From: Streptosporangium becharense
GTDB taxonomy: Bacteria; Actinomycetota; Actinomycetes; Streptosporangiales; Streptosporangiaceae
Length of the DNA: 64,000 nucleotides
Assembly (NCBI RefSeq): GCF_014204985.1
Contig: NZ_JACHMP010000001.1
Location: 558,001-622,000 of the forward strand
Reading direction: 5' to 3'
Under the pieces are notes generated by a model. The model made no database searches, was not told the DNA's origin, and saw nothing but the letters and a program-made list of their open reading frames with translations. Every line of letters begins with the position of its first letter. Positions within the stretch are counted from its first letter, which is position 1. Shown one piece after another: positions 1-64,000 of the stretch. The translations under genes and the position numbers were made by a program.

Positions 1-372
1 GAGCTGGACCACGGGGATCCGCCCGCGGCGCATCGCGAGCGCCAGCTCGGACAGCGTCCCCCACGATCCGCCGACGACGATCACAGCGTCACCCGAGTTG
101 ACGATGATGGTGTTGCGTGCCTCCCCGGCACCGGTCGGGATCACGATGGAGAGGTCCGGGCCGGCCTGCTCCCGGTCCGCGCGGGACAGGACGCCCACCA
201 CCGTCCCGCCCGCCGACCGGGCCCCGGCCGCCACGGCGGCCATGACCCCCGTGTAACCACCGCAGATCACCACCGCGCCGCGCTCCGCCAGCAACCGGCC
301 GACCTCACGGGCGTCGGACTCCTCTTCGCGTGTGCAGTCACGCGGACCGCACACCGATACCTGGATCGTCAC
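1..372 (-). CDS. LOG/TIGR00725-family protein (partial, C-terminus cut by window edge)
   Basis: The N-terminal 124 residues of a Rossmann-fold SLOG protein are visible, starting at a GTG (MTIQVSVCGPRDC). The family signatures are present: a nucleotide-binding GGYTGVMAAVAAGA loop near residues 38-51, and the later block NTIIVNSGDAVIVVGGSWGTLSE, the GGxxGTxxE phosphoribosyl-hydrolase-like loop of LOG proteins. The frame runs open through base 1, so the end of the gene lies outside the window. LOG members convert cytokinin or other nucleoside monophosphates, but the TIGR00725 branch has no settled substrate. Family assignment is firm; exact reaction is unknown. Confidence 0.85.
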   Translation of the reverse strand, partial: MTIQVSVCGPRDCTREEESDAREVGRLLAERGAVVICGGYTGVMAAVAAGARSAGGTVVGVLSRADREQAGPDLSIVIPTGAGEARNTIIVNSGDAVIVVGGSWGTLSELALAMRRGRIPVVQL

Positions 373-490
373 GGTGAGATCCTGCCCGCAGGCGGCAGCG
401 GGGATGCCGTGAAGTGACCGCACGCGACGTACGGCACGGTGCCTGTCCGCCGCCGGCACCTGCGGCGGCGGACGCCGGGTGAGCCGGGGG

Positions 491-1759
491 TCACGGACGG
501 CGGTGGGAACGCCGCTCGCCGGTCAGCGCTCCCAGCTCGTCACCGAGACGGGTGAGAGCGGATGCGATCCAGGGCAGGGTCTCCGGTTCATCCGCGCTCA
601 GCGCCGCCCGGCGTTGCCCGGGAGTGGCACCGTACAGGAGGCTGGTGGCGACCCGGAGGGTCAGGGCGGTGCCGGGGTCGCCGAACGCGCTGCCGGGCAG
701 GGTGGCGATGCCGTGCCGGTCGAGCAGGGCGGCGGCCAGGCCGGTGCCGGTGGTGATCCCCCGGGCGCGCAGGACGTCACGCAGAGGGGCGAAGTCCGGG
801 TAGAGGTAGAAACCGGCCTGGGGCGGGCGGCAGCGGGCTCCGGCCGCGAGCAACCGGGCGTGCGCCGCGGCGGCGACGCGGGCGTGCAGGCGGCGGGACG
901 CGGCGATGTGCTCGACGATCTCGGGCGGGTCGCTCAGGGCATGGGTGGCCACGGCCTGCATGGGGGCGGCCAGGCTGGACCAGATCTCGCTGGCGACCCC
1001 GGTCAGCTTCCGGTGCAGGCGCCGGCCCCAGGCGCCCGAGGGGGTGCGGGCGTAACCGATCCGCCATCCGCCCAGGGCCAGGGACTTGCTCAGGCCCGTG
1101 GTGACGACGGTGCGTTCGGGCAGGTGGTGTGCCGGACCGGTGACGGGGGCGTGATGGTGCAGTTCGGCGTAAATCTCGTCGCTGACAACCGTCAGGGCGT
1201 GGTGGCCGGCGATCGCGCAGACCGCCTCGATCTGCTCGGCGGGGGCGACGGTCCCGGTGGGGTTGTCCGGGACGGTGAGGATCAGCACACCCGGCCGGGC
1301 GCCGCGCGCCGACGCTCTCCGCAGTGCCCGCTCCAGGCGCCCGGGATCGGGGATGCCCCCGGCCCCTTCCGGGACGGGTACCCGGATGACACGCCGGCCG
1401 AGCAGGGCGGCCTGCGCGGCGTAGGAGACCCACGAGGGGCGGGGCAGCACCACGTCACCGCCGGCGGCGGCCAGTAACGCGAACAGCAGGGGCTTGCTGC
1501 CCGGGGCGAACAGGATTTGGCCGGGCTCAGTGTCCAGGCCGCGGCGGGTGAACCAGCCCGCCGCGGCGGCACGGGCCTGCGGCGAGCCGGCGACGGGGCC
1601 GTAACCGTTGCGCCGGTCGGCGTCGGCGAGCACCTCGGCCAACCCCGGCGCGACCGGCAGCCCGGCCTCACCGAACCCCAGGTGCAGCACGTCGTGCCCG
1701 GCTTCGCGGCGGGCGCGGACGGCCTCGTCGACGGCGAGCGTCGCGGAATGCGCAGTCAT
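491..1759 (-). CDS. Pyridoxal-phosphate aminotransferase, class I/II
   Basis: A 422-residue fold-type I aminotransferase. The cofactor lysine lies in GLSKSLALGGWRIGY, the SxxK...GxRxG PLP site. Upstream are VPDNPTGTV (Asn-Pro-x-Gly cofactor contact) and VVSDEIYAEL (the aspartate that pairs with the pyridine nitrogen). Length is normal for the family. The ATG at 1759 is preferred over more upstream in-frame starts because a GAAGG site precedes it and homology begins there (MTAHSATLAVDEAVRARR). The same strand carries a dehydrogenase gene 151 bp upstream, so the two may be co-transcribed. The amino-acid substrate cannot be read from sequence. Confidence 0.9.
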   Translation of the reverse strand: MTAHSATLAVDEAVRARREAGHDVLHLGFGEAGLPVAPGLAEVLADADRRNGYGPVAGSPQARAAAAGWFTRRGLDTEPGQILFAPGSKPLLFALLAAAGGDVVLPRPSWVSYAAQAALLGRRVIRVPVPEGAGGIPDPGRLERALRRASARGARPGVLILTVPDNPTGTVAPAEQIEAVCAIAGHHALTVVSDEIYAELHHHAPVTGPAHHLPERTVVTTGLSKSLALGGWRIGYARTPSGAWGRRLHRKLTGVASEIWSSLAAPMQAVATHALSDPPEIVEHIAASRRLHARVAAAAHARLLAAGARCRPPQAGFYLYPDFAPLRDVLRARGITTGTGLAAALLDRHGIATLPGSAFGDPGTALTLRVATSLLYGATPGQRRAALSADEPETLPWIASALTRLGDELGALTGERRSHRRP

Positions 1760-1910
1760 GGGAACCGCCTTCGTTCGGCCGCTCGGCGGGAGCGGCACCG
1801 GGCCGGGCACGTGTCCAGCATGCCCCGCGCGGGGCAGCGATGACAGGGGGAACCCGCGGCCGGCCCGGCACGTCCGGTCCCCCCGGGGCGGGTCCCGGCC
1901 GGGTGACCGG

Positions 1911-2801
1911 TCAGCGCTGCGGCCCCCGCGCCGATTCGGTCCTGGCTTCGATCGCGCGGACGACGGCCGCCATGTCCGCCGCACCGTGCCCCAGTGCGAG
2001 CGTCTCGCCGAACAGGGCGTGGCAGGCGTCCAGCAACGGCGAGGCCACGCGGGACTCCCGTGCCGCCTCGGCGATGAGCCGGTTGTTCTTCAGCACGTCG
2101 GCGATCGACGCCTGGGCGGTGAAGTCGCGTTCGACCAGCTTGAGCGCCTTGGCGCGCGAGACGTCGCTGGCCATCGGGCCGGAGCCGAGCACCTCCAGGA
2201 GCAGGCGCAGGTCGAGACCGTGCCGGTCGGCGAAGTGCACGGCCTCCGCCAGGCCGGTCACCATGGTGATCAGGAACAGGTTGACCGACAGCTTCGTCAG
2301 CAGGGCGGAGGGCACCGGGCCGCACACGATCGCCTCGTGGCACATCGGCCGCACCAGCGGACGCACCTCCTCGACGGTCTCGGGCCGGCCCGCCAGCATC
2401 GCCACGAGCCGCCCGGCCTCGGCGGGGCCGCGCGAGCCCGAGACCGGGGCCTCGACGTAACCGCCTCCGGCGGCGAGGACGTCGGCCTCCAGTCCCGACG
2501 AGTAGGCGGGCGAGGTCGTGCCCATGTGCACGATGACGCGCCGCGCGACGCGCTCCCCGAACCGGGGTGTCCCGCGCTCCAGCACGGAGTCGATCGCGGT
2601 GTCGTCGGCCAGCATGAGGAACACCACGCGCGCCCGCCGGAACACCTCGGCGGGGCTGTCCGCCACCGCCGCGCCGGCCGCGTGCAGCGGCTCGCTCCTG
2701 CCGGCGGTGCGGTTCCAGACGACGGGGGACGCCCCCGCGCGGGCCAGGTTGAGCGCCATGGGCTGTCCCATGAGCCCGAGACCGATGAAACCGATGTCCA
2801 T
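1911..2801 (-). CDS. NAD(P)-dependent beta-hydroxyacid dehydrogenase (3-hydroxyisobutyrate dehydrogenase family)
   Basis: A 296-residue protein beginning [20 protein letters not shown], which is both the Rossmann GxGxxG dinucleotide site and the family signature. The catalytic lysine region appears as [21 protein letters not shown] (K-x-x-x-N). The C-terminal half is the all-alpha dehydrogenase domain. The start is set by a GGAGG motif immediately upstream. Members oxidise 3-hydroxyisobutyrate, tartronate semialdehyde or related beta-hydroxyacids; the substrate here is undetermined. It lies directly upstream of the aminotransferase on the same strand. Confidence 0.9.
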
Positions 2802-3012
2802 CCACCCACCTCCTGTGACGCCTGCTCCCGGTGACCGTTCCGCTCCGGTGCGACGGCGGGCGTCTTGAACGATTGTGCCGCGACGGCCCCGGGCGGACCG
2901 CTCACCGCCGCGTGGGTGCCCGCGGCCACCCTGGGAGGGCATCCGCCGGGCGGACGCCCTCCCGCCGTGGCAACGTGGCTACACGGTCCGGTGAATGTCC
3001 CCGATCACGGTC

Positions 3013-3372
3013 CTAGCAGGGTTTCATACCGGCGATCGATACGCTGTCGGGAAGGCTCACCCAGTCTCTGATGGAGGAGTTGGCCGGGATGCGGTGACAC
3101 TTGCCGTCCGGGTAGCCGACGATCGGCCTGCGGAGATCGAGCTTGCGTTCCACGGCGTAGTTGTGGCAGTTGCGGATGGTGTAGTCATACCGGCCTCCCA
3201 CCGGTCCGCTGTAGCTCAGGCCGCACGGGGCGGCCGACACCGCCGACGGGGCCGTCGCCGTCCCGGTCGCGGAGGCGAGCGCCGCTCCGGAGGTCGCCGC
3301 GGTGAGACCGCCGCCCACGGCGGCGACCGCGATCACCGCGGCGGCCCATCTGGCTTTCCTGCTGCTTCGCAT
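3013..3372 (-). CDS. Small secreted cysteine-containing protein
   Basis: A 119-residue protein with a clear Sec signal: basic MRSSRKARW, a hydrophobic Ala/Val-rich segment and an ALASA-type cleavage site near residue 35. The mature part (about 80 residues) has four cysteines (CGLSYSG, RNCHNY, GKCHRI, terminal KPC), suggesting two disulfides. A GGAGAGG site precedes the ATG. This resembles small secreted proteins common in Streptomyces and relatives, for which I know no function. It is divergent from the NACHT gene, with a relatively AT-rich intergenic region between them. Confidence 0.75.
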   Translation of the reverse strand: MRSSRKARWAAAVIAVAAVGGGLTAATSGAALASATGTATAPSAVSAAPCGLSYSGPVGGRYDYTIRNCHNYAVERKLDLRRPIVGYPDGKCHRIPANSSIRDWVSLPDSVSIAGMKPC

Positions 3373-3734
3373 TTGTTTTCCTCTCCACCCGGCCGGCCGG
3401 CGCGTCCGGTGTTCCGCACAGCCGGAGCGTTCCGCCCCCCGGGTGATCCGTACTGGGGATGCGCCGCCGATCGGCGGCACGGGAGAGCAGATCATCATGC
3501 CTGCGGGCCTGTGAAGCCCTTCCGCAACGGGAAGCCGTAATGAAATGTTTCACGCCTGCGACCTGCGATGGCCCGGTGCAATGAAATTTGAAATCGAGCT
3601 TTCGTTCACTTCCTTCCCGTGTTTTCCCCGGGTACGGACGGAAATCCGGAAACGTGTCGCCGTCGGCCTCCGGGCATGGGGAGAGGGATGTAACCTGGCT
3701 CCCTGACCTCGAATTAAAGGAGGCCGACAAAGGC
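3373..3734. promoter_or_regulatory. Divergent intergenic region upstream of the secreted protein and NACHT gene
   Basis: About 360 bp with no credible gene. From roughly 3540 to 3720 it is clearly less GC-rich than the flanking coding sequence. It holds the dyad TGAAATGTTTCA at 3541-3552 and an AAAGGAGG site just before the ATG at 3735. A long open frame starting at 3588 runs into the NACHT gene but has atypical codon use before 3735, so it is read as untranslated leader. Promoter elements are inferred, not demonstrated. Confidence 0.4.
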
Positions 3735-6527
3735 ATGGTCAGGGCCTATCGGAAGGCAGACGAGGAAAATGACGAGGTCGCCGAATTCTTCGACCGCTTC
3801 TGGGATCTGGCGGTGGAGGCGGCACGACGGAAGCTCACCATGGGATCCGGCCGGGAGCCGAAACAGAGTGAGGTGGCCCAGGCACTGGAAGTCGCTCCCT
3901 CGACGGTCGGCCACTGGCGTAAGGGCAGCTATTTTCCGCGGGAGGCCATGGCTGACTCCGTCCTCGAACTCGCCGGTGCGACGTCCGAGGAGCGCTTCAG
4001 GTTTCTCGCCTGGCGCAGGAGGGTTCATCCCCTGTGGCAGGCCCGCAGGCACGCGCGAGGACGCGCCGCGGTCAGCTCCGCCGCCGACGCCTCGTCCGCG
4101 AGGGTCACGAAGGTGCCGTTGAAGGCCACGGTCGCGGAGCCACGCGGTGTCGCCGTACCGACGCGGGCCGGGCGGGAAGACGTGGCCGGTCTCCCGGACG
4201 GCACCGGCGAGAGAACCGGCCCCGCCCCTGCGTGGGGCGGCCCCGGCCCGGCGTGGGGCGGGGAACCGGAGGGGGCCCCGATCCCGGCGGCGACCCCGCG
4301 GGGCCACGGCGGCGGGCGGTACGACCCGCCGCACGAGGACGGGCGCCGCCCGCGACCGGCGTACCAGGAGGAACCGGCCGATCCGCTGTCGCGGGCGGCG
4401 GACGCGCTGGCGCGGAACGTCCACGCGCAGTGGGAGGAGGAGGCGGCCTGGCGTGGGCTGGACATCCCGCCGCCGATCCCGCCGCGCTGGATCGGCACAC
4501 GGCGGCCGGTCATCGGCCCCGTCGAGGTGGCCGTCGGGGATCCGGCGCGGCGGGTACGGTTCGCGGCGCTGCCGGGCCATACGCGGGCCACAGCCGACCT
4601 GGTGCACGAGGGAGGGCTTGACGAGTTGTTCGCCCTCTACGCCGGGCTGGGCTCCGGCCGGATCGTCATGATGGGCGGTTACGGCTGCGGCAAGACCACG
4701 ACGGCGATCCTGATGCTGCTCGACGCGCTGGACCAGCGGGTGGGTCTTCCTGCCGGCATGCGGGTGCGCACCCCGGTCCCCGTCCTGCTGGCCGCCCACG
4801 GCTGGGATCCCCGCCGCCAGAGTCTCGGGGACTGGTTCGCCGGACAGCTCGCCACCACCTACGGCTTCCTGCACGCCCCCGAGTACGGCCCCGACGCGGC
4901 GGCCGAGCTGGTGCGCGGCGGCCGGGTGGCGTTGTTCCTGGACGGTTTCGACGAGATGGACGACGCGCGGCGGGCCGAGGCACTGCGGCACATCAACCGG
5001 CGGCGCCGCACCTTCCGGCTGGTGGTGCTGACCCGCACCGACGCCTTCGCCACCGCGGTGGAGGCCGGAGGGCTGCCCCTGCACGGTGCCGTGGCGGTCG
5101 AACTGGCACCGGTCTCCCCCGACCGCGCGATCGGGTATCTGAGCGGCTTCCGGCGTTCCCCGGCCCGTGGCGGCGACGAACTGGAGAAGCTGATCGACCG
5201 CCTGCGGCACAGCCCCGACGACCAGGTCAGCCGGGCGCTGGACACGCCGCTGAACCTGAGCCTCGTCCGCGAGGACCCGCACGCCGCCGGTGAGTTGCTG
5301 ACATCCGGCCGCTTCGGGACCCGCGACCAGGTCGAGGACTTCCTCCTCGGCCGCGTCGTCCCCACGGCCTATGAGCCCGGCCGGGAGCCGGGCCCCGATC
5401 CGGAGCGGGCACGGCGGTGGCTGGGCTACCTGGCCTCCCGGATGGGCCGCGGCGACCTGGACTGGTGGCGGATGCACCACTGGGCGCCCGCCTGGGAACG
5501 ATGTCTGCTCAACACCCTGGCGGGGGTGGCGCTGATGAGCTGCGTCGGCGCGCTGGTCTTCGGCCCGGTGGGCCGGTACACCGTCGCCGGGCACACCGGT
5601 GCCCTCTTCGGCGCGGGCTACGGGGCCGCCATGGGAGGGCTCTTCGGGTTCATGGCCGCCCTGATCTCCGAACTCAGAGACCCCGGCCCCGGCTGGGAAA
5701 GGGCGATCCGGTCGGTCGTCCCGCGATGGGCCCGGCGCGTTCCGTGGCGGCCGTCGCGGTTCGCCTACAGCCCCGCGATCGGGCTGTTCCTCTTCACCGC
5801 GGTGACCATGGCCGTCGGCAACCAGAGCGGCTACCCGTCCGGCCTGCCCGCCGGCGCTGTCATCGCCGTCACCGCCGGCCGTGCCGCCATGAGGATCCGC
5901 GTCGTCTCGGGCGTCCGGCCGTGGTGGGCGAGGCCGCGTCCCGACGGAACCGACCTCGTGACCGCTCTCGCGGCGGGCCTGCCGGTCGGGCTCGCCTACG
6001 GTCTCACCAAGACCCCGTCGTACGGGGTCGCCGCCGGGCTGATCTCCGGATTCACCTTCGGGTTCATGACCGCGGCCGCACGTCCCGTCTCCGACGCCGA
6101 CACCCCGCCGGACCCCGGCACCTCCTGGCGCCGGGACCGCCATCGTGCCTTGGCCGTCGGCCTCACCGCCGGAGTTCCCATCGGGCTGGCGCTCGGCGTC
6201 CAGAACGGCCACGCGCACGGCCCGGCGGCCGGGATCGCCGCCGCCCTCGGCCTGGGGACGATCATCGCCCTCGGTTCCATGGTCGGGATCTCCGACGCCT
6301 GGCGCACCTGCCTGCTCTTCCTCCAGCTCCGGCTGCGCGGTGTCTTCCCCTTGCGCGGGAAGCGGTTTCTCGACGATGCCCGTGACCGCGGGGTCCTGCG
6401 CGCCGCCGGTCCGAGGATCCAGTTCAGGCATGACCGGCTGCGAGCCGTGCTCTGCGATCCCCGGCATCCTCCGGCGGGTCGCCGCGACGGCCCTGGGGGG
6501 ACGGATCGCTCCGTGGGACGTGAATGA
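3735..6527 (+). CDS. HTH-NACHT NTPase with C-terminal transmembrane region
   Basis: A 930-residue STAND-class ATPase. Residues about 40-70 form a helix-turn-helix (SEVAQALEVAPSTVGHWRKG). A proline/arginine-rich linker follows. The NACHT core has Walker A GGYGCGKTT at 314-322, Walker B VALFLDGFDEM at 398-408 (the DxxDE-like NACHT form) and an LTRTDAF sensor. From about residue 590 there are repeated Gly/Ala-rich hydrophobic segments, probably around eight membrane helices. The extreme C-terminus (RFLDDARDRGVL...IQFRHDRLRAVL) is the winged-helix-like end seen in many actinobacterial NACHT proteins. Start chosen at the ATG behind AAAGGAGG. Bacterial NACHT proteins include anti-phage sensors; that role is inference here. 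Confidence 0.88.
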   Translation: MVRAYRKADEENDEVAEFFDRFWDLAVEAARRKLTMGSGREPKQSEVAQALEVAPSTVGHWRKGSYFPREAMADSVLELAGATSEERFRFLAWRRRVHPLWQARRHARGRAAVSSAADASSARVTKVPLKATVAEPRGVAVPTRAGREDVAGLPDGTGERTGPAPAWGGPGPAWGGEPEGAPIPAATPRGHGGGRYDPPHEDGRRPRPAYQEEPADPLSRAADALARNVHAQWEEEAAWRGLDIPPPIPPRWIGTRRPVIGPVEVAVGDPARRVRFAALPGHTRATADLVHEGGLDELFALYAGLGSGRIVMMGGYGCGKTTTAILMLLDALDQRVGLPAGMRVRTPVPVLLAAHGWDPRRQSLGDWFAGQLATTYGFLHAPEYGPDAAAELVRGGRVALFLDGFDEMDDARRAEALRHINRRRRTFRLVVLTRTDAFATAVEAGGLPLHGAVAVELAPVSPDRAIGYLSGFRRSPARGGDELEKLIDRLRHSPDDQVSRALDTPLNLSLVREDPHAAGELLTSGRFGTRDQVEDFLLGRVVPTAYEPGREPGPDPERARRWLGYLASRMGRGDLDWWRMHHWAPAWERCLLNTLAGVALMSCVGALVFGPVGRYTVAGHTGALFGAGYGAAMGGLFGFMAALISELRDPGPGWERAIRSVVPRWARRVPWRPSRFAYSPAIGLFLFTAVTMAVGNQSGYPSGLPAGAVIAVTAGRAAMRIRVVSGVRPWWARPRPDGTDLVTALAAGLPVGLAYGLTKTPSYGVAAGLISGFTFGFMTAAARPVSDADTPPDPGTSWRRDRHRALAVGLTAGVPIGLALGVQNGHAHGPAAGIAAALGLGTIIALGSMVGISDAWRTCLLFLQLRLRGVFPLRGKRFLDDARDRGVLRAAGPRIQFRHDRLRAVLCDPRHPPAGRRDGPGGTDRSVGRE

Positions 6528-6737
6528 TTCCTCCGGCCACCGGACGACGGTTCCGGATGGTGAGCGCGACCCCGATGACGGCTCCGCGCGTCCCGTACGT
6601 TACCCTTCTGATCTTGGTCAAGATCGTCGGTGCCTTCCCCTCTCCTATGGGGATCTCCCACGGGGACGGGGCCGGAGGAGATCGACGGGCCGCCCCGGAC
6701 GACCGCACCGTGCGGCGCCGCTTCCCAGGGGGACGAC

Positions 6738-7382
6738 ATGAGCGATCGACCGTTGACCGGTGAGCGCGCGTCCGGCCCGCGCGTTTCGGGCGGTGGTCGT
6801 CGTGCGGCCTGGATGCTGACCGACGTCTTCGCCCCGCAGTACGTCGCGCTCGCGCTGCCGGTGGTGGCGGGCGGCTTGTCCGGCGGGTGGGCGGGGGCCG
6901 CCTGGGGCCTGCTGGCCTCCGCCGTGTGCGCGGGCGTGCCCGCGGCGGTGATCGCCGTCGGAGTGCGCCGTGGCCGCCTGGACTCCATGCATGTGGTCGA
7001 TCGGGCCGGCCGGACCGGGCCGATGCTGGCCGGGCTCGCCGCGGTGGTGGCCGGTCTGGTCCTGCTCGTCCTGCTGGGCGCCCCGCTCATGGTGACGGTC
7101 ACCGCCGCCGTGATGCTCGGGTGGATCGTGGTGCTGGGCTCGATCACCCTGGTGTGGAAGATCAGCTTCCACACTGGAGTGTCGGCCGGAGCGGCCGTGG
7201 TGTTGGCGCACGTGCTGCCGGCCGCGCCGACTCTCGCCGCCGGTGCCGTCCTGGTCGCCGTGATCGGCTGGGCCCGCGTGCGGGTGAGCCACCACACGCC
7301 CGCACAGGTCACCGCAGGCGCGATCACCGCCGCGGCGGTCGCCTGGGGCGTGCTGCTGCTCGCCGGCGTACCCGGCGTGTAG
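6738..7382 (+). CDS. PAP2-like integral membrane protein
   Basis: A 214-residue protein with about five to six hydrophobic helices after a short polar N-terminus. Late in the chain KISFHTGVSAGAA and RVRVSHHTPAQVTAGA resemble the second and third motifs of membrane PAP2 phosphatases (the SGH and R...HxxxxD blocks), but the first KxxxxxxRP motif is not evident and the motif-3 acidic residue is replaced (HTPAQV). It may be an inactive or divergent PAP2 member, or simply a transporter-like membrane protein. The ATG at 6738 follows CAGGGGGACGAC. Confidence 0.6.
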   Translation: MSDRPLTGERASGPRVSGGGRRAAWMLTDVFAPQYVALALPVVAGGLSGGWAGAAWGLLASAVCAGVPAAVIAVGVRRGRLDSMHVVDRAGRTGPMLAGLAAVVAGLVLLVLLGAPLMVTVTAAVMLGWIVVLGSITLVWKISFHTGVSAGAAVVLAHVLPAAPTLAAGAVLVAVIGWARVRVSHHTPAQVTAGAITAAAVAWGVLLLAGVPGV

Positions 7383-7511
7383 GGGCGTACCGGACGGGAC
7401 GGCCCGGGCCGCCGAGCGGGAACGCACGCGTCACCCGGTTTCGCGGGGACGGCCGGGCCACTGCCGTTCATCGGGGAAATGATCTATCCTTGGGCATTCA
7501 AGGAGATTCGC

Positions 7512-7799
7512 GTGCTTCGTCCTTTCCCTGCCACCGTAGAGCTGCTCGCCGAACGCACCGAGTGGCCGCCGCCGTACGACCCGGACCGGCCGGCGACCGA
7601 CGAGGTGCCATCGGCCGCCGTCCGCTTCGACGACATGTACGTCGGCGCGGGCCTGCGACTGGACACGGCCGCCCGGGCCTGTGACACCCGGGTCAGGGTC
7701 ACCAACGAGGACCGGCACGACGGCGTCGGCGACGAACGCGTCTTCGCCCGGCCGTCCGAGCTCGTCCGCGACACAGGAGGAGGCATCACCGGTGAGTGA
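7512..7799 (+). CDS. Small hypothetical protein overlapping aminopeptidase P
   Basis: A 95-residue frame starting at a GTG preceded by AAGGAG at the right spacing. Codon third positions are almost all G or C, as expected for a real gene here. The sequence (VLRPFPATVELLAERTEWPPPY...) is hydrophilic, has no signal peptide or membrane segment, and I recognise no family. Its stop overlaps the GTG start of the next gene by 8 bp (GTGAGTGA), suggesting translational coupling with the aminopeptidase. An ATG 33 bp upstream would add 11 residues but has no ribosome site. Confidence 0.55.
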   Translation: MLRPFPATVELLAERTEWPPPYDPDRPATDEVPSAAVRFDDMYVGAGLRLDTAARACDTRVRVTNEDRHDGVGDERVFARPSELVRDTGGGITGE

Positions 7800-9162
7800 C
7801 GGCAAGCTGCCGAAGCTGTCCGAGATCCCCGCGTTCACCGAGTACATGGCCCAGGGCTGGGACGTGCCCGACCGCACCCCGCCCGTGGTGCCCGGCGCGG
7901 CGGAGGCCGCCGCCGGCCACCGGGTGCGGCTCGCCGCCGCGCTCCCCGGCCGGGTCGTCGTGGTGGCGGCGGGCCGGGCCCCGGTGCGCAGCAACGACAC
8001 GGCCTACGACTTCCGTCCCGACAGCGACTTCTACTGGCTCACCGGCTGCGCGGTCGAGAACGCCGTGGTCGTGCTCGGCGGCGGAGGCGACGCCACGCTG
8101 TACATGCCCGCCCCGGCGTATCCCGGCGAGCCGGGATTCTTCGACGACGCTGCCCACGGCGAGCTGTGGGTGGGAGCGGCCCCCACCCTGGCCGACTGGT
8201 CGGCGGCGCTGGGCCTCGACGTCCGGCCGCTGACCGAGTTCGCCGGCCCGCCCGGCGGCGCCCTGTGCGCCGGCCCCGGCTGGGAGCAGCCGTCGCAGGA
8301 GCTGGGCCGGGTGCTGGCCGAGCTGCGCATGATCAAGGACGAGTGGGAGATCGGGCAGCTCCGCCAGGCCGTGGACCGCACCGTCGAGGGTTTCGCCGCG
8401 GTGCTCGCGGAGATCCCCACGGCGGTGAAGGGGCCGGGCGAGCGCTGGCTGCAGGGCACGTTCGACCGCCACGCCAGGGCGTACGGCAACGGCCCCGGCT
8501 ACGCCACCATCGTAGGCAGCGGCAAGCACGCCCCCACCCTGCACTGGGTGCGCTGCGACGGCCCCGTGCTCCCCGACGAGCTGCTGCTGCTCGACATGGG
8601 CGTGGAGGTGCGCAGCCACTACACCGCCGACGTCACCCGGACCTTCCCCGCCTCCGGCACCTTCTCCCCCGCCCAGCGGCAGGTGCACGACCTGGTGGAG
8701 CGGGCACACCGGGCGGCCCTGGAGCAGGTCGCCCCCGGCCGCCGGTTCACCGACTTCCACCACACCGCCATGGAGGTCATCGCACGGGGGCTGCACGACT
8801 GGGGGCTGCTGCCCGTCTCGGTGGACGAGGCGCTCTCCGAGCGCGGCCAGCACCACCGCCGCTACCTGGTCTGCGGCATCGGCCACCACCTGGGGCTGGA
8901 CGTGCACGACTGCGCCGGGTCCAGCCCCGAGGCCTACCACGGCGCGCTGATGGCGCCCGGCATGGTGCTCACCGTCGAACCCGGCCTGTACTTCCACGCC
9001 CACGACCGCACCGTCCCGCCCGAGTTGCGCGGCATCGGGGTCCGCATCGAGGACGACCTGCTGGTCACGGCGGACGGCATGGTCTCCCTCACCGCCGAGC
9101 TGCCCCTGGACGCGACCGGGCTGGAGGAGTGGATGAGCCGGGCCACCGAGGGGAGACGGTAG
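7792..9162 (+). CDS. pepP: Aminopeptidase P / Xaa-Pro aminopeptidase (M24B)
   Basis: A 456-residue pita-bread metallopeptidase. The N-terminal AMP_N domain contains YDFRPDSDFYWLTGC. The C-terminal catalytic domain shows the dinuclear metal ligands in order: LLLDMGVEVRSHYTADVTRTFP (two Asp), GIGHHLGLDVHDC (His), VLTVEPGLYF (Glu) and GIGVRIEDDLLV (Glu). It removes an N-terminal residue preceding proline from cytosolic peptides. The GTG start at 7792 is placed behind GGAGGAGG. Confidence 0.93.
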   Translation: MSDGKLPKLSEIPAFTEYMAQGWDVPDRTPPVVPGAAEAAAGHRVRLAAALPGRVVVVAAGRAPVRSNDTAYDFRPDSDFYWLTGCAVENAVVVLGGGGDATLYMPAPAYPGEPGFFDDAAHGELWVGAAPTLADWSAALGLDVRPLTEFAGPPGGALCAGPGWEQPSQELGRVLAELRMIKDEWEIGQLRQAVDRTVEGFAAVLAEIPTAVKGPGERWLQGTFDRHARAYGNGPGYATIVGSGKHAPTLHWVRCDGPVLPDELLLLDMGVEVRSHYTADVTRTFPASGTFSPAQRQVHDLVERAHRAALEQVAPGRRFTDFHHTAMEVIARGLHDWGLLPVSVDEALSERGQHHRRYLVCGIGHHLGLDVHDCAGSSPEAYHGALMAPGMVLTVEPGLYFHAHDRTVPPELRGIGVRIEDDLLVTADGMVSLTAELPLDATGLEEWMSRATEGRR

Positions 9163-9221
9163 ACGTCGGCGGTCGCGCACCGCGTTCGACGGCCTCGGGG
9201 ATCGACACCCGGGGAAGCCTC

Positions 9222-10040
9222 CTACGGCCGGGTCACCACGCCGACTCCGACCAGTGACGTGGCGTCCACCGAGTCGATCCCCCGTTCGTCGAGGAGCCCG
9301 AGCAGGCCCTCGCGCACCCGGACGACCGCCTCCGGCTCCATCCCGTCGAGCATGCCGCGGAAGCCGCTGCCGATGACCAGGAGCCATGCCAGGTCAGCGG
9401 TCAGCGGCACGGTCAGCGGCACGCGCCGGACACGTGTCCGTACCAGGCCCAGGCCGGCCAGCCAGGCGTGCATGCCGTCCTCGGAGTCGATCCTGGTGAC
9501 CGAGTCGCGGTTGGACGGCGACTCCGGCGGCGTGCCGCGCTCTCGCTCGACCGCCGCGTGCAACGCCATGCCGAACCGCTCCAACGCGCCTTTCGCCCAC
9601 GTGGTGACGGTGAACCGGCCTCCCGGGCGCAGGAGGCCGGCGAGGCGCGCGGCGGCGGCGTCCATATCGGGCAGGAAGAAGATTCCGTGCACGCACAACA
9701 CCAGGTCGTAGGGCTCGCCGTCCGCGGGCACCCACCGGGTCGCGTCCGCCCGGATGAAGCGGACGGTGTCCAGTCCTCGGACGGCGGCGCGGCGGCGCCC
9801 CTGCTCCAGCAGGGACTCCGCCAGGTCGATCGCGTCGACCGAGCCGCTCGCCCCGCTCGCCGCGGCCGCCGGGATGGCGGACGCGCCGGCGCCGCAGCAC
9901 ACGTCCAGCACCCGGTCACCCGGGCCGATGCCCGCGGCTGCGACGCTCGCCTCGCCGATCGGGTCCCACAGGTGCGGGGACAGCAGGGCGAACTCGGCGT
10001 GGGTGGCGTCGAAGATCGCCCCGACCTTCGCCGGTTCCAT
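9222..10040 (-). CDS. Class I SAM-dependent methyltransferase
   Basis: A 272-residue Rossmann methyltransferase. Motif I is VLDVCCGAGASAIPAA near residues 49-64, motif II an acidic VDAIDLAES, followed by YDLVLCVHGIFFLPD and the post-motif LRPGGRFTVTTW. This is the UbiE/COQ5-like Methyltransf_11/25 arrangement. The ATG at 10040 follows GAGGAGG at ideal spacing. No neighbour reveals the substrate, and it is separate from the ribosomal protein operon that starts upstream on the same strand and ends 133 bp away. Confidence 0.85.
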   Translation of the reverse strand: MEPAKVGAIFDATHAEFALLSPHLWDPIGEASVAAAGIGPGDRVLDVCCGAGASAIPAAAASGASGSVDAIDLAESLLEQGRRRAAVRGLDTVRFIRADATRWVPADGEPYDLVLCVHGIFFLPDMDAAAARLAGLLRPGGRFTVTTWAKGALERFGMALHAAVERERGTPPESPSNRDSVTRIDSEDGMHAWLAGLGLVRTRVRRVPLTVPLTADLAWLLVIGSGFRGMLDGMEPEAVVRVREGLLGLLDERGIDSVDATSLVGVGVVTRP

Positions 10041-10173
10041 GGGTTCCTCCTCGTTGTGGAGTCGTGACGACCACGCCGGCCCGCTCCCGCGGACCGGGCC
10101 GGCGTGGTCTGATCTGGCACGGCAGAGCATGGTGTGGCCGTGCCGGACCGCCGCGGGCCCGTCTCCCCGGATG

Positions 10174-10341
10174 TCAGTCGGGGACGACCAGGCCGCGCCG
10201 GTAGGCGCGGACGAGACGGCGGGGCACCAGCAGTTCCCGCCCGTTCACGGTGATCGGCACCAGGTCGGGGGCGGTCGCCTTCCACTGGCTGCGGCGGTGG
10301 CGGGTGTTGCTGCGCGACGTCTTGCGCTTGGGGACGGCCAC
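10174..10341 (-). CDS. rpmF: 50S ribosomal protein L32, zinc-independent (C-minus) form
   Basis: A 55-residue protein beginning [22 protein letters not shown], the unmistakable L32 N-terminus. In zinc-binding L32 the second half carries a CxxC...CxxC knuckle. Here that half ([19 protein letters not shown]...) has no cysteine, so it is a zinc-free paralog. It starts at a GTG two bases after the rpsN stop, making it the last gene of the zinc-starvation operon. Too short to be called in many annotations. L32 is less often part of this set than L28/L31/L33/S14/S18. Confidence 0.9.
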
Positions 10342-10343
10342 GG

Positions 10344-10643
10344 CTACCAGCTCGCCTTCGTGACGCCGGGCAGCTCGCCCCGGTGGGCCATCTCGCGGAA
10401 ACGGATGCGGGACAGGCCGAACCTGGTCAGGTGACCGCGGGGCCGGCCGTCGACGGAGTCGCGGTTGCGCACGCGGACGGCGCTGGCGTCGCGCGGCTGG
10501 CGGCCCAGTTCGCGCGCGGCGGCCGCCCGCTCCTCGGAGGTGCCGGTACGGATGATCTCCTTCAGCTCGGCCCTGCGGCCGGCGTACCGGGCCACGACGG
10601 CCTTCCTGCGCTCGTTGGCCGCGATCTTGCTCTTCTTGGCCAT
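10344..10643 (-). CDS. rpsN: 30S ribosomal protein S14, long zinc-independent form
   Basis: A 99-residue S14 ([24 protein letters not shown]...). Its length matches the roughly 100-residue zinc-free class, not the 61-residue zinc type. The C-terminal signature [28 protein letters not shown] is intact, while the CxxC pairs of the short form are absent. Its ATG overlaps the rpmB stop by one base (TGATG), indicating coupling. It would replace the zinc-containing S14 in ribosomes when zinc is scarce. Confidence 0.95.
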
Positions 10644-10879
10644 CAGACCTTCCCTCCCCGGCCGCGGATCCGGGCCACGGCCGCCTCGATTCCGATCCTG
10701 TCCACGGTCTTGATCGCTCTCGCGCTGAGCGTGAGCCGGACGAAGCGGTTCTCGCTGGGCAGCCAGTAGCGGCGGTGCTGGATGTTGGGGTTCCACCGGC
10801 GGCGGGTGCGCCGGTGGGAGTGGGAGACGTTGTTGCCGAAGACCGGCGACGTGCCGGTGAGCTGGCAGTGGGCGGACAT
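10643..10879 (-). CDS. rpmB: 50S ribosomal protein L28, zinc-independent form
   Basis: A 78-residue L28 starting [20 protein letters not shown] and continuing with the conserved [14 protein letters not shown] block. Zinc-type L28 has CxxC at the N-terminus; here only a single Cys remains (CQLT), so zinc cannot be bound in the usual way. It overlaps rpmE2 and rpsN by single bases (TGATG junctions), consistent with one tightly coupled operon. Confidence 0.95.
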
Positions 10880-11124
10880 CAGTTCCTCCCGTAGCGCTGG
10901 TTGAACCGCTCGACCCTGCCCGCGGTGTCGAGCACCCGGCTGCGGCCGGTGTAGAAGGGGTGGCTCGCGGAGGAGACGTCGACGTCGACCACCGGGTAGA
11001 CGTTGCCGTCCTCCCACTCGATCGTCTTGTCGCTGGTCATGGTGGAGCGGGTGAGGAAGGCGAAGCCCGCGCTGGGGTCGCGGAACACGATGGGGCGGTA
11101 GTCGGGGTGGACGCCCTTCTTCAT
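10879..11124 (-). CDS. rpmE2: 50S ribosomal protein L31 type B, zinc-independent
   Basis: An 81-residue L31 type B ([28 protein letters not shown]...), ending [30 protein letters not shown]. The zinc-binding CxxC of type A L31 is absent and the insertion typical of type B is present. Its ATG overlaps the rpmG stop (ATGA). In characterised bacteria type B L31 is induced by Zur derepression and displaces type A from the ribosome, releasing zinc. Confidence 0.95.
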
Positions 11125-11285
11125 CGTTCCTCCTTGAAGAGAACGTGCTTGCGGATGATCGGGTCGTACTTGGTGAGGGTGAGCCGGTCGGGATCGTTAC
11201 GCCGGTTCTTGCGGGTCACGTAGGTGTAGCCGGTGCCCGCGCTCGATCTGAGCTTGATCACGGGGCGGAGCTCGTTTCTGGCCAT
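11121..11285 (-). CDS. rpmG: 50S ribosomal protein L33, zinc-independent form
   Basis: A 54-residue L33 ([54 protein letters not shown]). It carries no cysteines, so it is the zinc-free type. It is the first gene of the leftward ribosomal protein operon. The ATG lies about 40 bp from the Zur-like palindrome, placing the operator in the promoter. Confidence 0.95.
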
Positions 11286-11324
11286 CGCCGGTCCCTTTCC
11301 GTCGGCGGGTTGTGCCATGATAGC

Positions 11325-11337
11325 GAAAACGGTTTTC
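11325..11337. promoter_or_regulatory. Putative Zur operator between rpmG and the MRF-like gene
   Basis: A 13-bp dyad GAAAACGGTTTTC with AT-rich flanks (ATGATAGC on the left, ATTATTGC on the right) sits in the 93-bp space between divergent rpmG and the MRF-like gene. It resembles the actinobacterial Zur consensus built on TGAAAATnATTTTCA. Position plus exclusively zinc-free ribosomal products on both sides make zinc repression of both arms very likely. Binding is inferred. Confidence 0.8.
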
Positions 11338-11378
11338 ATTATTGCACCGCCCGCAGACCCATCCGCCAAGGAGATCGT

Positions 11379-12521
11379 GTGTCCACTCCCGTCGTCCTCG
11401 TCGCAGGGCTGCACGCAGGCGCCCGCACCGCCGCCGTCGAAACGCTGCTGCGCGACCACCCCGGCGCCATCGCGATTCACCACAATCTGCGCGAGGTGAC
11501 CTCAGGCCGGGTCGAGCGCGTGGTCCGTGACGCCTCCGAGGTGCTCGGCCTGGCCGACGTGCGGCTCGCGCACGGCTGCGTCACCTGCACCGTGCGCGAG
11601 GACCTCCTGCCCGAGTTGGTCCGGCACTCGGCCACCGCCTCTCTGCTCGTGGTGGACCTGTGGGACTCGGTCGAGCCCCGGTCGGTGGCCGAGGCGCTCG
11701 ACTGCGACGAGGCACGCGACCTGCTGCGGCTGACCGCTGTGCTCACCGCGCTGGACGCCGAGCACATGCCGGTCGACATCACCCGCGGCGACCGCCTCGC
11801 CGAGACCGGCCAGGTGGCCGCGGCCGGCGACGCCCGCTACCTGGCCGAGGTGCTGGCCCGGCAGATCGAGTACGCCACCGGCCTGATGCTGCACGGCGGC
11901 GACGAGGAGGACGCCGAACTGTCGCGCGCCGTGCTCGCCCACCTGGCCCCGGTCACGCCGGTGTTCGACGCCGACGGGTTGCCCGGCGTCACCGGCGGCG
12001 CGCTGTGCCCGGCGGAACTGGCCGAGCGCGTCGACCCGGCGACCGCCCGGCTGCCCTGCGACGCGCAGGCCGACGAGATCGCCACCGTGGTGTGGCACCG
12101 GCTGCGTCCGCTGCACCCGGGCCGCCTGTTCGAGGCCGTGGACGAGCTGGTCACCTCCTCGGTCCGCAGCCGGGGCCGTTTCTGGCTGGCCAACCGGCAC
12201 GAGCGGATGCTCGCCTGGGACGCGGTGGCCGGGGTCGTCTCCGTGGAGGACGCCGGGCCGTGGCTGGCCGCGCTGCCGGAGGCCGCCTGGGAGATGGTCT
12301 CTCCCGCCCGCCGCATGGCCGCCACCCTCGACTGGAACCCGGTGACGGGTGACCGCGTGCAGCACCTGGTCTTCACCGGCCCCGACCTCGACCGCGACCG
12401 TATCCACTCCCTCCTCGACTCCTGCCTCCTCACCCCCGAGGAGTCCCTGGCCGGCTCAGACGTCTGGGCCGGCTACGACGACCCGTTCGCCCACGTCCTC
12501 GACCTCAAGGAGATCGCGTGA
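11379..12521 (+). CDS. mrf: MRF-like CobW-family protein (ribosome hibernation factor recruiting), degenerate P-loop
   Basis: A 380-residue CobW/COG0523 relative. The N-terminal loop reads GLHAGARTA at residues 10-18 where active CobW GTPases have GxxGxGKTT, so the P-loop lysine is missing. The metal motif of the family appears as [12 protein letters not shown] (C67, C70) instead of CxCC. The C-terminal CobW_C domain is present ([13 protein letters not shown]...[10 protein letters not shown]). In mycobacteria the homologue Mrf, encoded in the same zinc operon, recruits the hibernation factor MPY to zinc-free ribosomes. GTG start behind AAGGAG; overlaps rpsR by GTGA. Confidence 0.82.
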
Positions 12522-12760
12522 AGTCCCGCCGCACCCCCCGCAGGAAGACCAACCCGCTGCAGGGGGTCACCTACATCGACTACAAGGACACCGACCTGCT
12601 GCGCCGGTTCATCTCCGACCGCGGCAAGATCCGCAGCCGCCGGGTCACCGGCGTCACCGTGCGGCAGCAGCGGCGGCTCGCCCAGGCCATCAAGAACGCC
12701 CGTGAGATGGCCCTGCTCCCCTACTCCTCACTCCCCCGCACCCCCCGCCCGCGCGTTTGA
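12518..12760 (+). CDS. rpsR: 30S ribosomal protein S18, zinc-independent form
   Basis: An 80-residue S18 starting at a GTG that overlaps the stop of the MRF-like gene (GTGA). Conserved S18 features are [27 protein letters not shown] and [20 protein letters not shown]. The N-terminal zinc cysteines of the housekeeping S18 are absent ([16 protein letters not shown]). It is the second and last gene of the rightward arm of the zinc-starvation locus. Confidence 0.95.
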
Positions 12761-12851
12761 TCACCTCGCCGCCACACCGGACTCGCCGGCGGCACCCGGC
12801 TGCCGCCACGCGGGCGGCCTCCGAGTAGGACCCCACCCCGCGGACGGGACG

Positions 12852-12905
12852 GCGGAGGCCCGCCCACGGGCCACCGCCTGCAAGCCCCTGTCCGCGGGCC
12901 TCCGC
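12852..12905. terminator. Inverted repeat downstream of rpsR
   Basis: GCGGAGGCCCGC at 12852-12863 pairs perfectly with GCGGGCCTCCGC at 12894-12905, giving a 12-bp stem with a 30-nt loop. There is no T-tract, as is usual for actinomycete terminators. It separates the zinc operon from the acyl-CoA dehydrogenase gene. Confidence 0.5.
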
Positions 12906-12957
12906 ATCGGGCGGTCTCCGGGCATATCATCGCAGTACTGAAATTGATACTTTGGTA

Positions 12958-12973
12958 CTCGTAACAGTACGAG
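12958..12973. promoter_or_regulatory. Dyad upstream of acyl-CoA dehydrogenase
   Basis: CTCGTA-ACAG-TACGAG lies 13 bp before the start codon, overlapping the region just 5' of the GGAGG site. Additional GTAC half-sites (GCAGTACTG, TTGGTACTC) lie within the preceding 25 bp. The spacing suggests a regulator site in the leader or promoter; the regulator is not encoded next to it. Confidence 0.35.
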
Positions 12974-12986
12974 CCGGAGGAACGCC

Positions 12987-14171
12987 ATGCCCGCCACCCG
13001 CGTCATGCCGACCGAGGAGTCCGCCGACCTGATCACGCTGGTCCGCGAACTCGCCCGCAAGGAGCTCGCCCCCCGCGTCGCCGACGACGAGGCCACCGAG
13101 ACCTTCCCGCGTGACGTCTTCCGCACCCTGGGCCGGGCCGGGCTGCTCGGGCTGCCCTACCCGGAGGAGTACGGCGGCGGCGGCCAGCCCTACGAGGTGT
13201 ACCTGCAGGTGCTCGAGGAGATCGCCGCCGTGTGGTCCAGCGTCGGCGTCGGCGTCAGCGTGCACGCCCTGTCCTGCTTCGGCCTCGCCGAATTCGGCAC
13301 CGAGGAGCAGCGGCGACGCTGGCTGCCCGACATGCTCGGCGGCGAACTGCTGGGTGCGTACTGCCTCAGCGAGACCCACGCCGGCTCCGACCCCGCGGCG
13401 ATGCGCACCCGGGCCCGCCGCGACGGCGACGAGTACGTGCTCGACGGCGCCAAGGCCTGGACCACGCACGGCGGCCACGCCGACTTCTACAAGGTGATGG
13501 CCCGCACCTCCGACGAACGGACCGGCATCTCCTGCTTCCTCGTCCCCGCCGACGCCCCGGGGCTGACGGCCGACCCGCCCGAGCGGAAGATGGGCCTGAC
13601 CGCCTCGCACACGACCACCATGCGGCTGGACGGGGTCCGCGTCCCCGCCGAACGCCGCCTCGGCGCCGAGGGCGAAGGTCTGAAGATCGCCCTGCGGGGG
13701 CTCGACTCCGGGCGCCTGGGCATCGCCGCCGTGGCCACCGGCCTGGCCCAGGGAGCGCTCGACGTCGCCCTCGCCTACGCCAGGGAGCGGGAGACCTTCG
13801 GCAAGAAGATCATCGACCACCAGGGGCTGGCGTTCGTCCTCGCCGACATGGCCGCGGCCGTCGAAAGCGCCCGCGCCACCACCCTGCACGCGGCGAGGCT
13901 CAAGGACCGGGGCCTGCCGTTCACCAAGGAGGCGTCCATCGCCAAGCTGGTCGCCACCGACAACGCGATGAAGGTCACCACCGACGCCGTCCAGGTGCTC
14001 GGCGGGGCCGGCTACACCCGTGACTTCCCCGTCGAACGCCACATGCGCGAGGCGAAGGTCATGCAGATCTTCGAGGGCACCAACCAGATACAGCGCCTGG
14101 TGATCGGCCGGGCGCTGGCCAAGGACGACGGCAGGGGCACCGTCTCGGTGTCGCGGCAGGCGGAAAGCTGA
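12987..14171 (+). CDS. Acyl-CoA dehydrogenase
   Basis: A 394-residue FAD enzyme of normal length. The N-terminal helical domain is followed by the FAD-binding beta-domain (AYCLSETHAGSDPAAMRTRA, the ACAD signature 1) and the C-terminal helical domain with signature 2 (QVLGGAGYTRDFPVERHMREAKVMQIFEGTNQIQ). The glutamate of IFEGTNQIQ is at the position of the catalytic base in short and medium-chain enzymes. It performs alpha,beta-desaturation of an acyl-CoA in fatty acid or branched-chain degradation. A GGAGGA site precedes the ATG. No electron-transfer flavoprotein or hydratase is adjacent, so chain specificity is open. Confidence 0.93.
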   Translation: MPATRVMPTEESADLITLVRELARKELAPRVADDEATETFPRDVFRTLGRAGLLGLPYPEEYGGGGQPYEVYLQVLEEIAAVWSSVGVGVSVHALSCFGLAEFGTEEQRRRWLPDMLGGELLGAYCLSETHAGSDPAAMRTRARRDGDEYVLDGAKAWTTHGGHADFYKVMARTSDERTGISCFLVPADAPGLTADPPERKMGLTASHTTTMRLDGVRVPAERRLGAEGEGLKIALRGLDSGRLGIAAVATGLAQGALDVALAYARERETFGKKIIDHQGLAFVLADMAAAVESARATTLHAARLKDRGLPFTKEASIAKLVATDNAMKVTTDAVQVLGGAGYTRDFPVERHMREAKVMQIFEGTNQIQRLVIGRALAKDDGRGTVSVSRQAES

Positions 14172-14351
14172 CACGACCGGCCGGCAGGCGTGGCGAGGCC
14201 TCCCCACCCGGGTCCGTCCCACCGGCCCAGGGCAACCACGGACGGCTGGACCGGCGGCCCGCGTACCGGCTGCTGCTTCTGCCGCTCCCGCTCCCGCCGC
14301 TGCCGGCCGTGGTCCACGAGACAGCGTGACCGCACCTGGACGCGGGAGCGG

Positions 14352-14369
14352 CTCTCGTCCGGACGAGAG
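14352..14369. terminator. Perfect 18-bp palindrome between convergent genes
   Basis: CTCTCGTCCGGACGAGAG is a gap-free palindrome two bases beyond the stop of the TPR gene and 180 bp after the acyl-CoA dehydrogenase stop. As RNA it would form a short stem from either strand. Bidirectional terminator is the simplest reading; a binding site is possible. Confidence 0.45.
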
Positions 14370-14371
14370 GG

Positions 14372-15694
14372 TCAGGACCGGGTGGCGATCACGTCAGGAG
14401 TGGCCGCGGTGAACGCGGCGAGTTCCTTGCGGACCGCGGCGGCCTCACCCGGCTGACCGGTGGCGGTCAGCTGGACGGCGAGACGGTCGAGCACCCGTGC
14501 CATCAGGGGGAGATAACGCGACGGATGGGTCAGGAACAGCCGCCGGTGGACGACGACGGCCTCCTGGAGCAGGGGCACGGCCTCGCCTGCCCGGCCGAGT
14601 ACGGCGTGCGTCTCGGCGTGGTTGTACAGCACACCGCCCAGGATCGGCAGATAGCGGCCGGGGTCGTCCTCGGCGAGCGACCGGTAGATGTTCAGCGCGT
14701 ATCGCTGGCAGTGGAACGCCTGTTCCAGGTTCTCCTGCTGCTGGTGCACCAGCGCCAGCCGGACCAGGGCGTCGGCGAGGTCCGGCCGGAAGCCCTCCCG
14801 GCCGGCCTTGACCAGTTCGTCGTAGGAGACGACGGCGTGGTATCTCGTCTCCGCGGCCTCGTCGAGCTCGCCCGCCTCGAAGGCCGCCGTGCCGAGGTCG
14901 GTCAGGGAACGGGCCAGGTCGGGCAGGTGACGCTCGCGGTCGGCGTCGGCCAGCGTCCGGCGGATGTTGCACGCGTTCCGTGCGGCCGTCAGGGCCTCCC
15001 CGGTGTCACCCTGCCGGGACAGGGCCAGGCCGAGATTGGTCAGGGAACGGGCCAGCTCCGGCATGAACTGGCCGGGGGCGTGACGGGCGAGCTCGCTGTG
15101 GATGGCGACGGCCTCCCGGGCCTCGGGCACCGCCTCTTCGGCCCGGTCCAGGTGGCACAGCGCCAACGCCAGGTTCGTCAGGGCGGCGGCGATCACGACC
15201 GGGGAGAAGCCGTTGGGGTCGGTCGAACAACGGTAGGCGTTCACGGCCTCCGCGAGCGGGGGAAACGCCTGCTCGAAGCGGTCCGCCTCGATCAGCGACG
15301 CACCGACCTGGGTCAGGGCGGCGGCGAACCCGGGGGCGTGCCCGGTGGAGCCGGAGGCGGTCAGCTGCCGGTGCAGGGCCACGGCCGACTGGAGCGCGGC
15401 CAGGGCGTCGTCGAGCCTGCCCACGGTCGACAGGGAGATCGCGAGGTTGACCAGCGAGCCGAACCGGGGCATCAGGAAGCGTCCGGGATCGACCTCGGCC
15501 AGCCCCTTGTAGAGGGCGGCGGTCTCGGTGGCCACGGCCAGCGCCTCCTCCTCCTGCTCTGCCTCCCACAGTGCCCCGCCCAGCTCCGTCAGCGCGTCGG
15601 CCAGCTCGGGGAGGTGCCGGACCGGGTCGGTCTCGGCCAGTTTCCGGTGGGCGGCGACCGCCGCGCGGCAACGGTCGATCTGCTGCTCCTGCAT
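14372..15694 (-). CDS. Tetratricopeptide repeat protein
   Basis: A 440-residue all-helical protein built from about nine to ten TPR units of roughly 44 residues. Each unit has the pattern P-LA-L--LG--L---G--EEAL-A--EAV-----L, for example ELARSLTNLGLALSRQGDTGEALTAARNA. No catalytic or DNA-binding domain and no signal peptide, so it is cytosolic. Such standalone TPR proteins in actinomycetes usually mediate protein contacts, often beside STAND NTPases, but none is adjacent here. The ATG follows GGGGAG. Partner unknown. Confidence 0.85.
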   Translation of the reverse strand: MQEQQIDRCRAAVAAHRKLAETDPVRHLPELADALTELGGALWEAEQEEEALAVATETAALYKGLAEVDPGRFLMPRFGSLVNLAISLSTVGRLDDALAALQSAVALHRQLTASGSTGHAPGFAAALTQVGASLIEADRFEQAFPPLAEAVNAYRCSTDPNGFSPVVIAAALTNLALALCHLDRAEEAVPEAREAVAIHSELARHAPGQFMPELARSLTNLGLALSRQGDTGEALTAARNACNIRRTLADADRERHLPDLARSLTDLGTAAFEAGELDEAAETRYHAVVSYDELVKAGREGFRPDLADALVRLALVHQQQENLEQAFHCQRYALNIYRSLAEDDPGRYLPILGGVLYNHAETHAVLGRAGEAVPLLQEAVVVHRRLFLTHPSRYLPLMARVLDRLAVQLTATGQPGEAAAVRKELAAFTAATPDVIATRS

Positions 15695-15928
15695 GACTCC
15701 CCGATCTGTCCACGATCCGTCCTCCCCGAGGCGAACGGGAGGACGCCGCCGTCTTCCGGCGCGGAAGAGGGCACAAAGACGGCGCGGAAAACCATAGGAG
15801 AGACGGCACCGGGCATCATCGGCTCCGAGGATGACCGGCCCTCACCCGTCAGGGGGAGCCGGCGGGTGTACTCGTCCGGGCAGCCGGCAAGGCGGGAAGA
15901 GGCGGATCACCGGCCCGGGAGCCCCCGG

Positions 15929-16651
15929 TCAGCCGGAATCGGCGTTGAACGACAGCTCGGACGTGATGCGGTAGCGGTCGCCGCGATAGATCGAACGGGT
16001 GAACTCGACGATCCGGCCGCCGGCGTCGCGGGTGGTGCGCTCGAAAAGGAGGGCCGGGGCGTACTGGGGGACGCCGAGCAGTTCGGCCTCGGTCTCGTCG
16101 GTGACCGTGGGCTCTATCGTCTGAACGGCGGTGCGGACATCGACGTTGAAACGTTCCCGCAGCAGGCGGTAGAACGAGCCCGACACCATCTCGGCCGGGA
16201 CCAGGCCGTCCACCAGGGCGTGCGGCAGGTGGATGCGCTCGATCGCCATGGGCTCGTCGTCGACCACCCGCAGCCGCACGACCCGCAGGACCGGGTCGGC
16301 GGGTGAGAGCTGCAGGCGCGCGGCGAGCCTGGCACCCGCGGGGGCCGCGCCGAACTCCAGGACACGGCTGAGCCAGTTGCCCTCGGCCGGGGGTGCGTAG
16401 AACGAGTTACCGGTGGTGGAGGCCAGCGCCTGGGTGACGCGGTGCGGTCCGGTGAACGTGCCACGGCCGTGTTCGCGGACCAGCAGCCCCGACCTGACCA
16501 GGTCGTCGATCGCCGCCCGCACCGTGGGCCGGGAGACGCCGAGCTCCTTGCAGAGATCCCGCTCGGACGGGATCGCCTCGCCCGGTTTCATGTCGGCGAC
16601 GAGGTCGAGCAGGACGTCGCGCACCCGGTCGCGCTTGAGCCCGGCCCTCAT
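15929..16651 (-). CDS. GntR-family regulator, HutC/UTRA type (DasR-like)
   Basis: A 240-residue repressor. Residues about 20-75 are the GntR winged helix (PSERDLCKELGVSRPTVRAAIDDLVRSGLLVREHGRGTF). The remainder is a UTRA ligand domain (LRVVRLRVVDDEPMAIERIHLPHALVDGL). An in-frame GTG 12 bp upstream is an alternative start but overlaps the G-rich ribosome site, so the ATG is preferred. It is divergent from a sugar-uptake operon with a GH20 hexosaminidase, the arrangement of DasR-type control by amino-sugar phosphates. Repeated TTACCA elements between the two are candidate operators. Confidence 0.85.
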   Translation of the reverse strand: MRAGLKRDRVRDVLLDLVADMKPGEAIPSERDLCKELGVSRPTVRAAIDDLVRSGLLVREHGRGTFTGPHRVTQALASTTGNSFYAPPAEGNWLSRVLEFGAAPAGARLAARLQLSPADPVLRVVRLRVVDDEPMAIERIHLPHALVDGLVPAEMVSGSFYRLLRERFNVDVRTAVQTIEPTVTDETEAELLGVPQYAPALLFERTTRDAGGRIVEFTRSIYRGDRYRITSELSFNADSG

Positions 16652-16683
16652 GTTCAGAGTCACTCCCCCACCCTACCAAGATC

Positions 16684-16780
16684 TTACCTGTTTGTTACCA
16701 ATAAGTCCCGTCTGAACGGGCCTTGACGCAACAACTGGTAAAAGACACCCTATACGGAACAGGCCAATTACTTACCAATA
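16684..16780. promoter_or_regulatory. Repeated TTACCAATA elements in gntR-ABC intergenic region
   Basis: TTACCAATA occurs twice as a direct repeat (16695-16703 and 16772-16780), a shorter TTACC at 16684-16688, and the inverted TGGTAA at 16736-16741. All lie in the 148-bp space between the divergent GntR gene and the transporter operon. These are the best candidates for the regulator binding sites, although they differ from the Streptomyces DasR consensus (ACTGGTCTAGACCACT). Confidence 0.45.
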
Positions 16781-16799
16781 TCTGACCTCTGGAGCAGCT

Positions 16800-18086
16800 A
16801 TGGGGTACAGCCTCCGTGCCGTCGCGGCAGCGTTGACGCTCACCGCCGGCCTGACCGCGTGCGGCTCCGCCGAGCCGGTCCCCTCCGCCGACTCCCCCGG
16901 CTCGGCCGGGACCGGGAAGGGCACCGTGAACCTGACCGTGTGGGTGATGCGCGACAGCCTCTCCGACGCCCTGATCGACCGCTTCCGCACCGACTACCGG
17001 GCCGCCCACCCGGACGTCGTCCTCGACATCCAGATCCAGGAGTGGGACGGCATCGGCCAGAAGGTGACCAGTGCCCTGGCCAGCAACGACGCCCCGGACG
17101 TCATCGAGGTCGGAAACACCCAGGTCGCCGAGTACGCCGCCAGCGGCGGGGTGAAGGACCTCACCGACAAGGTCGCCGACCTGGGCGGCACCGACTGGCT
17201 GCCCGGCCTGGCCGGTCCCGGGAGGATCGACGGGCGCCAGTACGGCATCCCGTGGTACGCCGCCAACCGGGTGGTCGTCTACAACAAGATCCTCTTCGCC
17301 AAGGCGGGCGTCACCGCCCCGCCCAAGACCAGGGACGAGTGGCTGGAGATCACCGCCAAGCTCGACAAGGGCGGCGACCAGGGCATCTACCTGCCGGGGC
17401 AGAACTGGTACACCCTCGCCGGGTTCATCTGGGACGAGGGCGGCGACCTCGCGGTCCACCAGGACGGGAGCTGGAAGGGGACGTTCGGCACGCCGCAGGC
17501 GCTGGCCGGCATGGAGTTCTACAAGAAGTTGCAGGCGCTGGGCGACGGCCCCAAGGACTCCGACGAGGCCAGGCCGCCGCAGGTCGACGTCTTCGCCAAG
17601 GGCGACGTCGCCCAGATCGTCTCCGCACCCGGCGGCGCGGTGGCCATCGAGAAGGCCAACCCGGAACTGAAGGGCGAGCTCGGCTTCTTCCCGATCCCCG
17701 GCAAGACCGCCGACCGGCCGGGGGCGGTCTTCACCGGCGGCTCCAACCTGATCATCCCCGAGGCGTCGAAGCACCACGAAGCCGCCTATGAGGTGGTCAA
17801 GGCCCTGGCGGGCGAGAAGTTCCAGACCGACATGGCCGGGGAGATGAGCTACGTCCCCAACCGGGTGTCCCTGGCCGGCGTGCTGGAGGGGAACGAGGCG
17901 ACGGCCGCGATGGCGGCGGGTGCCGCCAACGGGCACGCCACCCCCAACTCCCCGAACTGGGCGGCGGTCGAGGCCAAGAACGTGATCAAGGAATACATGA
18001 CCAGGGTGCTCACCGGCGGCGACGCCGCGGCCGAGGCCGCCGTGGTGGACCGGAGCATCACCGGGATCCTCAACACCACCTCCTGA
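16800..18086 (+). CDS. Sugar ABC transporter substrate-binding lipoprotein
   Basis: A 428-residue family 1 extracellular solute-binding protein. The N-terminus (MGYSLRAVAAALTLTAGLTACGS) is a lipoprotein signal with the lipobox LTAC at residues 18-21. The mature domain has typical features such as LTVWVMRDSLSDALIDRF and GIPWYAANRVVVYNKILFAKAG. Context with GH20 and a UTRA GntR regulator suggests chitooligosaccharide or N-acetylglucosamine uptake like DasA, but ligand specificity is inference. GGAG lies just upstream of the ATG. Confidence 0.9.
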   Translation: MGYSLRAVAAALTLTAGLTACGSAEPVPSADSPGSAGTGKGTVNLTVWVMRDSLSDALIDRFRTDYRAAHPDVVLDIQIQEWDGIGQKVTSALASNDAPDVIEVGNTQVAEYAASGGVKDLTDKVADLGGTDWLPGLAGPGRIDGRQYGIPWYAANRVVVYNKILFAKAGVTAPPKTRDEWLEITAKLDKGGDQGIYLPGQNWYTLAGFIWDEGGDLAVHQDGSWKGTFGTPQALAGMEFYKKLQALGDGPKDSDEARPPQVDVFAKGDVAQIVSAPGGAVAIEKANPELKGELGFFPIPGKTADRPGAVFTGGSNLIIPEASKHHEAAYEVVKALAGEKFQTDMAGEMSYVPNRVSLAGVLEGNEATAAMAAGAANGHATPNSPNWAAVEAKNVIKEYMTRVLTGGDAAAEAAVVDRSITGILNTTS

Positions 18087-18234
18087 CCTCCCCGGCACCC
18101 GGGCCGCCGCGGAACCCCACACCCGGCCAAGGCGCCACCGACCCCCGCGCCCGACCGGGCCGTCACCGGTCCCGCGAGACCCGGGCTCCCCACACGACCC
18201 GTACTCCCCGTACCGCTCACCCCCGAGGAGTGCC

Positions 18235-19233
18235 ATGACCGCCGCCTCCCAGGCACCGGCGCGGCGGCACGACCACGACCGGGACGCCCCCGCGTCCGGA
18301 CCGTCGGCGCCGCCCGCCGCACAGCCCCGCCCCGGGCCTTCCCGGCTCACCGGCCTGTGGCCGTACCTGCTGGTCGCCCCCACCCTGGTGGGCACCGCCT
18401 ACCTGCTGCTGTATCCGCTGATCCGCAGCGTCGTCATCTCCTTCCAGCACTTCCGGACCGGCGAGCTGATCCGCGGCGGCGCGGAGTTCGTCGGCCTGGA
18501 GAACTACCTGGAGGTGCTCGGCGGCGCGGAGTTCTGGGCCGTGGTGCGCCGGACCCTGCTGTGGACCGCGGTCAACGTGACACTGATCATGGTGATCTCC
18601 ACGGCGGTCGCGCTGATGATCACCAGGTTGGGCCGCGGGATGCGCCTTGCCGTGATGGGCGGCCTGGTGCTCACCTGGGCGACCCCGGCGCTCGCCGCCA
18701 CCACCGTCTTCCAGTGGCTCTTCCAGTCGCGGCTGGGCGTGGTCAACCGGCTCCTGACCGGCCTGGGGTTGGAGTCGTTCCAGGATTACACCTGGTTCGC
18801 CGACGGCACCTCCACCTTCGTCATCCTGGTCGCCCTGGTGGTCTGGCAGTCGGTGCCGTTCGCCGCGCTCACCCTGTACGCGGCCCTGACCACGATCCCC
18901 GCCGAACTGTACGAGGCGGCCCGAATCGACGGCGCGACCGGGCGGCAGGTCTTCGCCTCCGTCACCTTCCCCATCCTGCGGCCCCTCTTCGGCCTGATCA
19001 CCTCGCTGGAGGTGATCTGGGTGTTCAAGTGCTTCACCCAGATCTGGGCGATCAGCCGAGGCGGGCCCGGCGAGGCCACCACCACCCTGCCCGTGTACGC
19101 GTTCCAGGTGGCGCAGTCGCTGCACAAGTACGACCTCGGCTCGGCGATCTCCACCCTCACCGTGCTGATCCTCGTCGTACTGCTGATCACCCACCTGCGG
19201 CGGATGCTCAGGCACGAAGGAGAACAGCCTTGA
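18235..19233 (+). CDS. Sugar ABC transporter permease (MalF type)
   Basis: A 332-residue inner-membrane permease with six predicted helices and a 40-residue polar N-terminal extension. The cytoplasmic EAA loop that docks the ATPase is present as IPAELYEAARIDGATGRQVFASVTFPILRP. It follows the binding protein by 148 bp and its stop overlaps the next permease start (TTGA). No ATP-binding subunit is encoded in the operon, so a shared MsiK-type ATPase elsewhere is expected. Confidence 0.92.
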   Translation: MTAASQAPARRHDHDRDAPASGPSAPPAAQPRPGPSRLTGLWPYLLVAPTLVGTAYLLLYPLIRSVVISFQHFRTGELIRGGAEFVGLENYLEVLGGAEFWAVVRRTLLWTAVNVTLIMVISTAVALMITRLGRGMRLAVMGGLVLTWATPALAATTVFQWLFQSRLGVVNRLLTGLGLESFQDYTWFADGTSTFVILVALVVWQSVPFAALTLYAALTTIPAELYEAARIDGATGRQVFASVTFPILRPLFGLITSLEVIWVFKCFTQIWAISRGGPGEATTTLPVYAFQVAQSLHKYDLGSAISTLTVLILVVLLITHLRRMLRHEGEQP

Positions 19234-20108
19234 CCGTCTCCCCCAGCGGCTCCCCCAGCGGCTCCCCCACCGGACGCCTGCCGCGCCGGCTGCGCCGTGT
19301 CCCGCTCAACCTCGCCGCGCTGGCCGTGCTGGCCGTCTCGCTCTTCCCCGTCTACTGGATGGTGCTGACCGCGTTCACCCCCACCCGGGACATCCAGGCG
19401 CGGACCCTGAGCTTCTGGCCCGCCCACCCCACCCTGGAACACTTCGCCACCGCGGTGCGCGCCGACGGCTTCTGGACCTTCTGCCGCAACAGCCTCACCG
19501 TCACCGCCGGCGCGGTGCTGCTGGCCCTGCTGGTCGCACTGCTGGCCGCGTTCGCGGTGGCACGGATGCGCTGGCGAGGCCGGAAGGCGTTCATCCTGAT
19601 GGTCTTCGTCGCGCAGATGGCGCCCTGGGAGGCGCTGCTGGTGCCGATGTTCATCATCGCCCGCGACACCGGCATGCTCGACAGGCTCTCCATGCTCACC
19701 CTGATCTACTTCATGACGACGTTGCCGTTCACGATCGTGACGCTGCGCGGGTTCCTCGCCGCGATCCCCGCGGACCTGGAGGAGGCCGCGCTGATCGACG
19801 GGTGCGGCCGTACGGCCGCCTTCCGCCGGGTGGTGCTGCCGTTGCTGGCCCCCGGGCTGATGTCGACCTCCCTGTTCGGCTTCATCACCGCGTGGAACGA
19901 GTTCGCCTTCGCCAACGCGCTGATCATCAAGAACCAGGACGACCGGACCCTGCCCGTCTGGCTCTCGTCCTTCGGCAACGTCTTCGGCACCGACTGGGGC
20001 GCCACCATGGCCGCCGCCACGCTGTTCATGCTCCCGGTGCTGCTCATCTTCCTCATCCTGCAGCGCCGGGTGACCTCGGGGCTGATCGCCGGTGCCGTCA
20101 AGGGCTGA
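19230..20108 (+). CDS. Sugar ABC transporter permease (MalG type)
   Basis: A 292-residue second permease half. It begins at a TTG overlapping the previous stop (TTGA), with GAAGGAG six bases upstream; no ATG or GTG gives the full N-terminus. Its first residues come from a short tandem DNA repeat (GGCTCCCCCAGC three times, last copy varied). The EAA loop is IPADLEEAALIDGCGRTAAFRRVVLPLLAPG. Six helices predicted. It pairs with the upstream MalF-type subunit. Confidence 0.92.
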   Translation: MTVSPSGSPSGSPTGRLPRRLRRVPLNLAALAVLAVSLFPVYWMVLTAFTPTRDIQARTLSFWPAHPTLEHFATAVRADGFWTFCRNSLTVTAGAVLLALLVALLAAFAVARMRWRGRKAFILMVFVAQMAPWEALLVPMFIIARDTGMLDRLSMLTLIYFMTTLPFTIVTLRGFLAAIPADLEEAALIDGCGRTAAFRRVVLPLLAPGLMSTSLFGFITAWNEFAFANALIIKNQDDRTLPVWLSSFGNVFGTDWGATMAAATLFMLPVLLIFLILQRRVTSGLIAGAVKG

Positions 20109-20204
20109 GCGGCGCCGGAACCCCGAACATCACCGTGACAGGCCCGCACCGCATCCTGTCCGTCCACGGGCGCCCGTCGGCGGCGCCGGGAAGGGAAGAC
20201 CAAC

Positions 20205-21503
20205 GTGATCATTCCTCGGCCACGCCGGATGACCACCGCCGGAGGCTCCGTCGCGTTCCGGGAGGACCTGCTGCGGCTCATGCCCGACGACCCGTCCCTG
20301 CACGAGGAGGGCTACCGCATCGACGTCTCCCCGGCCGGGATCGAGCTCACCGCCGGGGGCCCGGCGGGCCGGTTCTACGGCGCGCGGACCCTCTCCCAGC
20401 TCGGCCCGGCGGTTCCGTACGGGACGATCGAGGACCGGCCGCGCTTCGCCTGGCGGGGGGTGATGCTGGACGTCGCCCGGCACTTCATGCCCAAGACGTT
20501 CGTGCTGCGCCTCGTCGACCTGCTCGCCGAGCACAAGCTCAACGTGCTGCACCTGCACCTGACCGACGACCAGGGCTGGCGGCTGGAGATCAAACGTCAC
20601 CCCCGGCTCACCGAGGTCGGCGCGGAACGCGGCGGGTTCTACACGCACGAGGACGTCCGCGAGATCGTCGCCTACGCGGCGGAACGCTTCGTCACCGTGG
20701 TGCCGGAGATCGAGATGCCCGGCCACGCCCAGGCGGCCATCGCCGCCTACCCGCACCTGGGCAACGACCCCTCCCGCGAGATCCCGGTCTGGTCCGAGTG
20801 GGGGGTCAGCGAGCACGTCCTGAACCTGGAGGAGTCCACGATCCGGTTCTGCCAGGACGTGCTGGACGAGGTCGTCGAGCTCTTCCCGAGCACATACGTG
20901 CACGTCGGCGGAGACGAGTGCCCCGTCACCGAGTGGGAGCGCAGCCCCGCCGCGCGGCGGCGGCTGGCCGAGCTCGGGCTGCGGAGGCCGCAGGACGCGT
21001 GCGCGTGGTTCATCGGCCGGATGGCCGGCCACCTGGCGGAACACTCGCGCAGGCTGGTCTGCTGGGACGAGCCCGACCGCGACCCCACCCCCGGCACGAC
21101 CGTGATGATCTGGCGGGACGAGCGGGCCGACCGTGGGGACAACGAGGTCATCCTCGCCCCGCACACCCGCACCTACTTCGACTACCGCCCCTCGGCCGGG
21201 CCCTTCGGCGGCCGGCCCGCAGCCGACCCGGGCGGCACGACCGTCAGGGACCGCGTCCTCACCCTTGCCGACACCTACGCGTTCACCCCCGACCGGACGG
21301 CGCGCGGCGTGCAGTGCCAGCTGTGGACCGAGTACATGCCCACGCCGGAGCTGGTCGAGTTCATGGCGCTGCCGCGGATGTGCGCCTTCGCCGAGGTGGC
21401 CTGGGGCTCGCCCGGCGACTACCCCGACTTCCTCCGCCGGCTCGACCCCCACCTCGCCCGGTTGGGTGCCATGGGCGTCCGGACCGGCCCGCTCATCCCG
21501 TAG
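20205..21503 (+). CDS. Beta-N-acetylhexosaminidase, GH20
   Basis: A 432-residue enzyme with the GH20 auxiliary beta domain at the N-terminus (about 1-80) and the TIM barrel from RFAWRGVMLDVARHF. LHLHLTDDQGWRLEIK and HVGGDECP are family hallmarks. The catalytic pair is D237-E238. It has no signal peptide, so it likely acts in the cytosol on chitobiose imported by the upstream transporter and releases GlcNAc by substrate-assisted catalysis. GTG start at 20205; an ATG eight codons later is possible. Confidence 0.92.
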   Translation: MIIPRPRRMTTAGGSVAFREDLLRLMPDDPSLHEEGYRIDVSPAGIELTAGGPAGRFYGARTLSQLGPAVPYGTIEDRPRFAWRGVMLDVARHFMPKTFVLRLVDLLAEHKLNVLHLHLTDDQGWRLEIKRHPRLTEVGAERGGFYTHEDVREIVAYAAERFVTVVPEIEMPGHAQAAIAAYPHLGNDPSREIPVWSEWGVSEHVLNLEESTIRFCQDVLDEVVELFPSTYVHVGGDECPVTEWERSPAARRRLAELGLRRPQDACAWFIGRMAGHLAEHSRRLVCWDEPDRDPTPGTTVMIWRDERADRGDNEVILAPHTRTYFDYRPSAGPFGGRPAADPGGTTVRDRVLTLADTYAFTPDRTARGVQCQLWTEYMPTPELVEFMALPRMCAFAEVAWGSPGDYPDFLRRLDPHLARLGAMGVRTGPLIP

Positions 21504-21566
21504 GCCCGCACCCGTACCCCGCGACGCATCACAGGCCCGGAGAAACACCTCAGGAAAGGACCGAAA

Positions 21567-22970
21567 GTGCGCACCAGACTGTTACTCGGCGGGCTGCTGT
21601 CCGCCACGCTTCTGGCACTGACCGGCGTGGCGGTCGCCGGCCCGGCCAGCGCCGCGCAACCGCTGCGGCTGCAGTACAAGACGAGCGCCACCGGGGCGAC
21701 CGCCGACCAGGCCGAGCCGTGGTTCGACCTCGTCAACGACGGCACCTCGGCCGTGGCGCTGAGCGGAGTGAAGATCCGCTACTACTTCAAGGCCGACTCC
21801 GGATCGCCGCAGTACCGCTTCGCCTGCTCCTGGGCGGTGATCTCCTGCTCCACGGTGACCGGGACCTTCGGCACGATCTCCCCCGGCACGGCCACCGCCG
21901 ACCGCTACCTGGAGGTGGGGTTCACCTCCGGGAGCCTGGCGGCCGGGACCCGGACCGGCGACATGCAGCTGCGCTTCCACCGCGCCGACTGGCAGCGGCT
22001 GAACCAGGGCGACGACCACTCCTTCGGCCCCGCCCGCACGACGTACGGTGACTGGACCAAGATCACCGTTTACCACAACGGGACTCTCGTCTGGGGCACC
22101 GCGCCCGTCGGCGGCGACCCGTCACCGACCCCGACCGTGACGATCACCCCCACCCCGGGAGGCGGCGGGGTGGTCTTCGACGACTTCGACTACAGCGACG
22201 CGGACGACCCCGACATCACCGCGCACAACTGGACGGTGCGTACCAACAGCGGCGGCCCCGGCGTGCCCGGCGCGAGCTGGCCCAAGCAGAACGTCACCTT
22301 CCCCACGCTCTCCGGCGCGAACAGGGCCCTGCAGCTCAAGGCCGTCACCGACGGCACCGCCTCCGGCACGCAGCAGTCGGAGGTGCTGCACCAGCGCAAG
22401 TTCCTCGAGGGCACGTACGCGGCCCGCGTGAAGTTCTCCGACGCGCCGGTGAGCGGCCCGGACGGGGACCACGTCGTGCAGACCTTCTTCACGATCACAC
22501 CCCTGGCCTTCGACATGGACCCGAACTACAGCGAGCAGGACTTCGAGTACCTGCCCAACGGCGGCTGGGGTGAGCCCGCCAACATCATGTACGCCACGTC
22601 GTGGGAGACCTACCGCAACGAGCCCTGGGAGGCGGTGAACGTCCACACCGAGGTCAGGCAGAGCTACGCGGGCTGGCACGACCTGGTCCTGCAGGTCTCC
22701 GGCGGCCAGATCAGGTACTACATCGACGGCGCGCTCTTCGCCGAGCACGGCGGCGTCTACTACCCGGAGACCGCGCAGTCGGTCAACTTCAACCTCTGGT
22801 TCATCAACGGCGGCCTGGTCGGCAGTTCGGTCCCGCGCGACTACGTCCAGCAGGTCGATTGGTTCTACCACGCCAAGAACGAGGTCGTCTCTCCCTCCGA
22901 GGTCCTGAACCGGGTCAACGGCTACCGCTCCGCCGCGACGACCTGGGTCGACACCGTCCCCGCCCCCTAG
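21567..22970 (+). CDS. Secreted CBM3 plus GH16-type endoglucanase
   Basis: A 467-residue exported enzyme. Residues 1-31 are a Sec signal ending PASAAQ. Residues about 33-175 form a family 3 cellulose-binding module (LQYKTSATGATADQAEPWFDLVNDGTSAVAL...). A PT-rich linker follows, then a GH16-like beta-jelly-roll. The catalytic motif ExDxE is E323-Q-D325-F-E327 (SEQDFEYLP). GH16 enzymes cleave beta-1,3 or mixed-linkage glucans and related polymers; with a cellulose-binding module, plant or fungal wall glucan is plausible. It starts at GTG, 63 bp after the GH20 gene, probably in the same operon. Confidence 0.82.
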   Translation: MRTRLLLGGLLSATLLALTGVAVAGPASAAQPLRLQYKTSATGATADQAEPWFDLVNDGTSAVALSGVKIRYYFKADSGSPQYRFACSWAVISCSTVTGTFGTISPGTATADRYLEVGFTSGSLAAGTRTGDMQLRFHRADWQRLNQGDDHSFGPARTTYGDWTKITVYHNGTLVWGTAPVGGDPSPTPTVTITPTPGGGGVVFDDFDYSDADDPDITAHNWTVRTNSGGPGVPGASWPKQNVTFPTLSGANRALQLKAVTDGTASGTQQSEVLHQRKFLEGTYAARVKFSDAPVSGPDGDHVVQTFFTITPLAFDMDPNYSEQDFEYLPNGGWGEPANIMYATSWETYRNEPWEAVNVHTEVRQSYAGWHDLVLQVSGGQIRYYIDGALFAEHGGVYYPETAQSVNFNLWFINGGLVGSSVPRDYVQQVDWFYHAKNEVVSPSEVLNRVNGYRSAATTWVDTVPAP

Positions 22971-23000
22971 ACCCCCGCGCCTCCCGAAAGCCCCGCGGGA

Positions 23001-23030
23001 ACCCCGGAGGGCCCCGGGTGCCTTCGGGGT
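23001..23030. terminator. Hairpin between convergent GH16 and HxlR genes
   Basis: ACCCCGGAGG at 23001-23010 can pair with CCTTCGGGGT at 23021-23030 (one G-U pair), giving a 10-bp stem and 10-nt loop 30 bp after the glycosidase stop. The rest of the 187-bp gap is G-rich and holds no gene. Confidence 0.45.
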
Positions 23031-23157
23031 CCTTGGGTCCCTGGGTCCCGCCGAACCTCTCAGCCCCGGGTCCGCGTCCCGGTCGGAACCCCGTGGCACC
23101 GGGGAGCGCCGGGAGGTGAGCCACCCGGTTTCGAAAATGGCGTCCCGTGGCCGGGAA

Positions 23158-23535
23158 TCACCCGGCTTCGGGACGCCCCTCCGCGGCCGGGGACGGAAGC
23201 GGCCGTCTCGTCTCGTCGGCGGAGGCGCCCGCCCAGACCCGCAGGGCGTCCATCGCCGGCCGCAACCCCTGCCCCCGCTCAGTCAGGCGGTACGTCACGG
23301 CTACCGGGGGCCCCGGATCGACCTCGCGGTCCACCATGCCGGCGGACCGCAGCTCCGACAGCCGGTCGCTGAGCACCCGCCTGGACAACTCGGGCAGGGC
23401 CGCGGCGAGCTCGTTGAACCGCGCCGGACGCTGCAACAGCAGATCGATCAGCAGGCCGGACCACCGCTTGCCGAGCAGGGAGAAGACCTCCTCGGTGTAC
23501 GGGCAGGCGTGCAACGGCGATCGGGCCTCAGTCAC
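23158..23535 (-). CDS. HxlR-family transcriptional regulator
   Basis: A 125-residue winged-helix protein. The HxlR signature is present: a near-N-terminal cysteine (ACPYTEEVFSLLGKRWSGLLIDLLL), then RFNELAAALPELSRRVLSDRLSELRSAGMVDRE and the wing YRLTERGQGLRPAMDALRVWA. The single Cys12 in the CPYT motif is the typical redox or electrophile sensor position. GTG start with no convincing ribosome site, so possibly leaderless. It is divergent from a DoxX membrane gene, and an inverted repeat between them is a likely operator, as is common for HxlR-DoxX pairs. Confidence 0.9.
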   Translation of the reverse strand: MTEARSPLHACPYTEEVFSLLGKRWSGLLIDLLLQRPARFNELAAALPELSRRVLSDRLSELRSAGMVDREVDPGPPVAVTYRLTERGQGLRPAMDALRVWAGASADETRRPLPSPAAEGRPEAG

Positions 23536-23550
23536 AGACCCGACAATATC

Positions 23551-23563
23551 AACACCAGGTGTT
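23551..23563. promoter_or_regulatory. Candidate HxlR operator
   Basis: AACACC-A-GGTGTT forms a 13-bp dyad 15 bp upstream of the HxlR start, followed by an AT-rich stretch (TATTTTAATACTTAATTATG) that looks like a promoter. The position between HxlR and the divergent DoxX gene suits autoregulation and control of doxX. Confidence 0.55.
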
Positions 23564-23754
23564 ATTTTAATACTTAATTATGTCGATGTGACACGCGGGG
23601 GTCGCGGCGCCACGGACAATCACCGTTAAGGAATACGTCAGGAGCCGCAAACGAACGATAAGGCGCAGGTCCGCGCCTCACACCCGAGAGTCATGATGGT
23701 CGTGGCCAGCCGGTTCCCCCGGTTCCGGACGGAGCACAACGGAGGAGAACCACC

Positions 23755-24174
23755 ATGAGATCCACCGAGTCGGCCACCTCATACGTCCTGTCCGTGTTCC
23801 GCATCGTCGTCGGGTTCCTCTTCGCCTGCCACGGCGCGGCAAAGCTCTTCGGCCTGTTCGGCACCGACACGGTCGCCGTCGGCGTCTGGCCCTACTGGTA
23901 TGCGGGCGTGATCGAACTCGTCGGGGGGATCCTGCTCATCCTCGGTCTCGGCACGCGGATCGTGGCCCTGATCTGCTCAGGTGAGATGGCCTACGCCTAC
24001 TTCGTCGTCCACCAGCCGCGAGCCCTGTGGCCGATGGAGAACGGCGGCGAACTGGCCGCCCTCTTCTCCTGGTCGTTCCTGCTGATCGCGGTCGCCGGGC
24101 CCGGGGCGTGGGCACTCGACACATGGCTGCACCGCTCCCGCAGGCGGACGCCCACCACCGCTCCGATCACCTGA
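23755..24174 (+). CDS. DoxX-family membrane protein
   Basis: A 139-residue protein with four membrane helices: VLSVFRIVVGFLFACHGAAKL, WYAGVIELVGGILLILGL, IVALICSGEMAYAYFVVH and AALFSWSFLLIAVAGPG. The first-helix signature R-x-x-x-G-x-x-F-x-x-HG-x-x-K is diagnostic of DoxX/DoxD proteins. These are linked to thiol and oxidative stress handling in several bacteria. GGAGGAG precedes the ATG. Divergent from the HxlR regulator. Confidence 0.9.
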   Translation: MRSTESATSYVLSVFRIVVGFLFACHGAAKLFGLFGTDTVAVGVWPYWYAGVIELVGGILLILGLGTRIVALICSGEMAYAYFVVHQPRALWPMENGGELAALFSWSFLLIAVAGPGAWALDTWLHRSRRRTPTTAPIT

Positions 24175-24380
24175 CTCCGGCGGGAAGCCGAGCCATCGGC
24201 AGCGGGCCGAGGAGCGGAACAGCTGGAGAAGTCGCCGTCACCCTCGGATACTTACCTCTGACAGTCCGTCACGCGGCGGAGTCCGGCGGCGGACCACCCG
24301 CACCGCCGTACGCCTCCCGGCGCGTCCCGGCCGGCCCGTCTCCGCTTCGAGACACACGGCAGAACCACGAAAGGAAGACC

Positions 24381-24866
24381 ATGGTCCGGACGACCGTCTC
24401 CCTCCTGGCGCTCATCTCCGCCCTGGCCGGCTGCGCGGCGCAGACCGACGGCGCCGGGCGGATGCCGTCGGACCCGGCACCGGCCGGGACGCGGCCGGGT
24501 CTCTCCACGCCGGGTTCGAGCGCCACTTCGGCTTCGGACGCCGCCCCGGCGTCGAGTCCCGCACCGGCGGCGGGCGCCGCCGTGCCGGGCCACACCGCCG
24601 GAGCGGACCTGCGCGCGTGCTACGACGGGAAATGCAGGCTCACCCTCGCCGAACCGGTGGGATTCTGGGTCGATCCCCGGTTCGGCGTCACCTGGCTGTC
24701 CATCTCCTTCGACCGGCACTCCGTACGGGTCGTGGCCACCGGCCCCGGTGTGCGCTCACAGGCGACGTTCGGCCCCGGCGCCCTGAGCTCGGTCAACGGC
24801 ATCGGCATCCGGGCGGTGTCGCTCTCCGCAAGCAGGGCGGTGCTGCACCTCTCCCCCGCACGCTGA
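24381..24866 (+). CDS. Putative lipoprotein of unknown function
   Basis: A 161-residue protein. MVRTTVSLLALISALAGCAAQ is a lipoprotein signal with lipobox ALAGC at residues 14-18. A Pro/Ala/Ser-rich linker of about 50 residues follows. The C-terminal folded part of about 80 residues (DLRACYDGKCRLTLAEPVGFWVDPRFGVTWLSIS...) has a Cys pair and looks beta-rich. AGGAAG precedes the ATG. Found as anonymous lipoproteins in actinomycetes; no function known to me. Its stop is 12 bp from that of the convergent HEAT-like gene. Confidence 0.75.
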   Translation: MVRTTVSLLALISALAGCAAQTDGAGRMPSDPAPAGTRPGLSTPGSSATSASDAAPASSPAPAAGAAVPGHTAGADLRACYDGKCRLTLAEPVGFWVDPRFGVTWLSISFDRHSVRVVATGPGVRSQATFGPGALSSVNGIGIRAVSLSASRAVLHLSPAR

Positions 24867-24878
24867 CGGCACACCGGT

Positions 24879-25427
24879 TCACTTCCAATATCGGGCGTAC
24901 TTGCGCCGGTACTTGGGGTCGGACTCGAGTTCGATCAGAGCACGGGCGGTCGCCTCGACCTCGGGATCGCCGACGGCGTCGTAGAGCCGCCGAAGGCTCT
25001 CGATGATGTCGTTGCGGATGAGGGTTCCGTTCTTCTCCGCGGCGCATTCCCGGTACCGCTGGTCGAGCGCCGCGACAACGGCCCGGCGCTGGGCGTCGCC
25101 GGCGAGGCCGATCTTCCACAGTGCCTGAAGGCTGTGCCGTGCGGTGACGAAACGCTCGTCCCTGGTCACCTTCACGAGTGCGTCGAGGTCACCGAGGATC
25201 CGCTCGGTTCGGTCGTTGGCGGCCAGGTTGCACAGGATCTGGGCCGCGATCGAGCGGTTGTGGTTGTCCCGGTGCCCCAGGTTGGCGACCACCTCGTCCC
25301 AGCGGTCATGTGCCCAGGGCACGGGGCCACTCGTCACCTCCATCAGGGACTCGTAGGCGGTGTTCTGACGCTGCCGGTCCGCCGCCCACAGGTCGTCGAA
25401 GGCCGCGGGCGGCGCGCCGCCGGTCAT
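24879..25427 (-). CDS. HEAT-repeat-like helical protein
   Basis: A 182-residue, wholly helical, soluble protein. Repeated units such as VVANLGHRDNHNRSIAAQILCNLAAND, LDALVKVTRDERFVTARHSLQALWKIGLAG and RNDIIESLRRLYDAVGDPEVEATARALIEL have the two-helix spacing of HEAT/Armadillo repeats. It starts at an ATG overlapping the stop of a truncated ArsR gene (ATGA), so it was probably co-expressed with an ArsR-type regulator. No enzyme motif is seen; a scaffold role is a guess. Confidence 0.7.
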   Translation of the reverse strand: MTGGAPPAAFDDLWAADRQRQNTAYESLMEVTSGPVPWAHDRWDEVVANLGHRDNHNRSIAAQILCNLAANDRTERILGDLDALVKVTRDERFVTARHSLQALWKIGLAGDAQRRAVVAALDQRYRECAAEKNGTLIRNDIIESLRRLYDAVGDPEVEATARALIELESDPKYRRKYARYWK

Positions 25428-25603
25428 CGGCGCATCCCGGCGATCCGGATGAGGGTGCCGCAGGTGTCGCCGGGTGAGACGACGGCGAGCCGGCGAGCCT
25501 GCCCGGCGCAGAGTTCGAACAGGGTTTGGCCATCCCGTTCGGTGAGCGCGTCCAGGATGCGCCTGCGGGCCGGTGCCGCCGACGCATGGAACAGTTCCGA
25601 CAT
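25424..25603 (-). pseudogene. ArsR-family regulator remnant fused to the tail of a second protein
   Basis: A 59-residue frame. Residues 1-30 (MSELFHASAAPARRRILDALTERDGQTLFELC) match the first helices of an ArsR winged-helix repressor. The rest of the HTH, including the recognition helix and wing, is absent. The remaining tail ends DTCGTLIRIAG, which resembles the conserved last strand of VOC/glyoxalase proteins (DDTCGNLIQ). The simplest explanation is an internal deletion joining an ArsR gene to the end of a downstream VOC gene, a pair often found together. It overlaps the HEAT-like gene by ATGA. It cannot bind DNA in the normal way. Confidence 0.6.
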
Positions 25604-25615
25604 ACCGAAACAATA

Positions 25616-25633
25616 GGCAAGTGTCGACTTGCC
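25616..25633. promoter_or_regulatory. Operator-like dyad upstream of the ArsR remnant
   Basis: GGCAAGT-GTCG-ACTTGCC, two 7-bp arms with a 4-bp spacer, lies 12 bp upstream of the truncated ArsR start codon. This is the usual placement and form of an ArsR autoregulatory site. If the repressor is dead, the downstream gene would be constitutive unless another ArsR protein uses the site. Confidence 0.55.
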
Positions 25634-26095
25634 TGTCAATCCGAGACACCCCGGACCGCCGCCACCGCGAGCCGGGACCGCCGACTCCCGCGGCCACATT
25701 CGGGCGGACCGTTTCTTGAAGCGACGCCCCCCGCGGGCGAGGCCGCCGTCGCCCCGCGCGTCGCACCCGGTCCAGGTGTGACCTCGCCATCGGGAGTCCG
25801 AGAGAACTCGTTTCCTTTACAATGTAGATTCGTTACTGCGAGCCCCCGTCCACTACCGGCCGGGCAGAGGAGAGCGAACCGATAAAGGACGACCGAATCC
25901 TGTTCAGCAGCGGAATCTCGCCGCCTTCCGTCACCCCGCGACGACACCGTGTCCGAAAAGTTCTCCTTTTCCCGCCCGAGCAGTGATACGGAACCGCCAT
26001 TTTTGGCTTCCACGTCGACGCTCGGACACGACTGCCCCGGAGCGGCCGTGCGATCTTGGCGAGACTTCGGAACGAGAGAGGTAGTGCCCCCCTTG
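25634..26095. other. Intergenic region upstream of the P450 gene
   Basis: About 460 bp between the ArsR operator and the P450 start. No convincing gene is seen on either strand. Around 25810-25835 the sequence is comparatively AT-rich (TTTCCTTTACAATGTAG), which could be a promoter. An open frame continuous with the P450 begins at 25949 but the extra 49 residues do not look like P450 sequence. Confidence 0.3.
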
Positions 26096-27484
26096 ATGCC
26101 TGACGCGTGGACCGCATCGATCCCCGAACCGCTGTCGTCCATGTCCGTGGAACCGCTGCTCGGCAGGGACTACGACTCCGATCCCACTCTCGTGCACGAG
26201 CGCCTGCGCCGTAAGTACGGGCCGGTCGCGCCGGTCGACCTCCTCGGGATGCCGGTCTGGCTGGTCATCGGGTACGGCGAGGTGTTGCAGATCCTCCAGG
26301 ACAAGAGCGAGATCTGGAGCAAGAACCTGGACAACTGGCGGGCGAGGGCGGAGGGCCGCGTCCCGCCGGACTGGCCGGTACTGCCCGCCTTCGAGGTCAA
26401 CAACTCGGTGTTCCGGGACGGCCAGGCGCTGCGGCGGCTGCGCGACGCGTGGACGGCGGCGCTCGCCCCCTTCCAGGACCCCGCCCGCCCGCAGGCCCAG
26501 ATGCTGGAGAACGCCGTCAGGAAGTACGCCGACGACCTCATCGACGTGCTGGCGGAGGGCACGTCCGGCACCGGCTGGGCGGACCTCTCCGCGCAGTACG
26601 GGCGACCGCTCCCGCTGATGGTCACCAACCGCCTGCTCGGCTTCGAGTCCGCGCGGGGCGACGACGTGCTGATGGACGTCTGGCGGCTGCTGGACGCCGG
26701 CCCCGACGCGGCGGCGGCCTCCGGGCGGCTGTTCGCCGCCGTGACCGAGCTGGCCGCCGCGAAGGCGAGCCGTCCCGGGGACGACATCCCCTCCTACATG
26801 CTGGCGGCCCTCCCGGACCTCACCCTGGAGGAACTGGCCCGCGAACTCCTGATGCTGCCCGGCCTCGTCGCCGACTTCACCGGGACCCTCATCTGCAACA
26901 CCCTCGCCGAGGTGATGACGAACCCCGACATACGGGCGAGCCTGTCCCAAGGGATCATCGAGGAGACGGTGAACCGCGTCGCACTGCTCAACCCGCCGAT
27001 GGCCAACCTGACCTTCCGCTTCCCCACGGTCGACGTGAAGGTGGGACGGTTCGTCATCGCCGCCGGTGATCCGGTGATGGTCTCCGTCGCCGCCGCTCAC
27101 GGCGACCCGCTGTTCGGGGGGACGGCGGACCCCGGCGCCATCCGCAGCACCCGCGCTCACCTGGCATGGGGTGCGGGGCCGCACCGCTGCCTGGGCCAGC
27201 GGCTGGCCACCCGCATCACCACCATCGCGGTGAGCCGGCTGTTCGAGCGGCTGGCCCATCTGCGGCTCGCCCTCCCGGCCGACCAGTTGCCGTGGCGGCC
27301 GTCTCCCTTCATGCGGTCGCTGCGGTCGCTTCCGGTCCGCTTCGAGCTCGCCCAGGCCCGCGTCCGGACCGGCGGTCCCGGAGCCGTGGACGAGCCCGGG
27401 ACGCCCGTCTCCCAGGCCGCCGCGGAGGAGCCCCCGCGTTCGGCGCTCTGGCGTTTCCTGCGGGCGCTGCGCGGCGAACGCTGA
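26096..27484 (+). CDS. Cytochrome P450, CYP157/conservon-like, lacking ExxR
   Basis: A 462-residue P450. The haem loop is intact: WGAGPHRCLG with ligand Cys365. Two normally invariant elements are altered. The helix-K site reads E289-E290-T-V-N-R, so no ExxR charge pair can be formed. The helix-I region (LVADFTGTLICNTLAEVM) lacks the usual acid-alcohol pair. Both traits recall the CYP157 enzymes of actinomycete conservons. A C-terminal extension of about 40 residues is Pro/Ala-rich. ATG chosen at 26096; an in-frame GTG four codons earlier is possible. No conservon partners are adjacent and no function is known. Confidence 0.82.
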   Translation: MPDAWTASIPEPLSSMSVEPLLGRDYDSDPTLVHERLRRKYGPVAPVDLLGMPVWLVIGYGEVLQILQDKSEIWSKNLDNWRARAEGRVPPDWPVLPAFEVNNSVFRDGQALRRLRDAWTAALAPFQDPARPQAQMLENAVRKYADDLIDVLAEGTSGTGWADLSAQYGRPLPLMVTNRLLGFESARGDDVLMDVWRLLDAGPDAAAASGRLFAAVTELAAAKASRPGDDIPSYMLAALPDLTLEELARELLMLPGLVADFTGTLICNTLAEVMTNPDIRASLSQGIIEETVNRVALLNPPMANLTFRFPTVDVKVGRFVIAAGDPVMVSVAAAHGDPLFGGTADPGAIRSTRAHLAWGAGPHRCLGQRLATRITTIAVSRLFERLAHLRLALPADQLPWRPSPFMRSLRSLPVRFELAQARVRTGGPGAVDEPGTPVSQAAAEEPPRSALWRFLRALRGER

Positions 27485-27488
27485 AAGC

Positions 27489-27518
27489 GTGTGCCGCCGG
27501 CGACGGCCGGCGGCACAC
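27489..27518. terminator. Bidirectional terminator hairpin
   Basis: GTGTGCCGCCGG pairs perfectly with CCGGCGGCACAC across a 6-nt loop. It begins 5 bp after the P450 stop, and the RTX gene ends on the opposite strand 112 bp further on. Confidence 0.75.
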
Positions 27519-27526
27519 GCGGTGGA

Positions 27527-27570
27527 ACACCCTCCCGGGAGGCGGTGGTAGGGCCGCCCCGGGAGGGTGT
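27527..27570. terminator. Second hairpin between convergent P450 and RTX genes
   Basis: ACACCCTCCCGGG at 27527-27539 and CCCGGGAGGGTGT at 27558-27570 form a perfect 13-bp stem with an 18-nt loop. The following bases to 27620 contain further CCGGGAG/CTCCCGG pieces. Two stacked hairpins suggest termination from both directions. Confidence 0.6.
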
Positions 27571-27629
27571 GGAACGAGCGTCCGGGAGGCGGTGGAGCGG
27601 CCGCCCGGGAGAAGCTCCCGGGTGACGGC

Positions 27630-28508
27630 TCACACCTCACAATCGATCTCCGTGTCGGCGGCGTCGGCGTCGCAGGTGTCCGTGTCGGAGCCGCCGTTCA
27701 GGGTGTCGGCGAAGCCGCCGTCGACGCCGCGCAGCCGGTCGTCGCCCCCCTCGCCCTTCAGGACGTCCTTGCCGCCACCGCCGATGAGGTCGTCGTCGCC
27801 GCCCCGGCCGCTGATGGTGTCGGTGCCGCCCCTGCCGTCGAGCTTGTTCGCCGCGTCGTTGCCGGTGACGGTGTCGTCCACCTTGCCGCCCAGCACGTTC
27901 TCCACGTCGGCGCGCATGTCGTCGCCCTCGCTGCCCTCTCCGTCGTCGGCGTTCCCGTCGAGGCTGACGAACAACGGGTTGACGCGGTCGGCGTAGTTGG
28001 CCAGGTCGGTGCCCGGCCCGCCGGAGAACGTGTCACGACCGTCGGCGAGCACGTCGGCGACAAAGGTGTCGTCGCCGCCGTTTCCGGTGAAGACGTCGTC
28101 GCCGGGACCGCCGGTGAAGATGTCGGTGCCGGAGCCGCCGTCCACGGTGTCCTTGCCGGTACCGCCCTTCACCCTGGTGGTGATGCCGGTCTTGTTGACG
28201 AGCCTGTCGTCACGGTCGCCCAGGGTCGCGTTGACGACCGTGATGGGACCGGGGCACCGCACCGTGTTGGCCGTGACGGTGAGACAGCCGGAGCCCTGCA
28301 CCCGGAGCACGTCGCCGGTGTCGGTGATCTGCACGTCGTCACCCGCCGGCTCGATCGTGACGTCGTTGGCCTTGCCCGGATCCGCGGTCAGGTGCAGGTT
28401 CTGGGCCGTGACGCTCACCAAGGTGTCGGCGTGGCCGGGAGCGGCCAGGCTCAGCTGCAGTCCTCCCAGGACCGCCGTCAGGACGGCGAGTGACCGGATC
28501 GTACGCAT
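27630..28508 (-). CDS. Secreted RTX (hemolysin-type calcium-binding repeat) protein
   Basis: A 292-residue exported protein with Sec signal MRTIRSLAVLTAVLGGLQLSLAAPGHA. After a beta-rich N-terminal region come about a dozen GGxGxDxxx calcium-binding nonapeptides, e.g. GGTGKDTVDGGSGTDIFTGGPGDDVF, in two blocks, ending with an Asp-rich tail containing two cysteines. It should fold as calcium-stabilised parallel beta-rolls outside the cell. Unlike Gram-negative RTX exoproteins it uses an N-terminal signal and has no type I secretion genes nearby. No enzymatic domain. An AAAGGCAG site precedes the ATG. Confidence 0.88.
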   Translation of the reverse strand: MRTIRSLAVLTAVLGGLQLSLAAPGHADTLVSVTAQNLHLTADPGKANDVTIEPAGDDVQITDTGDVLRVQGSGCLTVTANTVRCPGPITVVNATLGDRDDRLVNKTGITTRVKGGTGKDTVDGGSGTDIFTGGPGDDVFTGNGGDDTFVADVLADGRDTFSGGPGTDLANYADRVNPLFVSLDGNADDGEGSEGDDMRADVENVLGGKVDDTVTGNDAANKLDGRGGTDTISGRGGDDDLIGGGGKDVLKGEGGDDRLRGVDGGFADTLNGGSDTDTCDADAADTEIDCEV

Positions 28509-28847
28509 GGTTGCTGCCTTTCGATGGGATGTACGTGGTCGCGCGGCCGCTCTCCGCCCGCGCCGTGCTTCCCATTAGGGCCGGAACCCGCGCCGCGGAA
28601 CACGTACGACGACACGCACCGAGCGTGTACAACAGCACACTGACCTGCCAGTACCCGGGCCCAGCGGCACGCGGGCCCGGCAGCACGCGGACACGGCAGC
28701 ACGCGGACCCGACAGCACACGGGCTCCACGCGCAAAGGCTCGACAACGCGATGGCGCGCGGACCCGACGGCACACGGGCGCGACGCTCCGGGTCTCGGAT
28801 GTGCCGCCGTGTCCGCGATCCGCTCAGCCGCCCTGGACGCGATCCGC
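28509..28847. repeat. Intergenic region with degenerate GC-rich tandem repeats
   Basis: No gene is supported. From about 28665 to 28725 a degenerate 16-bp unit, GGCAGCACGCGGACAC-like, recurs about four times, and related ACACGGG/GCGCGGACCC pieces continue to about 28790. The RTX promoter must lie near 28509-28560. The section before the PrmC-like stop carries a repeated GATCCGCTCAGCC element (28818-28854). Confidence 0.5.
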
Positions 28848-29687
28848 TCAGCCGTCGTGGACGCTTCCCGGGGCGGATCCGGCGCCGACGGGCATGGTCC
28901 CGATGACGACGGTGGCGTTCAGCTCCTCGGAGCCGGTCACCCGCGCGGCCAGCCCGCCGCGGGCCACCGCGTCGGCGGTCGGCGCCGCCTGGCGACCGCT
29001 CGTCTCGACCAGCAGGTGACCGCCCGGCGCCAGCCACCGTGCCGCCGCGGCGGCCACCCGCCGTACGACGTCGAGCCCGTCCGTGCCGCCGTCGAGCGCG
29101 ACCCGCGGCTCGTGCACGCGGGCCTCCGACGGCAGCAGCCTGATCTCCTCAGTGGGCACATAAGGCGCGCTGGCCACCAGGACGTCGACGCGGCCCCGCA
29201 GCGTGCCGGGCAACGGCCGGTAGAGGTCGCCCTCGTACACCCGGCCGCCCGCGGCGGCGACGTTGCGGCGGGCGCACCGCACCGCCGCGGGGTCGATGTC
29301 GACGGCGTGCAGTTCGACCCGGTCCAGGGCCGCGGCCAGCGCGGCACCCACCGCCCCCGAGCCGCAGCACAGATCGACGACGGTCCGGGGGCGGCCGGCG
29401 GTCCGGCGGGCGAGAGCGGTGGCCTGCCGGACGAGGAACTCGGTGCGGCGGCGGGGTACGAACACGCCGGGGGCCACGGTTATCCGCAGACCACAGAACT
29501 CGGCCCAGCCGAGGACCTGTTCGAGCGGGAGGCCGGCGACCCTCCGGTCGACCATGGCGGCGAGGTCGGCGGGCGTCCTCGCCGTGGAGACGAGCAGCCG
29601 CGCCTCGTCCTCGGCGAACACGCAGCCGGCGGCGCGGAGCCTGGTGACGATGAGGGGGTGGGGAAGCGTTGCCGGATGGAGCGACAT
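28848..29687 (-). CDS. PrmC/HemK-related protein-(glutamine-N5) methyltransferase, unknown substrate
   Basis: A 279-residue methyltransferase. The N-terminal helical substrate domain (LRAAGCVFAEDEARLLVSTA) and the linker strand PGVFVPRRRTEFLV match PrmC. Motif I is VVDLCCGSGAVGAALAAAL. In true PrmC/HemK the catalytic loop is NPPY; here it is ASAPYVPTEEI, as in the related subfamily of unknown specificity (TIGR03704 type). It is therefore probably not the release-factor methylase of this organism. GAAAGG precedes the ATG. Confidence 0.82.
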   Translation of the reverse strand: MSLHPATLPHPLIVTRLRAAGCVFAEDEARLLVSTARTPADLAAMVDRRVAGLPLEQVLGWAEFCGLRITVAPGVFVPRRRTEFLVRQATALARRTAGRPRTVVDLCCGSGAVGAALAAALDRVELHAVDIDPAAVRCARRNVAAAGGRVYEGDLYRPLPGTLRGRVDVLVASAPYVPTEEIRLLPSEARVHEPRVALDGGTDGLDVVRRVAAAAARWLAPGGHLLVETSGRQAAPTADAVARGGLAARVTGSEELNATVVIGTMPVGAGSAPGSVHDG

Positions 29688-30159
29688 GGGAGCCTTTCGG
29701 AATGCCGACGGGGCTCCCCGGTCACCTAGGCCGTGTGGACCGCACGGCGGTGAGGCGGGAGCACCCGACCTGATACAGCGTTGATGGGGCTCACCTCCCT
29801 CTTGGTACGTCCACTGCTGGGGCGACAACAGTACCAGCCGCCCACGATGGAGATCGACCGCCCCGGACGGGCGGTGTCCGGGGCGGTCGCGGGTCGGGCC
29901 CGGCGCGGTGGACACGACAGGCCTGCGGGAACACGGGCCCGGCCTGGCGGGGCACGACACGACTGCGGAGACACGGGATCGACACGGCGGGGACACGGCG
30001 GGGACACGTCGGTCGCGGGAACACGGGCCCGGCGACGCGCGGACATGGACCCGGCGCGGTGGGGTACGCGGGTTCGTCTCCTAGAGTTCGCCAAGTCGTC
30101 TCGAAGCCGGCGCCCCTAGCATCCCCAGCGATCATCACCGGCGCACGGAAGGAACGATC
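29688..30159. other. Divergent intergenic region, GC-rich with ACACGG repeats
   Basis: About 470 bp between divergent genes. It contains TGGTAC...GTACCA inverted elements (29803-29836), and from about 29880 to 30060 many variants of GGGACACGG/GGGAACACGGGCCCGG, including a tandem GGGGACACGGC pair near 29990. A 22-codon minus-strand frame at 29726-29794 could encode a leader peptide but its GTG abuts the ribosome site. Promoters for both flanking genes are expected here. Confidence 0.35.
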
Positions 30160-31248
30160 ATGGTTTCGCGAAGAGCGGGGAAAGCTCCGTCGAATCACCG
30201 CGGTGCCGCCGACGGGCGGGCTGGGGGCCACCCGGGCGGAGACGAGGGACGGGACAGGCGCGCGGGGCGGCCGGGACGGACGGACGGGCCCCGGATCCTC
30301 GCCCCCCTGGCGGTGGCGGTCGCGTGCGTCCTGTCCGGCTGCGCCGCCGAGCCCGTGCCACCGGCGAACCCGTCCGCGGCGGCAACGCGCACCCCCGCGG
30401 CGGCATCCGCCGAACAGCCGGTCAGGAAGGCGGGAACCGTCGAGGGCACGCTGCGCTCGGGCGGGACGCGCCGTTCCTACCTGCTGCATCGCCCCGAGGC
30501 GACGTCCGCCCGGCTCCCCCTGCTCATCTGCCTGCACGGACGCGGCGGGAACGCGGCCGACATGCCGGCCGTGACCCGCTTCGACCGCGAGGCCGCGGGC
30601 ATGCTCGTCGTCTACCCGCAGGGGCTGGACCGGCAATGGGACGACGGTGCCGGGCTCGACCGGGACGTGCGCTTCCTGCGCGAGCTCATCGGCCACCTCG
30701 CCGCGACCGAGGGGGCCGACGCCGAACGGGTCTACATCACCGGGTTCTCCAACGGCGCCGGTATGGCGCTGCGCTTCGCCGCCGAGCAGCCCGGCCTGGT
30801 CAAGGGGGTCGGCGCCGTCGCCGGGCAGCTTCCGCCGAAGATCGAACCGCGGGGGGCGGTTCCGCTCCTGCTCATCCACGGGGACCGCGACCCGGTCCGC
30901 CCGTTCGCCGGGCTGCCGGAAAGCAGCATCACCGGCACCGGCGCCGACCGGCCCACGGCCGGCATCGGCGCCGAGCCCACCGCCGAGATCTTCGCCCGCG
31001 CGGCCGACGCCGGGGACGAACGCAGGCAGGACGTACCGGACAAGGTGCCCGACGACGGCACCAGCCTGCGGCGTCTCACCTGGTCGGGCGGGACCGCCCC
31101 GGTGGAGCTGATCATCATACGCGGCGGAGGGCACCGCTGGCCGGGACGGCCGGGCGTGCCGAGGCTCAACGAGAACGGCGTGGTCAGCGAGGAGATCGAC
31201 GTGTCCCGCACGATCGTCGACTTCTTCGCCGGCCGGAACCGGCCGTGA
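30160..31248 (+). CDS. Alpha/beta-hydrolase esterase lipoprotein (LpqC / PHB-depolymerase-like)
   Basis: A 362-residue esterase. An unusually long basic N-terminus precedes the hydrophobic stretch RILAPLAVAVACVLSGC, whose LSGC is a lipobox near residue 62. The catalytic domain has the oxyanion segment LICLHGRGGNAADM, nucleophile elbow YITGFSNGAGMAL (GxSxG), Asp in LIHGDRDPVRP and His in GGGHRWPG. Homologues hydrolyse acetyl, feruloyl or polyester bonds. AAGGAA precedes the ATG. A shorter start nearer the lipobox was sought, but no ATG/GTG is suitably placed. Confidence 0.85.
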   Translation: MVSRRAGKAPSNHRGAADGRAGGHPGGDEGRDRRAGRPGRTDGPRILAPLAVAVACVLSGCAAEPVPPANPSAAATRTPAAASAEQPVRKAGTVEGTLRSGGTRRSYLLHRPEATSARLPLLICLHGRGGNAADMPAVTRFDREAAGMLVVYPQGLDRQWDDGAGLDRDVRFLRELIGHLAATEGADAERVYITGFSNGAGMALRFAAEQPGLVKGVGAVAGQLPPKIEPRGAVPLLLIHGDRDPVRPFAGLPESSITGTGADRPTAGIGAEPTAEIFARAADAGDERRQDVPDKVPDDGTSLRRLTWSGGTAPVELIIIRGGGHRWPGRPGVPRLNENGVVSEEIDVSRTIVDFFAGRNRP

Positions 31249-31370
31249 CCCCCCGTCGCGGGCGGCACCCGGTCGCCCGCGACGGGGAGATTCCAATGAG
31301 CTGCAAGCGGTTTCTCAGTACCGGGCCCTAGCGTCGTCGCCCAGGCCCCCGAACATGTGGAGATGATCGT

Positions 31371-32318
31371 ATGTCCCATCCGCTCGAGTCAGGTGATCCG
31401 CGGTGGCTGGGCGAGTACCGGTTGACCGGGTGGCTGCGCCTGGGCAGTCAGGGCATGGTCTATGACGGCTACGCCGAGGACGGGACCCGGGTCGCGGTCA
31501 AGGTGCTGCACCGCCACCGGGGGTGTCTGACGTCCGCTGCGGCCGAGGAGGTGGCGGCCGCCCGGCGGGTGGCGTCCCCCTACGTCGCGCGGATCCTGCA
31601 GGCCCGGCTGGACGGGCCCCGCCCCCACGTCGTCAGCGAGTTCGCCGACGGGCCCGACCTGTTCCAGGTGCTCGGCACGGGGCCCCGGCTGCTGCGGGCG
31701 ATCGGGAGGAGGCGCCGGCTCGCCGGTGGCGACCTGCGCCGGTTGGCGGTCGGGGTGGCGGCGGCGCTGACCGGCCTGCACGAGGCGGGCGTGGTCCACG
31801 GCGACCTCAAACCCTCCGACATCCGGCTCGGGCCCCGGGGGCCGCGGGTGACCGGCTTCGGCGTCGGCCGCTCCGCCCGGGAACGCGTCGGCGACGCGGT
31901 GCGGATCACCGAGGAGCCCGTGCGCGCCGCCCCGTACGTGGCGCCGGAGACGATCAGAGGTGAGGAGCCGACGGCGGCGACCGACGTCTACGCGTGGGGG
32001 GCGATCGTGCTGCGGGCCGCCACCGGCCTGCCCGCCTGCTCCTCCCGGGACCTCGTGCGGATGCTGCACCGCACACTGACCGAGGAGCACGATCTCAGCG
32101 GCCTGCCCGAGTCGCTGCGTCCGCTCGTCGGTGCGGCGCTGGCCAAGGACCCGTCCGCCCGGCCGGCCGCCTCCGCGCTCCTCGGTGCTCTCACGACGCC
32201 GGCCGGCGCCCCGGGCGACGAGGTGAGCGTCCGGCCGGCTGTGGATGAGGCCGGGGACGGCCCCTCCCCGGAGCCGTCGCCCGCCTCTCCCGGCCTGCCC
32301 GTGTACGCGGGCCGCTGA
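31371..32318 (+). CDS. Serine/threonine kinase-like protein with altered DFG (probable pseudokinase)
   Basis: A 315-residue protein with a complete N-terminal kinase fold and no membrane segment. The glycine loop is GSQGMVY (25-31) and the VAVK lysine is K44. The catalytic loop is HGDLKPSD (143-150): catalytic Asp145 is kept, but the metal-binding Asn is Asp150. The DFG motif is replaced by GFG at 162-164, so the magnesium-binding aspartate is missing. APE is present (APYVAPETI). Activity is likely lost or greatly altered. The C-terminal 50 residues are a Pro/Ser-rich tail. Confidence 0.85.
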   Translation: MSHPLESGDPRWLGEYRLTGWLRLGSQGMVYDGYAEDGTRVAVKVLHRHRGCLTSAAAEEVAAARRVASPYVARILQARLDGPRPHVVSEFADGPDLFQVLGTGPRLLRAIGRRRRLAGGDLRRLAVGVAAALTGLHEAGVVHGDLKPSDIRLGPRGPRVTGFGVGRSARERVGDAVRITEEPVRAAPYVAPETIRGEEPTAATDVYAWGAIVLRAATGLPACSSRDLVRMLHRTLTEEHDLSGLPESLRPLVGAALAKDPSARPAASALLGALTTPAGAPGDEVSVRPAVDEAGDGPSPEPSPASPGLPVYAGR

Positions 32319-32383
32319 CCGGCGGGACGACGCCGCCACCGAGCGGTCGCGTGGGCCGCCCCGCACGGTGACCGCGCGAGGCG

Positions 32384-32665
32384 TTACCCCTGCTGCAGGT
32401 ACCAGTACCAGAGGGCCGACAAGCAGATCATCCCCATCGTCCAGATCATCCATCCCCGCCAGAAGGGCCGGAGCTGGGACGACATGAGGAAACCCGGTAC
32501 CCCGACCAGCAGGAACAGGCCCGTCAGCACGAAGGGAAGGATCACCAGTACGAGGGGGCCCAGGAAGTAGATCAGGAGCGTCGTCAGTGGGAGGCTCGTC
32601 AGCAGACCCGTGAGCCCGCCGAGCAGGCCCCATGCCCACGGTGCCGATTCGCGCCGATCGTTCAT
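32384..32665 (-). CDS. Small membrane protein
   Basis: A 93-residue protein with three hydrophobic helices (GLLGGLTGLLTSLPLTTLLIYFLG, VLVILPFVLTGLFLLVGVPGFL and WMIWTMGMICLSALWYWYL). It begins MNDRRESAPWAW. No family recognised. It is convergent with the kinase-like gene, 65 bp away. The start codon has only a weak ribosome site (GGACGCGTTC). Confidence 0.65.
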   Translation of the reverse strand: MNDRRESAPWAWGLLGGLTGLLTSLPLTTLLIYFLGPLVLVILPFVLTGLFLLVGVPGFLMSSQLRPFWRGWMIWTMGMICLSALWYWYLQQG

Positions 32666-32979
32666 GAACGCGTCCGTTCCGTCACGGCCTGCCGGCCTGG
32701 GTGTCGTCGGCGAGACCGCCACGCGGCGGACCGCTCCGGAGACGGAACCGAGGACGTCCGGACGAACCCCCCGCGGACAGGACCGCCGCAGGCCGGACCG
32801 CCGCCCGCCCGGTCCGCTTCCGTGCCGGGTGCCCCACGCGCCGGTCACGGTCTCGTACCCGAATCTAGGCGGGAGCGCGGCGCCGGTCGTCCCCTGAGAG
32901 GGTGATCCGCCCTCCCCTACCAGGCGGAGCCGATCCCCCGGCCGGGGACGGACGCCGTACGCCCCGGGCGAACGCGCCG
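32666..32979. other. Intergenic region without recognised features
   Basis: About 310 bp between two leftward genes. Open frames here overlap in several phases with no ribosome site or recognisable sequence. The promoter for the small membrane protein is expected near its right-hand start. Nothing else is evident. Confidence 0.3.
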
Positions 32980-33990
32980 TCAGGAGGCCGTCGAGTCGCG
33001 GATGACCAGGCGGCAGGGCAGCCGGTGGACGCCGGGGGTGGCTCTGCCGTCCATGGCGGCGAACAGGTGCTGGGCCGCGGTGCGGCCGAGCGTCTCCAGG
33101 TTCATGTCGACCGTCGTCAGGGCGGGGCGGGTCTCGGTGGAGAGCACGTCCCAGTTGTCGTAGCCGATGACCGCGATGTCGTCGGGCACCCGGCGTCCCT
33201 GTTCCCTGACGGCCTCGACGAAGCCGGCGGCGATCTGGTCGCTGCCGCAGAACACCGCGTCGACCTCGGGCCGGCCCATCAGCAGCATCTCGGCGGCGTG
33301 CCGTCCCCACCGCTGCGACCAGGTGCCGTACATCGTCTCGCCCGCCTGGGGGAGGCCCGCCTCCTCCAGGGCGACGTGCAGCCCCTGCGCTCGGTCGGCG
33401 GCGGCCTTGTAGTCGGCCGGGCCGGTGACGTGCGCGATCCTGCGGCGTCCCAGGGCCAGCAGGTGCCGCACGGCGAGCGCCGCCCCGCCCACGTCGTCGG
33501 GCACGAACGACACGTCGTGCGGGTCGTCGGACGCCCCGTAGGCGTACACGACGGGGATGGGCAGGTCACGGCTGATGGAGGGCCGGGTGTTGGTGCTCTC
33601 CCCGACCACTATGAGCCCGTCCACGCGTCTGGACAGCAGGGTGCGGACGTAGTGCTGCTCCCGGATGGCGTCGCCGCGGGCGTCGCACAGCATGACCGCC
33701 ATCTCCCCCGCGCCGAAGGCGTCCTCGGCGCCCAGCAGCACCGGGATGCCGAACCTTCCCACGCTGTCGCTGGTCAGCAGCCCCACCGTGCGGGTCTGAC
33801 CGGAGAGCAACCCCCTGGCCAGGGGGTTGGGCCGGAACGACAGCTCCTCGGCCGCCGCTATGACGCGCTGCCGTGTCTCGGCGCGCACGTCGTCCTTGCC
33901 GTTGAGCGCCTTCGACGCGGTGGCGATCGACACCCCGGCCAGGGACGCGACGTCGCTGATGGTCACGGCGCGCGACCGCCTGCTCACCAT
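32980..33990 (-). CDS. LacI-family transcriptional regulator
   Basis: A 336-residue repressor. The N-terminal HTH is diagnostic: TISDVASLAGVSIATASKALNGKDDVRAETRQRV, with the hinge helix LARGLLSGQTRTVG. A periplasmic-binding-protein-like effector domain follows, containing GLIVVGEST, VDAVFCGSDQIAAGF and DIAVIGYDNWD. It is divergent from the ABC transporter/GH127 operon and is the obvious candidate for its control, with a plant-arabinan type sugar as inducer by context. AAGGA precedes the ATG. Confidence 0.93.
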   Translation of the reverse strand: MVSRRSRAVTISDVASLAGVSIATASKALNGKDDVRAETRQRVIAAAEELSFRPNPLARGLLSGQTRTVGLLTSDSVGRFGIPVLLGAEDAFGAGEMAVMLCDARGDAIREQHYVRTLLSRRVDGLIVVGESTNTRPSISRDLPIPVVYAYGASDDPHDVSFVPDDVGGAALAVRHLLALGRRRIAHVTGPADYKAAADRAQGLHVALEEAGLPQAGETMYGTWSQRWGRHAAEMLLMGRPEVDAVFCGSDQIAAGFVEAVREQGRRVPDDIAVIGYDNWDVLSTETRPALTTVDMNLETLGRTAAQHLFAAMDGRATPGVHRLPCRLVIRDSTAS

Positions 33991-33991
33991 G

Positions 33992-34110
33992 TTTCGAAAT
34001 CCTTTTCTCCGGCCCTAGGCAGACCATAGGAGAGGTCCCCCCGCTAGGCAAGCCGAACCCCTATTGACACCCCCCTGTGTTTCCCTTACGTTTCCGAAAA
34101 CCTTTTAGTT
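33992..34110. promoter_or_regulatory. Candidate LacI operators
   Basis: TTTCGAAA at 33992-33999 is a perfect 8-bp palindrome immediately upstream of the regulator start. A related TTTCCGAAAACCTTTT lies at 34091-34106, within an AT-rich promoter-like stretch (TTAGTTATTTTCG) ahead of the transporter operon. Both have the central CG typical of LacI-family sites. One would give autorepression, the other operon control. Confidence 0.5.
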
Positions 34111-34153
34111 ATTTTCGCCGCGTCACGGGGGAGACGCTGGGAGGAGAAGGTCT

Positions 34154-35428
34154 ATGACCCCACGTTCACCCCGCCGCCGACTGGCCGGGGTCGCCCTGCT
34201 CGCACTGGCCGCCGTGACCGCCTGCGGCGGTGGAGGGCAGCAGGACGCGAAAGCCGCCGACCAGGGCGTCACCATCACGATGTGGACCCGCGCCGCCACC
34301 CAGGCGCAGAGCGAGAGACTGGTGGCGGCCTACAACAACAGTCACAAGAACCAGGTCAAGCTGACCGTCATCCCCACCGACAACTACCAGCCGCGGATCG
34401 CCTCGGCCGCGGGCGCCCGGCAGCTTCCCGACGTCTTCGCCGCCGATGTGATCTTCGTACCCAACTACACCTCCCAGGGCCTGTTCCTGGACGTCACCGA
34501 CCGGGTGAACAAGCTCCCCTTCAAGGACTCCCTCGCCCCCTCCCACATGAAGCTGGGCACCCGGGAGGGCAGGCTCCACACGCTGCCGCACACCCTGGAC
34601 CTGTCGGTGTGGTTCTGGAACAAGGACCTGTACGCCAAGGCCGGGCTCGACCCGGAGAAGGGCCCCACGACGCTCAAGGAGTTCGCCGAGCAGGCCACCG
34701 CCGTCGACGAGAAGCTCGGCAAGGACGGCAAGGTGCACGGCACGTTCTTCGGCGGCAACTGCGGCGGCTGCTACGTCTTCACCTTCTGGCCCTCGGTCTG
34801 GGCCGCCGGCGGGCAGGTCATGAACGCCGAGGGCACCGCCTCGCTCAACGACCAGGCCCCGATGACCGACGTGTTCAAGGTCTACCGCGACCTGTACGCC
34901 AAGGGCGTGACCGGGCCGACGGCCAAGGAGGAGCAGGGGCCGACGTGGACCGGTTTCTTCCCCAAGGGGGAGATCGGCGTGATGCCGATGCCGTCCACCA
35001 CGCTCGGCACGATGCCGGCGGACATGAAGATCGGTGTGGCGCCGATCGCCGGCCCCGACGGCGGCGAGTCCACCTTCGTCGGCGGCGACTCCATCGGCAT
35101 CTCCGCCACCTCCGAGCACGCCGACGCGGCCTGGGAGTTCCTCGCCTGGACCGTCTCGGACGAGGCCCAGGTGGAGGTGATGGCCAAGAACAAGGACGTG
35201 CTGGCGCGCACCGACCTGAGCGGCAACAAGTACTCGTCCGCGGACCCGCGCGTGGTGCTGATCAACTCGCTGGTGGCCAAGGGGCAGACGCCGTACGCCC
35301 CCCGCTTCGGGGAGACCTTCAACGACCCGCAGGGGCCGTGGCTGCGCCTGGCCCGCGAGGCGGTCTTCGGGGACGCGGCCAAGCTCCCCCAGCTGAACGC
35401 CGACATCAACAAGTCGCTGCAGCAGTAG
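34154..35428 (+). CDS. Sugar ABC transporter substrate-binding lipoprotein
   Basis: A 424-residue family 1 binding protein with lipoprotein signal (LAGVALLALAAVTACGGGG; lipobox VTAC). The mature part has the usual TIMWTR-like first strand, FFGGNCGGCYVFTFWPSVWAAGG and GGDSIGISATSEHADAAWEFL. It contains an unusual CGGC pair. First gene of a LacI-regulated operon ending in GH127; an arabinofuranose-containing oligosaccharide is the likely ligand by context. GGGAGGAG precedes the ATG. Confidence 0.92.
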   Translation: MTPRSPRRRLAGVALLALAAVTACGGGGQQDAKAADQGVTITMWTRAATQAQSERLVAAYNNSHKNQVKLTVIPTDNYQPRIASAAGARQLPDVFAADVIFVPNYTSQGLFLDVTDRVNKLPFKDSLAPSHMKLGTREGRLHTLPHTLDLSVWFWNKDLYAKAGLDPEKGPTTLKEFAEQATAVDEKLGKDGKVHGTFFGGNCGGCYVFTFWPSVWAAGGQVMNAEGTASLNDQAPMTDVFKVYRDLYAKGVTGPTAKEEQGPTWTGFFPKGEIGVMPMPSTTLGTMPADMKIGVAPIAGPDGGESTFVGGDSIGISATSEHADAAWEFLAWTVSDEAQVEVMAKNKDVLARTDLSGNKYSSADPRVVLINSLVAKGQTPYAPRFGETFNDPQGPWLRLAREAVFGDAAKLPQLNADINKSLQQ

Positions 35429-35450
35429 CAGACGGCCGAGGAGGAGCAGG

Positions 35451-36383
35451 ATGAGTGTCACGCTGGACCGGCCACCGCGCGAGATCGCGCGCGGTTCCAC
35501 CCCGTCACCGCCACCGTGGTGGCGCGGCCGGAAGGCACAGGGCTGGCTGTACGCCACGCCCACGGCGCTGATCGTCGGCGTGCTGTTCGTGGTGCCGCTG
35601 ATCCTGGTGGTCTGGATGTCGCTGCACCGCTGGCCGCTGCTGGGTGGGGCCACGTTCAACGCGCCGGACAACTACACCAAGATCACCGACAACCCGCTCT
35701 TCCTCGACTCCGTGTTCTTCACGCTGAAGTACACGGTGATCGTCACGGTCCTGCTGTCGGCGACGGCGCTCGGCCTGGCCCTGCTCGTCCAGGAGCGCAG
35801 GCCGGGCGTCGGGTTCTTCCGCACCGCCTTCTTCCTGCCGGGGGCGGTCGGCTTCGCCGCGGCGGCGCTGCTGTTCTACGGCATGCTGAACAACGACTTC
35901 GGCCCGATCGACCCCATCCTGCAGACCCTGGGGATCACCGACGAGCCGGTGAAGTGGATCGGCAGCCCGGACGCGGCGCTGTTCTCCACCATCGCCCTGG
36001 TGCTGTGGCGCTTCGCCGGGTTCAACATGCTGATCCTGCTCACCGGGCTCCAGGCCATCCCGGTGGAGGTCTACGAGGCGGCCAGGTCGGACGGCGCGAA
36101 CCGGTGGCAGATCTTCACCAGGATCACGTTGCCGCTGCTGCGTCCGACGATCGCCCTGATGCTCATCCTCAGCGTCACCGGCTCGCTGCTGGCCTTCGAC
36201 CAGTTCTTCATCTTCACCAACGGCGGCCCGGACAACAGCACGGTCTCCATGGTCATGGTCGTCTACCGGGAGGCGTTCTTCCGCTTCGACCTGGGCGGGG
36301 CCGCCGCGATCTCGGTGGTGCTGCTGCTGGCGCTGGTGGCGCTCAACGTACTGCAGATGCGGGTGCTTCGGAGGTCCCAGTGA
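35451..36383 (+). CDS. Sugar ABC transporter permease (MalF type)
   Basis: A 310-residue six-helix permease. Its EAA loop is IPVEVYEAARSDGANRWQIFTRITLPLLRP. It lies 22 bp after the binding protein and overlaps the next permease start by 4 bp (GTGA). No ATPase subunit is present in this operon either, so the same shared ATPase as for the 16.8-20.1 kb transporter could serve it. Confidence 0.93.
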   Translation: MSVTLDRPPREIARGSTPSPPPWWRGRKAQGWLYATPTALIVGVLFVVPLILVVWMSLHRWPLLGGATFNAPDNYTKITDNPLFLDSVFFTLKYTVIVTVLLSATALGLALLVQERRPGVGFFRTAFFLPGAVGFAAAALLFYGMLNNDFGPIDPILQTLGITDEPVKWIGSPDAALFSTIALVLWRFAGFNMLILLTGLQAIPVEVYEAARSDGANRWQIFTRITLPLLRPTIALMLILSVTGSLLAFDQFFIFTNGGPDNSTVSMVMVVYREAFFRFDLGGAAAISVVLLLALVALNVLQMRVLRRSQ

Positions 36384-37171
36384 GAAAAGGCGGACGGCCG
36401 CAGGGGATGCGGTACTACACGACGGTGTCCGCCCTGGCGGTGCTGTTCCTGTTCCCCCTCCTCTGGAGCGGCTGGGCGTCGATGGAGGAACCCGGCAACT
36501 ACCTGGAGATGGCGCGCTTCGGCGAAGGGCTGGGCACATACCTGACCAACAGCGCACTGGTCTCGGCGATGACCGTCGCCGGCACGCTGACGGTCTCCGC
36601 CCTGGGCGGCTACGCCTTCGCCCGTTTCGACTTCCCCGGCAAGAACCTGCTGTTCCTGGTCACGCTGGCGATCCTGATGGTGCCCTACGCGACCATCCTG
36701 ATCCCGCTGTACGTGCTGCTCGGCCACATCGGCCTGCAGAACTCGCTGGTCGGCCTCAGCCTGGTCTTCGTCATGTTCCAGCTCCCGTTCGCGCTGTTCA
36801 TGATGCGCAACGCCTTCGAGGCGATCCCACGCGAGTTGGAGGAGGCCGCCATGGTCGACGGCTGCGGTACCTTCCGGGCCTTCGCCCGCATCCTGCTGCA
36901 CGCGGTTCGGCCCGCCCTGGTCACCGTCGGGCTGTTCGCCTTCCTCGCGTCCTGGAACGACTTCTTCGCGCCACTGATCCTGCTCAACGACGGCGCGAGC
37001 TTCACCCTGCCGGTGGCCGTGGTCAGCATGACCCAGCAGACCTTCGGCGCCATCGACTACGGCATGTTGCAGGCCGGGGTCATGGTCATGGCTCTTCCCT
37101 GCCTCATCCTCTTCCTCGTCCTCCAGCGCCACTACGTGCGCGGATTCATGTCAGGAGCTCTGCGTGGCTAG
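36380..37171 (+). CDS. Sugar ABC transporter permease (MalG type)
   Basis: A 263-residue permease beginning at a GTG that overlaps the preceding stop (GTGA), with GGAGG five bases upstream. EAA loop: IPRELEEAAMVDGCGTFRAFARILLHAVRPA. Six predicted helices. Its 3' end overlaps the GH127 start by 8 bp, which points to translational coupling of uptake and hydrolysis. Confidence 0.93.
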   Translation: MRKGGRPQGMRYYTTVSALAVLFLFPLLWSGWASMEEPGNYLEMARFGEGLGTYLTNSALVSAMTVAGTLTVSALGGYAFARFDFPGKNLLFLVTLAILMVPYATILIPLYVLLGHIGLQNSLVGLSLVFVMFQLPFALFMMRNAFEAIPRELEEAAMVDGCGTFRAFARILLHAVRPALVTVGLFAFLASWNDFFAPLILLNDGASFTLPVAVVSMTQQTFGAIDYGMLQAGVMVMALPCLILFLVLQRHYVRGFMSGALRG

Positions 37172-38969
37172 TCCCGTCATGCCCTCCTCGGGTGCGCTGT
37201 CCCCCCTCGGTCTCGACGCCGTACGCCTGGCCCCCGGCTTCTGGGGCGACCGGACGGCGCTCAACCGCGACGTCGTCATCGCCCACTGCCGGGAATGGAT
37301 GGAGCGGGAGGGCTGGATCGGTAACTTCCGCGGCGAGCGGCCCCGGCGCGGCAGGGAGTTCAGCGACTCGGAGATCTACAAGCTGCTGGAGGCCATGGCC
37401 TGGGCCGATCACCCCGACCTGCCCGAGCTGGCCGCCGTCGTCGCCCGTGCCCAGGAGAGCGACGGCTACCTCAGCACCCGCTGGAGCCAGGCCCGCTACA
37501 CCGACCTGGAGTGGGGCCATGAGCTGTACTGCTACGGCCACCTGATCCAGGCCGGCGTCGCCCGGCTGCGGACGCACGGCGAGGACGAGCTGACCGGGGT
37601 CGTCCGGCGGGCGGCCGACCACGTGTGCGACCACTTCATGGACTCCACGCGAACGTGCGGGCACCCGGTCGTGGAGATGGCGCTCGTCGAGCTGTACCGG
37701 GCCACCGGTGTCGAACGCTACCTGGAAATGGCCCGCCGGTTCGTCGAGCGGCGCGGCCTGCCGGCGCTCGGCGAGATCTCCTTCGGCCGCGCCTACTTCC
37801 AGGACGACATGCCGGTACGGCAGGCCCAGGTGTTCCGCGGGCACGCCGTGCGAGCGCTCTACCTGGCCAGCGGCGCGGTCGACGTGGCCGTGGAGACCGG
37901 CGACGCCGAACTGCTGAAGGCGGTCGAGACCCAGTGGGAGCGCACCGTCGCGCGGCGCACGCACCTGACCGGCGGGATGGGGTCGCGGCACACCGACGAG
38001 TCGTTCGGCGAGGACTTCGAGCTGCCGCCCGACCGGGCGTACTCGGAGACGTGCGCCAGCATCGCCTCCGTCATGCTGAGCCATCGCCTGCTGCTGGCCA
38101 CCGGGGACGCCCGCTACGCCGACCTGGCCGAGCGCACCCTGTACAACGTGATCGCCACCTCCCCCGCGCTGGACGGGCGCTCGTTCTTCTACGCCAACCC
38201 GCTCCAGGTCCGGGTCCCGGCCGAACCGAGCGAGGGGGTCAACCACGCGGCCGAGGGGGGTCTGCGCTCCCCCTGGTTCGACGTGTCGTGCTGCCCGAAC
38301 AACATCGCCCGCACCCTCGCCTCGCTGCCCGCCTACCTGGCCTCGGCCGACGGCGACGGGGTGCGCGTCCACCACCACGCGTCCGGGGAGATCCGCCACG
38401 ACGGTCTCACGCTCCGGCTGGAGACCGGCTACCCCTGGTCCGGCCGGGTCACCGCGCACGTCGTCGAGGGCCGCGCCGCGCGCATCTCGCTGCGCGTCCC
38501 CTCCTGGGCTGCGGGTGCGACCCTCTCCCACGGGGGGACGTCGCGGCCGGTCGAGCCCGGTTACGCCACGGCCGAGGGCGACTGGCGGCCGGGCGACCGG
38601 ATCGACCTCGACCTGCCGATGCAGCCCCGCTGGACCTTCCCCGACCGGCGGGTGGACGCGGTACGCGGCTGCGCGGCCGTCGAGCGCGGCCCGCTGGTCT
38701 ACTGTGCCGAGTCCGCGGGCGACGAACCGCCGCTGGCGCGGATCGCCGTGGACCCCGCCCCGCCCGCCGAGCACCACACCGACGGGGCCGTCGAACTGGA
38801 CGTGACCGCACGCCTCACGCCCGCCGCCGAGGACACCTGGCCGTACCGGCCGGACCGCCCGGACCTCTCGGACGAAGACGGCGAGCGGGTCACGCTGCGG
38901 CTCGTGCCCTACCACCGCTGGGGAAACCGCGGGCCCGCGACGATGCGCGTCTGGCTTCCCCTGGCATAA
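37164..38969 (+). CDS. Beta-L-arabinofuranosidase, GH127
   Basis: A 601-residue enzyme with an (alpha/alpha)6 barrel and C-terminal beta domains. It matches characterised HypBA1 at all catalytic positions by spacing: general acid E279 (TDESFG), zinc ligands E295 and C297 (SETCAS) and C376-C377 (SCCPNN), the first being the nucleophile cysteine. It should release L-arabinose from beta-L-arabinofuranosides such as hydroxyproline-linked chains. No signal peptide, so it acts inside on imported oligosaccharides. GTG start overlaps the permease gene. Confidence 0.92.
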   Translation: MASPVMPSSGALSPLGLDAVRLAPGFWGDRTALNRDVVIAHCREWMEREGWIGNFRGERPRRGREFSDSEIYKLLEAMAWADHPDLPELAAVVARAQESDGYLSTRWSQARYTDLEWGHELYCYGHLIQAGVARLRTHGEDELTGVVRRAADHVCDHFMDSTRTCGHPVVEMALVELYRATGVERYLEMARRFVERRGLPALGEISFGRAYFQDDMPVRQAQVFRGHAVRALYLASGAVDVAVETGDAELLKAVETQWERTVARRTHLTGGMGSRHTDESFGEDFELPPDRAYSETCASIASVMLSHRLLLATGDARYADLAERTLYNVIATSPALDGRSFFYANPLQVRVPAEPSEGVNHAAEGGLRSPWFDVSCCPNNIARTLASLPAYLASADGDGVRVHHHASGEIRHDGLTLRLETGYPWSGRVTAHVVEGRAARISLRVPSWAAGATLSHGGTSRPVEPGYATAEGDWRPGDRIDLDLPMQPRWTFPDRRVDAVRGCAAVERGPLVYCAESAGDEPPLARIAVDPAPPAEHHTDGAVELDVTARLTPAAEDTWPYRPDRPDLSDEDGERVTLRLVPYHRWGNRGPATMRVWLPLA

Positions 38970-39040
38970 CCCGCGCCGGCACAGCCCGCGCTGCCATAAC
39001 CCACGCTGCCATAACCCACGCCGGCATGACCCGCACGTCT
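38966..39040. repeat. 15-bp tandem repeat at the GH127 3' end
   Basis: Five degenerate copies of a 15-bp unit, ATAACCCACGCTGCC-like, run from the stop codon of the GH127 gene. The two central copies differ only in their last bases and the outer ones at two or three positions. The unit carries the TAA stop, as if the stop-codon region had been amplified. The remaining 145 bp to the next gene shows no other feature. Confidence 0.75.
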
Positions 39041-39185
39041 CCGCCGCCGCGGCCCGGGCTCCGGCCGACGCGGCCCGCGCGTCCCCGCCGGCGTGCCCCT
39101 CCGGCTCCCGTCCACACGGCCCGTCCGTCCCCGCTGACGTATCTCACCCCCCACAGGGATATCTCCGGCACACCAGGAGGAACAT

Positions 39186-42100
39186 GTGCGTAGATTCCTG
39201 TCCGCGTTGACGGTGCTGGGACTCGCGAGCGGCCTGCTCACGCCCGCGTCCCCGGCCCTCGCCGCGGCACCCGCCCTCGTCGCCCCCGACCCGCTCGGGT
39301 GGCCGTCCTTCACCGGCGGCGACCCGGTTCCCGACGAGCCCGTCGCCTATCACCCCCGGCACACGCTCAAGGAGATCTACAAGAAGGAGAAGGGCGGCGA
39401 CTCCTACTGGATCGACCGCATGCTCGCCCGCCCGGGTGACGACCCGGCGGGGCCGTGGCTGATGACACGCGGCCGGGCCCTGTTCATGAAGGAGCACGAC
39501 CCGGCCGTCGTCGGCTTCGGCGGCAGGGTCGCCTACTGGGAGAGTGTCGACGACCGCGACGCCTACACCGTCTCCCTCGGCACGGACCTGCGCGAGGACG
39601 TGGCCGGGCGGCTGCAGACGCCCAGCCACTGGAAGGGCGAGTACACCGGTGACGGCCTGGCCGTCACGGTCAAGAAGTTCATCACCCACCAGAACGTCGC
39701 GGTCACCACACTGGCGGTGACCAACACCGGCACCGCGCAACGGGACGTCCCGGTCACGGTGGAGTCGCCGTACACGACGTCGGCGGACGGCGACCGCGAA
39801 CTGACCGGCGTGGTGACCGCGAAGAACCGGCTCACCACGATCTTCCCCAGGCTCAGCGGCGACGGGCTGAAGGCCCGCGACGGCAAACTGACCGGAACGC
39901 TGAGCATCGCCCCCGGCGCGACCGCGCGCACCAAGGTGCAGATGGGCTTCGTCACCGAGGAACTGCCGGCCTCGCGCGAGGAGTACGACGGGTACAAGGG
40001 CCGCTCGCCGGAGAAAGCGCTGCGGCGGCACCTGCAGGACTACAACGCCTGGTGGGCGGAGAACCTGCCCTACATCGACGTGCCCGACGAGAACATCAAG
40101 AAGTTCGTCTACTACCGCTGGTGGCTGATGCGCTTCAACTACCTCGACGCGGACATCCCCGGTGACGACTTCCAGTTCCCGACCTCCGTCGAGGGTGCGC
40201 TCGGCTACAACAACGCGATCGCGCTGACCGTGCCGATGTTCGTGCAGGACCTGAAGTACCTGCGCGACCCGGTCTACTCCTACGGGCCGTGGGTCTCGGC
40301 GGGCGAGGTGTCGCGCAACTCCAAGTACACCGACAACCCCGGCGACCCGGAGAACTGGTCCAACAGCTACACCCAGTACATCTCGGCCGCGGCGCTGGAG
40401 AGCTACCAGATCCACGGCGGGCAGCCCGGCGTCCTGCGCAACCTCGCCAGGTACGCGGAGAAGGACGTGTACGGGCAGCTCGCGGCGTACGACTCCAACG
40501 GCAACGGCATCATCGAGTACGACTGGGAGGCCATGACCGGCAACGACGCCGACGCGGTCTCCTTCCACTACTACGACCGGGCCAACGAGCGGGCCGAGGG
40601 CGCCTACGTCTACGCCAACGCCCAGGCCGCCGCGCAGGCCTACGAGCTGATCGGCGAGACGGCCAAGGCCGCCGAGATGCGGGGCGTCGCGGACAAGGTG
40701 AAGAACTCCATCCTGGACCTGCTCTGGGACGACGAGGCCAAGGTCTTCAAGCACCGCGACCTGCAGACCGGCAACCTCATCCCGTGGAAGGAGAGCAACA
40801 ACTACTTCCCGTTCAACGTGGGCCTGGTGCCCGCCGACGACCCGAAGTACCGCGAGGCGCTGCGTCTGTGGGCCGACCCGGCCGAGTACCCGATCTTCCC
40901 GACCTTCACCGCCAACCAGAAGGACAAGGCCGAGGCGCAGGCCCAGGGCAAGCCGGGCACCAACAACTTCTCCCAGCTCAACTCCACCCGGCACTTCTCC
41001 CTGTTCGGCAGGGCACTGCGCGAGTACGCCTCCCCGTACATCACCCCGCAGATGTACAAGCAGATGCTCTACTGGAACGCCTGGGCCCAGTTCGTCGGCG
41101 GCGACGTCCGCTACCCGGACGCCAACGAGTTCTGGGCCAACTGGAACCCGGCCACCAAGAGCATCGACTACCGCTCCTGGATCCACCACACCATCCTGGG
41201 CAGCAGCAACTGGACGATCATCGAGGACGTCATGGGGCTGCGTCCGCGGTCGGACGCGAAGGTGGAGCTGTGGCCGGTGGACATCGGCTGGGACCACTTC
41301 ACCGTCAACAACCTGAGGTACCGCGACTCCGACCTGACCATCGTCTGGGACAGGCCGGGCGACGGGAAGACCCACTACGCGGGTGTCCCCGAAGGGTATT
41401 CGATCTTCATCGACGGCAGGCGGAAGGTCACCCTGAGCGGCCTGGCGCACGCCGTGTGGGACCCCGCCACCGGGAAGGTCGAGGGCGGCACGGTCGTGCA
41501 CGCCGAACGCGCCACGATGCGGGAGCCCACCCGGGTGGCCCTGAAGGGCGACCGGATCGAGGACATGTTCCGCAAAGCGGGCGTCGACCTGCGCTCGAGT
41601 GCCCCGAACCTCGTCAGGAGCGCCGCCGCCTCCCACGGCGACCCCGCCGGGGCCGTCGACGGCTTCACCGTCAACGAGCCGTACTGGGACAGCAAGGGCT
41701 CCGGGAAGCCGCAGGACTGGCTTGAGGTCGACCTGGGGTCACCGCAGCCGGTCGACGACGTGCGGCTGCACTTCCGCAACGACCGCGCCGTCGGCGGCCA
41801 CAGCGAACCCGCCCTGTACACCCTGCAGTACCTCGACGGCGAGACCTGGAAGAACGTGCCGGGCCAGGCGAAGGAGCCCGCCTACCCGCGGGCCAACCTC
41901 AACCACGTGCGGTTCCCCGCCGTCACCACCCAGAAGCTGCGCGTCCTGGTCACCCACCGCCCCGGCCACGCCACCGGGGTGAAGGAGATCCAGGTCCGCT
42001 CCACCGGGGCGGAGGCCCCGCAGGCGGCCAACCACGCCCCCTACGTGCTCGCCGTGCAGGACCGGACGTTCGCCCGGCCCGGCCAGGTCCGCCTGACGGC

Positions 42101-43211
42101 GGTGGTCAAGGACGACGGGCTGCCCTCCGCCGAGCTGACGGCGGAGTGGAGCGCCGTGGACGGCCCCGGCGAGGTGTTCTTCACCGACCCCGCCGGAGCC
42201 ACCGGCACGATCGCCACGTTCAGCGAGGCGGGGACGTACCGGCTGCGGCTCACCGCCTCCGACGGCGCGCGCTCCACCGCCGCCACGGTCGCCGTCACCG
42301 TCGGCGACCCTGGCGCGCAGAGCAACGTCGCCGCGTACGCGGCCCCGACCGCCTCCTACACCTCCCCGTGGGAGAAGGTCACCGCGGTCAACGACGGCAT
42401 CGACCCGCCGCGCTCCAACGACGCCGCCAACCCCCGCTGGGGCACCTGGCCGCAGCAGGGCGACCACTGGGTCCAGCTGGCGTGGCCGGCTCCGGTGCGG
42501 GTCGACAAGGCCGACGTCTACTTCTTCGACGACGGCGGCGGTGTGCGCGTCCCCGCGTCCTACGCGATTCAGTACTGGGACGGCGACTCCTTCGAGGACG
42601 TGCCGGGAGCCGACGGGTACCCCGCCGCCGTCGACCGCTACAACACCGTCTCCTTCGACGAGGTGACCACGTCGCGTCTGCGGATGCGGCTCACCTCCGG
42701 CCAGGGCTCGGTCGGGTTGCTGGAGTGGAAGGTGTACGCCGTACCGCCGGAGGGGGCACGTCCCGTCCACGTGCCCACCCCGGTGGGCACGCTGCCCACC
42801 CTCCCCCGCACGGTCGAGACGTTCTACTCCGACGGAGCGCGCGGCCAGGCCGGGGTTACCTGGCAGCCGGTCACACCTGAGCAGGTGAAGACCGGGGGCA
42901 CCAGCTTCACCGTCGCCGGTCTCGCCGAGGGCCTGCGCGAGCCGGTGCGGGCGACCGTGTACGTCCGCACCAGCACCGCGGTGACCGTCACCTCGATCGC
43001 CGAGGAGCCGGTGGCGACCCGCGCGGGCGTGGCCCCGTCGCTGCCCTCCACCGTCGTGGCCACCTACAACGACGGCTCCCGGGACAGCTCGGTGAAGGTG
43101 ACCTGGGACGCCGTCGATCCCTCCCGGTACGCCGAGCCCGGCACCTTCACCGTCGCGGGCCGGGTGGAGGGCACGACCGTGCAGGCGAAGGCGGTGGTGA
43201 CGGTCCGGTAG
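39186..43211 (+). CDS. Large secreted multidomain glycoside hydrolase
   Basis: A 1341-residue exported protein. Sec signal 1-27 (ending PALAA). Residues about 90-270 are a beta-sandwich and 285-690 an (alpha/alpha)6 catalytic barrel of the MGH1/GH63-like kind (KKFVYYRWWLMRFNYL, EYDWEAMTGNDAD, YVYANAQAAAQAYELIG). Then follow a discoidin-like domain (about 815-940), an Ig-like domain (about 950-1040), a second discoidin-like domain (about 1045-1190) and two Big_4-type Ig domains at the C-terminus. Substrate unknown; with GH127 and the LacI operon upstream, plant arabinan or arabinogalactan chains are plausible. GTG start behind AGGAGGA. Confidence 0.85.
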   Translation: MRRFLSALTVLGLASGLLTPASPALAAAPALVAPDPLGWPSFTGGDPVPDEPVAYHPRHTLKEIYKKEKGGDSYWIDRMLARPGDDPAGPWLMTRGRALFMKEHDPAVVGFGGRVAYWESVDDRDAYTVSLGTDLREDVAGRLQTPSHWKGEYTGDGLAVTVKKFITHQNVAVTTLAVTNTGTAQRDVPVTVESPYTTSADGDRELTGVVTAKNRLTTIFPRLSGDGLKARDGKLTGTLSIAPGATARTKVQMGFVTEELPASREEYDGYKGRSPEKALRRHLQDYNAWWAENLPYIDVPDENIKKFVYYRWWLMRFNYLDADIPGDDFQFPTSVEGALGYNNAIALTVPMFVQDLKYLRDPVYSYGPWVSAGEVSRNSKYTDNPGDPENWSNSYTQYISAAALESYQIHGGQPGVLRNLARYAEKDVYGQLAAYDSNGNGIIEYDWEAMTGNDADAVSFHYYDRANERAEGAYVYANAQAAAQAYELIGETAKAAEMRGVADKVKNSILDLLWDDEAKVFKHRDLQTGNLIPWKESNNYFPFNVGLVPADDPKYREALRLWADPAEYPIFPTFTANQKDKAEAQAQGKPGTNNFSQLNSTRHFSLFGRALREYASPYITPQMYKQMLYWNAWAQFVGGDVRYPDANEFWANWNPATKSIDYRSWIHHTILGSSNWTIIEDVMGLRPRSDAKVELWPVDIGWDHFTVNNLRYRDSDLTIVWDRPGDGKTHYAGVPEGYSIFIDGRRKVTLSGLAHAVWDPATGKVEGGTVVHAERATMREPTRVALKGDRIEDMFRKAGVDLRSSAPNLVRSAAASHGDPAGAVDGFTVNEPYWDSKGSGKPQDWLEVDLGSPQPVDDVRLHFRNDRAVGGHSEPALYTLQYLDGETWKNVPGQAKEPAYPRANLNHVRFPAVTTQKLRVLVTHRPGHATGVKEIQVRSTGAEAPQAANHAPYVLAVQDRTFARPGQVRLTAVVKDDGLPSAELTAEWSAVDGPGEVFFTDPAGATGTIATFSEAGTYRLRLTASDGARSTAATVAVTVGDPGAQSNVAAYAAPTASYTSPWEKVTAVNDGIDPPRSNDAANPRWGTWPQQGDHWVQLAWPAPVRVDKADVYFFDDGGGVRVPASYAIQYWDGDSFEDVPGADGYPAAVDRYNTVSFDEVTTSRLRMRLTSGQGSVGLLEWKVYAVPPEGARPVHVPTPVGTLPTLPRTVETFYSDGARGQAGVTWQPVTPEQVKTGGTSFTVAGLAEGLREPVRATVYVRTSTAVTVTSIAEEPVATRAGVAPSLPSTVVATYNDGSRDSSVKVTWDAVDPSRYAEPGTFTVAGRVEGTTVQAKAVVTVR

Positions 43212-43218
43212 TGCCGCC

Positions 43219-43250
43219 GGACCCGCCGGGCCCTCCCGCCCGGCGGGTCC
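43219..43250. terminator. Terminator hairpin after the large glycosidase
   Basis: GGACCCGCCGGG and CCCGGCGGGTCC form a perfect 12-bp stem with an 8-nt loop, starting 8 bp after the stop codon. Confidence 0.8.
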
Positions 43251-43266
43251 GTCTCAGGGCCGTACG

Positions 43267-43297
43267 TGCCCCGGGGCGGTGTCACCGCCCCGGGGCA
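43267..43297. terminator. 31-bp palindrome between convergent genes
   Basis: Two perfect 15-bp arms, TGCCCCGGGGCGGTG and its complement, flank a single central T. It lies between the large glycosidase and the convergent DUF916-like gene and would act in both orientations. The near absence of a loop makes it a cruciform-type palindrome. Confidence 0.65.
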
Positions 43298-43346
43298 GCC
43301 GCACGCCGGACGCCCCGCCGCGTCCACCCGGCCGGCGTGCGACGAG

Positions 43347-43405
43347 ACCGCCGGGCGGGTGCCCGGCGGGCGTCAGGCGAAACCGTCGGGCGGGTGCCCG
43401 GCGGG
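43347..43405. repeat. Direct repeat flanking the stop codon of the DUF916-like gene
   Basis: A 24-bp element (ACCG[C/T]CGGGCGGGTGCCCG, then GCGGG) occurs at 43347-43370 and 43382-43405 with one mismatch. The right copy codes the last residues of the DUF916-like protein, the left copy lies just beyond its stop. Confidence 0.65.
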
Positions 43406-44506
43406 GACCTCCGGCCGGGTGCGGAGGCGCCGGGCACGCAGGACCAGCAGGAGGGCCACCGCGACGGCGACGGCGAGCAACCCGGTGGCCGTCAGGACCG
43501 GTGTCAGCGGGAAGCCCCGCACGGCCGGCAGGCCCCAGGCCCCGGCCTTCTCCGGGAGGGTGAGGGTGCCGGTCTCCGTGTGCTCGACCCGGCCGCTGCG
43601 CAGGGTGAGCCGGAACTTCCACGGTCCGGACGGCAGGTCCACGCCCAGCGGCACGACGACCTCTCCGCGACCACCGGGTGCCAGGGTCGTGCCGCGGGAG
43701 ACCGGGAAGGGCCCGGCGCTCATGGAGCTCGGTCCTCCGGACAGCGACAGCCGCCCCTCGATGTCGAGAGCGCGGTGGCCGGTGTTGGCGACGGCCACCG
43801 TGACCTGCGGCCGGCCGTCCTCGGCCCGCAGGGGGACGACGTCGCCGATCGTGAAGTCCGAGGCCGGTTCGCCTCCGGGGCCGACGTCGAGGTAGGCGCG
43901 GATCCCGACCCGGTTGACGATGGCGACGTTGCCCTGCGGGCCCGGCTGGGCGGAGGAGACCTGTGCCCAGATGACGGCGTACCGTTCCGCCTTGCCGGCC
44001 CACTCCGGCACGGCGACGGTCGCCTTCACCCGCGCGCTGCCCCGGGCGGGCAGGTCGACCGCGGCGCGGTCGAGCGTGATCCATGAGCTCAGCTCGTTGG
44101 CGGTCCGCTCCGGGGCGAAGGTGAAGCGGGAGCCCTTGATGTCGGCAGCGGCCGCGTACAGCTCCACGCGCTGGGGTTTCGGCGAGGTGCTGTGCACCTC
44201 CAGCCGCCGGGTGAAGGTGGTGCCGGGGTTGACGTGGTCGACGATGAAGTACCGCGCGCGTGGGTCGTCGGCGCGGTTGGCCGGGATCTCCAGCAGCCGG
44301 ATGCCGATGGCGCCGTCGGCGGCCACCCGGCCGGGGACGGCACCGTTGACGGCACCGGCCGGGTGGACGAGGATGGCGCCCGCGGCGGCGGTGGCGGCGG
44401 CGGCGTGGCCCGCCGACGCCGCGGCCGGAGCACCGGCCGTCCCGTGCAGGAGGAGGACGCACAGCACCGCCGCGAGGGTGGGCCGGCGCAGCGCTGGGTC
44501 AGGCAA
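43373..44506 (-). CDS. DUF916 (WxLIP)-like cell-surface protein with C-terminal membrane anchor
   Basis: A 377-residue exported protein. After a signal segment (PTLAAVLCVLLLHGTAGAPA), residues about 60-180 (GIRLLEIPANRADDPRARYFIVDHVNPGTTFTRRLEVHSTS...) resemble the peptidoglycan-binding DUF916 domain of WxL-interacting proteins: a DP..RYF element followed by PG.T..R.LEV.N.S. A second Ig-like domain (about 200-320) would correspond to DUF3324. Then one membrane helix (LTATGLLAVAVAVALLLVL) and a basic tail, as in Firmicutes WxLIPs. TTG start overlapping the upstream WxL-like gene by 8 bp. Resemblance is by pattern only. Confidence 0.7.
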   Translation of the reverse strand: MPDPALRRPTLAAVLCVLLLHGTAGAPAAASAGHAAAATAAAGAILVHPAGAVNGAVPGRVAADGAIGIRLLEIPANRADDPRARYFIVDHVNPGTTFTRRLEVHSTSPKPQRVELYAAAADIKGSRFTFAPERTANELSSWITLDRAAVDLPARGSARVKATVAVPEWAGKAERYAVIWAQVSSAQPGPQGNVAIVNRVGIRAYLDVGPGGEPASDFTIGDVVPLRAEDGRPQVTVAVANTGHRALDIEGRLSLSGGPSSMSAGPFPVSRGTTLAPGGRGEVVVPLGVDLPSGPWKFRLTLRSGRVEHTETGTLTLPEKAGAWGLPAVRGFPLTPVLTATGLLAVAVAVALLLVLRARRLRTRPEVPAGHPPDGFA

Positions 44507-45080
44507 CGGAGTGGTTCACCGTGCCGGTGTAGGTGCCCGCCACCGCCTGCGCGGGGACGTTGACGACAATGGTCGGGTTCCAGGTGGCGGAGTTGTTGCC
44601 GGAGCCGCTGGTCTTGCGGAAGGCGATGCGGATCTCGTCCAGCGTCTGCGCGTCGTTCACGGTGAGCTGCCCGGGGACGAAGGTGCCGGTGCCGGTGGTG
44701 GCGGTCGCCGGGCCAGACCAGTAGCTGATGGCGCTGGTGGGGATGACCTCGGCTGCGGTGCCGCCGCCGGTGGTGAAGCCTCCGGATGCCGCGCTCACCG
44801 ACGCCGTCCAGGTGGCGGTGAGCGCGGCGCGCTGGTCGGTCACCGTGACCGCGCCGAGTTGTCCGCTGATCTGGTCACCCGGGTTGTCGGTGCCCAGGTT
44901 CACCGGGCCGTCGGGCACGGTGATCGTCAGGGTGCCCGCCGCCGCCACGACGAACGTCACCGTGGTGGAACACGTGGTGTTCGCGGCGCAGGTGTCGGCA
45001 TGGGCGGGCACCGCCATGACCATGGCCACCATCGCGCCGGCGACACCTACCAGTGGGATGCCGAGACGGCTCTTCGACAC
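44499..45080 (-). CDS. WxL-like secreted surface protein
   Basis: A 193-residue exported beta-rich protein. Signal: SRLGIPLVGVAGAMVAMVMAVPAHA. The body contains GTLTITVPDGPVNLG, QLGAVTVTDQRAALTATWTASVSA, a central SYWSGPAT, and the C-terminal block SATWNPTIVVNVP...AGTYTGTVNHSVA. Firmicutes WxL domains have the same order (LGxVTVxDxR, WTxSVSA, then a Trp strand and GTYTGTxxHSV), although here the second motif is W-N-P, not W-x-L. Two N-terminal cysteines may pair. GTG start behind GGAGGGGG. It is translationally coupled to the DUF916-like gene. Confidence 0.7.
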   Translation of the reverse strand: MSKSRLGIPLVGVAGAMVAMVMAVPAHADTCAANTTCSTTVTFVVAAAGTLTITVPDGPVNLGTDNPGDQISGQLGAVTVTDQRAALTATWTASVSAASGGFTTGGGTAAEVIPTSAISYWSGPATATTGTGTFVPGQLTVNDAQTLDEIRIAFRKTSGSGNNSATWNPTIVVNVPAQAVAGTYTGTVNHSVA

Positions 45081-45536
45081 TGCCGACCCCCTCCGTCGAA
45101 TCTCCCGCCCCTGCCGGACGGGTGTCAGGTGATCGCATCCTGCTCCACGACCGGCCGCCGGAAACGAACGCAACGGGCATCTGGCAACTCTTGGCGATCA
45201 GATTGTTTCTTTCTGTGCCGGGCCGTCCGGCGCCCGGCTCCGCCCTCGTCGTGGTGCCCGCGCGAATTCCCCGGTCGACCGGCCCCGCGACGGTCGTTTT
45301 TCACGTTTTTGGTCGTTTTTGGCGTTATTCGTCTCCGCCCGCCATGACCTGGCGAGAGGAGAAATAGCTGGGAAAAATACCGTTCCCCCGCACCCCCGGG
45401 CCCTTTTCCGGGAATTTGCCGTCCACGGGCGAGGAACGGGAAAGCGGGCCCGTTTGGATGATCTAGGCTGCGATCTGCTTGCCGGCGTCGACCGGACGTC
45501 CCGCGCCAGCCCCACAGGACACCTTTGAGGAATCAG
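45081..45536. promoter_or_regulatory. Divergent region between two WxL-like genes, with phased CGTTTTT repeats
   Basis: About 456 bp without a gene. CGTTTTT occurs at 45295, 45304 and 45314 and CGTTATT at 45323, a spacing of 9-10 bp, about one helical turn. The surroundings to 45380 are unusually AT-rich for this genome (GAGAAATAGCTGGGAAAAATACC). A second AT-rich stretch, CAGATTGTTTCTTTC, lies near 45201. The array is a candidate for co-operative regulator binding on one DNA face or intrinsic bending, serving both divergent genes. Confidence 0.5.
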
Positions 45537-46124
45537 ATGAGGAAGAGCCCCGCGGCCCCCTTCGCCGGGCGGGCCCCCCTGCCGCCAGCGACGGCACCCG
45601 CCCTGGCGCTCGCCCTGGCGCTCGGACTCGGCGTCCCCACCGCCTCTGCGTACTCCGCTCCCCCCTGGGGAACGGCGTTCTCCCACCGCGCCGAAGGACT
45701 GTGGATCACCGTGCCGAACGCGGCGAACTTCGGCCTCCTCTCGCCCGGGGGCAGCGTCAGCGTCTCGCTCGGCGCGGTGACCGTGGAGGACAACCGGCCG
45801 GGCACCCGCAGCTGGACGGCGGTCGTGTCGGCGACGAACTTCACCGCCGGTTCCGGGGCCACGCTACGGACCATCGCCAGGGGCAACGCCGCCTACTGGT
45901 CGGGCCCGGTCACCGATTCGTCGGGCGCCGGCAACCGCATCCCGGGGCAGACCGAGGCCGCGCAGCGGGTCGCGCTGACGGGGCAGGTGATCGCGTTCCG
46001 CGGTTCCAAGACGCCCGTCATCCCCATCACCGTCACGACCTGGCGGCCGACGATCGTCCTCACCATCCCGGCCGGCACCGCCACGGGCACCTACACCGGC
46101 GCCATCTCCCACTCGGTCGCCTGA
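45537..46124 (+). CDS. WxL-like secreted surface protein, paralog of the divergent gene
   Basis: A 195-residue exported protein with a long signal (PATAPALALALALGLGVPTASA). The mature part shares the order of motifs with the divergent WxL-like protein: LWITVPNAANFG, VSLGAVTVEDNR, SWTAVVSATNF, AAYWSGPVT, PGQ and the C-terminal TTWRPTIVLTIPAGTATGTYTGAISHSVA. It lacks cysteines in the mature part. The ATG follows GAGG at 6-nt spacing; a TTG 12 bp upstream is less likely. No membrane anchor, so it probably sits on the wall through its fold or the DUF916-like partner. Confidence 0.7.
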   Translation: MRKSPAAPFAGRAPLPPATAPALALALALGLGVPTASAYSAPPWGTAFSHRAEGLWITVPNAANFGLLSPGGSVSVSLGAVTVEDNRPGTRSWTAVVSATNFTAGSGATLRTIARGNAAYWSGPVTDSSGAGNRIPGQTEAAQRVALTGQVIAFRGSKTPVIPITVTTWRPTIVLTIPAGTATGTYTGAISHSVA

Positions 46125-46441
46125 CCGGCGGCCCCCACGGGAGGATCGGCACCGGTAGATCCAGTACACCTCCGGCGATTCGCCGGGAATTCCGGATATA
46201 AGACCACAAATATCATTCACATTTGCCATCCCGACCGAGGTGACCGCCGGGGAATTGACGGACTCATGACCGGCCGCGAACGTCACCGGTCGGCGATTCC
46301 GCACGGGGCTACGCGATATTTGAACAACGCGAGCCGGACGGGATGCGATCTTTCACCCATATCGGGCTTTCGGCATGCCGACCTCGATGCCCGGATGCGG
46401 CCCGCGTTCCCGTTGCCCTTCGTACCGCCGAAAGGAATGCC
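46125..46441. other. Intergenic region upstream of the Vgb-like gene
   Basis: About 317 bp without a gene. It is less GC-rich than average, with AATTCCGGATATAAGACC and ACAAATATCATTCACATTT near 46188-46225 and a GATATTTGAAC near 46314, either of which could be promoter sequence for the rightward Vgb-like gene. No clear operator is seen. Confidence 0.3.
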
Positions 46442-47572
46442 ATGCGGTATCGCTCCCGACATCTGGCGTACCCACTGCTGATCGTGGCCCTGATCCTGAC
46501 GACGAGCGGAACCGTGTCCGCGTCCGCCGCCCCGCCGAATCTCCCGTCACCCGTGCGGCCCTGGGTGAAGCTCTGCCTCAAGCTCAAGCTCCAGCCGAAC
46601 CACCGGCGGATCCGGTGCCAGTTCCCGCCCGCACCCCGCAACTCCAGGGCCGCGGCCGCATCGGCCCAGCGGCTCGCCGGGGCCCGGCTGGCGCCGACGA
46701 TCAGCGAGCTGGGCATCCCGACCTTCCCGGCGAGCCCCATCGGGATCGCGGCCGGGCCGGACGGTAACCTGTGGTTCGCCGAGAACTTCGCCAACAAGAT
46801 CGGAAAGGTCACCACCGCAGGCCTGTTCACCGAGTACACGCTTCCCACCACCGACTCCCAGCCGGCACACCTCACCGCCGGCGCGGACGGCGCCGTGTGG
46901 TTCACCGAGGCGACCGGCAACGCCATCGGGCGGATCACCACCTCCGGAACCATCACCGAATACCCCCTGCCCACCGCCAACGCCTACCCGTGGGGCATCA
47001 CCCTCGGGCCGGACGGCGCCGTGTGGTTCGTCGAGTCCGACGCCAACGCGATCGGCCGGATCGACACCTCCGGCACCATCACCGAGTACCCCCTGCCGAC
47101 CAGCGGCTCCTACCCCATGCGCATCACCGCGGGCCCGGACGGCAACCTGTGGTTCACCCAGCCGCTGGCGAACGGCGTCGGACGGATCACCCCCAGCGGG
47201 ACGATCACCGAGTTCACCGCCCCGACCTCCACCGCGATGCCCGTCGGGATCACCGCCGGCGCGGACGGCAACCTGTGGTACACCGACGCCGACGGGAAGG
47301 TCGGCTCCGTCACTACCTCGGGCGTCTTCACCGAGTACCCGCTCAGCGACCCCGACGGCTTCGCCTGGGGCATCAGCATCGGGCCGGACAACAACGTCTG
47401 GTTCGTCGGGCAGATCTCCAACATCGTCGGCAGCGTCACCCCCGGCGGGACCATCAGCGAGCACCCGCTGCCGACCACCGTCTCCGGGCCGTTCGACATC
47501 ACGCTCGGCCCCGACGACAACCTCTGGCTCACCGAGAACTACGTCGACCAGATAGCCGTCGTGACCCCCTGA
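46442..47572 (+). CDS. Secreted virginiamycin B lyase-like beta-propeller
   Basis: A 376-residue exported protein. Signal: HLAYPLLIVALILTTSGTVSASA. After a basic linker come seven blades of about 42 residues with the repeat GPDGNLWFTE...N.IGRIT.SG.ITEYPLPT, the NHL-like signature of Vgb/streptogramin lyase propellers. Vgb lyase linearises streptogramin B using histidine and glutamate residues; the blades here are dominated by the structural repeat and I cannot confirm the active site, so it may instead be a binding or adhesive propeller. AAGGAA precedes the ATG. Confidence 0.82.
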   Translation: MRYRSRHLAYPLLIVALILTTSGTVSASAAPPNLPSPVRPWVKLCLKLKLQPNHRRIRCQFPPAPRNSRAAAASAQRLAGARLAPTISELGIPTFPASPIGIAAGPDGNLWFAENFANKIGKVTTAGLFTEYTLPTTDSQPAHLTAGADGAVWFTEATGNAIGRITTSGTITEYPLPTANAYPWGITLGPDGAVWFVESDANAIGRIDTSGTITEYPLPTSGSYPMRITAGPDGNLWFTQPLANGVGRITPSGTITEFTAPTSTAMPVGITAGADGNLWYTDADGKVGSVTTSGVFTEYPLSDPDGFAWGISIGPDNNVWFVGQISNIVGSVTPGGTISEHPLPTTVSGPFDITLGPDDNLWLTENYVDQIAVVTP

Positions 47573-47587
47573 CCTCATGACCGGCCT

Positions 47588-47627
47588 GGCCGGCGGTCGC
47601 GGCGCACACCCGCCGCGACCGCCGGCC
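47588..47627. terminator. Strong bidirectional terminator
   Basis: A perfect 17-bp stem (GGCCGGCGGTCGCGGCG and its complement) with a 6-nt loop lies 15 bp after the Vgb-like stop and 36 bp from the stop of the convergent phosphatase gene. Confidence 0.85.
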
Positions 47628-47662
47628 GTACCGCATTTCCGGGGTTTCCGGGGTTCCCGGGG

Positions 47663-49834
47663 TCACCGGGTGACCGGCCGGGCGGGCTCTTCCCCGTCCG
47701 GCCGCGGGTTGAGCAGGAGCAGGGCGATGTCGTCGCTGCGGGAGTCGGCGTGCCGCACCTGGCGGACGAGGGTGTCGGCGAGGTCGTCCATGGAGACGTA
47801 CCGGGCCCGGCCGAGACGGGCGGCGAGATCGTCCACGGCCTCCCCCAGATCGGCGCCGGGGGTCTCGATAAGGCCGTCGGTGTACAGGGCCAGCACGGCG
47901 CCGGGCGGCAGGACGATCTCGACGGTGAGGTAGTCGGCACCGGGATCGATGCCGAGGAGCGGGCCGGGCGGGATGTGCAGGACCTCGGTCCGGCCGTCCG
48001 GGTGGCGCAGCAACGCCGGAGGATGGCCGGCGGTGGTGAGGTACGCCCGGTGACGCGCCAGGTCCAGGTGGGCGTACAGGCAGCTGGCGAACAGGTCCGG
48101 ATCGAGGTCGATGAGCAGGCGGTTGGTCCGGGCCAGGACCTCGCCCGGGGCCGCACCGGCGCTGGCGTAGGCGTGGACGGCGGTGCGGACCTGCCCCATG
48201 AGGGCGGCGGCGGTGACGTTGTGTCCCTGCACGTCGCCGATGACGGCGGCGACGGTGGTGTCGTCCAGGCGGAGCAGGTCGTAGAAGTCGCCGCCGATGT
48301 CCATGCCCAGGGTGGCGGGCCGGTAGCGGGCGGCCACCCCCAGCCCGGGGAGGGAGGGCAGGGCGTGCGGCAGCAGCGCCTCCTGCAGGCCCTGGGCGAG
48401 CTGGTGCTTGGCGTCGTAGAGACGGGCCCGGTCCAGGGCCTGGGCGATCAGTCCGGCGAGCGAGGTGAGGATGGCGCGCTCGTCGTCGGGAAAGGGATGG
48501 GGCTGGCGGTAGGAGAGCACGCAGCAGCCGACGGGGCGGCCCGAGGTGATCAGCGGCAGGAACGCCCAGGCGCACTTCTGGGTCAGTTCCGGGATGCCGG
48601 GGGCGACCCGCTCCATCTCCTCGGGAGAGGCGAAGAAGTTGGGGACGCCGCTGATCATGGCGCGCGCCGCCGGAGACTGTGAGAGATCATGGGAGATCCT
48701 GTCGAAGTGGTCGAGTGCGTCGGCGCTGTAGCCGCGCTGGCCGACGCCGCGCAGCCGGCCCCCCTCGGTCACGAACAGGATGAGCCCCTGGGCGTCGTAG
48801 GCGGGCATGATCTGGTCGGCGACCAGGTCGACCACGTCCTGCACGCTGACGGCCTCGGTGAGCGTGGCGGCCAGGTGCATCAGGTGGTAGAGCGCACCCG
48901 CCCGGATCGGTCTGCCTTCGGGTGCCGCGGGCTCGTCCGCCGCCCCGCCCGGGTCGCCGGTCGCCTCACTCGGTGTGATGCGCACGCTGATGCCGGTGGC
49001 GTCCGGGTAGAGCCGGAAGGTCAGCCACCTGTCGGGAGGACGCAGCGCGGTGAAGGAGACGGGCCGGCGGCCGATCATCGCAGACCGGTAGCGGTCCTCG
49101 TAGGTCAGGTCGTCCAGCCACGGCAGCGCCTTGCGGGGCAGTTCTCCGAGCAGGTCCGCGCCGCGGCGGCCGAGCAGGTCGGCGGCGGTGGTGGTGACGA
49201 AGACGATCCGTCCCTCCGTGTCCAGCGCGCAGCACCCCTCGGGAAGACGCTCGGCGAAGTCCACGGCGGCCAGGGCCTCGGCCGGATCCACCGTGCGCAG
49301 ACGCGGCTGGACCAGCATGTGCGGCTCCGGCTCGGGTGAGAGCGGATGGCCGCTGTCGGCGGCCCGCCGCAGGATGGCGCCCATGCGGCGGCAGGAGACG
49401 CCGATGACGCCGGCCTCCCCCGGGGTGAGCCGTGGCGGGTGGATTCCGGGCCACAGCAGCACCAGGGCTCCCCAGCAGATGGTGCCGGTGAGGATCGGGG
49501 AGGCCGCCAGCGCGAAGTGGTAGGGCAGCGTGAGCGCCGCCCGTGGGTAGCGGCTCGCCATGTCCGCCTGGGTGCCGACCCATACCAGGCGGCGTTCGCG
49601 CACCGCGTCGGCCACCGGTATCGGGGCCGCCAGCGCCACCCGTTCCCAAGGGCCGGCGAACTCCCGGGAGATCCCGCCCAGCACCGCCAGCCGCAGCACC
49701 TGATCGCCCGGCGGAAGCAGGTAGATCATTCCTATGGCCGCCCCCACCTCCTGCATCGTCTGGATCAGGAGCTGGTCCAACCGGTCCAGCGGATCCAGGT
49801 CAGGGCCGCCGGAGGGCACGGCGTGGTCCCGCAT
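47663..49834 (-). CDS. GAF-PAS-GAF-PP2C (SpoIIE-type) serine phosphatase
   Basis: A 723-residue cytosolic signalling protein. Residues 1-165 form a GAF domain, 190-290 a PAS domain (LPEGCCALDTEGRIVFVTTTAADLLGR), 315-490 a second GAF domain and 500-720 the SpoIIE/PP2C catalytic domain. The metal-binding signatures are GGDFYDLLRLDDTTVAAVIGDVQGHN and VLALYTDGLIETPG plus SRSDDIALLLL. Such enzymes dephosphorylate anti-anti-sigma factors in stress and development pathways. No cognate STAS or anti-sigma gene is adjacent; the neighbouring SulP gene has a STAS domain but of the transporter type. Confidence 0.92.
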   Translation of the reverse strand: MRDHAVPSGGPDLDPLDRLDQLLIQTMQEVGAAIGMIYLLPPGDQVLRLAVLGGISREFAGPWERVALAAPIPVADAVRERRLVWVGTQADMASRYPRAALTLPYHFALAASPILTGTICWGALVLLWPGIHPPRLTPGEAGVIGVSCRRMGAILRRAADSGHPLSPEPEPHMLVQPRLRTVDPAEALAAVDFAERLPEGCCALDTEGRIVFVTTTAADLLGRRGADLLGELPRKALPWLDDLTYEDRYRSAMIGRRPVSFTALRPPDRWLTFRLYPDATGISVRITPSEATGDPGGAADEPAAPEGRPIRAGALYHLMHLAATLTEAVSVQDVVDLVADQIMPAYDAQGLILFVTEGGRLRGVGQRGYSADALDHFDRISHDLSQSPAARAMISGVPNFFASPEEMERVAPGIPELTQKCAWAFLPLITSGRPVGCCVLSYRQPHPFPDDERAILTSLAGLIAQALDRARLYDAKHQLAQGLQEALLPHALPSLPGLGVAARYRPATLGMDIGGDFYDLLRLDDTTVAAVIGDVQGHNVTAAALMGQVRTAVHAYASAGAAPGEVLARTNRLLIDLDPDLFASCLYAHLDLARHRAYLTTAGHPPALLRHPDGRTEVLHIPPGPLLGIDPGADYLTVEIVLPPGAVLALYTDGLIETPGADLGEAVDDLAARLGRARYVSMDDLADTLVRQVRHADSRSDDIALLLLNPRPDGEEPARPVTR

Positions 49835-50445
49835 GCCCTTCCCTCACCTCGACCCGGCGCGGGCGTCCCGGGCCGGGACGCCCGCGTGCCCGGGGCGGTC
49901 CCGGACCGCCCCGCCGCCGGTTTCCGGCCCAGCTCCGGTACCGCGGCCGGCACAGCCCGGCAGCAACAGATCCCACCAAACTTTCCGATAGAACCTCATA
50001 TGGGGACAATATGCCCATAGTGAATGTCGAAACACCCCCGCCGCGGAGAACGGCCTCGGGGAGCGGAGGGTAAGGTTGCCGGTGACGGGGAGATTCCTGC
50101 TGGTCCGCCCCGATGGTCGTGGGCGTTGCGCCGCGGCCCGGCCCGAGCAAGGCGCACCGGTGCGTCTTGTGACGCTCCCGACGTAAAGGACTTCGGCCCG
50201 CGCATGCCCGCCTCGCCCGCCGCCTGCTGCCCGCCGTGACGCTTTCGCCCCGGTAGCCGCGCGCTCGGCGGCAGCCGCGCACGCGGCTCGTCGAGGCCCG
50301 CCCGGGATCGCCGACCCCGCCGTCCGTCCCGTCGCAGGTGCCCTCTCACCTCTCCTCCGTCCGTCGTCACCCCTGTACGCCCCGGTCGCCGCGCGCCGCC
50401 GGGCTGCCCCCATGACCCCCTATGTCTATGCGTTAAGGACACCTG
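49835..50445. promoter_or_regulatory. Divergent region between phosphatase and SulP genes
   Basis: About 610 bp with no supported gene. A relatively AT-rich patch (49975-50030) contains the dyad TATGGG-N9-CCCATA at 49999-50019, about 170 bp upstream of the phosphatase start, a good operator or promoter candidate. The stretch 50100-50400 is ordinary GC-rich sequence. TTAAGGACACC immediately precedes the SulP TTG start. Confidence 0.4.
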
Positions 50446-51942
50446 TTGCCCCGCTCGTCCTCACCTGCCCGTCTGCTGCCCGTCTCCCGGCCGGCCTGGT
50501 CGTCGCCGAAGGTCGCCCGCACCGAGATCCTGTCCGGCCTGGTCGTCGCCCTCGCCCTGATCCCCGAGGCGATCTCGTTCTCGATCATCGCCGGCGTCGA
50601 CCCCAGCGTCGGACTCTTCGCCTCCTTCACCATGGCCGTGGTCATCGCCGTCGTCGGCGGCCGCCCCGCGATGATCTCCGCCGCCACCGGCGCGGTCGCC
50701 CTCGTGGTCGCACCGCTGACCCGCGAGCACGGCCTGCCCTACCTGATCGCCGCGGTCATCCTCGGCGGCGTCATCCAGGTCGCGCTCGGTGCCCTCGGCG
50801 TGGCCAAGCTGATGCGGTTCGTGCCACGCTCGGTGATGGTCGGCTTCGTCAACGCCCTGGCGATTCTGATCTTCATGGCGCAGGTGCCCGAACTCACAGG
50901 TGTGCCGTGGGCGGTCTACCCGCTGGTGGCCGGCGGCCTGGCGCTGATGGTGTTCTTCCCCCGCGTCACCACGGTGGTGCCCGCCCCGCTGGTGTCAATC
51001 GCGATCCTGACCGCCATCACCCTCGGCGCGGGCCTGGCCGTGCCGAGGGTCGGCGACCGCGGTGCCCTGCCCTCCTCGCTGCCGGCCTTCGGCCTGCCGG
51101 ACGTGCCGTTCACCATGGCCACCCTCACCCTGATCGCGCCGTACGCTCTGGCACTGGCGCTGGTCGGGCTGATGGAGTCGCTGATGACCGCCAAGCTGGT
51201 CGACGACCTCACCGACACCCGCTCCGACAAAACCCGTGAGTCCATCGGCCAGGGCGTCGCCAACATCGTCACCGGGTTCTTCGGCGGCATGGGCGGCTGC
51301 GCCATGATCGGCCAGACGATGATCAACGTGAAGAACGGTGCCCGCACCCGGCTGTCGACCTTCACCGCCGGGATCTTCCTGATGATCCTGTGCATCGTCT
51401 TCGGCCCCTGGGTCTCACAGATCCCGATGGCCGCCCTGGTCGCCGTCATGATCCTGGTGTCGTTCGCCACCTTCGACTGGCACTCCGTCGCCCCGGCCAC
51501 GCTCAGGCGCATGCCCTGGGGCGAGACCGTCGTCATGACCACCACCGTGGCGGTCGTGGTGGCCACCCACAACCTGGCCATCGGCGTCGTCGTCGGTTCC
51601 GTCACCGCCATGGTCGTCTTCGCCCGCCGGGTCGCCCACCTGGCCGAGGTCACCGTCGTGGTCGACCCCGACCGCAAGCAGGCCGTCTACGCCGTCAGCG
51701 GCGAATTGTTCTTCGCCTCCAGCAACGACCTGGTCTACCGGTTCGACTACGCGCACGACCCCGACGAGATCATCATCGACCTGACGGATGCCCACATCTG
51801 GGACGCCTCCTCGGTGGCGGCGCTGGACGCGGTGCAGACCAAGTACGCCGCCCGCGGCAAGAAGGTCACCGTGACCGGCCTCAACGAGCCCAGCGCACGC
51901 CTGCACGGCGCCCTGGCCGGACAGCTGTCCGGCGGCCACTGA
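50446..51942 (+). CDS. SulP-family inorganic anion transporter with STAS domain
   Basis: A 498-residue inner-membrane carrier. About 11-12 hydrophobic helices span residues 25-390, beginning with [34 protein letters not shown], the SulP signature region. [28 protein letters not shown] is the conserved mid-protein loop. Residues about 400-498 are a STAS domain ([24 protein letters not shown]). Members move sulfate, bicarbonate or other anions, usually with sodium or protons. TTG start behind AAGGA at 7-nt spacing; no ATG/GTG alternative retains helix 1. Confidence 0.92.
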
Positions 51943-52020
51943 GACACCACCGCGGGCTCCACCGGCTCGCGGTCGAGGTCCACACGCCCCGCCGGAGCCC
52001 CCTCGACGGCGCCCGGCGGG

Positions 52021-52070
52021 CGGTGACCGACACCCGGTGACCAACCCCCGGTGACCGACGCCCGGTGGGC
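52021..52070. repeat. 14-bp tandem repeat downstream of TetR gene
   Basis: CGGTGACCGACACC, CGGTGACCAACCCC and CGGTGACCGACGCC follow each other exactly at 52021-52062, then a partial fourth copy. It lies between the SulP stop and the end of the convergent TetR gene. Confidence 0.7.
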
Positions 52071-52080
52071 GGCGAGCGGA

Positions 52081-52671
52081 TCAGGCCGTCGTCAGGCGGT
52101 GGACCATGCGGACCAGCGCCTCGCGTCTCGCCTCCGGGCTGTCGGCTGCGGTGCCGCCCATCATCATGCGCACGACCTGCGGGGCCGAGAACCACCAGGT
52201 GGTCAGGGCGAACACCGCGTAGAGCAGGTGCGCGGGATCGAAGTCACCGGTGATCTCCCCCGCGGCCTGGGCCCTGGCAAAGGCGGCGAGCTTGTCCGCG
52301 TAGTGGGCCCTGCGTTCGCCCTCGGCCACCGCGGCCTCCCGGCCGTCGTCCTGCAGCCCCTCCCAGGACAGCAGGCGGAGGAAGTGCGGATGGGCACGGT
52401 GGTAGTCGAAGACACGCCCCGCGTACTCACCGAGATCCGCGGCCCGGTCCCCGGTGAGCGGTACGGCCGCGGCCACCTTGGCCAGCTCGGCTTCCAGGAC
52501 CGCGGTGAACAACTGCCCCTTGCCGCCGAAGTACTGGTAGATGCGCTCCTTGTTCACCCCGGCGCACGCGGCGATGCGGTCCACCCGCGCACCCTGCGGT
52601 CCGTGCTCGGCGAACTCCTCGACCGCGGCGTCGAGCAGGAGCCTCTTCGTCCGCGCTGTGTCCCAGGCCAT
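52081..52671 (-). CDS. TetR-family transcriptional regulator
   Basis: A 196-residue regulator. The N-terminal HTH is typical: KRLLLDAAVEEFAEHGPQGARVDRIAACAGVNKERIYQYFGGKGQLFTAVL. The rest is an all-helical ligand domain (TetR_C type, HPHFLRLLSWEGLQ). Two palindromes sharing CCAACC...GGTTGG lie just upstream of its start, between it and a divergent SnoaL-like gene, so it probably represses both. Confidence 0.93.
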   Translation of the reverse strand: MAWDTARTKRLLLDAAVEEFAEHGPQGARVDRIAACAGVNKERIYQYFGGKGQLFTAVLEAELAKVAAAVPLTGDRAADLGEYAGRVFDYHRAHPHFLRLLSWEGLQDDGREAAVAEGERRAHYADKLAAFARAQAAGEITGDFDPAHLLYAVFALTTWWFSAPQVVRMMMGGTAADSPEARREALVRMVHRLTTA

Positions 52672-52687
52672 GGGGTCAGCCTACAAG

Positions 52688-52749
52688 ATTCCAACCGTTC
52701 GGTTGGAATCTGCCGGACGGCATGCCATACTCCAACCAGACGGTTGGAG
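52688..52749. promoter_or_regulatory. Twin TetR operators
   Basis: Site 1 (52688-52709) is a 22-bp palindrome with 10-bp arms ATTCCAACCG/CGGTTGGAAT around TT. Site 2 (52730-52749) is CTCCAACC-AGAC-GGTTGGAG. Their centres are about 41 bp apart, four helical turns. Both lie between the TetR gene and the divergent SnoaL-like gene. The shared TCCAACC-N4-GGTTGGA core is strong evidence for one dimeric regulator binding both. Confidence 0.8.
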
Positions 52750-52899
52750 ATGGCCTCCGGCCCGGCGGTGGGTGCTCCTCCCGACGGCCGGTGCGGCGGG
52801 CCCCGGCCCCCGCACGACCAGGCGGGGCCGCGCTCCCGCCGGTCACCCGGCGGCCTCTCCCCCAGGCACGTCCACCCCACGACAGATCGGTACCAAGAC

Positions 52900-53310
52900 A
52901 TGACCACCGCACCACAGACCACCCGCGAGATCGTCGACGCCTTCTTCGCCCGCTTCGGGGAGGGGGACCTGCCCGGCCTCCTCGACCTCTTCGCCGACCG
53001 GGTGGACTTCTCCGTCGCCGGCGCGCCGAACGTCCCCTGGACCGGGGCCCGGTCCACCAAGGACGAGATCGCCGAGTTCTTCACCCTGCTCGGGAAGGAG
53101 CTCACCCCCGCCGAGGAGTTCAGCGTCGACGCCACCGTCGTCGACGGCGGGCACGCCGTGGTCACGGGGCGGAGCCGCTTCGGCGTGGTGTCCACCGGCA
53201 AGACGTTCACCAACCCCTTCGCCCTGCACTTCACCGTCGCCGACGCGAAGATCACCGGCTATCGGATGTACGAGGACAGCCACGCGATCGGCGTCGCCTT
53301 CACCCGCTGA
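52900..53310 (+). CDS. SnoaL/NTF2-like protein
   Basis: A 136-residue cone-shaped alpha+beta protein: REIVDAFFARFGEGDLPGLLDLFADRVDFSVAGAPNVPWTG, then TKDEIAEFFTLLG, and a sheet ending ALHFTVADAKITGYRMYEDSHAI. This is the SnoaL-like (ketosteroid isomerase-related) pattern. Substrate unknown. ATG at 52900. It is likely repressed by the divergent TetR protein through the twin palindromes. Confidence 0.88.
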   Translation: MTTAPQTTREIVDAFFARFGEGDLPGLLDLFADRVDFSVAGAPNVPWTGARSTKDEIAEFFTLLGKELTPAEEFSVDATVVDGGHAVVTGRSRFGVVSTGKTFTNPFALHFTVADAKITGYRMYEDSHAIGVAFTR

Positions 53311-53321
53311 CCCCGGCCCCG

Positions 53322-53354
53322 GGGCCGGGCCGGCGGCGCGCACCGGCCCGGCCC
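53322..53354. terminator. Terminator between convergent SnoaL-like and secreted-repeat genes
   Basis: GGGCCGGGCCGG and CCGGCCCGGCCC form a perfect 12-bp stem with a 9-nt loop, 12 bp after the SnoaL-like stop. Further GGCCGGGCCGG and GGTCC..GGACC pieces continue to 53455. Confidence 0.75.
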
Positions 53355-53462
53355 GATCCGGCCGGGCCGGCGATCCGAAACGGACCGGGAGGGGAGGAGG
53401 CCGTCGGTCCGAGGCGGACCGGGGAAGGAGGCCGGCGGTCCCGGCGGTCCTGGCCCGGGAAA

Positions 53463-54176
53463 TCAGCACCAGAAGGCGTACGTGATACCCCCGGTGGTCA
53501 CCGTGCCGCTGCCCTGGTCGAGGACGACGATGGTCGCGGGCCCGGTCTGCTGTGCCCGGCAGCGCATGTCGGCGACGTAGTTCCAGCCACTCAAAGCGCC
53601 CTGGGCGTTGGCGGTGAGGGAGCCCAGGGAGTACGGGCCCACCGTGCCGATGCCGACCGCGTAGAACCGGACGCTCTGGTTCGCGCTGAGGCCGGTCCCG
53701 GTGGCGTAAAGGTAGCCGCCGCCGCCGAGTTGGTGGCTCTCGGTTCTGACCGACACGCCGCCTTGGGGGGTCGCCCCCGGATCGACCAGCCGGTAGGGTG
53801 CGTTGGCGTTGTCGCTCTTGGCCTGGGTACGGCTCGACGGGACGACGCACACCAGGTCCGACGGCCTGGTCTCCCGCCACACGAAGCCCTGCTTGCAGAA
53901 GACGCTTCCGGGCTGCTGGTTCGACGGGCCGGCGGCGTTCTCGGCCGCCGTCTGCGAGCGGATCGCCGGTGTCACGCACACCAGGTCGCCGGCAGTCGCC
54001 TCCCGCCAGACGTAACCCTGCTTACATGTGTAAGGCGCCAGCCGCTGAGCGGCGGCGTCCGCCGGAGCGGCGAGAACCGGCGCACCCGCGGCCAGCGCCA
54101 GCGCGGCCATCCAGGCTCCCACCCGGCGGCGTGACGTGACTTTCCCGGCGTTTTCCCCCGCTGTTCTCTCCGGCAT
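53463..54176 (-). CDS. Secreted protein with two CxxGYVWRE repeats
   Basis: A 237-residue exported protein with signal RRRVGAWMAALALAAGAPVLAAPADA. Two near-identical modules of about 40 residues follow: YTCKQGYVWREATAGDLVCVTPAIRSQTAAEN and VFCKQGFVWRETRPSDLVCVVPSSRTQAKSDN. Each has two cysteines in the pattern C-K-Q-G-[YF]-V-W-R-E...D-L-V-C-V. A C-terminal beta-rich domain (GGYLYATGTGLSANQSVRFYAVGIG...) of about 110 residues ends in AFWC. The second ATG is chosen because GGAGGG sits 8 bp upstream of it. Function unknown. Confidence 0.75.
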   Translation of the reverse strand: MPERTAGENAGKVTSRRRVGAWMAALALAAGAPVLAAPADAAAQRLAPYTCKQGYVWREATAGDLVCVTPAIRSQTAAENAAGPSNQQPGSVFCKQGFVWRETRPSDLVCVVPSSRTQAKSDNANAPYRLVDPGATPQGGVSVRTESHQLGGGGYLYATGTGLSANQSVRFYAVGIGTVGPYSLGSLTANAQGALSGWNYVADMRCRAQQTGPATIVVLDQGSGTVTTGGITYAFWC

Positions 54177-54411
54177 TTCGGCTTCCCTCCGCATCGACGT
54201 GGCGCGCGTATTTCGACACCGAGAGAGTGATCTTCCCCCGCCCCCCGGTCAAGACCCGTTTTTCGGCATTCTTTTATGGGCCTGCGGAAATAGCCGCCGC
54301 GGGCGAACCAGTGACGCGGCCGCCACTCCTTCCGCACCTCCGTGCCCGGCCGGATCGCACTCACCGGGGCCGGGGCTGCGGAAGGAGCCGGGAGTCGAGG
54401 AAGCCGGGAGG

Positions 54412-54789
54412 TCAGGAGGCCGGGGCTTCACCCGCCGGAGGGTTCCCCGGAGCGTAGAAGACCACGTCCCACCCGTCCGGGCCGGACACGACGCACCGCA
54501 CCTCGTGCGGGCCCGTCTCGATCGGCCCGGCGTCGAGTCCGAGCTCCGCCGCGTGGGCACGGGCCGCGGCCACGTCGGCCACCTTCACCATCACGCTCGG
54601 GCCGGACGAGACCCGGTCGGTGCCGGACAGCGCGAGCCGGCCGGAGGCGAGGTCGAACTGGGCCCACCGGCCGCCGTCGACGAATGTCGGAGCCGCCCCC
54701 AGCAACGCGGCCCACACTTCGGCGGATTTCCTCAGATCGGCGCAGGGAATGACAGGTGCCAGCGAGAACGCCGCCGGAAGCAGCTCCAT
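54412..54789 (-). CDS. VOC-superfamily (glyoxalase/bleomycin-resistance-like) protein
   Basis: A 125-residue protein with two beta-alpha-beta-beta-beta units: FSLAPVIPCADLRKSAEVWAALLGAAPTFV and SVMVKVADVAAARAHAAELGL, ending GPDGWDVVFYAPGNPP. This is the VOC fold for metal-dependent enzymes and drug-binding proteins. The usual first His and last Glu metal ligands are not obvious (V13 and D in WDVVFY), so catalysis is uncertain. GAGGAAGGG precedes the ATG. Confidence 0.8.
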   Translation of the reverse strand: MELLPAAFSLAPVIPCADLRKSAEVWAALLGAAPTFVDGGRWAQFDLASGRLALSGTDRVSSGPSVMVKVADVAAARAHAAELGLDAGPIETGPHEVRCVVSGPDGWDVVFYAPGNPPAGEAPAS

Positions 54790-55002
54790 GAGGTTTCCCT
54801 TCCTCGAAGGATTCGCACGAGCACGCTATTGAGCGGCGGCCGCACTGTAAACCCCGGAAAAGCCGCTGTGAATTCCGGAAAGAGGACGCACGGCGGTCGC
54901 GGCCCCGGTGGCGCCCGGCCCCTCGGTAGACGCGGCTCTCCGCACCGGCCGGTCCACCCCTCGCGCGCCTGCCGCCAGGACGGTATATGTGATCGCCTTC
55001 AC

Positions 55003-55017
55003 TTTTTCCGGGAAAAA
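55003..55017. promoter_or_regulatory. TTTTTCC-G-GGAAAAA palindrome upstream of methyltransferase
   Basis: A 15-bp dyad with 7-bp arms lies 52 bp before the methyltransferase start in otherwise GC-rich DNA, next to possible promoter bases. It may be an operator. Confidence 0.4.
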
Positions 55018-55068
55018 TCCCGCCTCATCCACTACGTTAAGATCAACAACTGGTGCACCGAGAGTGGG

Positions 55069-55878
55069 ATGGACATGAAGGACGTGCCGCTGGAGATCGA
55101 TCCGGCTGTTCCGAGCGTCGCCCGGATCTACGACTACCTCCTGGGCGGCAAGGACAACTTCGCCTCCGACCGGACGGCGGCCGAGAAGATCATAGAACTC
55201 ACGCCCAACGTGCGCGACGGGGTCAGGTCCAACCGGCGTTTCCTCCGCCGGGCGGTGCGTTTCCTGGCGTCGACGGGAATCCGCCAGTTCCTCGACATCG
55301 GCGCCGGCCTGCCCACGCAGGAGAACGTGCACCAGGTGGCGTTGGGCGTGGCTCCCGAGTCCCGCGTCGTCTACGTCGACAACGACCCGATCGTGCTCGT
55401 CCACGGGCGCGCGCTGCTGGCGGACAACCGGCAGACCATCGTGGTGAACGGCGACCTGCGGGACCCCAAGGCCATCCTGGACGATCCGCAGGTCAGCGGG
55501 CACATCGACCTCGACCGGCCGGTGGGCCTGCTCATGCTGGCCGTCCTGCACTTCGTCCCCGAGGACGACACCGCCGAACGGATCGTCGCGACCCTGCGTG
55601 ACCGGCTCGCCCCCGGCAGCGGCATGGCGATCAGCCACCTCTCCTTCGGAGACCTGGACGAGGACAAGGTGCGCGAGGGCCGCGAGCTGTACAGCCGGAC
55701 CTCCGCGGGCTCCGCGACCCCGCGGTCCCACGCGCAGATCATGCGTTTCTTCGACGGGTTCGAGCTCGTGGAGCCCGGTCTGGTGTCCACCGACGACTGG
55801 CGCCCCGAAGCGGACGAGCCCCGCTTCCCCGGGCTTCCCGGCGTGGACGGGTACAGCGGGGTCGCTTTGCTGCGCTGA
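55069..55878 (+). CDS. SAM-dependent methyltransferase, DUF574 (PF04672) family
   Basis: A 269-residue methyltransferase of the actinomycete-specific DUF574 type. Hallmarks are PSVARIYDYLLGGKDNFASDR near the N-terminus (the YxxxLGGKxxxxxDR motif), RRAVRFLASTGIRQFLDIGAGLPTQENVHQV (SAM loop), VVYVDNDPIVLVHGRALL and a C-terminal DDWRPEADEPR. These are highly multiplied in Streptomyces-like genomes and have no defined substrate. The ATG at 55069 has a weak GAGAG site. Confidence 0.92.
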   Translation: MDMKDVPLEIDPAVPSVARIYDYLLGGKDNFASDRTAAEKIIELTPNVRDGVRSNRRFLRRAVRFLASTGIRQFLDIGAGLPTQENVHQVALGVAPESRVVYVDNDPIVLVHGRALLADNRQTIVVNGDLRDPKAILDDPQVSGHIDLDRPVGLLMLAVLHFVPEDDTAERIVATLRDRLAPGSGMAISHLSFGDLDEDKVREGRELYSRTSAGSATPRSHAQIMRFFDGFELVEPGLVSTDDWRPEADEPRFPGLPGVDGYSGVALLR

Positions 55879-56031
55879 CCACGGGGGCCCACGGGGGCCG
55901 GGGCGGGCCGCACGGTCGTGCGGCCCGCCCTGCCACGGGAGGTGCTCGTGCCCCGGTGAGGCCGGCCGGACCGGCGTCACCGGGGCACACCCGCCGGCGA
56001 ACGGTTTCCGCGTGCCGGCGGTGCGGGCGGT

Positions 56032-56120
56032 GTCAGCCCCGGAGACGGACGGTCACCGGCTTGCCGCCGGCGTGCCGCGCGGTCAGGACGACGTCAGCCC
56101 CGGATGCGGACGGTCACCGG
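56032..56120. repeat. 28-bp direct repeat next to a methyltransferase stop codon
   Basis: GTCAGCCCCGGA, a variable pair, then CGGACGGTCACCGG occurs at 56032-56059 and 56093-56120 with two or three mismatches. The right copy ends 8 bp from the stop of the leftward methyltransferase gene. Read on the minus strand both copies could encode PVTVR[I/L]RG followed by TGA, in different frames. The rest of the 250-bp gap (55879-56128) shows no gene. Confidence 0.55.
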
Positions 56121-56128
56121 GTCTTCTT

Positions 56129-56893
56129 CTACCGTTCCCCCGTCCCGTCGTCCTGCCGGGGACGGAGTACGTAACCGGTGTATCGGTAGTCCGCGCCGTG
56201 CTCGTGACGCAGCGCGATCTCCGCCCGGGTCGCGGCGACCGCCCGGGCCGTCGCCTCGTCGGTGAGGTCGGCGGCGTCGAGCCGTCCGGCGAGCGGGGTG
56301 TAGTACTCGTCGAACCAGTCGGAGTCGGGCAGCGGCAGGACCGCGACGACGGTGTAGCCGGCCTCCCGGGCCGCCGCGGCGTTCCGCTCGGTGGTCCGCA
56401 GCGGATACTGCGGGTCCCAGAACGCCCGCGCGCCGGGCGAAGGCGTTTCGGTGGCCCACTCGCACTCGGTGAGGACCAGGACACCGCCGGGGGCGAGCAG
56501 CCGGCGCCACTGCCGCAACGCGGTGTCGAAGCCGAGGATGTAGGCGGAGCCCTCGGCCCAGACCACGTCGAAGCTCCCGTCCGGGTAGGGCAGGTCGGCC
56601 ATCGAACGGTTGACGGGCTCGACGGCGCCGGCGAGCCCGCGCCGGCGGGCCTCCGCGGTCAGTTCGTCCAGGAAGGGCTGGTGCAGGTCGACGGCCGTGA
56701 CGTGGCCGCCGGTCTCGGCGGCAAGCAGCAGCGCCGAACGGCCGGGGCCGCAGCCCAGGTCGAGCATCCGAGGGCGGGGCGGCAGCGGTCCCGCCAGTTC
56801 CAGCAGCCGGCGCGTGGTGGCGTCGGAGCCGGGTGCCTGGCGGGGCAGGCCGTGATGCAGGGCGAAGAAGGCGTCGACGAAGGGGTCGCTCAT
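56129..56893 (-). CDS. Class I SAM-dependent methyltransferase
   Basis: A 254-residue methyltransferase. Motif I is MLDLGCGPGRSALLLAAE, motif II VTAVDLHQPFLDEL, motif III FDVVWAEGSAYILGFDTAL and post-III LAPGGVLVLTECEW. The C-terminal part includes a conserved-looking WFDEYYTPLAGRL. It is a Methyltransf_25-type enzyme; substrate unknown. The ATG at 56893 lies 12 bp from AAGGAA. It follows a P450 gene on the same strand by 126 bp and could be co-transcribed with it. Confidence 0.87.
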   Translation of the reverse strand: MSDPFVDAFFALHHGLPRQAPGSDATTRRLLELAGPLPPRPRMLDLGCGPGRSALLLAAETGGHVTAVDLHQPFLDELTAEARRRGLAGAVEPVNRSMADLPYPDGSFDVVWAEGSAYILGFDTALRQWRRLLAPGGVLVLTECEWATETPSPGARAFWDPQYPLRTTERNAAAAREAGYTVVAVLPLPDSDWFDEYYTPLAGRLDAADLTDEATARAVAATRAEIALRHEHGADYRYTGYVLRPRQDDGTGER

Positions 56894-57019
56894 CGCGAGA
56901 AGGGTTCCTTGCTTTCGGTTGAGGACCCCGACCGGCGGCGGGAGCACCCCGCGAGGCGGCGGAGGACTCCTGTCAGGTCAGGACCCGAGAAGTGAGGACG
57001 GCGTTCGGGCCGGGCGGCC

Positions 57020-58258
57020 TCAGCTCCACGCCACCGGCAGCTCGATCGGTCCGCGGATGGCGTGTCCCGACCTGCGGGGGATCTCCTCGACCGGGACGAC
57101 CAGACGCAGCTCCGGCAGCTCACGGGTGAGCAGCGTGATCGCCGTCACGACCTCCATGTGCCCCAGATGCCGGCCGATGCAGTGGTGGGCACCGTAACCG
57201 AACGCCAGATGCCGGTTGGGGGTGCGGCCGAAGTCGATCCGGTGCGGGTCCGGGAAGACCCTCGGATCGTGGTTGGCGGCGTCGTGCGAGGGGATCACCA
57301 CGTCGCCCGCCACGAGGGCCGCGCCGCTGGGGAGCACGACGTCCTGCACCACCCGGCGCGGCATGTCGTCCGCGGCCGCCGTGGAGAAGATCCGCTCCAG
57401 CTCGGAGACGGCGCCGGGGATCGCCTCGGGATGATCGGTGAGGTAACGGTAGGCGGTCGCGTACCCCCCGTACGGGTGGGTGAGGAGGACCTGGACGTAG
57501 GTGCCGATGGAGCTTTCCGTGGTCTCCCACCCGCCGACCAGTAGCGCGATCGGCAGCTTGATCAGCCTGTCGAAGGGCAGGTGCGTCCCGTCCGCGGCGA
57601 TCTGTGACAGCAGGTCACCGGTCGGCTCCCGGCGACGGCGCTCGATGAGACCCACCAGGTAACCGGCCATGGCCTGCTCGGAGGCCGCCGCCTCCTGTCT
57701 GCTGAGGGCACTGCTGGCGAGGAACGCCTCGCCCCACCGGCGGAACTGTGCCCGATCCTCCGGCGGAAGCCCCAGTATGTCGCCGATGACGTCGAGGGCG
57801 AACGGCAGCGCGAACGCCTCGATCAGATCGGCCGGTTCGCCCCGGCCGGTCATCACCGCCAGCTGCGCCGCCGCCCGGGCCTCGACCCGGCCGCGGATGC
57901 CCTCCACCGCCTGCCGGGTGAACCGGTCCCTGACGACCTTCCGGACCGCGGCGTGGTCGTCGAGGTCCAGGCCGAGAAGCGTTCCCTCCAGCTCCACGTC
58001 GTCGACGTCGAGGGCACGCTCCCGCGAGAAGCTCTGCTGGTCGCGGAGCACCTGCATCACGTCGTCGTAGCGGGTGACCAGCTTGGCCCGGGTGCCGCCC
58101 ACCCGGATGACCTCCGTGACGCCGGTGCCGGTCTCCCGGATCTCGTGGTACCGCTCGTTCTTGTACAGGCCCGGACGGTTCACCCCGTCGGCGTCCTGGT
58201 CGAGAGGGTGGGCTATCGGGCAGGCGGCGGAGTCCTGCGGCCCGGCGGTCACGGTCAT
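57020..58258 (-). CDS. Cytochrome P450 (canonical)
   Basis: A 412-residue soluble P450. All key motifs are present: helix I GGWETTESS (acid-alcohol ET pair), helix K ELER (ExxR), and haem loop FGYGAHHCIGRHLG with the ligand cysteine. Length and layout match actinomycete biosynthetic P450s. Located with two methyltransferases, it may be part of a small tailoring cluster, but no core biosynthetic gene is in the window and no ferredoxin gene is adjacent. The first residues MTVTAGPQDSAACPIAHPL are typical of such P450s. AAAGGG precedes the ATG. Confidence 0.92.
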   Translation of the reverse strand: MTVTAGPQDSAACPIAHPLDQDADGVNRPGLYKNERYHEIRETGTGVTEVIRVGGTRAKLVTRYDDVMQVLRDQQSFSRERALDVDDVELEGTLLGLDLDDHAAVRKVVRDRFTRQAVEGIRGRVEARAAAQLAVMTGRGEPADLIEAFALPFALDVIGDILGLPPEDRAQFRRWGEAFLASSALSRQEAAASEQAMAGYLVGLIERRRREPTGDLLSQIAADGTHLPFDRLIKLPIALLVGGWETTESSIGTYVQVLLTHPYGGYATAYRYLTDHPEAIPGAVSELERIFSTAAADDMPRRVVQDVVLPSGAALVAGDVVIPSHDAANHDPRVFPDPHRIDFGRTPNRHLAFGYGAHHCIGRHLGHMEVVTAITLLTRELPELRLVVPVEEIPRRSGHAIRGPIELPVAWS

Positions 58259-58316
58259 CGGCGGAGTCCCTTTCTGACGGAGGCGGTCAGCACGGCGCGG
58301 AGGGCGGACGGCGAGG

Positions 58317-58361
58317 GCCGGAGAGACGTGGGTCGGAAAGACGCGGGTCGGAAAGACGCGG
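58317..58361. repeat. 15-bp tandem repeat upstream of the P450 gene
   Basis: GTCGGAAAGACGCGG occurs twice exactly (58332-58346, 58347-58361), preceded by a degenerate copy (GCCGGAGAGACGTGG, 58317-58331) and followed by GTCGAACG. It sits 59-103 bp upstream of the P450 start, so it could be in the promoter or leader of that gene. The rest of the gap to 58491 has an AT-rich GATCATAAAGG patch. Confidence 0.65.
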
Positions 58362-58491
58362 GTCGAACGCCTTGAAGATCATAAAGGGGGGAGGCTCCGG
58401 AAGGAAGGTGTCGCGTCCCGGTTCTGTGATCTTCTACGACCGTGGAACCGGGATGCGGGCAAGACGCTCCGGAGCGTGACCGGCCGCCGGA

Positions 58492-59355
58492 TCAGGAGCG
58501 TCCGGCCTCCCCCGCCGGGGGCACCACGACCAGCGGGCAGGCAGCGTGGTGGAGCATGGAGTGGCTCACCGAGCCCAGCACCAGCCCGGCCAGGCCGCCG
58601 CGTCCGCGCGAGCCCACGACCAGCAGCCCGGCACGGGTCGAGGCGTCCCGCAGCGCGTCGACCGGGTGCCCCTCCTCGGACTGCTCGACGACCTTGACGT
58701 CCGGATACCGCTCGCCCCACCCGGCCAGGGCCTCGGCCAGCACCCGCCGCTCCTCCTCGGCCGTCTCCCCCACGGGCGGCGGGGGAAGGGGCCCGCCCAC
58801 GCCGGGCCGCTCCCAGGCGTGGATCGCCCGCAGGCCGGTGCCGCGCAGCGACGCCTCGGCGAAGGCGAAGGCGAGGGCGTCCGCGCCGGCCGGGGAGCCG
58901 TCGACCCCGACGACCACCTCACCGTCCGGCCGCTCGGGCACGTCGCGCACGACGACCACCGGGCACCGGGCCTGGCCGGACACCCCCAGCGCGACCGAGC
59001 CGAGCAACATGCCGCGGAAACCGCCCAGTCCGTGACTGCCGACCACCAGGAGCTCCGCGTCCCCGGCGGCCTCGATCAGGGCCGACCGGGGGTCGCCGGG
59101 AAGCAGCCGCGACTCCGCCTCGACCCGGGGGTTCTCCCGGCGGGCCCGCTCCAGCGCGTCCGTCACCATGGAGGTGGCCCCGTCGCGCATCCACTTGGCC
59201 ACGGAGGCGTAGCGGCCGTCCTCCGGGGTCTCCAGGGGCCAGGCCGGCATGACGTGCACGACCCTCAGGGATGTGCCGCGCACCCCCGCCTCCCGCGCCG
59301 CCCAGCCCGCGGCCGCCAGACCTGCCGGCGAACCGTCGACTCCCACTACGATCAT
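58492..59355 (-). CDS. Universal stress protein, tandem UspA domains
   Basis: A 287-residue protein with two UspA domains (about 1-140 and 148-287). Each begins with the beta-1 strand VVGVDGSPAG and each has the ATP-binding GxxGx9G[S/T] loop: VVGSHGLGGFRGMLLGSVA and VVGSRGRGGLAGLVLGSVS. Such tandem ATP-binding USPs are induced in hypoxia and dormancy in mycobacteria (Rv2623 type). The ATG follows GGAGG. It is downstream of the P-type ATPase on the same strand. Confidence 0.93.
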   Translation of the reverse strand: MIVVGVDGSPAGLAAAGWAAREAGVRGTSLRVVHVMPAWPLETPEDGRYASVAKWMRDGATSMVTDALERARRENPRVEAESRLLPGDPRSALIEAAGDAELLVVGSHGLGGFRGMLLGSVALGVSGQARCPVVVVRDVPERPDGEVVVGVDGSPAGADALAFAFAEASLRGTGLRAIHAWERPGVGGPLPPPPVGETAEEERRVLAEALAGWGERYPDVKVVEQSEEGHPVDALRDASTRAGLLVVGSRGRGGLAGLVLGSVSHSMLHHAACPLVVVPPAGEAGRS

Positions 59356-59446
59356 GCTGTCCTCCAGGTGTTCATGATTCTCATCCCATCATCCGGCAGC
59401 CCGCGGGTGCCCCCGCCGCGGACCCCGCCGGCGCGTTCCCCGGCCG

Positions 59447-59537
59447 GGGTGCCGCGAGCCCGTGGGACCCGCCTCAGGCGGGGGCACGGCCAGGGTGCCG
59501 TGAGCCCGTGGGACCCGCCTCAGGCGGGGGCACGGCC
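59447..59537. repeat. 46-bp tandem duplication at the P-type ATPase 3' end
   Basis: A 45-bp segment starting GGGTGCCG[C/T]GAGCCCGTGG is repeated at 59447-59491 and 59493-59537 with one mismatch and one spacer base. The right copy contains the ATPase stop codon and last codons; the left copy is beyond the stop and repeats it. Each copy contains CCCGCC-TCA-GGCGGG, a hairpin that may terminate transcription, so the terminator has been doubled. Confidence 0.85.
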
Positions 59538-61982
59538 GCCGGGACGCCGGGCGAGGTCGCACAGCAGCGGGGTGAGGACCGCCGCGGCCAGGGCCGTTCC
59601 CCACCCGGCCGCGGGCAGCGGCACCAGGGCGAGCGGAGCGCCGAGCGCGGGCACGAGGGTGACGAGCACCTGGAGCAGGGCGGTGACGGCGACGGCGGCC
59701 AGGAGCGCGCGGCCGTGCCACCATCCCGGCTCGAAGGTCCACCGGCGGGCCCGCACGACGTAGGCGAGGGTCAGCCGGGCCATGACCAGCGCGAGAACCG
59801 CCTGGGTACGGACCTGTTCCTCGTTCCAGCCCATCCTCCGGGCGGCCTCGACCGCGGCGATCACGAGCAGGGCGACGATCGACGACCGCACCGCGACCCT
59901 GCGGATCACCGTGCCCGACAGCAGGCCGTCGTGTCGCGGCCGGAGCGCCAGCGGGTCTCCCGCGGGCCGGTCGACGCCGAGCGCGATGGCGGGGATGCCG
60001 TCGAGCGCCAGGTTGATCCAGAGCAGGTGGACAGGGAGTAGCGGGACGACCAGTTCCGGCCAGAGGACGAGGCCGGCGAGCACCAGAATGATCTCCGCCA
60101 GGTTGCCGGTCAGCAGATAGCCGATCATCGAGGCGACGTTGTGGTGAAGGCGGCGCCCCTCGCGGATCCCGGTGACGATGGTGCCGAGCTCACCGTTGGT
60201 GACCACGACGGCGGCGGCCTCCCGGGCGACGTCGGTCCCCTCCTCGCCCGCCATCGCCACGCCCACGTCCGCGTGGCGGAGCGCGGGCGCGTCGTTGACC
60301 CCGTCACCGGTCATGGTGACGACCTCGCCGTGCGCGCGCAGCGTGCGGACCAGGTCGAGCTTGGTGGAGGGGTCCACGCGAGCCAGGACGGTCGCCCCGC
60401 GCAACAGCGCGGCCCTGCCGTCGCCGTCGCCCGCCGCGTCGAGGGACGCGCCGGTGACCACGGGCCCGGGCTCGATGCCGACCTCGTCGGCGACGGCCCG
60501 GGCGGTGTCACCGTGGTCTCCGGTCACCATCATGACCCGGATGCCGGCGGACCGGCAGTCGGCGACCGCCCGCAGCGCCGACGGCCTGATCTCATCGCGG
60601 AGCCCCACCAGGCCGAGCGGTCGCAGGTCCCCGGCGTCCAGGTCACCAGTGTCCCCCTCGGCCAGCGCGAGCACCCGCAGCCCCTTCCCGGTGAGGTCGC
60701 CCACGGCCTCGGCCAGCCGCCGGGTCCGCTCACCGGGCACGCAGCGGGCCAGCACGACCTCCGGTGCCCCCTTCACCGTGAGCACGGGCCCCTCGGTCAC
60801 CACGGCCATGGACCGGGTCTCCGCGTCGAAGGGCCGGCTGGCCAGACGCTCCTCACCCGCGGCCGGCCGCACCCCGTGTTCCTCGGCCGCCGCCCGCAGC
60901 GCCACGTCGACGGCGTCGCCCAGCCCGTCGCGGGCGTCGTTGCAGCGCAGCGCCGCCCGCCACAGGTCCGCGCCGGGCACCTCCACCCGGTCGACGACGG
61001 TGAGCCGCCCGGTGGTCAGCGTCCCCGTCTTGTCGGAGGCGACGACGGTGGTGGCGCCGAGGGCCTCGATCGCCGACAGCCGCCGGACGATCACCCCCAG
61101 CCCGGCCATCCGCTGGGAGCCCAGAGCCAGCGCGGTGGTGACCGCGGCGGCGAGGCTCTCGGGGACCGCGGCGATCGCCAGCGCGACCCCGGCCAGCACG
61201 ATGTCGAGCAGCGCGGCCTCGCCCCGTACGACCCGGGTCAGGCCCATCAGGACCATGACGACGCCCGCTGCCAGCGCGAGCAGGCCGATCCGCCGGGACG
61301 CCTGGGCCAGGTCCGCCTCCAGCGGCCCCTTGGACCCGCCCTCCAAGGCACCGGCGATGCGTCCCATCTCGGTCTCGGCGCCGGTCCGCTCCACCAGGGC
61401 CACCCCCGAGCCGCGGACCACGAGAGTGCCGGAGAACAGCTCCCCGTCCCGGTCGCCCAGCGGCGTACCCGGACCGGTCTCGCCTCCGGCCCGCTTGTCG
61501 GCCGACTGCGACTCCCCCGTCAGCACGGCCTCGTCGACGGCCAGGGCACTCGCCCGGAGCAGCCGGGCGTCGGCGGGCACCCGGTCACCGGCCGCGACCT
61601 CGACCAGGTCACCGGGCACGACCTCGGCGGCCGGGAGACGCCGGGTCACACCGTCGCGCCTGACCTTGGCCATCGGCGCGGTGAGCGTGCGCAGCGCGTG
61701 GACCGCCTGGTCGGCCTTGACCTCCTGGCTGACCCCGATGACCACGTTCACCAGCAGGATCGCGAGAATCGCCACACCTTCGGGCACCTCGGCCAGTACC
61801 ACCAGCGTCACCAGCCCGGCGATCAGCAACAGGATCGACAACGGGTCGGCGAGCTGCCGCACCGCGCGGGCGAGCACGGTGGGCGGCCGGGAACGCGGCA
61901 ACTCATTGGGACCGTGCTCCTCCAGCAGCCGGACGGCCTCGGTTCCGCTCAGTCCCGGCATGGTGTCCGCGTCGGTGTGCAT
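59520..61982 (-). CDS. Cation-translocating P-type ATPase (P2/calcium-type, CtpF-like)
   Basis: An 820-residue pump. Order: N-terminal cation ATPase domain (GLSGTEAVRLLEEHGPNELP), helices 1-2, actuator loop with VDEAVLTGES (TGES), helices 3-4 with AAVPESLAA (the PE[SG]L metal-site motif of calcium-type pumps), the phosphorylation site SDKTGT, nucleotide domain, hinge TMTGDGVNDAPAL, and six C-terminal helices. It lacks N-terminal heavy-metal domains and a CPx motif, which excludes P1B pumps. Mycobacterial CtpF, a DosR-regulon member, has the same type. Cation not proven. Confidence 0.92.
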   Translation of the reverse strand: MHTDADTMPGLSGTEAVRLLEEHGPNELPRSRPPTVLARAVRQLADPLSILLLIAGLVTLVVLAEVPEGVAILAILLVNVVIGVSQEVKADQAVHALRTLTAPMAKVRRDGVTRRLPAAEVVPGDLVEVAAGDRVPADARLLRASALAVDEAVLTGESQSADKRAGGETGPGTPLGDRDGELFSGTLVVRGSGVALVERTGAETEMGRIAGALEGGSKGPLEADLAQASRRIGLLALAAGVVMVLMGLTRVVRGEAALLDIVLAGVALAIAAVPESLAAAVTTALALGSQRMAGLGVIVRRLSAIEALGATTVVASDKTGTLTTGRLTVVDRVEVPGADLWRAALRCNDARDGLGDAVDVALRAAAEEHGVRPAAGEERLASRPFDAETRSMAVVTEGPVLTVKGAPEVVLARCVPGERTRRLAEAVGDLTGKGLRVLALAEGDTGDLDAGDLRPLGLVGLRDEIRPSALRAVADCRSAGIRVMMVTGDHGDTARAVADEVGIEPGPVVTGASLDAAGDGDGRAALLRGATVLARVDPSTKLDLVRTLRAHGEVVTMTGDGVNDAPALRHADVGVAMAGEEGTDVAREAAAVVVTNGELGTIVTGIREGRRLHHNVASMIGYLLTGNLAEIILVLAGLVLWPELVVPLLPVHLLWINLALDGIPAIALGVDRPAGDPLALRPRHDGLLSGTVIRRVAVRSSIVALLVIAAVEAARRMGWNEEQVRTQAVLALVMARLTLAYVVRARRWTFEPGWWHGRALLAAVAVTALLQVLVTLVPALGAPLALVPLPAAGWGTALAAAVLTPLLCDLARRPGGRAPA

Positions 61983-62312
61983 GGGACCAGGAGATCATCG
62001 CGACGGCGACCGGATCGTGAGGCGAAGGCCACCGGCACGCGGGACCTTCGACCCGCCCTGCCCGCACCTGTGCCCGCTCTGTCGGACCCCGCCCTGTCTG
62101 TGTCGTCTCGTATGTGCCGTCCTTTCTGTGCCGTTCTACGCCTGCTCTGCCCGCGTCTGGTCCGCGCGTGCCCGGTCCCGGCGGCCCTGCGTGGGCCCCG
62201 TTCCACCGGTGCCCGGCGTCGGCGCTCCAGCGGCGTCCGGTGCCGGCGCTCCGCCAATACTCCGGCGGTGCCCGGTGCCGGCGCTCCGCCGACGCTCCGT
62301 CGACATCTGGAG
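61983..62312. other. Intergenic region with GGCGCTCC repeats, upstream of the ATPase
   Basis: About 330 bp between leftward genes. No gene is supported. From about 62210 to 62300 a degenerate unit around GTGCCGGCGCTCCGCC occurs three times, with shorter related pieces. Nearer the ATPase, a DosR-like dyad is listed separately. Confidence 0.45.
62041..62054. promoter_or_regulatory. DosR/DevR-type operator candidate upstream of the P-type ATPase
   Basis: GGGACCTTCGACCC fits the core pattern GGGnCnnnnGnCCC of DosR/DevR (OsdR) boxes known from mycobacteria and Streptomyces. It lies 59 bp upstream of the ATPase start, a plausible activator position. The flanking genes are homologues of DosR-regulated types, which raises the prior. 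A GC-rich genome yields such matches by chance, so binding needs testing. Confidence 0.5.
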
Positions 62313-63305
62313 TCAGCGTTCCTCCAGGATCTCCGAGATCGGCCGCCGTACGCCCTTGCTCTGGTCGAAGGTCACTCCCAGCCGCATGATCATCTGGGGG
62401 TACTCGTCCGAGCACACCTCCTGCCGCAGGAACTCCCGCAGGTGGAACATCTCCAGCGCCTGGGTGTGGAAGGCCGCGCTGACCCCGTACGCCGAGGCGT
62501 GCAGCAGCACGCGCTGCAACGCCTGACCGGCGGTGATCCAGTCTTTCCTGGAGTCCGTCACCGTGGTCAGGATCGCCACCAGGCCGGTGGAGGTGGAGAA
62601 GAACTGGTCGGCACCGCTGCCCCACGGGTGGCCGTGCGCGTAGTCGCGCTGGGCGAAGTGCGGGCGGGTCCTTCTGGGCTCGCGAGGGTAGCCCTGCGCC
62701 GGGACGCCGTCGCCGCGCGGGCTTCCGGGAGGCTGGGCCCAGCGGATCACCTCCAGGGTGAGCAGCCGGTCGGCCCCCTGCGCGTCCTGGGCCGCGCAGG
62801 TGAGCGCGGCCACCACCCGGACGGCGGCCTCGGAGCGGACCGGTGTCAGGCGCGCTCCCTCGGCGCCCGCCTGCGCCACCAGCTCGTCGGCGAGCCGGTC
62901 GGGCACCGGCAGGTCGGTGAACCCGGCCCGGTGGGTGCGGCGGTGCTCGATCTCGGCGTACAGCAGCCGGGTGTGCTCGTCGGCGGTGACGGCCGGTCCC
63001 ACGCGCACCGTCGCCAGCAGGGCGGGGCGGTCCGGGTCGGGCAGCACGCGCGTCCGCGGTTCGTACCCCAGCTTGCGCAGCGCGAGCCGCAGATTCATCA
63101 GGGCCGCGCCGCAGCTGATCAGGAGCTCGCGTCCCGCGGGGTCGCCGACCCGCAGCTTCCGCTCACTGTCGGCGCGCAGGGCGATCTCGTCACCGTCGAC
63201 GGCGAAGGTCCATGGCTGGGTGTTGTGCACCGACGGCGCCCACCGGGCGGCCTGCACCGCCGTCCTGATCGCCGCGGTGATCTCCTGGGTCGTTCGGGTG
63301 GTCAT
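62313..63305 (-). CDS. Acg-like nitroreductase-family protein
   Basis: A 330-residue flavin nitroreductase fold of the double-domain Acg class. Marks are AARWAPSVHNTQPWTFAVDGDEIALRAD (N-terminal FMN region), HRRTHRAGFTDLPVPD and the second-half AGQALQRVLLHASAYGVSAAFHTQALEM. Mycobacterial Acg (Rv2032) binds FMN but may lack reductase activity and is strongly DosR-induced. The ATG overlaps the upstream CBS-BON stop (ATGA) behind GGAGGTGGA, so the two are one transcription unit. Confidence 0.88.
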   Translation of the reverse strand: MTTRTTQEITAAIRTAVQAARWAPSVHNTQPWTFAVDGDEIALRADSERKLRVGDPAGRELLISCGAALMNLRLALRKLGYEPRTRVLPDPDRPALLATVRVGPAVTADEHTRLLYAEIEHRRTHRAGFTDLPVPDRLADELVAQAGAEGARLTPVRSEAAVRVVAALTCAAQDAQGADRLLTLEVIRWAQPPGSPRGDGVPAQGYPREPRRTRPHFAQRDYAHGHPWGSGADQFFSTSTGLVAILTTVTDSRKDWITAGQALQRVLLHASAYGVSAAFHTQALEMFHLREFLRQEVCSDEYPQMIMRLGVTFDQSKGVRRPISEILEER

Positions 63306-63994
63306 GGCTCCACCTCCGTCATGGATGTCACGGACACGAGAGGCTGAACCCGGGCCAGGTCGTCGCATCGGTGGGTCAGGTGGTTCTCGACGTCGAGGAC
63401 GCCGTCTATCCCGCGGACGGCCGCGACCAGAAGCGAGCTCTGCGAATGCAGTCCTACCCTGCCCGACAGGGTCAGCACCCCTTCTTCGACCCGGGTGGCC
63501 AGTTCGCTCCGGTCGACGCCCAGGCGGTCGCAGAGCGCGGTGACCTCACGGTCGATCTCCGTCGCGGGGCGGACGAAGACCTTGAGCAGGTCGCTCCGGC
63601 GGACCGCACCGACCAGGCGCCCGGTGACCGCGTCGATCACGGGAAGCTGCTTGATCCGGTGCCGACGCATCATCCGGGCCGCGTCCCGGACGGGAGTGCC
63701 CCGCGTGACGGTGATCGCGGGAGCGGTCATGATCTCTCCCGCCGTGGTGCCCGCCGCCTTGCGGCGTTCCTCGCGCTTCCTGCGACCGGCGAAGACGGCA
63801 CCCGCGTGCATGCGCAGCTCGGTCTCCTTGAGCAGCAGGTCGTCCTCGGAGACCACGCCGATGGGCCGTCCGTCGGCGTCCACGACGGTGACCGCGCCGA
63901 CCTCGAAGCGCCGCATGGCGTCGACGACCTCGATGAACGACGTCTCCGGCCGGACCGCGACCGCCACGGAGCCCATGACATCCTTGACCTTCAT
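63302..63994 (-). CDS. CBS-pair plus BON domain protein
   Basis: A 230-residue cytosolic protein. Two CBS motifs form a Bateman module: MKVKDVMGSVAVAVRPETSFIEVVDAMRRFEVGAVTVVDADGRPIGVVSEDDLL (1-60) and AGEIMTAPAITVTRGTPVRDAARMMRRHRIKQLPVIDAVTGRLVGAVRRSDLL (about 85-138). Residues about 145-215 are a BON domain (LATRVEEGVLTLSGRVGLHSQSSLLVAAVRGIDGVLDVENHL). CBS pairs sense adenine nucleotides; DosR-regulated Hrp1 is a CBS protein of this sort. The promoter lies at or beyond the window end. Confidence 0.92.
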   Translation of the reverse strand: MKVKDVMGSVAVAVRPETSFIEVVDAMRRFEVGAVTVVDADGRPIGVVSEDDLLLKETELRMHAGAVFAGRRKREERRKAAGTTAGEIMTAPAITVTRGTPVRDAARMMRRHRIKQLPVIDAVTGRLVGAVRRSDLLKVFVRPATEIDREVTALCDRLGVDRSELATRVEEGVLTLSGRVGLHSQSSLLVAAVRGIDGVLDVENHLTHRCDDLARVQPLVSVTSMTEVEP

Positions 63995-64000
63995 CGAATA

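Follow-up and report, generated by a model that had tools for sequence, protein, structure and literature searches.

A locus in the window (the whole stretch of 64,000 nucleotides from Streptosporangium becharense analysed here) is likely an actinobacterial equivalent of the WxL/WxLIP (Csc) surface platform, with a remodelled WxL domain and a non-covalent, sortase-free mode of display. It is a divergent form, in a soil actinomycete, of clusters familiar from Enterococcus and other gut and food bacteria. Judged by profile comparison, both of its gene types are homologous to Firmicutes WxL and DUF916/DUF3324 (WxLIP, Csc) proteins. In the Csc nomenclature, WxLIP (PF06030 plus DUF3324) is CscA, the small WxL protein CscB and the large WxL protein CscC. 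The locus is not a product of chance, since relatives with matching motifs and an identical gene order are found in many genomes.

The initial annotation placed three genes at 43373..46124, and all the open reading frames are present there. The WxLIP-like gene (43373..44506, minus strand) encodes 377 aa from a TTG start. Its start codon overlaps the end of paralogue A by 8 nt. Paralogue A (44499..45080, minus strand) is a small exported WxL-like protein of 193 aa with a profile match to Firmicutes WxL proteins; its most likely start, read from the sequence, is GTG 45080 with GGAGGGGG just 5' of it, while the ORF list starts at 45173. Paralogue B (45537..46124, plus strand), also small, exported and WxL-like, has 195 aa from ATG 45537 by the same kind of reading, and the ORF list has TTG 45525. 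The paralogues are about 40% identical, and the motif order described for them (ITVP through GTYTGxxxHSVA) is present in both. A, B and the WxLIP-like gene together span at most 2.8 kb, forming a cluster in the sense of WxL-like genes. Searching the genome at E <= 0.01 gave a single WxLIP-like gene and no third copy of A or B; no large WxL protein lies in the window's locus, and the genome search gave A and B only. The divergent intergenic region (45081..45536) holds the 10-mer ATCTAGGCTG at 45461-45470, a candidate element common to 6 of 18 A-B intergenic regions, which shared no motif beyond it. An Rfam scan of 43000-47700 returned nothing at gathering score. The unit probably extends beyond 46124 to the gene of an exported seven-bladed beta-propeller of the virginiamycin B lyase family (46442..47572, plus strand, PF24684, about 376 aa from ATG 46442).

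Profile comparison aligned the paralogues with 12 annotated Firmicutes WxL proteins at 97.3% probability (E 1.7e-11, 136 columns) and the WxLIP-like protein with Firmicutes DUF916-DUF3324 proteins at 96.4% (1.1e-9, 240 columns), covering both domains in that order. Profile A1 was composed of 35 of 49 WxL-like frames plus window A and B, and profile A3 of 27 of 39 WxLIP-like frames plus the window protein; the Firmicutes WxLIP yardstick A4 took the 4 Firmicutes rows of an 11-row alignment and left out the other 7. E-values of matching pairs ranged from 1e-8 to 1e-11, and reversed and crossed control pairs reached a probability of only 0.1-3.1%. As a bridge between the groups, one Actinomycetota locus scores above the PF13731 cut-off and also hits window A (62.6 bits) and the window's WxLIP-like protein (238 bits). 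In the Pfam scan of single sequences, A, B and the WxLIP-like protein all fell below the WxL/DUF916 cut-offs: A and B gave no PF13731 match, and the WxLIP-like protein scored 11.3 bits for DUF916 against a cut-off of 27.3. Among relatives at E <= 0.01, PF13731 was matched by 6 of 55 WxL-like proteins (best 5e-4) and PF06030 by 16 of 40 WxLIP-like proteins. Some of the 40 also showed weak matches to other beta-sandwich families (fn3_5 in 10/40, NPCBM_assoc in 7/40). Other weak single-sequence matches were to choice-of-anchor D (13.1 bits) and the GH123 N-terminal domain (12.4 bits), and no NCBIfam model was above cut-off for the window proteins. Searching PDB with window A alone gave zero matches; profile A1 gave three weak ones (best E 0.048), none of them WxL, with glycoside hydrolase chains at E 0.05. 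The WxL/WxLIP-like identity first assigned to these proteins is upheld as homology of both components, but none passes the Pfam cut-off and the dual W-x-L is lost.

The WxLIP-like protein possesses a signal peptide, DUF916-like and DUF3324-like domains, a C-terminal membrane helix and a basic tail. By a hydropathy threshold the helix is found in all 40 WxLIP-like proteins and the basic tail in 39, and an LPxTG motif in 0 of 40. From the N-terminal motif NQIDKxxxYFDLK, the window protein shows by eye the skeleton N..D....YF....PG alone. It has been proposed in published work that the C-terminal helix of WxLIP enters the host cell. The basic tail following the helix in 39 of 40 proteins is consistent with a helix anchored in the membrane of the producing bacterium and weighs against such entry.

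By position, motif 1 of the window paralogues is W-T-A and motif 2 is the C-terminal H-S-V. In an alignment of 135 domains, with one gap, the place of the motif-1 Leu holds A, S, T or V and never L, and 134 of the 135 begin motif 2 with H, a count to which the search patterns themselves contributed. The survey of relatives was limited to the 80 best of 278 loci; because its patterns contained WNPT and HSV, part of the conservation of these two motifs among survey domains follows from the search. In profile A1, gathered without those patterns, W198, P200, H221 and V223 are each still conserved in at least 90%. W-N-P/W-R-P had been put forward as standing in place of the second W-x-L. This assignment is corrected by the profile alignment together with the published distal motif YXXX(L/I/V)TWXL, which aligns with the C-terminal YTGT(V/I)xHSV of the actinobacterial proteins and puts motif 2 at H-S-V. 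Bridge sequences also rule it out, as they carry V, L, T, E, F or H at the W-N-P place and then the same C-terminal end. A rough hairpin count lets W198 face about V223 over the turn 208-213, so it may take the role of the motif-2 Trp in space. As the defining dual W-x-L motif is lost, the domain is a homologous variant and not a member of the WxL family as defined.

The conserved co-occurrence expected in related genomes was found. The WxLIP-like gene is present in 29 of 29 WxL-positive genomes (from 120 relatives) and in 23 of 25 from a phylum sample of 296 genomes. WxL-like and WxLIP-like genes are adjacent in 67 of 79 named survey loci, and the other 12 of the 79 have no WxLIP-like gene nearby. 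The distribution is patchy, with the WxLIP-like gene in 33 of the 120 relatives. Viral contigs gave 31 pattern matches, of which zero were confirmed. Nine of ten named plasmid records matching window A annotate a hypothetical protein.

In relatives, the WxL-like domain is also situated at the C-terminus of large proteins which contain fn3/Ig, FG-GAP or ice-binding-like domains, an observation that is new here. Nine of 16 large frames were scanned with Pfam: six have known outer domains, two have none (L202, L225) and L222 has a transposase-like match. The frame L174 resembles a long open frame ahead of a small gene. Motif spacing in the actinobacterial large proteins is of the small type (92-97); the published value for large WxL proteins is 68. 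The system extends beyond compact loci of the kind first described: in relatives the domain also closes large multidomain proteins, and a propeller gene lying past 46124 is linked to B.

The propeller matches PF24684 at 350 bits, along with solved streptogramin B lyases, and lies 317 bp from B. Of 23 survey loci with divergent B, 22 have a propeller gene next to it; the strict count is 19 of 23, and 22 is reached by including L173, L182 and L186, in which the stop-to-stop frames overlap. In the paralogue tree, which omits one fragment below 100 aa, B groups with the propeller-linked paralogues (23 rows, SH-aLRT 99). This travelling of paralogue B with an exported virginiamycin-B-lyase-like propeller is also new here. 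The export signal of the propeller was seen by eye. An N-terminal extension pattern, W-V/I-K/R/Q-x-C, is found in 18 of 26 linked propeller frames and reads WVKLC in the window. The PH[AG]IT histidines, as printed for 2qc5, are absent from the window propeller; in 2qc5 we take this histidine to be the catalytic one of virginiamycin B lyase.

In the mechanism we favor, the WxLIP-like protein would be anchored in the membrane of the bacterium itself, its two beta-sandwich domains would lie within the wall, and paralogue A would dock on this protein. The WxL-like domains would hold peptidoglycan without a covalent bond. Paralogue B may act as a second wall-binding module which displays or partners the exported beta-propeller, the latter being the putative ligand-binding part. 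The proteins may instead be homologous but re-purposed, the WxL-like ones being soluble or forming structures on the hyphal or spore surface, and the WxLIP-like one assembling them from the membrane, without any anchoring to peptidoglycan. This is unlikely in our estimate, although both W-x-L motifs are changed and the organisms carrying them are not gut commensals; in addition, a published account (PMC10599100) describes models in which a WxLIP strand completes the WxL sandwich, much as a chaperone would. The same domain, however, ends large proteins with ligand-type domains, like an anchor module.

A further reading concerns the propeller, which might be an independent streptogramin B lyase for self-protection, merely neighbouring the surface genes. 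The PF24684 score, the matches to solved lyases and the 317 bp separating it from B suit such an enzyme, but its export signal, its lack of the PH[AG]IT histidine and the recurrence of the B link in 22 of 23 divergent-B loci make this reading very improbable. Even less credible is that the WxL/DUF916 likeness reflects a general likeness among exported beta-sandwich proteins. All single-sequence searches stayed below cut-off, and weak matches to choice-of-anchor D, GH123 and glycoside hydrolases point the same way; against this stand the distance between the matching profiles and their reversed or crossed controls, bridge sequences above the Pfam cut-off and a gene pairing which is the same as in Firmicutes.

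The counterpart of the WxL/WxLIP platform can be extended to a fuller scheme, which we regard as possible rather than probable. The WxL domain would have been rebuilt in actinomycetes, the second Trp moving off the last strand onto the one facing it (W-N-P), with a conserved His in its former place. It would serve sortase-free display in many Actinomycetota, with cargo that is fused to it (fn3/lectin-like, FG-GAP propeller, ice-binding-like) or, in the split form, carried by a dedicated adaptor paralogue, B, which holds a separate beta-propeller. In that case the membrane in which WxLIP anchors would be that of the bacterium itself, and animal hosts would not be the specific concern of the system.

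To our knowledge, almost all descriptions of WxL systems come from Lactobacillales and Bacillales, and the systems are interpreted chiefly as host-contact/virulence devices. That soil actinomycetes possess a homologous system, with the genes adjacent in dozens of species, argues for a more general role in wall display. The actinobacterial family offers natural W-x-L-less variants for asking what the motif does and may also supply a C-terminal module for displaying proteins on the surface of actinomycetes.

With the WxL/Csc systems of Lactobacillales and Bacillales, the actinobacterial locus shares homologous small WxL-like and WxLIP-like proteins, adjacent genes, export and the C-terminal helix, as well as the D-x-R...W of motif 1, the Y-x-x-x-(V/I) ahead of motif 2 and the placing of the domain at the C-terminus of large proteins. 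It differs in having W-T-A and H-S-V in place of both W-x-L motifs, an extra W-x-P, a WxLIP-like protein without LPxTG, a separate propeller gene adjoining B, and a spacing of 92-97 rather than 68 in the large proteins. PDB entry 9i25 lists a WxL domain surface protein together with EfmWxLIP1, a pair from Enterococcus faecium, and 9i1y is WxLIP. The actinobacterial pair is known from sequence alone, and profile A1 does not retrieve 9i25_A from PDB; both components of 9i25 have homologues in the window, and the 9i25_A segment ends in TYQGMVTWEL, comparable to YTGTVNHSV. The propeller shares its repeats with the virginiamycin B lyase family (PF24684; 2qc5, 2z2n) at 350 bits, and departs from those enzymes in lacking the PH[AG]IT histidines, in being exported and in carrying an N-terminal extension.

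The 7.82 Mb genome holding the window (G000:C1:558001-622000) possesses two small exported WxL-like paralogues of about 40% identity, A (44499-45080, minus strand) and B (45537-46124, plus strand). A genome search found no extra copies of A or B and a single WxLIP-like gene (43373-44506, minus strand), which encodes DUF916-like and DUF3324-like domains; it starts at TTG, and its first 8 nt coincide with the end of A. The gene 317 bp beyond B encodes an exported member of the virginiamycin B lyase family, here called the propeller (46442-47572, plus strand; PF24684, 350 bits). Start sites were read from the sequence. A gene for a SpoIIE phosphatase with GAF and PAS domains (47666-49834, minus strand) adjoins the propeller gene. 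Two cysteines close to the mature N-terminus mark the A-type proteins (C-A-A-N-T-T-C in window A, C-P-A-S-T-T-C in many relatives) and possibly form a disulphide; B is without them. The sequence ATCTAGGCTG at 45461-45470, about 70 bp before B, is common to 6 of 18 A-B intergenic regions and is possibly a promoter element. The row of genes at 34154-43208 encodes a sugar-binding protein, an ABC permease, a GH127 beta-L-arabinofuranosidase and a large glycoside hydrolase, MGH1-like and carrying F5/8 type C and Big_4 domains. It looks like a polysaccharide-use cluster; its conservation beside WxL-like genes was not shown by gene-cluster comparison.

The initial annotation likened this locus to the WxL/WxLIP systems of Firmicutes, and the likeness holds between profiles but not at the cut-offs for single proteins. 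None of A, B and the WxLIP-like protein passed the Pfam or NCBIfam cut-offs, the last scoring 11.3 bits against PF06030 (cut-off 27.3) in a single-sequence Pfam scan. In profile comparison, an alignment of window A, window B and 35 relatives matched 12 annotated Firmicutes WxL proteins at 97.3% (E 1.7e-11, 136 columns) and 6 of those 12 at 95.3%; a second WxL-like alignment gave 96.1%. The window WxLIP-like protein with 27 relatives matched 4 Firmicutes DUF916/DUF3324 proteins at 96.4% (E 1.1e-9, 240 columns across both domains), and a set of 40 WxLIP-like proteins gave 96.0%. Control comparisons with reversed profiles and crossed pairs gave 0.1-3.1%. Bridge sequences exist within Actinomycetota: among 296 sampled genomes, the cut-off was passed for PF06030 in 19 and for PF13731 in 4. 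One genome passing PF13731 (G280, loci L095/L145) scores 62.6 bits against window A and 238 bits against the window WxLIP-like protein.

Both gene types occur together in related genomes, a point that the initial annotation had proposed to survey. Among 120 relatives, own genome included, a WxL-like gene was found in 29 and a WxLIP-like gene in 33, with both in 29 of 29 WxL-like genomes (Fisher p 7e-24, kinship ignored). Of the 25 WxL-like genomes in the sample of 296, 23 also carry a WxLIP-like gene (p 4e-17, kinship ignored), and the remaining two each have a PF06030 match. The reverse association is weaker. A WxLIP-like gene was present in 55 of the 296 genomes and 32 of these gave no match to the WxL-like profile; DUF916-type proteins hence also stand alone or have partners that this profile misses. 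The locus survey covered the best 80 of 278, giving 79 loci from genera including Streptosporangium, Nonomuraea, Microbispora, Micromonospora, Streptomyces, Kitasatospora, Actinoallomurus and Glycomyces. In 67 of the 79, both stops are on one strand, the WxLIP-like one 800-1400 bases past the WxL-like one; one of the other 12, L198, clearly reaches a contig end.

The published distal WxL motif is YXXX(L/I/V)TWXLXXXP (PMC5817068). W-N-P/W-R-P had been taken as the second W-x-L; profile alignment instead places H-S-V of the C-terminal YTGT(V/I)xHSV there, and W-x-P falls about 23 residues earlier. At motif 1, D-x-R and W are kept, with W-T-A where Firmicutes have W-x-L. In B these residues are spaced as published (D at W-8, R at W-6; PMC9772566), and in A the spacing is one residue longer. 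The motif comparison took in 18 usable bridge proteins; L094 was left out as a chance match, and for L101 the match at motif 1 is doubtful. Six of the 18 have H at the second site, all six with W-x-P about 23 residues before and none with W-x-L at motif 1. The other 12 all lack that W-x-P (L093 has W nearer the turn) and six of them keep W-x-L at motif 1. All 18 rows are related to one another, so they do not count as independent events. A tentative proposal is that the second tryptophan of the WxL domain has moved in actinobacteria. The distance from W122 to H221 is 99 residues in both A and B; in the survey, where search patterns partly build in the conservation figures of the aligned domains, 113 of the 119 small proteins fall at 97-99, and the 16 large frames span 92-97. 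Published spacing is roughly 106 for small and 68 for large Firmicutes proteins (PMC9772566), so the large actinobacterial frames differ from their counterparts.

In the survey of the best 80 of 278, the propeller gene stands beside a divergent small B in 22 of 23 loci (19 by the strict rule), L175 being the exception. In a quick tree without bootstrap, B-type sequences form one group with window B (SH-aLRT 99); its 23 rows are all 19 labelled propeller-linked and 4 others. The own genome has two propeller-family genes. The PH[AG]IT histidines of 2qc5, which we take to be catalytic, are missing from the window propeller by sequence comparison. Judged by neighbourhood alone, B may be the holder of the propeller.

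All 40 WxLIP-like proteins have a C-terminal hydrophobic helix, 39 of them with at least 3 K/R within the 15 residues past it, and LPxTG was found in 0 of 40. Under the positive-inside rule for membrane orientation, this basic tail would sit in the bacterium's own cytoplasm. Homology predicts that A docks on the WxLIP-like protein, and wall binding may be expected by analogy with Firmicutes. PDB entry 9i25 names both a WxL domain surface protein and EfmWxLIP1, and two E. faecium WxL proteins bind their membrane protein, as cited in PMC5817068. The same tail orientation was presumed for CscA by Siezen 2006 (PMC1534035), and Hassan 2023 proposed that the WxLIP helix inserts into the host membrane (PMC10599100).

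More than 91% of 938 WxL sequences are in Firmicutes (PMC9772566). A word search of PMC9772566 and PMC10599100 gave no actinobact-, actinomyc- or Streptomyces, and among the papers listed by searches of an open-licence library no title or abstract start described an actinobacterial WxL system. DUF916 genes are reported near Ang-2 proteins (PMC12537917). DUF916 is annotated on plasmids of Streptomyces, Clavibacter, Arthrobacter and Cellulosimicrobium, hence annotation pipelines already recognise this half; for the WxL-like half, 9 of 10 plasmid records matching window A give 'hypothetical protein'. Kitasatospora and Streptomyces have WxL-like genes with this annotation on plasmids that are large or linear (L161, L162, L163), and the system may therefore pass from one species to another.

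The WxL-like domain also ends large proteins. It lies C-terminal to fn3, Ig and lectin-like domains in Micromonospora and Catellatospora (lectin match below cut-off), to an FG-GAP propeller in Kitasatospora (L221), and to ice-binding-like domains in L116, from the window's genus, and L142. Two more distant actinobacterial proteins (L146, L148) have HtaA or GH18 domains, a C-terminal WxL match below cut-off, a last motif L-T-L where WxL has W-x-L, and DUF916-type neighbours. Such C-terminal placement is what an anchoring module would show. On a Paenibacillus plasmid, an RCC1-repeat protein that matches WxL weakly (20.8 bits against a cut-off of 25) adjoins WxL and DUF916 genes, paralleling the propeller beside B. 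Similarly, the outer domains of the large actinobacterial proteins have a parallel in CscC, the large WxL proteins of Firmicutes, some of which carry a concanavalin-like domain (PMC1534035).
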